The position numbers were made by a program, and so were the translations under genes. This document shows positions 1 to 15,833 of a DNA stretch of 15,833 nucleotides, piece after piece; within the stretch, counting starts at the first letter, position 1, and the number at the start of each line of letters is the position of its first letter. This DNA comes from Tannerella sp. (GTDB taxonomy: Bacteria > Bacteroidota > Bacteroidia > Bacteroidales > Tannerellaceae), in assembly GCA_031288935.1 (NCBI GenBank), contig JAITQL010000029.1, forward strand, positions 1 to 15,833, given 5' to 3'. The notes beneath the pieces were generated by a model. That model did not search any database. It was not told where the DNA came from and worked only from the letters and a program-made list of their open reading frames with translations.

Positions 1-57
1 ACCGACGAAGAATATATGATAGCATCTGATACGCAAATGATTTTAGAACAAATATAA
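1..57 (+). CDS. C-terminal tail of an upstream gene (5' truncated)
   Basis: Frame 1 is open from the window edge to two consecutive TAA stops at 55-60 and encodes 18 residues ending ...ASDTQMILEQI. The other two forward frames hit stops within about 30 bases, so this is the only forward frame that could be coding. It lies 36 nt ahead of the Tat oxidoreductase start, as expected for an upstream operon partner. The fragment is too short to assign a family, and chance openness cannot be excluded. Confidence 0.4.
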   Translation, partial: TDEEYMIASDTQMILEQI

Positions 58-93
58 TAAGGATTTCATAAACTGTATAAAAAAGAATATCAA

Positions 94-1446
94 ATGGAAA
101 CAACTCATTCAAGAAGAAAATTTTTGGCGACTGCCCTGACTGGAACCGTCGCCTCCGTTATTGCACCGGCAACCCTGCACAGCAAAGGCGTGCAGAACAT
201 TATTCAGCCAACGGTGTTGCCGAAAGAAGTGTTTGGCGCCAACGACCGTATCCGGGTCGCCGTACTTGGCGTCAACGGTCGCGGGCAAAGTCATATCGAG
301 GAAATCATGAAACTGCAGGGCGTCACTGTTGCTGCTCTTTGTGATCCGGATGTAAACATCCTGAAGAAACGGGCACAGTCGTTTGAAGAAAAGTACAAAA
401 AGAAAGTCCTTATCGAACAGGATTTCCGCAAACTTTACGAAAACAAGGACATTGATGCCGTCACGCTCGCTACGCCGAACCACTGGCACGCCCTGCAGGC
501 CATCTGGGCCTGTCAGGCCGGCAAGGACGTCTACGTTGAAAAGCCTGCCACGCATAATATTTATGAAGGCCGGAAGCTCATCGAAGCTGCGTACAAGTAC
601 AACCGCATCGTGCAGCACGGCGTGCAGTTGCGCAGTTCGAAATCCATCCGCGAGGCAATACGTCTTTTGAACGAAGGCCTCATCGGACGTGTATACATGG
701 CGCGCGGTTTGGTGTATCGCTGGCGACCCGACATCGGCAACCAGGGTATTTCCAAGATACCCGAAGGACTGGACTACGACCTTTGGTGCGGTCCGGCGCC
801 CATGGCTCCTTTCACGCGCAACCTCGTGCATTATAATTGGCACTGGCACTGGAACTACGGCAATGGAGATGTCGGTAACCAGGGAATACATGAAACCGAT
901 CTTTGCATGTGGGGGCTGAATGTCGGACTGCCCGAACGCATCACATCCATGGGCGGCAAGTTCCTCTGGGACGACTGCAAAGAAGTGCCCGAAGTCCAAA
1001 CGTCGATTTATCATTACCCCAAACAAAAGAAAATCATTCAGTTCGAAGTTCGCAACTGGTGTACCAACCTCGAAGACGGCGCCGACGTAGGGAATATCTT
1101 CTACGGCGACAAAGGCTATATGGTGATCAAGGGTTATGGTGCGTATGAAACTTATCTGGGCGAGAATCGCGAAAAAGGGCCAAGTAATACGGCGCCGGAC
1201 GAACTGAACGAGCATTTCAAAAACTGGTTCGATGCCATCCGCGCCCGCGACATGACTCTGCAAAATGGCCCCGTGGAGAGCGGTCACCTGTCGTCTGCTC
1301 TGGCGCACCTGGGCAACATCTCTTACCGGCTGGGCAGACAACTGACCTTTGACCCCGTTGCCGAACGCTTTATCGGCGATGAAGATGCCAACCAGATGCT
1401 CACGCGCGAATACCGTTCACCCTATGTCTTACCAGAAAAAATCTGA
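94..1446 (+). CDS. Tat-exported Gfo/Idh/MocA family oxidoreductase
   Basis: This is a predicted NAD(P)-dependent oxidoreductase of 450 residues, acting outside the cytoplasm. The N-terminus carries a twin-arginine signal, SRRKFL at residues 6-11, followed by a hydrophobic Ala/Thr/Val stretch. The Rossmann fold begins near residue 52 with the glycine loop GVNGRG (59-64). The family motif EKP (149-151) supplies the conserved lysine. The segment GNQGIHETD (261-269), with H266 and D269, matches the conserved C-terminal active-site region. Family members oxidise or epimerise sugars and glycosides; some Tat-exported relatives are NAD-using glycosidases (GH109), so a glycosidase is an alternative. 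Tat export of a folded, cofactor-loaded enzyme fits the domain type. The ATG at 94 directly precedes the RR motif. The next gene starts 4 nt after the stop, so the two are very probably co-transcribed. The substrate cannot be read from the sequence. Confidence 0.9.
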   Translation: METTHSRRKFLATALTGTVASVIAPATLHSKGVQNIIQPTVLPKEVFGANDRIRVAVLGVNGRGQSHIEEIMKLQGVTVAALCDPDVNILKKRAQSFEEKYKKKVLIEQDFRKLYENKDIDAVTLATPNHWHALQAIWACQAGKDVYVEKPATHNIYEGRKLIEAAYKYNRIVQHGVQLRSSKSIREAIRLLNEGLIGRVYMARGLVYRWRPDIGNQGISKIPEGLDYDLWCGPAPMAPFTRNLVHYNWHWHWNYGNGDVGNQGIHETDLCMWGLNVGLPERITSMGGKFLWDDCKEVPEVQTSIYHYPKQKKIIQFEVRNWCTNLEDGADVGNIFYGDKGYMVIKGYGAYETYLGENREKGPSNTAPDELNEHFKNWFDAIRARDMTLQNGPVESGHLSSALAHLGNISYRLGRQLTFDPVAERFIGDEDANQMLTREYRSPYVLPEKI

Positions 1447-1450
1447 GCGA

Positions 1451-2500
1451 ATGAAACGGATGTCCTTGTTCAGCCTGTTGGCTGCGAGTATGGGAGTGGT
1501 GGGACTGTTTGCCTGCAAGCAGTCTCCACAGGGTATCGTGCTGCTTCCCGACGAAGCGCAGAAAAAGGTGGATGTATTGTATGACGGGCAGTTATTCACC
1601 TCCTACATTTATCCCGACGATCTGGAGAAGCCCGTTCTTTATCCGTTATACACGGCGAAGGGTACGGTAGTTACGCGCGGTTTTCCGCGCGACCCGCGTC
1701 CGAACGAACGCATCGACCATCCGCATCATGTGGGATTCTGGTTCAATTTCGGCGATGTCAACGGACTGGATTTCTGGAATAATTCGTATGCCGTTCCCGC
1801 AGATAAAAAGCCCGGCTACGGCTCCATCCGCCACCGCAGCATTGTCGGTATGCAAAACGGAGAAAAGGAAGGACGGCTGACAACTGCCGCCGACTGGGTA
1901 GACTATCAGGGGAAAACGCTCCTCAAGGATGAAACGCAGTATGTTTTCAGCGGCGAGGGAGACTGGCGTATCATCGAACATGTTACGACCCTGACGGCTC
2001 AGCAGGATACGGTGGTCTTCACCGACAACAAGGAAGGCCTTATCGCGATTCGCGTAGACCGTGCGTTTGAAGAACCGTCGAAAGAGCCTGAACTCTTTCT
2101 GGACGCCAACGGCAACGAAACAAAAGTGCCGGTGATGAACAATGACGGCGTGAACGGGGTATACCGCAACAGTGATGGCCTGGAAAAAGGCGATGTGTGG
2201 GGGAAACCTGCGCAATGGGTAAGTCTGTCGGCCGGGAAAAACGGCGAAGCCATTTCGATCGCTATCCTCGATCACAAGAAGAATCCCGGCTATCCGGCAC
2301 ATTCCCATGCACGCGGCTACGGGTTGTTCTCGACCAACAACCTGGGCAGTCAGGTTTTTGATCCCGACGCACCGTTGCTCGTACTCACGCTTCGCCCCGG
2401 CGAATCGGTTACGTTCAAACATTTGATTGTCATCAAGACCAACGGATACCTTACGGACGGGGAATTGAATAAATTATCCGGAGACTTCAACGGCCGTTAA
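1451..2500 (+). CDS. DUF6807 (PmoA-like) family lipoprotein
   Basis: The protein has 349 residues. The start at 1451 gives a lipoprotein signal: KR at residues 2-3, a hydrophobic stretch and the lipobox LFAC with Cys22. An in-frame upstream ATG at 1349 would overlap the preceding gene by about 100 bases and bury the signal, so it was not used. The most recognisable motif is DHPHH (residues 89-93), followed by GFWF, GDVNG and DFW, typical of the DUF6807 family. That family is annotated 'methane oxygenase PmoA' although it has no demonstrated link to methane oxidation. Several clustered histidines could bind metal or a carbohydrate. It sits 4 nt after one Gfo/Idh/MocA oxidoreductase and 6 nt before another, an association common in Bacteroidetes and Planctomycetes. 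Inference: an envelope-anchored partner in sugar or glycoside modification. The catalytic role is unknown. Confidence 0.82.
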   Translation: MKRMSLFSLLAASMGVVGLFACKQSPQGIVLLPDEAQKKVDVLYDGQLFTSYIYPDDLEKPVLYPLYTAKGTVVTRGFPRDPRPNERIDHPHHVGFWFNFGDVNGLDFWNNSYAVPADKKPGYGSIRHRSIVGMQNGEKEGRLTTAADWVDYQGKTLLKDETQYVFSGEGDWRIIEHVTTLTAQQDTVVFTDNKEGLIAIRVDRAFEEPSKEPELFLDANGNETKVPVMNNDGVNGVYRNSDGLEKGDVWGKPAQWVSLSAGKNGEAISIAILDHKKNPGYPAHSHARGYGLFSTNNLGSQVFDPDAPLLVLTLRPGESVTFKHLIVIKTNGYLTDGELNKLSGDFNGR

Positions 2501-2506
2501 ACAAGC

Positions 2507-3895
2507 ATGGGAAAAAGACTCAATATGAATGATACATTTCTGTCTGTGATCATCGGTTTATCTCTGCTGGGGTCGTGTACGTCGAAGACGGGTCAAAAGG
2601 ATGAGGTGCGGTTAATCACGTTGGATCCGGGGCATTTTCACTCGGCGCTGGTACAAAAGACTTCTTATCCGCAGGTGAGTAACGAAGTGTACGTCTATGC
2701 GCCGGAAGGCGGAGACGTAACGGAACACCTGAAGAAAATCGCAGCCTACAATACGCGCGCCGAATCGCCCACGCAATGGAACGAAAAAGTCTATACGGGC
2801 GCCGACTACGAGGAAAAGATGTTGCGGGATAAAAAAGGAAATGTCGTGGTCTTGGCCGGTAACAACGGCAAGAAAACCGGTTACATCCGGAATGCCGTTT
2901 CAGCCGGTCTGCATGTATTGGCCGACAAACCGATGGCCATTCGCGTCTCGGACTTTGAACAGTTGAAGGAATGTTTCGATATTGCCCGCCGGCAAAACGT
3001 GTTACTTTATGACATCATGACCGAGCGGTTCGAAATCACGACGATGTTGCAACGGGCGTTTTCAAGGCTGCCGGCCGTGTATGGCGAACAGCAGGAGGGA
3101 ACGCCGGACGATCCGGCCATCACGAAAGAAAGCGTGCATCACTTCTTTAAAACGGTTTCGGGGAATCCGTTGATTCGTCCCGTATGGTTTTTCGACACGG
3201 AGCAACAGGGCGAAGGCATGGTGGATGTGACTACGCATTTGGTAGACCTTGTACAGTGGGCTTGTTTCCCGGAGCAGATCATCGACTGTCCGACGGACAT
3301 CGCCCTGCTGGATGCCAACCGTTGGACAACAGCCCTCTCACATGCCCAGTTCCGGGAAGTGACGGGACAGGATGCGTATCCTGACTATCTGCAAAAGGAC
3401 GTTCGCAACGACACGCTGCATGTCTATGCGAATGGAGACATTACCTATAAAATCAAGGGCATACATGCCAAAGTTTCGGTGATCTGGAATTACACTTATC
3501 CCGAAGGAGGCGGCGATACGCATTATTCGGTGATGAAAGGCAGCAAGGCGCACTTGATCATCGAACAGGGAAAGGAACAGCAATACAAACCGGTTTTGCA
3601 TATCAAGGCGATGCCGGGAATCGACCTGGATGCGTATGAAAAAGACTTGTCCGGTTCGCTGGCAACGATTACGGAACACTATCCGGGCGTCAGTCTGCAC
3701 AAGACGGCCGACGGCGTATGGCAGGTGGATATTCCCGCTCATTACCACAACGGTCATGAAGCGCACTTCGGGCAGGTGACGGCGAATTTTCTGGCCTACT
3801 TGCACGATGGCGCCCTGCCGGAATGGGAAGCGCCCAACATGCTTGCAAAATATTACGTGACCACCCAGGCGCTGGAAATGGCGAAAAAGAAATAA
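2507..3895 (+). CDS. Lipoprotein Gfo/Idh/MocA-like oxidoreductase
   Basis: The protein has 462 residues. The start at 2507 gives a basic n-region (K3, R4), a hydrophobic core and the lipobox LLGSC with Cys24. The alternative ATG at 2525 would lose the positive charges. After the lipobox comes an oxidoreductase fold: residues 34-50 (VRLITLDPGHFH...) occupy the position of the first Rossmann strand and loop, but the usual GxGxxG is replaced by DPGHFH. ADKP (139-142) corresponds to the family's EKP, with Lys141. VDVTTHLVDLVQW (239-251), with D240, H244 and D247, resembles the C-terminal catalytic helix. It resembles the Bacteroidetes proteins carrying the 'putative oxidoreductase C-terminal' domain. 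It is the last gene of the operon, 6 nt after the DUF6807 gene, and is followed by a terminator hairpin. Whether it binds NAD is uncertain because of the altered glycine loop. Confidence 0.85.
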   Translation: MGKRLNMNDTFLSVIIGLSLLGSCTSKTGQKDEVRLITLDPGHFHSALVQKTSYPQVSNEVYVYAPEGGDVTEHLKKIAAYNTRAESPTQWNEKVYTGADYEEKMLRDKKGNVVVLAGNNGKKTGYIRNAVSAGLHVLADKPMAIRVSDFEQLKECFDIARRQNVLLYDIMTERFEITTMLQRAFSRLPAVYGEQQEGTPDDPAITKESVHHFFKTVSGNPLIRPVWFFDTEQQGEGMVDVTTHLVDLVQWACFPEQIIDCPTDIALLDANRWTTALSHAQFREVTGQDAYPDYLQKDVRNDTLHVYANGDITYKIKGIHAKVSVIWNYTYPEGGGDTHYSVMKGSKAHLIIEQGKEQQYKPVLHIKAMPGIDLDAYEKDLSGSLATITEHYPGVSLHKTADGVWQVDIPAHYHNGHEAHFGQVTANFLAYLHDGALPEWEAPNMLAKYYVTTQALEMAKKK

Positions 3896-3957
3896 CGCTC
3901 CGCATCCGGTTTATACTTCTTCCGGCATGGCTTTCCGCAGTGAAAGAATGTCGGGTT

Positions 3958-4010
3958 ACAGGTTCAAGAGTTCGCAAGAAGTGTATGCTTCGAACTTTTG
4001 AACCTGTTTT
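3958..4010 (+). terminator. Rho-independent-type terminator after the oxidoreductase operon
   Basis: The arms at 3958-3978 and 3988-4007 pair as about 20 bp (ACAGGTTCAA...AGTTCG...AAG), with one G-U pair and one bulged C around a 9-nt loop, followed by TTTTATT. It lies 62 nt after the stop at 3895. The T-tract is only on the + strand side, so it should act mainly on the oxidoreductase operon and not on the convergent ABC gene. Confidence 0.75.
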
Positions 4011-4127
4011 ATTCAGGGGAAAAGCGAGGCACTGAAGGAGAAAATCGGGGTTATTTGAGAGAAACTCCCTTGACTGGCTCAGACTTTGCCCTGTGTCTCC
4101 TCAAAGAATCTTTGAATCTTTAAATCC

Positions 4128-5588
4128 TCAGTTTTCCGCAGTCGTGGGGGGCAGTTCGAAACGGCGGTCTACGCAGACCGGCAGTTCGTCGGGATAGTGC
4201 GTGACGTATATCAGGGTCTTTCCCCTGCCGGCGCAGAAGGCGTCGATGATGCGGGTGGCGCGGCGTTTGTTGGCGACGTCCAGTCCGTGCAGCGGTTCGT
4301 CGAGGATGAGCAGGTCGGGATTCTTCACGAAGGCTCGCGCCAGCAGCGCCAGCCGCTGTTCGCCGGACGACAGCGTGAGAAACGGACGGTCTTGCAGCGA
4401 ATCTATGCCGAACAGCTGCATCCACGCCGCCGCACGCTGCTTTTGCACGTCGGTGCACTTGCGGAACAGGCCGGTCGAATCGTGGAACCCGGAGCAAACG
4501 ATGTCCAGCGCCGGAATATTCTCCATGTAATACAGGTGCATCTCCGGCGAGACGTAGCCGATGCGCTGCTTGATGTCCCAGATGCTTTCGCCCGTTCCGC
4601 GCCGGCGGTCGAAGAGGTAGAGCGTCTGGGCGTAGGACTGCGGATGATCGGCATAAATAAGGCTTAACAGCAGCGTCTTTCCACTTCCGTTCGGGCCGCA
4701 CAATGCCCATTTCTCTCCGTTTTTCACTTCCCAGGAGAGGTCTTTCAGGATCGTCCGCCGTCCGTAGCGGATGCTGACCCGTTCCATGCGGAAGGTGATC
4801 CGGTGGGCAACGGGTTTCTCTTCGCCGTCGGGCAGGTGTACCGGCGCGTCGGCGGCAGGGAAGAGATGCGTTTGCAGGGTTGTATCGGACAGGAAGGCCT
4901 CGCGCGTCTGCGGCGCAAGACAGCGACGCCCGCAGACCGGCAGCACGCGGGTAATCATCTCCGGAATGTCCGACGGGTCGGACAGCAGCAGGACGACTTG
5001 CAGCGGAGGCTTCAGCTGCGCCATCTGCTGCAGGAGCTGCGCCAGCAGCCGGCGTGAAGCGGCGTCGAGGCCGATGAACGGATTGTCCAGCACGAGCAGG
5101 CGCGGACGGGACAGGAGGGTACGGAGGATCAGGAATTTCCGAAACTCTCCGCTGGAAAGGTGGATGAGTTTCTTCGACAGGGATTCCCGGATGCGAAATT
5201 GCGTGTACAGGTCTTCGTTGTCTGCCGGCTCGCCGCCGGAGGAGGCCAGCAGTTGGCCGACGGAAGGCCAGTCTTCCGTTTCCGTAGCGTGCCAGCGCTG
5301 CTGGTAATAGGCGTTGCGGCTGTCGACAAGGGAGTGAATGTCCCTGAAGGCAATGCTCCTGACCGGATCGGCGGTCTTGCCTTCGAGGTGAAAGCGTACG
5401 GCGCCTTCGCGCAGGAGGTAGCGGCCTTGCAGCAGGTCGGCCAGGAGCGTTTTTCCGCTCCCGTTCGGCCCGACGACCGCCCACTGTTCTCCTTCGCACA
5501 GACGCCACTCCACCGGCTCGCGGAAGCGCACTCCCGGCAGCGCCGGGACGGCCTGTTCAACGGTGACGGTCGGCCTCCGGCTGTCCAT
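4128..5588 (-). CDS. ModF-like ABC protein with two ATPase domains
   Basis: This is a soluble protein of 486 residues with two fused ABC nucleotide-binding domains and no membrane segment. Domain 1 has Walker A GPNGSGKT (40-47), signature LSSGE (144-148) and Walker B LLVLDNP (164-170). Domain 2 has Walker A GPNGSGKT (298-305), signature LSSGE (406-410), Walker B LLILDEP (426-432) and a switch histidine in YVTHYPDE (H464). Domain 1 has Asn169 instead of the catalytic Glu and no switch histidine, so it is probably hydrolysis-impaired. The layout resembles ModF/PhrA-type proteins, which are named for molybdate transport but whose role is poorly defined. No molybdate permease lies nearby. The ATG at 5588 is 1 nt after the stop of the kinase gene, suggesting coupling. 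An upstream ATG at 5618 would add 10 residues and overlap the kinase gene. Confidence 0.85.
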   Translation of the reverse strand: MDSRRPTVTVEQAVPALPGVRFREPVEWRLCEGEQWAVVGPNGSGKTLLADLLQGRYLLREGAVRFHLEGKTADPVRSIAFRDIHSLVDSRNAYYQQRWHATETEDWPSVGQLLASSGGEPADNEDLYTQFRIRESLSKKLIHLSSGEFRKFLILRTLLSRPRLLVLDNPFIGLDAASRRLLAQLLQQMAQLKPPLQVVLLLSDPSDIPEMITRVLPVCGRRCLAPQTREAFLSDTTLQTHLFPAADAPVHLPDGEEKPVAHRITFRMERVSIRYGRRTILKDLSWEVKNGEKWALCGPNGSGKTLLLSLIYADHPQSYAQTLYLFDRRRGTGESIWDIKQRIGYVSPEMHLYYMENIPALDIVCSGFHDSTGLFRKCTDVQKQRAAAWMQLFGIDSLQDRPFLTLSSGEQRLALLARAFVKNPDLLILDEPLHGLDVANKRRATRIIDAFCAGRGKTLIYVTHYPDELPVCVDRRFELPPTTAEN

Positions 5589-5589
5589 G

Positions 5590-5979
5590 TCAGAAAAGCG
5601 CCATGATTTTAGGGACAAAGATGATGCCCCCGACTGCGGCAGCCGCCAGCGCGATGATCAGTACCGCGCCGGCTGCAAAATCCTTGATCTGTTTAATGCT
5701 TTCGTTGTATTCGGGCGAGATCATGTCCGACAGGGCTTCGATAGAGGTGTTGAACGTCTCGGCGGCCAGGACGCCGCCGCTCACAATCGCCACCGCGATC
5801 CATTCGGCGGCGGAAATGCGGAAGCAGACTCCGGCAATCACCGTGCAGGCGGCGATGCACAAGTGCACACGCGCGTTCTGTTCCTGACAAAACACCCACC
5901 GGATACCGTTGAAGGCATAGCCGAAACTCTTGATCAACCGTTTGACGGAGATTCCTCCCCCGGCGTTTTTCCGTTTCAT
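5590..5979 (-). CDS. dgkA: Diacylglycerol/undecaprenol kinase family protein
   Basis: This is a small integral membrane kinase of 129 residues that phosphorylates a lipid alcohol: diacylglycerol in Proteobacteria, and often undecaprenol in other phyla. There is a basic N-terminus, an EQNARVH segment (E33) like the conserved acidic/Asn motif of DgkA, two hydrophobic segments at about 39-54 and 58-73, the signature ETFNTSIEALSD (74-85) containing the predicted catalytic Glu74 and metal-ligand Glu81, and a third hydrophobic segment at about 101-123. The length matches the family. It is the middle gene of a three-gene run: 30 nt after the phosphoesterase and 1 nt before the ABC gene. Lipid specificity cannot be deduced. 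In Bacteroidetes a role in recycling undecaprenol or diacylglycerol for the envelope is plausible. Confidence 0.92.
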   Translation of the reverse strand: MKRKNAGGGISVKRLIKSFGYAFNGIRWVFCQEQNARVHLCIAACTVIAGVCFRISAAEWIAVAIVSGGVLAAETFNTSIEALSDMISPEYNESIKQIKDFAAGAVLIIALAAAAVGGIIFVPKIMALF

Positions 5980-6009
5980 TTCCCGTCGGTTTTTTCGTGA
6001 ATAAAGAGG

Positions 6010-7053
6010 TCAGTTCTCCCCGGTCTTTTCATATTGACACGGGTTCAGGCGCTTCAGCCCTTCTTCGAAGATGCGGACGGCCTCGTCCAGCGTTCCGCTG
6101 TATTCGCCGCCCGACGCATTCCGGTGTCCCCCTCCCTGAAAATACGCGGAGGCAAAGCGGTTGCAGGGGAACTCGCCTGCCGAACGGAGCGAAATCTTGA
6201 TGCCGTCCGTGTTCTCGCGAATAAAGGCGACAAACTGTACCCATTCGATACTCAGCGGCAGATTGACGAACCCTTCCGTATCTCCCGGCACGTAGCCGAA
6301 GCGGTTCAGTTCGTTCAGCGTCAGCGTGATCAGCGCGGCTTTTTCATTCGGATAGGTCTTCATCTTTTCGTGCAGCGTATACCCCATCAGCCGCAGGCGG
6401 GATTCGGAATACACCTGGTAGACCTTCCGGTAAATCAGATCCTTGTCGACGCCGCTCCTCAGCAGTTCCCGGACGATGATATAGAGGTCGGGATCGTTGG
6501 AGTGAAAGGTGAAAGCCCCGGTATCGGTCATCATGCCGGTGTAGATGCACTCGGCAGCCTCCTTGTGGATGGCGTCGGCGGCCTTCAGGGCGCAGATCAG
6601 GCGGAATACCAGTTCGGAGGTCGACGAAATGTCGGGATAGGAGAAGATCAGGCGGCAGAAATCCGAGGGGTTGGGGTGGTGATCGATCATGACCTTCCGC
6701 GCATCGGCGGCTTCCACGAAAGAGGCCAGCTTGCCGATCCGCTTCGACTCGTTGAAGTCGAGGCAGAAGATCACATCCGCCTCGCGAATCACGCGCTCCG
6801 CAAAATCGGGATGCCGGTCGTACATCAGGATGTTTCCGGCCTCCGGCATCCATTTCAGGAAAGAGGGGAAATCATTCGGAACAACGACGTTCACCGTATT
6901 GCCGAGCGAAGTCAGATAATGATACAGTCCCAGTGAAGATCCGATGGCGTCGCCGTCGGGAGAGATGTGCGTAACGATCACGAACGTTTCGCCTTTGTTG
7001 ATATACGTTTCAAGTTTCTGAACCTGTTTCTCGTCAAAAATTTTTGTAAGCAT
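6010..7053 (-). CDS. nrnA: DHH/DHHA1 phosphoesterase, NrnA type
   Basis: The protein has 347 residues. It belongs to the cytoplasmic manganese phosphoesterases that degrade nano-RNA or cyclic-dinucleotide breakdown products (pApA, pGpG) and may dephosphorylate pAp. All four DHH motifs are present: THISPDGDAIGSS (H29, D33, D35), CLDFNESKR (D99), the DHH triad at 124-126, and MMTDTGAF (D177). The DHHA1 substrate-binding motif GGGHRNASG is at 307-315. The ATG at 7053 puts the first beta-strand about 23 residues in, as usual. An upstream in-frame ATG at 7113 would add 20 residues but would lie upstream of the predicted promoter. It is the first gene of the leftward operon with the lipid kinase and ABC protein. 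The exact substrate (nanoRNA, linear dinucleotide or pAp) is not decided by sequence. Confidence 0.92.
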   Translation of the reverse strand: MLTKIFDEKQVQKLETYINKGETFVIVTHISPDGDAIGSSLGLYHYLTSLGNTVNVVVPNDFPSFLKWMPEAGNILMYDRHPDFAERVIREADVIFCLDFNESKRIGKLASFVEAADARKVMIDHHPNPSDFCRLIFSYPDISSTSELVFRLICALKAADAIHKEAAECIYTGMMTDTGAFTFHSNDPDLYIIVRELLRSGVDKDLIYRKVYQVYSESRLRLMGYTLHEKMKTYPNEKAALITLTLNELNRFGYVPGDTEGFVNLPLSIEWVQFVAFIRENTDGIKISLRSAGEFPCNRFASAYFQGGGHRNASGGEYSGTLDEAVRIFEEGLKRLNPCQYEKTGEN

Positions 7054-7071
7054 ACAGTTGTTTTGTTTGGC

Positions 7072-7079
7072 CAAAGATA
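7072..7079 (-). promoter_or_regulatory. Bacteroidetes-type -7 element for the phosphoesterase operon
   Basis: On the minus strand this reads TATCTTTG, matching the Bacteroides -7 consensus TAnnTTTG. A T-rich stretch (TTTTCG, 7099-7104) lies at the distance expected for the -33 box but is not a perfect TTTG. Transcription would start near 7065, giving a short A-rich leader of about 12 nt before the ATG at 7053, with no Shine-Dalgarno sequence. Confidence 0.6.
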
Positions 7080-7108
7080 CGACATTTTTCCGTTTCGGCG
7101 AAAATACG

Positions 7109-7116
7109 TACATTTG
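7109..7116 (+). promoter_or_regulatory. Bacteroidetes-type -7 element for the DUF5686 gene
   Basis: This reads TACATTTG, a match to TAnnTTTG, with a T-run (7085-7090) at roughly the -33 position. Transcription would start near 7123. It lies only 30 bp from the opposing element at 7072-7079, so the two divergent promoters overlap and their polymerases probably exclude each other. Confidence 0.55.
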
Positions 7117-7136
7117 CCGCTCATAAATAACAATGT

Positions 7137-9794
7137 TTGACAGCTTTGGAGAAGTATAGATTCACAGGGGGACATGCAGCACGGCTCGTACGCAGCGCAC
7201 GGGCGGCGGCAGAGTGGATTCGTTATCCGTTATTTCTTGTATTTCTGTTGTGGCTGGCAGCCGGCGGCGTTGCCCGGGCACAGCGCGTCACGTCCGCATC
7301 GGGCACAGTGCGGGATTCGCTCACCGGCGAGCCGCTCCCGTACGCCTCCATCATCTTCAAGAACTCCACCCTCGGCGCCATGAGCGACGACGACGGACGG
7401 TTTGAACTGCATAACGACCGGGGTTGGACTGCGCTTACCTTCTACCTGCTCGGCTACGAAACAAAGGACGTGACCGTCCGCGCCGGACTGCATAACGATT
7501 CGCTCGACATTCTGCTCGCTCCTTCCTCGATCCAGCTGACGGAAGTGACCGTCAAGCCCGGACGCGAACGGTACAGCCGTCGCAACAATCCGGCGGTGGA
7601 GCTGGTGAAGAACGTCATCGAACGCAAGGACAGCAACCGGATCGTTGTGAGGGACGAATATCGGGCGGAGCGCTACCAGAAGCTGACAATGGCGCTGGAC
7701 AAGTTCGACGTGGACTTCGAGAGCAATCAGTTCCTGAAGAAGTTCAAGTTCATCAAGAGCTATATCGACAGTTCGGAGATCGACGGCAAACCCGTTCTGA
7801 CACTCTCCCTGCGGGAGGAACTGTCGGACGTGTACTACCGCAAAAGCCCGAAGTCCAAAAAGGTGATCCTCCAGGCCAGGCGCCAGAAGGGAGTGGACAA
7901 GACGCTGGACGAATACGGCACCCTCTCGGCCAATCTGGACGAGATGCTGAAGGAGATCGACGTGTTCGACAACAACATCGCCTTTCTGCTGAACAGCTTC
8001 GTCAGTCCCCTGTCGTCGACGCTGGCGGTGACCTACTATCACTACTTTATCATGGACACGGTGGAGGTGGGCGGCGAGCGGTGCGTCGACCTGGCCTTCG
8101 TGCCGGTCAACTCGCAAAGCTACAGCTTCACCGGACGGCTGTACATCACGCTGGACGGGACGTATGCCGTCAAGAAAGTGCGCCTGAACGTACCCTACCA
8201 CATCAACCTGAATTACGTCAAGAGCGTCCACATCGAACAGGAGTTTAAACGGATGCCGGACGGCCTGTGGGCGCCGGACAAGGACAATACGTCCGTCGTG
8301 TTCTACTTCGTCAAGGGCGGGCAGCAGCTGTATGCACACCAGTTGCGAAGCTATGAAAAGTACAGCTCCGGGACGGACGGCAGACAGCGCGACTCGATCT
8401 TCGGCCTGCCGGGAGAAATGCACACCGGGACAGGCGACCTGGCGCAGCCGGATACCTTCTGGACAGCCCGCCGCCACCTCCCCGTCAGGGCGAAGGAAAA
8501 TGCCATTGACAACCTGATGGCGCAACTGCGCGAGGTGCCCGTCTTCAAAGTCTTCATCAAGACGATCGAAATACTGGTTTCGGGCTTTGTGCCCGTCGAG
8601 GAGAACCACGACGAGAACAAGCTGGACTTCGGCCCGATGAACACCACCTTTAGCTCCAACGAAGTGGAAGGATTCCGCATCCGCGTCGGCGGATACACGA
8701 CCTCGCACTTCCATCCCCGCCTCTACCTGGGCGGGTTTGCGGCCTACGGAATGAACGACCGGAAATGGAAGTACCAGGGGCAGGCGACGTACAGTTTCAA
8801 CGAAAGGAAGTACCATGAAAAGGAAGCGCCGGTAAACAACCTCAGCTTCCTGCACGAATACGATCTCTATACGCCGGGGCAGGATTTCCTCTTCACCAGC
8901 AAGGACAACATGTTCGTGGCGGTGAAGGTGGGCGCCTCCATCGACAAAATGTACTACCTGCGCAAGAACAGGCTGCAATACGAGCGGGAATGGCTGAACG
9001 GCATGACCTTCAGAACGTGGATGCAGCACCAGGACAACGCCTCCGCCGGTTCGCTGCGCTACATCCTCAAGAGCGAACCCTGGCAGTATACCCGCATCCG
9101 CAGCTTCCAGACGATGGAATGGGGTACGCAGCTGCGCTTCTCGCCGGGCGAACGCGCCTACAACAGCCGGCTGGGCAAAAGCTCCATGTTCAACCTCTCG
9201 AAAGACGCGCCGATATTCATGCTCACGCACCAGCTGGGGTTTCGCTTCCTGGGCGGCGCATACGACTACCACCGTACGGAGTTCAGCGCCTCGAAGCGCC
9301 TCTGGCTCTCTTCGTTCGGCTACATCGACGCCGGCGTCAAGGCCGGGAAAGTATGGAACAAAGTACCCTTTCCGCTGCTAATCCAGCCCAATGCCAACCA
9401 GTCCGTCACGATCCAGCCGGAAGCGTTTCACATGATGAACGCCCTGGAGTTCGTGGCCGACCGCTACGTCTCGGTCGAAGCCACGTACTACCTGAAAGGA
9501 TGGATCCTCAACCGTATTCCGCTGATCAACCTCCTCCAACTGCGCGAAGTCGTCTCCTTCAGCGGCATCTGCGGCGACCTGTCCGACCGCAACAACCCGG
9601 CGCTCGGCAGCAACCTCTTCCTCCTGCCCCAGGGCACCTGGCCGCTGACGGGCGAACCGTACATGGAGTTCAGCTTCGGACTGGAAAACATCTTCCGTAT
9701 CTTGCAGGTGAACTATTACCGTCGCCTGAGCTATACCGACCATCCCGACATCCGCAAAAACGGCCTCCGCATCGCCCTGCGCTTCTCGTTCTGA
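7137..9794 (+). CDS. DUF5686 outer-membrane protein with carboxypeptidase-regulatory-like domain
   Basis: The protein has 885 residues counted from the first usable codon, a TTG at 7137. An in-frame TAA at 7128 blocks any earlier start and no ATG occurs before the signal peptide; TTG at 7146 is an alternative. The signal peptide hydrophobic core is PLFLVFLLWLAAGGVARAQ, with probable cleavage near residues 47-49. Next comes a carboxypeptidase-regulatory-like beta-sandwich (about residues 50-135: SGTVRDSLTGEPLPYASI, then DDGRFEL). The remainder matches the DUF5686 family, ending in an outer-membrane beta-barrel with the C-terminal strand GLRIALRFSF and terminal Phe. Family members are Bacteroidetes outer-membrane proteins of unknown function, distantly Omp85/surface-antigen-like. 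The gene appears monocistronic and is followed by a strong hairpin at about 9962. Function is unknown beyond outer-membrane location. Confidence 0.88.
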   Translation: MTALEKYRFTGGHAARLVRSARAAAEWIRYPLFLVFLLWLAAGGVARAQRVTSASGTVRDSLTGEPLPYASIIFKNSTLGAMSDDDGRFELHNDRGWTALTFYLLGYETKDVTVRAGLHNDSLDILLAPSSIQLTEVTVKPGRERYSRRNNPAVELVKNVIERKDSNRIVVRDEYRAERYQKLTMALDKFDVDFESNQFLKKFKFIKSYIDSSEIDGKPVLTLSLREELSDVYYRKSPKSKKVILQARRQKGVDKTLDEYGTLSANLDEMLKEIDVFDNNIAFLLNSFVSPLSSTLAVTYYHYFIMDTVEVGGERCVDLAFVPVNSQSYSFTGRLYITLDGTYAVKKVRLNVPYHINLNYVKSVHIEQEFKRMPDGLWAPDKDNTSVVFYFVKGGQQLYAHQLRSYEKYSSGTDGRQRDSIFGLPGEMHTGTGDLAQPDTFWTARRHLPVRAKENAIDNLMAQLREVPVFKVFIKTIEILVSGFVPVEENHDENKLDFGPMNTTFSSNEVEGFRIRVGGYTTSHFHPRLYLGGFAAYGMNDRKWKYQGQATYSFNERKYHEKEAPVNNLSFLHEYDLYTPGQDFLFTSKDNMFVAVKVGASIDKMYYLRKNRLQYEREWLNGMTFRTWMQHQDNASAGSLRYILKSEPWQYTRIRSFQTMEWGTQLRFSPGERAYNSRLGKSSMFNLSKDAPIFMLTHQLGFRFLGGAYDYHRTEFSASKRLWLSSFGYIDAGVKAGKVWNKVPFPLLIQPNANQSVTIQPEAFHMMNALEFVADRYVSVEATYYLKGWILNRIPLINLLQLREVVSFSGICGDLSDRNNPALGSNLFLLPQGTWPLTGEPYMEFSFGLENIFRILQVNYYRRLSYTDHPDIRKNGLRIALRFSF

Positions 9795-10080
9795 TTCGCC
9801 CGCGCCGTACCCGTTTCACGGGGAATGCCGCAGGGGAAGCATCCGGAAAAAACAGGCGGCGAACAGGCAGATTGATATGAAGTCTTCCGGAGGGAACGAT
9901 CAACATCGGGTTTGCCTCGTCCAGCGGTTGAATCGGTCAGCGAAGCAAACGGGAAGAGAGGCAAAAGGCGAAAGGGTATCCCGTGACCCTTTCGCCTTTT
10001 GTGCCTTATGCGGCACGGAGGCGTGCACGGAAGGCAGAACACGGAGTCCGAATAAACAGACGGCATTTTGCGCGGACAGA
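9795..10080. other. Gene-free spacer left of the repeat array
   Basis: This segment has coding-like GC but no convincing gene. Apart from the terminator hairpin at 9962-10001 I see no tRNA, promoter match or conserved motif. Its GC-rich character changes abruptly to AT-rich at the start of the 23-nt array near 10081. Confidence 0.5.
9962..10003. terminator. Strong bidirectional terminator hairpin
   Basis: The arms at 9962-9977 (CAAAAGGCGAAAGGGT) and 9986-10001 (ACCCTTTCGCCTTTTG) form a perfect 16-bp stem with an 8-nt loop. The A-rich outer end of the left arm and T-rich end of the right arm give each strand a T-tract, so it can stop transcription from both sides. It is 167 nt beyond the DUF5686 stop and sits between that gene and the repeat array. 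Confidence 0.75.
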
Positions 10081-10103
10081 GATGAAATTCTTTCAAGACA
10101 TCA

Positions 10104-10241
10104 TTGAAGCCTGCTTCAAGATACACTTGAAGTCTGCTTCAATATATCCTTGAAGCCGGCTTCAACATATACTTGAAGCACGCTTCAATACCTTCTTGAA
10201 TTTATTGCATGATATATATGAAGCATGCTTCATGTTATATA
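10104..10241. repeat. Palindromic units at the left end of the array
   Basis: Units 1, 3 and 4 (starting at 10104, 10150 and 10173) contain the perfect inverted repeat TTGAAGC-NN-GCTTCAA, with the central NN being CT, CG and AC. Unit 2 (10127) has one mismatch (TTGAAGT...GCTTCAA). Unit 6 (10219) has TGAAGC-AT-GCTTCA. Unit 5 (10196) is degenerate. Each would make a 7-bp hairpin in RNA or a dyad site for a dimeric DNA-binding protein, repeated about every two helical turns. Confidence 0.85.
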
Positions 10242-10264
10242 TGCAACCTGTTTCATGATATGAA

Positions 10265-10586
10265 AGAGACTGGTTTCCTTGAATCGGGAAAGCCGGTTTC
10301 CTGTTATTTATGCAGCAGATTTCACGATATTCATGCAATCTGTTTCATGATATGAATGAAAAAGATTTCCTTGAATTAGGGAAGCTGATTTCCTGTTATT
10401 TATACAGCAGATTTCATGATATTCATGCAACCTGTTTCATAATATGAATGAAAAAGATTTCCTTGAATCGGGGAAGCGGATTTCCTGTTATTTATACAGC
10501 ATATTTCATGATATTCATGCAGCTTGTTTCATAATATGAATGAAAAAGATTTCCTTGAATCGGAGACGTGAATTTCCTGTTATTCA
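10265..10586. repeat. 92-bp higher-order repeat, 3.5 copies
   Basis: Within the array four successive 23-nt units differ from each other but recur as a block: copies start at 10265, 10357 and 10449, with a half copy from 10541. The second and third copies differ at about 6 of 92 positions, while the first is more diverged, mainly in its first unit. The third copy's first unit is repeated exactly at 10541. The pattern indicates secondary amplification of a four-unit block at the right side of an older 23-nt array. Confidence 0.88.
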
Positions 10587-10596
10587 TGAAGTCTGC

Positions 10597-10865
10597 GAAT
10601 GGATATTCCGTACAGGGGGAATGAAGTGTTGTGAAACGGAGCGCGAGCCTTATATCCCGAACGTTGAACTAAGAATGCTGAAGTTTGCTTACCGGAACAC
10701 GATTCGCCCGGGCAGTCCGAATATCTCTCCCCGCGACACGTGTACGTTCATCCTGTCCTGCGACCGGTGACGAGCGTATTGACCGACAATACTTTCAGCC
10801 TTCGCAAAACAGGTGATTCAAGGTGCCCGTCATTCTGCATTCCGGCTTCTTCATTCTTTATGCTT
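10597..10865. other. Gene-free spacer between array and dnaG
   Basis: No credible gene is seen. A 76-codon open frame on the + strand (10540-10770) begins inside the last repeat copy and looks like chance. The right end (about 10827-10868) contains a TTCATTCTT-like low-complexity stretch running up to the dnaG stop codon. No promoter or terminator is clear here. Confidence 0.5.
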
Positions 10866-12938
10866 CTACATTCTCAGTATGATGCGTTCGCCCAGTTGCT
10901 TGCTCAGTTCTGCCCTGCATGCGTTCAGACGACCCAGTTCCGTCATCAGGGCGATGGCGCCGTCCATGTCACCCTCCTGTTGCAGGGTTTTGAGTTGGTT
11001 CCTTAGTCCGGCGATTTCCTGCCGGAGGTGCACTTCCTTCAATGCGAACAGATCCCTTCGGAGCGCCTGTTCAAAGGCGTCGATCAGTGTCGCGAGGCGC
11101 TGTTCCTTTTCCTTCAGCGCCCGGATGGAAGCCATTTGATTGCCCGGGACGGCGTTATTCCCTTTCGGGGGCGGATCGCCGGCATGTGCCCTTTCCGCAA
11201 AGAACTCGTCTCGCATCTTCCAGAGCGCGTCGAACCGGGCGGGATACATGTCATCCGTCAGGCGGATGGCCGTCCGGCTAACCTCCGGGTCGGGATGGGA
11301 GAGGAAGTGGCGCGATGCGTTGAATCCGGGGTCGCCGCCATGTTCGACCGCCTCGTCCAGCATACACCTGTACGCCGGTACGGAAAACATGATCCCGTCG
11401 TGCAGCAACTCCGCGCAAATATACTCCGCCACCCGGACGATCCTGTTTTCATCCCCCTCCATATAGTCGAACAGTATCTGCTCGCCGGCACGGATCACAT
11501 AGCGAAGCAGCGTCTCTTCAAAGGCCTTGTAAGGAGACGACCACCCGTCCGGTTCCGGTGGAGGCGGCGCTTCCTCCCGCTCCGGTGCGGGCGGCGGCGG
11601 CGCTTCCGGCCTGGCCTTCCACAGCTCCGGCGTCCGCTTGTTGCGTTCGCGGTTCAGCGCGTCAATCAGCACCTGCTCCCTCACATCCAGTATGCGGCTG
11701 CACTCCTTGACGTATTCGGAGCGGATGATGCCCTCCGGAATCACGGCAATGGAGCGGATGATGTCCGAAACGAGCGCCGCCCGCCGTACGGGATCGTCGC
11801 CCGCCTCCCGAAGCAGCAGGGTGGCCTTGAAGCGGATGAAATCCGTTTCATGCTGCCGGATATAGTCCGTAAACGCCGCCGCGCTGTTCTTGCGCGCGAA
11901 CGAGTCCGGGTCTTCACCGTCGGGAAGCAGTAGCACCTTGACATTCATTCCTTCCTCCAGGAAGAGGTCGATGCCTTTGATGGCCGCCCTGATACCGGCG
12001 GGGTCGCCGTCGTAGAGTACGGTGATATTGTCGGTGAGGCGGTGAATCATGCGTATCTGCCCGTGCGTGAGCGCCGTTCCGCAGGAGGCGACCACGTTCT
12101 CCAGTCCCGCCTGATGCATGGAAATGACGTCCGTGTATCCCTCCACCAGGAAGCAGCGGTCATCCTTGCGGATGGCGTTCCGTGCAAAGTAAATGCCGTA
12201 CAGCTCGTTGCTCTTGTGGTACACTTCGCTCTCGGGCGAATTGACGTACTTGGCCAACCTGTCGCTTCGCTTCAGGATCCGTCCGCCGAAGGCTACGACC
12301 TTGCCGCTCAGCGTGTGTATGGGAAAGATCACGCGCCCCCGGAACCGGTCGCGCGCCGAGCCGTCTTCATGGATGGAGACCAGGCCTGTTTTTTCGAGGT
12401 AAGCCTGCCTGTATCCGCTCCTGACGGCTGTCTGGCAGAGGTCGTCCCGCTTCTCGAGGCTGTAACCCAGTTGAAACTTGCGGACAATGTCTTCCCTGAA
12501 AGCGCGCTCGTTGAAGTAGCTCAGGCCGACGGTCTTCCCTTCCTCGTGTTCAAAGAGGCGTGAAGTGAAATACTTCTGCGCCCAGCTGTTCACGATGAGC
12601 ATGCTTTCGCGATCGCCCTGCGCACGCTTCTCTTCGTCCGTCAACTCCTTTTCCTCTATGTCGATGTGATACTTCTTCGCCAGGTAGCGGAGACCGTCCT
12701 GAAAGCTCAGCTGCTCGATCTTCATGATGAAGTGGAGCGGGTCTCCTCCCTCGCCGCAGGAGAAGCATTTGCATATGTTCCTGGCCGGAGAGACGGAGAA
12801 GGAGGGCTTGCTGTCCGAATGGAACGGACATAACCCGATCAGGTTGACGCCACGCCTGCGCAGGGTGACAAATTCAGATACGACATCGGTTATCGCAGCT
12901 GCACCCAGAATCCTGTCGACGGTCGCCCGGTCTATCAT
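10866..12938 (-). CDS. dnaG: DNA primase
   Basis: The protein has 690 residues and makes RNA primers for replication with the DnaB helicase. The ATG at 12938 gives the normal primase start (MIDRATVDRILGAA). The longer frame from 13037 would add a Cys/Ser-rich stretch and run into the preceding gene. The zinc-binding domain has C37, H40, C58 and C61. The catalytic core contains RFRGRVIFPI (198-207). The Toprim motifs are VEGYTDV (E266) and YDGDPAG (D310, D312). A proline-rich linker (about 443-464, PEAPPPP and EEAPPPPEP) joins the core to the C-terminal helicase-binding region. All catalytic residues are intact. It lies 58 nt downstream of the alcohol dehydrogenase on the same strand and may be read from that promoter. 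The usual rpsU-dnaG-rpoD neighbours of other phyla are absent. Confidence 0.97.
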   Translation of the reverse strand: MIDRATVDRILGAAAITDVVSEFVTLRRRGVNLIGLCPFHSDSKPSFSVSPARNICKCFSCGEGGDPLHFIMKIEQLSFQDGLRYLAKKYHIDIEEKELTDEEKRAQGDRESMLIVNSWAQKYFTSRLFEHEEGKTVGLSYFNERAFREDIVRKFQLGYSLEKRDDLCQTAVRSGYRQAYLEKTGLVSIHEDGSARDRFRGRVIFPIHTLSGKVVAFGGRILKRSDRLAKYVNSPESEVYHKSNELYGIYFARNAIRKDDRCFLVEGYTDVISMHQAGLENVVASCGTALTHGQIRMIHRLTDNITVLYDGDPAGIRAAIKGIDLFLEEGMNVKVLLLPDGEDPDSFARKNSAAAFTDYIRQHETDFIRFKATLLLREAGDDPVRRAALVSDIIRSIAVIPEGIIRSEYVKECSRILDVREQVLIDALNRERNKRTPELWKARPEAPPPPAPEREEAPPPPEPDGWSSPYKAFEETLLRYVIRAGEQILFDYMEGDENRIVRVAEYICAELLHDGIMFSVPAYRCMLDEAVEHGGDPGFNASRHFLSHPDPEVSRTAIRLTDDMYPARFDALWKMRDEFFAERAHAGDPPPKGNNAVPGNQMASIRALKEKEQRLATLIDAFEQALRRDLFALKEVHLRQEIAGLRNQLKTLQQEGDMDGAIALMTELGRLNACRAELSKQLGERIILRM

Positions 12939-12939
12939 G

Positions 12940-12978
12940 GCGAATGAGGAATGAAGCGTGAAGAATGAAGAATGACGG
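12940..12978. repeat. Low-complexity GAATGA-type repeat upstream of dnaG
   Basis: The + strand carries GAATGAGGAATGAAG then GAAGAATGAAGAATGACGG, tandem variants of a 6-7 nt GAATGA(A) unit. It fills most of the 58-nt gap between the alcohol dehydrogenase stop and the dnaG start. On the dnaG (minus) strand it reads as a CATTCTT-rich leader. A related stretch in the opposite orientation lies just beyond the dnaG stop at 10827-10868, ending in the same decamer CCGTCATTCT / AGAATGACGG. Confidence 0.65.
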
Positions 12979-12996
12979 TTAGCTTGGGACTTTGCA

Positions 12997-14166
12997 TCAC
13001 AGATAGTTGTCGTACATGCTTGACAGCACGTGCTCAACGTCCTGTTCCGTGATGACGCCGTCGTAGGCTGTACTCAGGGGATGGCCGTAGACCGCCGGTT
13101 TCACGGCCAGGATTTGCTCTTTGGCGAAGCCTTGCGCGGCCAGCGAGGGCAGTCCGGTTTCCCTTGCAAGGGTGCGTACCAGAGCGGCGACCCGGCGCCC
13201 GGTGTCCGCGGGGTTGTCCGAATGAACGGGCTGTCCCATGGCATCGCCTATCCGCCTGATTTTTTCGGGATGGGCTTTCGCCGTAAACTCGATGAGTGCG
13301 GGCGTGACCAGCGCACAGCAGATGCCGTGCGGAATGTGCAGGGCATGACCGAGGGCGTGGGCGACGGTATGTCCCAGGTGAACGCCGGATTCGTTGAATG
13401 CGATGCCGGCATAGTTACTGGCCAGCGCCAGGTGTTCCCGCGCCTCCAGATTGCTTCCGTCCTTCACGGCTACCGGCAACCACCTGCTCACCAGCCGGAT
13501 GGCTTCGTACGCCAGCAGGTCGGCATGGGGTGTATTCCGCTGTTCCGTCAGGGCTTCGTTCGCATGAGAGAAGGCATCCATTCCGGTAAACGCCGTGACG
13601 AGGGGCGGAACGCCGAGCGTAAGACAGGGGTCTACGATCGCAAAGGCAGGCGGGCAGGGCAGTCCGATTTTGCAGTCCAGCACGTCCGAGGTGACGACCG
13701 CCACAAACGTGGATTCCGAACCGGTGCCGGAGGTCGTCGGTATCAGCAGCAGGGGGAACGGTTGTACCGGATAGCTCTTCCGGCCGGACAGGTAGGCGGG
13801 GATTTCCCGCAGGATGTCGTCGCTGTTCGCCGCGACAACGGCAATGGCCTTCGCCGTGTCCAGCGTACTGCCGCCGCCGATGGCCACGACGCCGTCGATC
13901 TGCGCGGCGCGGGCAATAGCCGCCGCCGCTTTCACCGTATGTTCGGGGGTATCCGTCTCCACGTCCGCCCACAGCGTGGCGGAGATGCCCGCTCCGGCCA
14001 GCAGGGCAGCCAGTTCTTCCGCCCTTCCCGTCCGTAAAAGGGCGGGGTCGGCCACCAGCAAGGCCTTTGTGATGCCGGTTTCTTTGGCTTTTTCGCCGGC
14101 ACGCGCCAGCGTTCCGCAACCGAAAAGAACCGGCGCCAACTGCATGTATATTCCCGATTTCAACAT
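12997..14166 (-). CDS. Iron-containing (group III) alcohol dehydrogenase family protein
   Basis: This is a predicted NAD(P)-dependent, Fe2+-binding dehydrogenase of 389 residues, cytoplasmic. The nucleotide-binding motif is GGGS (97-100), followed by DTAKA and TTSGTGSE (144-151). The metal ligands expected from FucO-type enzymes are present as D197 and H201 (GMDAFSH), H266 (GHTVAH) and H280 (HIPHG), with H270 the usual active-site histidine. The length fits the family. Start: ATG 14166, 50 nt below a TAnnTTTG promoter element. A second ATG seven codons in would also give an intact fold. The family includes lactaldehyde, propanediol, butanol and glycerol-type dehydrogenases, and the substrate is not clear here; no microcompartment or fucose genes lie nearby. 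dnaG follows 58 nt downstream. A palindrome at the predicted transcription start suggests repression by a dimeric regulator. Confidence 0.92.
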   Translation of the reverse strand: MLKSGIYMQLAPVLFGCGTLARAGEKAKETGITKALLVADPALLRTGRAEELAALLAGAGISATLWADVETDTPEHTVKAAAAIARAAQIDGVVAIGGGSTLDTAKAIAVVAANSDDILREIPAYLSGRKSYPVQPFPLLLIPTTSGTGSESTFVAVVTSDVLDCKIGLPCPPAFAIVDPCLTLGVPPLVTAFTGMDAFSHANEALTEQRNTPHADLLAYEAIRLVSRWLPVAVKDGSNLEAREHLALASNYAGIAFNESGVHLGHTVAHALGHALHIPHGICCALVTPALIEFTAKAHPEKIRRIGDAMGQPVHSDNPADTGRRVAALVRTLARETGLPSLAAQGFAKEQILAVKPAVYGHPLSTAYDGVITEQDVEHVLSSMYDNYL

Positions 14167-14195
14167 ATTGCTTTATCCGTTATTAGGTTTGACTT

Positions 14196-14217
14196 GCACA
14201 AACCGGCCGGTTTGCGC
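14196..14217. promoter_or_regulatory. Candidate operator palindrome at the dehydrogenase transcription start
   Basis: The core CAAACCGGCCGGTTTG (14199-14214) is a perfect 16-bp palindrome, extendable to 22 bp with one mismatched pair. It begins 6 nt downstream of the -7 element and covers the predicted transcription start (about 14216), a position where a bound dimer would block initiation. It could also be a hairpin in the 5' leader, but the uninterrupted GGCC centre leaves no loop, favouring a DNA site. Confidence 0.55.
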
Positions 14218-14222
14218 GGCGA

Positions 14223-14230
14223 CAAATGTA
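14223..14230 (-). promoter_or_regulatory. Bacteroidetes-type -7 element for the dehydrogenase
   Basis: On the minus strand this reads TACATTTG, matching TAnnTTTG. A run of T residues (minus strand of 14233-14237) lies upstream, but there is no clear TTTG -33 box. The predicted start is near 14216, giving a leader of about 50 nt to the ATG at 14166. Confidence 0.55.
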
Positions 14231-14365
14231 CGAAAAAAGTTTATGATTCGGGGATACGGCTGCCGACTCTCTGCCGTTGAAGGTTCCTTCCCGTCCTTTC
14301 CCGCTTTCATGACGCCCGTGCCGTCAGCCCGTGGAGAGCGATGTGCGCAAACGGTCGCTTGCGAC

Positions 14366-14403
14366 GGAGGGGGGCTTTCCGAATCGCCGGAAAGTCCCCC
14401 TCC
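14366..14403 (-). terminator. Hairpin downstream of the beta-barrel gene
   Basis: The arms at 14366-14381 (GGAGGGGGGCTTTCCG) and 14388-14403 (CGGAAAGTCCCCCTCC) pair over 16 bp with one wobble and a 6-nt loop. It lies 15 nt past the stop of the small outer-membrane protein. There is no T-tract after it on the minus strand, so it may be an RNA-stabilising 3' hairpin instead of a classic terminator. Confidence 0.55.
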
Positions 14404-14418
14404 TGCAACAGTCGCAGC

Positions 14419-14892
14419 CTATAAGTGATACGCTACCCGGATGGCAACCAGCGCCTGGTCGTAGGTAGTGATCAGGTTATACTTCATGTCCACGCCGACC
14501 GATATTTCGGGCGACAACTGCAATTCGCCGCCCAGTCCGATGTTTATACCCAGCCGTGCCGCATCCTCCCGCCTGTTCAGCAAGTCCTTTTGCCAGATGG
14601 AGATGCCGATTCCGCCAATCGGATAAAACGAAAACAGCTCCGATACTTCCACGATGTAATGGCAGTCCAGATCCATGTACCACGCGCTTGGCCCCTGATT
14701 GCGTATCATGTAGGTCAGCGACGGCGCCAGCCGAAATTCCGGCAGGAAGTTGTAGCGGTAATCCGCCCCAAGCGTCACCGTTTCCCAGTCGAGCGCATAG
14801 CCCGTCTTCGCACTCACCGACGCGCTGCCGGACTGTGCATAACCGCTTGCGGCCACCAGAGCCAGCAAACCTGTTAAAAATAATCTTTTCAT
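14419..14892 (-). CDS. Small outer-membrane beta-barrel protein
   Basis: The protein has 157 residues. The N-terminus MKRLFLTGLLALVAASGYAQ is a clear Sec signal peptide with cleavage after Ala19. The mature part is rich in alternating aromatic and polar residues typical of beta-strands (DYRYNFLP, LAPSLTYMIRN, GIGISIW, LGINIGLGGEL, VGVDMKYNL), about eight strands, and ends AIRVAYHL. This fits a small porin or OmpA/OprF-type eight-strand barrel of unknown function. It starts 26 nt after the dipeptidase stop and is probably co-transcribed with it. Unlike its neighbours it has a strong GGAGG ribosome-binding site, suggesting high expression. No specific family could be named. Confidence 0.8.
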   Translation of the reverse strand: MKRLFLTGLLALVAASGYAQSGSASVSAKTGYALDWETVTLGADYRYNFLPEFRLAPSLTYMIRNQGPSAWYMDLDCHYIVEVSELFSFYPIGGIGISIWQKDLLNRREDAARLGINIGLGGELQLSPEISVGVDMKYNLITTYDQALVAIRVAYHL

Positions 14893-14897
14893 CCTTT

Positions 14898-14902
14898 CCT
14901 CC
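14898..14902 (-). promoter_or_regulatory. Strong Shine-Dalgarno site for the beta-barrel gene
   Basis: The minus strand reads AAAGGAGGAAAGGATG: a perfect GGAGG five bases ahead of the start codon, preceded by an A-run. None of the other starts in this window has such a site, in line with the weak use of Shine-Dalgarno sequences in Bacteroidetes. It confirms the start at 14892. Confidence 0.75.
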
Positions 14903-14918
14903 TTTTTTTGTTCTTCCG

Positions 14919-15833
14919 TTACTTTACTTTCAACCGCTCTCCGGCACTTTCCACAATGCGCCGGTAATAAGCCTCGTCATATCCCGGGAAATCGGGCGAA
15001 GCAGGCAATCCGTAGGGATTGCGTCTGAAGGCGCCGTTTTCCTCTTTCTTCACGTTGCCGTCCACGTATTTCACAAGCAGGTATTCACCCAGCTTTTTCC
15101 AGCGCTCGGTGACTTTCTCCGCATTCGTCCGGCTGAACCATGTCAGGAAGCGCCGCGCCTCGTCCGGATTCGTCCGGTACAGCTCCGTCGCCGCCTGCTC
15201 GATTGCCGGCAGCAGCGTGGCATATCCGCCTTCGATCTCGTCCTGAAGCAGGCGGATGTCCCGAATCATGAAGCTGTACTTGTGGTAAGCCATGTTCGCC
15301 ACCCAGTTGTGAATCCAGAACGCCGACGTCCACGAGAACGTCAGCAGATCGCCATTCCCCGCGCGGTAACACTCCGGCGCTTCCAGCAGCGAGGCATAGA
15401 GCGGATTGAAGACCGCCATGTCCGCATCGTCCACGCCAAACCACAGGATACCGCCCACGGCGTCCGGCAGCCAGTCGCGCATCTGCGGAACGATCACGAA
15501 CGCCGTCTGCTGCGTGGCAATGGCGCGCTCGTTCAGGTACTCCTGCCCGTCGACCGTGAAGTGCATCGGACGCCAGCGGTAAGGCGCCCTGTAAGGCCCC
15601 GCGCCGGCATCCTGCGTCATGTCCAGCTCCGTACCCTCGAAATGATCGCGCATGTTGTTTTGCACGTCGCGCACGGACAGCTTGCGGTCGGGCTTGATGT
15701 ACAGCGGCATCGGCTCCCGGGACGCATCGCCCTTGATGAAGCCGGCGTACTTGTCCATCGACCGGTCGTACTTGCGGAAGAACGACCATACGCGCGCCTC
15801 GCAAGCCCGCAAGCCGCCAAAGTCGTACGGACA
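14919..15833 (-). CDS. C69 family dipeptidase, C-terminal 304 residues (5' truncated)
   Basis: The frame is open through the window edge (first visible residues CPYDFGGLRACEARVW), so the N-terminal part, including the catalytic N-terminal cysteine of this N-terminal-nucleophile hydrolase family, is outside the window. The visible segment contains the family-typical stretches VRDVQNNMRDHFEGTELDMT, then GPYRAPYRW, then TQQTAFVIVPQMRDWLP, then GILWFGVDDADMAVFNPLY. Known members (PepD-like) hydrolyse dipeptides. In Bacteroidetes many are exported, which cannot be checked here. The stop is 26 nt before the beta-barrel protein, suggesting a shared transcript. Full-length proteins are roughly 500-550 residues, so a little over half is present. 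Confidence 0.85.
   Translation of the reverse strand, partial: CPYDFGGLRACEARVWSFFRKYDRSMDKYAGFIKGDASREPMPLYIKPDRKLSVRDVQNNMRDHFEGTELDMTQDAGAGPYRAPYRWRPMHFTVDGQEYLNERAIATQQTAFVIVPQMRDWLPDAVGGILWFGVDDADMAVFNPLYASLLEAPECYRAGNGDLLTFSWTSAFWIHNWVANMAYHKYSFMIRDIRLLQDEIEGGYATLLPAIEQAATELYRTNPDEARRFLTWFSRTNAEKVTERWKKLGEYLLVKYVDGNVKKEENGAFRRNPYGLPASPDFPGYDEAYYRRIVESAGERLKVK

Follow-up and report, generated by a model that had tools for sequence, protein, structure and literature searches.

A largely dyad-symmetric 23-nt array beside dnaG in Tannerella belongs to a genus-dispersed family of constant unit length and variable sequence

Results

A phased 23-nt array between a DUF5686 gene and dnaG

The stretch of DNA analysed here, referred to as the window, comprises 15,833 nt of a Tannerella sp. 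genome (G000) that is assembled in 264 contigs and is 56% complete. Between two convergent genes, for a DUF5686 protein and for the DNA primase DnaG (dnaG), lie about 22 tandem units with a period of 23 nt, and the features of this region are as follows.

7137..9794, + strand: left neighbour, gene for a DUF5686 / CarboxypepD_reg protein
9962..10001, + strand: perfect inverted repeat of 16 bp with TTTTG after it, on the stretch that separates the DUF5686 gene from the array; likely that gene's terminator
10092..10205, unstranded: block 1, five 23-nt units of type TTCAAGATACACTTGAAGCCTGC, with dyad arms CTTCAA/TTGAAG
10106, 10129, 10152, 10175: exact GAAG-N4-CTTC cores of block 1
10206..10228, unstranded: degenerate unit with the single 22-nt register step
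10229..10597, unstranded: block 2, sixteen units of TTTCAT.../TTTCCT... types, all steps 23 nt
10229..10584, unstranded: higher-order repeat of 92 bp (4 x 23 nt) in 3.9 copies with 88% matches, TRF score 528
10707..10808, - strand: ABC ATPase remnant, 34 aa, 50% identity, E 5e-8
10866..12935, - strand: right neighbour, DNA primase gene dnaG

Across the two blocks, 21 TTC cores keep a 23-nt register, five at 10092-10184 (10092, 10115, 10138, 10161 and 10184, i.e. 10092+23k) and 16 at 10229-10574 (10229+23k). The joint between the blocks measures 22+23 nt across one degenerate unit at ~10206 and contains the sole 22-nt step. The best single register holds 16 TTC, whereas 5000 mononucleotide shuffles average 2.1 and reach 5 at most. 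What an earlier, sequence-only reading had proposed for the number of units, the TTC register, the coordinates and the single 22-nt step is correct. That reading had also suggested a tandem-repeat finder as a check, and TRF returns periods of 23, 46 and 92 bp. The self-match of the array amounts to 0.59 at lag 23 and 0.675 at lag 92 (maximum of 500 mononucleotide shuffles, 0.358), and the 92-bp higher-order repeat is a local amplification by four units per step.

The statement that the array is not a CRISPR holds as well: the units abut with no foreign-looking spacers between them, and no cas family was found among the five window proteins scanned with Pfam. At gathering thresholds Rfam gives no match in the window, and a search for plasmid homology found none. 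The first array units are covered by a 131-aa ORF (9731-10126, - strand), which we take as spurious. TRF also reports two other repeats in the window, a GAATGAA heptamer repeat upstream of dnaG (12942-12975) and a 33-bp stretch duplicated within dnaG (11544-11607).

Most units of the window array are dyads, with CTTC-N11-GAAG inside a unit and GAAG-N4-CTTC between neighbouring units. In its typical form the 23-bp unit is an inverted repeat with half-sites of ~6 bp (nnGAAG / CTTCnn) in which 4-nt and 7-nt centres alternate. In register, the window units form on average 5.1 of 9 complementary pairs, versus 1.5-3.4 at the 22 other offsets. Of the four unit types in block 2, one (ctgttatttat) keeps only 2-3 of 9 pairs, and the other three keep 4-7, mostly 6. 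Scoring of the whole cyclic unit yields a modest symmetry, with 89, 84 and 1958 of 2000 shuffles equalling the three unit types scored.

Related arrays are dispersed through the genome and the genus

At least three such arrays are present in G000: the one in the window, a second at C56:1757-1874, ~20 bp past a gene with HU-DNA_bdg and DUF4469 domains, and a third at a contig end (C126:1-176), where it adjoins an ORF. Upstream of the C56 array, at L003 1-480 (G000:C56), an intergenic repeat that contains GCATTCC/GGAATGC palindromes is present in two long, imperfect copies.

When the window array is used as a BLAST query against 41 genomes of the genus, only G020 is matched besides G000. A pattern of two cores spaced at 23 nt, with one mismatch tolerated, reaches nine of the 41; G002 was excluded from the carriers on account of a single, likely chance match, leaving G000, G001, G007, G020, G023, G049, G051 and G054 as carriers of GAAG-N4-CTTC at 23 nt. 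With G004 (a variant core at 23 nt) and G050 (the core at 21 nt), the carriers total ten. Allowing any spacing of 17-32 nt, core pairs are matched in 11 of the 41 genomes: the spacing is 23 nt in all matches listed for G001, G007, G049, G051 and G054, in G050, 11 pairs form a single run at 21 nt, and the lone pairs of G042 (18 nt) and G015 (25 nt) were not taken as marking carriers. For G000, G020 and G023 the spacing was judged from the two-core scan at 23 nt and from the unit collection described below. A reversed-core control (CTTC-N4-GAAG) in the same 17-32 nt scan matched four of the 41 genomes, with 28 matches in G010 and then 2, 1 and 1; the G010 matches may represent a second dyad array family. 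A TTC/GAA pattern matched 28 of the 41 genomes, mostly as single scattered matches that were excluded as chance.

The unit collection comprises 199 units from 35 arrays at 33 loci in eight genomes, and 161 of its 164 steps are exactly 23 nt, under an extension rule that started from exact cores and permitted only 22-24 nt. Three loci without a run of three cores (L186, L189, L209) stand outside the unit counts. Array loci were collected from G000 (3, at 56% completeness), G054 (12) and G001 (10), among others. Within the limits of this rule, the earlier suggestion that spacing is held while sequence drifts is supported, and the search for further loci shows a dispersed kind of array rather than one that is absent elsewhere in the genome, which had been named as the refuting case. 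The low GC content is a property of the window array (0.35 versus 0.56 for the window) but not of the class, the collected arrays ranging from 0.34 to 0.68.

Across the order, a three-core pattern with at most two mismatches matches 2 of 393 sampled genomes, G000 included, and the core family is thus found chiefly within the genus, apart from scattered cases such as G310. A further 23-nt array, at L373 1741-1936 (G054:C32), has unrelated sequence and consists of a 16-bp palindrome of type GTGCGGGACCCCGCAC plus 7 nt; it sits in the locus of a weak match to the Pfam family HTH_36.

Half-sites covary between species and loci

The GAAG-N4-CTTC core is common to the arrays, and the 11-nt spacer varies by species and, in G054, by locus. 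Its outermost positions, n1 and n11, form Watson-Crick pairs, of all four types, in 79 of the 95 distinct genome-spacer pairs (mean of 2000 shuffles 29.0, maximum 44). The next positions, n2 and n10, pair in 68 of 95 (mean of 2000 shuffles 31.3, maximum 47), and the inner pairs barely exceed chance. Kinship among the spacers of one genome means that these counts, although of distinct genome-spacer pairs, are not independent events. We regard the contrasts between species and between loci as the stronger evidence: the spacer ends are aa-tt in G000 and ca-tg in G001, G049 and G051 share ga-tc, and G054 has several types. Taken together, these patterns suggest that the thing conserved is a symmetric site rather than a sequence. 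Whether the dyad is centred on the spacer or on the core is not discriminated by the data (78 versus 76 of 138 pairs at 46 heterogeneous junctions).

Matched palindromes could also be produced by a neutral minisatellite, in which slippage and unequal exchange multiply whole units, the two arms of each palindrome are kept alike by template switching at the inverted repeats, and a unit length without function is simply inherited from the founder. We consider this main rival a possible explanation. It accounts for the dyads and the 92-bp higher-order blocks, which count in its favour, as does the mixing of spacer types inside some single arrays, but it does not explain one length in unrelated families, to which we return below.

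The setting next to dnaG is not shared by close relatives

The nearest relatives of the window's dnaG are those of Tannerella MAGs, at 72-73% identity. Among the five closest relatives by dnaG, only G004 has a 23-nt array on the dnaG side, ~280 bp on and made of another unit (CTGAAGCTATGGCTTCAGGGGGT). There is no array in the first 1.3 kb past dnaG in G051, G007 and G020, nor within the 393 bp visible in G023, and the sequence past dnaG differs by eye in G004, G051, G007 and G020. A role linked to dnaG, whose proximity had prompted speculation in the sequence-only reading, is thus not supported, and we reject it on this absence of synteny. The patchy distribution fits the neutral minisatellite, and so does the fact that the array lies beside the remnant of an ABC gene. 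In G010 the gene in question, for an ABC ATPase, comes next after dnaG, and the array thus seems to sit where that gene has decayed. A different remnant of the ABC ATPase gene is found in G023 (L213 216-314).

Nor are the arrays always located between convergent genes, as had been asked: for the 35 collected arrays, convergent, tandem and divergent flanking ORFs all occur, with gene orientation and coding status taken from ORF calls. An ORF of at least 90 aa overlaps the array in 19 of the 35 cases, and we take these ORFs as chance frames.

Some arrays are carried by a MITE, but the window array is not

The arrays of G001 are cargo of a 0.46-0.61 kb MITE, which is composed of a leader, the array and a tail and bounded by terminal inverted repeats of 19-26 nt that are 92-100% complementary. 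Both ends are visible in 3 of 10 fetched loci (L198 2337-2950, L191 2289-2746 and L199 2212-2724; terminal repeats CTCATGTTACGCAATTGCC); most of the others meet contig ends, and L200 is a shorter form. G001 has at least 20 leader copies of at least 95 nt, whereas in the other genomes the best 20 candidates per genome contain leader pieces of at most 49 nt. An inner motif of ~30 nt of this MITE recurs in several other genomes of the genus, including G000. Copies also spread via duplication, as indicated by two G054 loci that have the array plus downstream coding-like sequence in common.

The G001 element has the architecture of BrickBuilt from Porphyromonas gingivalis, described as a 23-nt spacer-free tandem unit within an intergenic MITE, with predicted stem-loops, dispersed copies and expansion or contraction by whole units, and with a leader and tail that carry IS5-like 12-nt terminal inverted repeats (PMC4596501). 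The terminal repeats of the two differ in sequence (CTCATGTTACGCA... in G001, GAGACCTTTGCA in BrickBuilt). The dyad symmetry of the BrickBuilt unit is weak (18/23, equalled by 93 of 2000 shuffles).

A BrickBuilt-type origin would make the window array the cargo of a non-autonomous transposon. This is true of the G001 arrays, and the window array resembles BrickBuilt, as set out in the passages of that account used here, in its intergenic position and its 23-nt tandem unit without spacers. The window array, however, shows no leader, no tail and no flanking terminal inverted repeats; the terminal repeat of the G001 MITE is not found near it, that of BrickBuilt has 0 matches in the window at up to 2 mismatches, and by inspection the units do not follow the BrickBuilt consensus (AGAYCATARTATCCTCTCRTRTG). 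In addition, the left flank (9795-10091) is single-copy in G000 (56% complete), a second match being only the self-complement of the inverted repeat. We consider carriage by a MITE very improbable at the window locus, where the missing ends nearly refute it.

Mobilisation of a REP/BIME element by a RAYT (Y1) transposase would likewise yield short intergenic palindromes in many copies. Y1_Tnp is found in 17 of the 41 genus genomes but in only four of the ten carriers (G020, G049, G051, G054) and not in G000 (56% complete), G001, G004, G007, G023 and G050, several of which are incomplete; strict tandem phasing at 23 nt is, to our knowledge, not a feature of REP elements. A RAYT link is disfavoured accordingly, and we give it almost no credence.

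Mismatches show no clear bias towards RNA hairpins

Besides recent amplification by slippage, the sequence-only reading had offered a phased protein-binding array or a multi-hairpin RNA. On either strand the window array folds better than its 100 shuffles do (z -7.0 for the + strand and -4.9 for the - strand), which is compatible with a transcribed hairpin array (an sRNA, an RNA sponge or an mRNA 3' stabiliser) and is also expected of any dyad array. Selected RNA hairpins should however show more G-U than A-C mismatches on the transcribed strand. On the + strand of the window, the dyads contain 21 G-U versus 6 A-C, an excess that stems largely from copies of one 92-bp block. In ten core-family arrays between tandem ORFs the numbers are 8 G-U versus 10 A-C (two-sided binomial p 0.81), and 22 tandem-context arrays of G042, a genome of the same genus, give 21 versus 17 distinct variants (p 0.63), or 36 versus 22 when cells, which are not independent, are counted.

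A + strand RNA deduced from the G-U excess of the window alone is rejected, as the other arrays have no clear bias. Transcription of comparable repeats has been reported, for Bacillus coagulans satellites (PMC8625621) and as an RNA-seq signal of BrickBuilt elements (PMC4596501), in the parts of these accounts considered here. In the window, a perfect terminator-like hairpin separates the DUF5686 gene from the array, and an Rfam match is absent. We consider an RNA role unlikely: the multi-hairpin RNA proposed earlier finds no support in the mismatches of the arrays between tandem ORFs, where G-U and A-C occur at about equal frequency on the sense strand. The strand symmetry of the mismatches agrees with the neutral minisatellite as well.

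Length classes are held across unrelated sequence families

To place the 23-nt spacing among others, we scanned for dyad arrays, defined as three identical dyads with arms of 4 and a centre of 2-6 nt at any fixed spacing of 14-49 nt. In 800 kb of G042 (one contig) there are 92 such arrays, spaced at 40 (4), 41 (46), 42 (36), 43 (1), 21 (1), 22 (2), 36 (1) and 48 (1) nt. The other samples gave spacings of 21 (3), 23 (4) and 41 (2) in 385 kb of other genus genomes; 21 (1), 23 (3), 40 (1), 41 (3) and 42 (2) in 160 kb of G054 contigs; and 14 (2), 21, 22, 23, 41 and 42 (3) in 917 kb around dnaG of 80 Bacteroidales. None were found in 322 kb of other families or in 50 kb of E. coli.

Intergenic TRF repeats of G042 fall into 42 sequence families at 40-44 nt (49 arrays), 10 at 82-88 and 7 at 119-127 nt, with 3 at 21-23, 3 between 24 and 39, 4 between 45 and 81 and 2 above 128 nt, plus 21 families with periods of 7-20 nt. 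At the 80 dnaG loci, the periods among 87 intergenic TRF arrays include 18-20 (2), 21-23 (25), 24-40 (0) and 41-46 nt (8). It is length classes, rather than sequences, that are held. The neutral minisatellite fares poorly here: in G042, 87 of 92 dyad arrays are spaced at 40-43 nt though 14-49 nt was allowed, and 49 intergenic arrays of 40-44 nt represent 42 sequence families. Inheritance from a founder fails as an explanation when arrays of one length descend from unrelated founders.

Across L218-L237 and L277-L296, G042 contains 128 arrays with a period of 39-44 nt, which together span 36 kb (4.5%) of the 800 kb sampled; by the ORF rule 63 are intergenic and 65 overlap ORFs. These arrays comprise dozens of unrelated sequence families, many with dyads. 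In the 29 cases with a strong second dyad, its distance from the first is 19-21 nt in 18 and 8-10 nt in 8. A 41-nt family of G054 (L243 5634; L257 5234 and 5562) keeps a linker of ~30 nt while its 11-nt dyad swaps wholesale, from CCAC..GTGG to CCGG..CCGG; this is the reverse of the 23-nt family, in which the core is kept and the spacer varies.

As regards helical phasing, 23 bp correspond to 2.2 turns of B-DNA. We make no claim of strict same-face phasing, because 40-42 and 21 nt fit whole turns and 23 nt does not. A unit length like that of the 40-42-nt arrays of G042 and G054 is found in the 41-nt direct repeats of P. gingivalis PgRS/MITE464, a comparison made by description (PMC4596501).

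The same core and spacing recur in phage initiator genes

Three GAAG-N4-CTTC cores at 23 nt occur in ten contigs of a viral collection, compared with one contig at 22 nt, two at 24 nt, one at 21 nt and none for the reversed core. The preference of this core for 23 nt, in the genus as in viral contigs, is a further point against the neutral minisatellite. Six of the ten arrays lie inside ORFs with matches to phage replication-initiation or DnaD-like families (L339, L342, L343, L344, L345, L347), with L344 and L345 counting as one case rather than independent ones because of near-identical flanks. Pfam HTH_36 is above cut-off in L339, L342, L344 and L347, L343 falls just short of it, and for L345 the scan covered PHROGs only. 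Of the remaining arrays, L340 is ~220 bp before a gene for a DnaC-like helicase loader, L348 is ~70 bp beyond a primase gene, and L341 and L346 are not at replication genes. Two of the four off-spacing viral arrays are also in initiator-like ORFs (L350, L351). None of 12 chosen initiator loci of named phages has a triple dyad array, and the exact 6-bp arms of G000 and of G001 at 23 nt are found in 0 and 0 viral contigs.

The viral 23-nt arrays look like replication-origin iterons. At phage and plasmid origins, iterons of the lambda-ori or RepA_N type are tandem dyads of ~19-23 bp at fixed spacing, and the window array is alike in having tandem dyads at a fixed spacing of about two turns, with the arrays in phage initiator genes showing the same GAAG-N4-CTTC core at 23 nt. 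It is unlike them in that its neighbours are DUF5686 and dnaG rather than an initiator gene, in having 22 units versus 3-5 in phage genes, and in being one of several chromosomal copies. The iteron-like hint of the sequence-only reading gains indirect support from the arrays in phage initiator genes. Among the carriers, HTH_36 is above cut-off in G049 and G054, weak in G004, G050 and G051, and not found in G000 (56% complete), G001, G007, G020 and G023.

Discussion

The window feature is a largely dyad-symmetric minisatellite of constant unit length and variable sequence, and it belongs to a family that is dispersed through the genus. The earlier reading recognised no named repeat family. The array resembles BrickBuilt without belonging to it, and a published class does fit: Subirana and Messeguer (2021) described bacterial tandem repeats with a constant size of 20-23 or 52 nt and species-specific sequence, mostly non-coding, with several families per genome, which they called enigmatic (PMC8161180). 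They noted that 20-21 nt represent two helix turns, proposed a nucleoid protein or small RNAs, and reported for the 52-nt repeats that short sequences and their reverse often occur within one repeat (PMC8161180). The arrays described here share the constant unit length within 20-23 nt (161 of 164 steps at 23 nt), the sequence that differs by species or family at constant length, and the presence of several non-coding arrays per genome, with coding status taken from ORFs. By the passages of that study used here, the window array is a member of this constant-size, variable-sequence class. Those passages contain no dyads with covarying arms, no 40-42-nt class, no MITE carriage and no match to phage initiators. 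What is new relative to the parts of the published accounts considered here are the covarying dyads, the genus-wide core, the MITE ends in G001, the 40-42-nt class and the link to phage initiators. In the open-licence literature we found nothing on dyad covariation in such arrays or on chromosomal arrays that mimic origins.

Our preferred reading, held tentatively, is that the array is a candidate docking array, a row of symmetric sites at the DNA level for a dimeric protein. It would act as double-stranded DNA, each unit offering a docking site to a homodimeric DNA-binding protein, and binding as a homodimer would account for the joint change of both half-sites, for the constant spacing and for the lack of a strand bias. 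The copy number would shift through slippage or unequal exchange of whole units, as the 92-bp blocks suggest. The closest candidate kind of protein may be a winged-helix initiator or repressor, as in the phage genes with the same core and spacing. Overall, the feature resembles a dispersed array for protein docking more than a stutter that happened once.

A more specific version of protein docking would have the chromosomal arrays as origin mimics, i.e. iteron-like dyad arrays, some of them spread by MITEs, that serve as decoys binding the initiators of phages or plasmids. We regard it as quite unlikely, and it is weakened by the absence of a triple dyad array from all 12 named-phage loci. If it were true, the half-sites would change fast, following the initiator specificity of the invaders, and the core and the 23-bp spacing would stay as the initiator dimer needs.

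For repeats of fixed length and free sequence, covarying dyads bear on the question of what is conserved, and the comparison of G-U with A-C mismatches gives an RNA no support in this respect. The core and spacing shared with phage initiator genes would give a concrete type of binding partner for the docking array that we favour.
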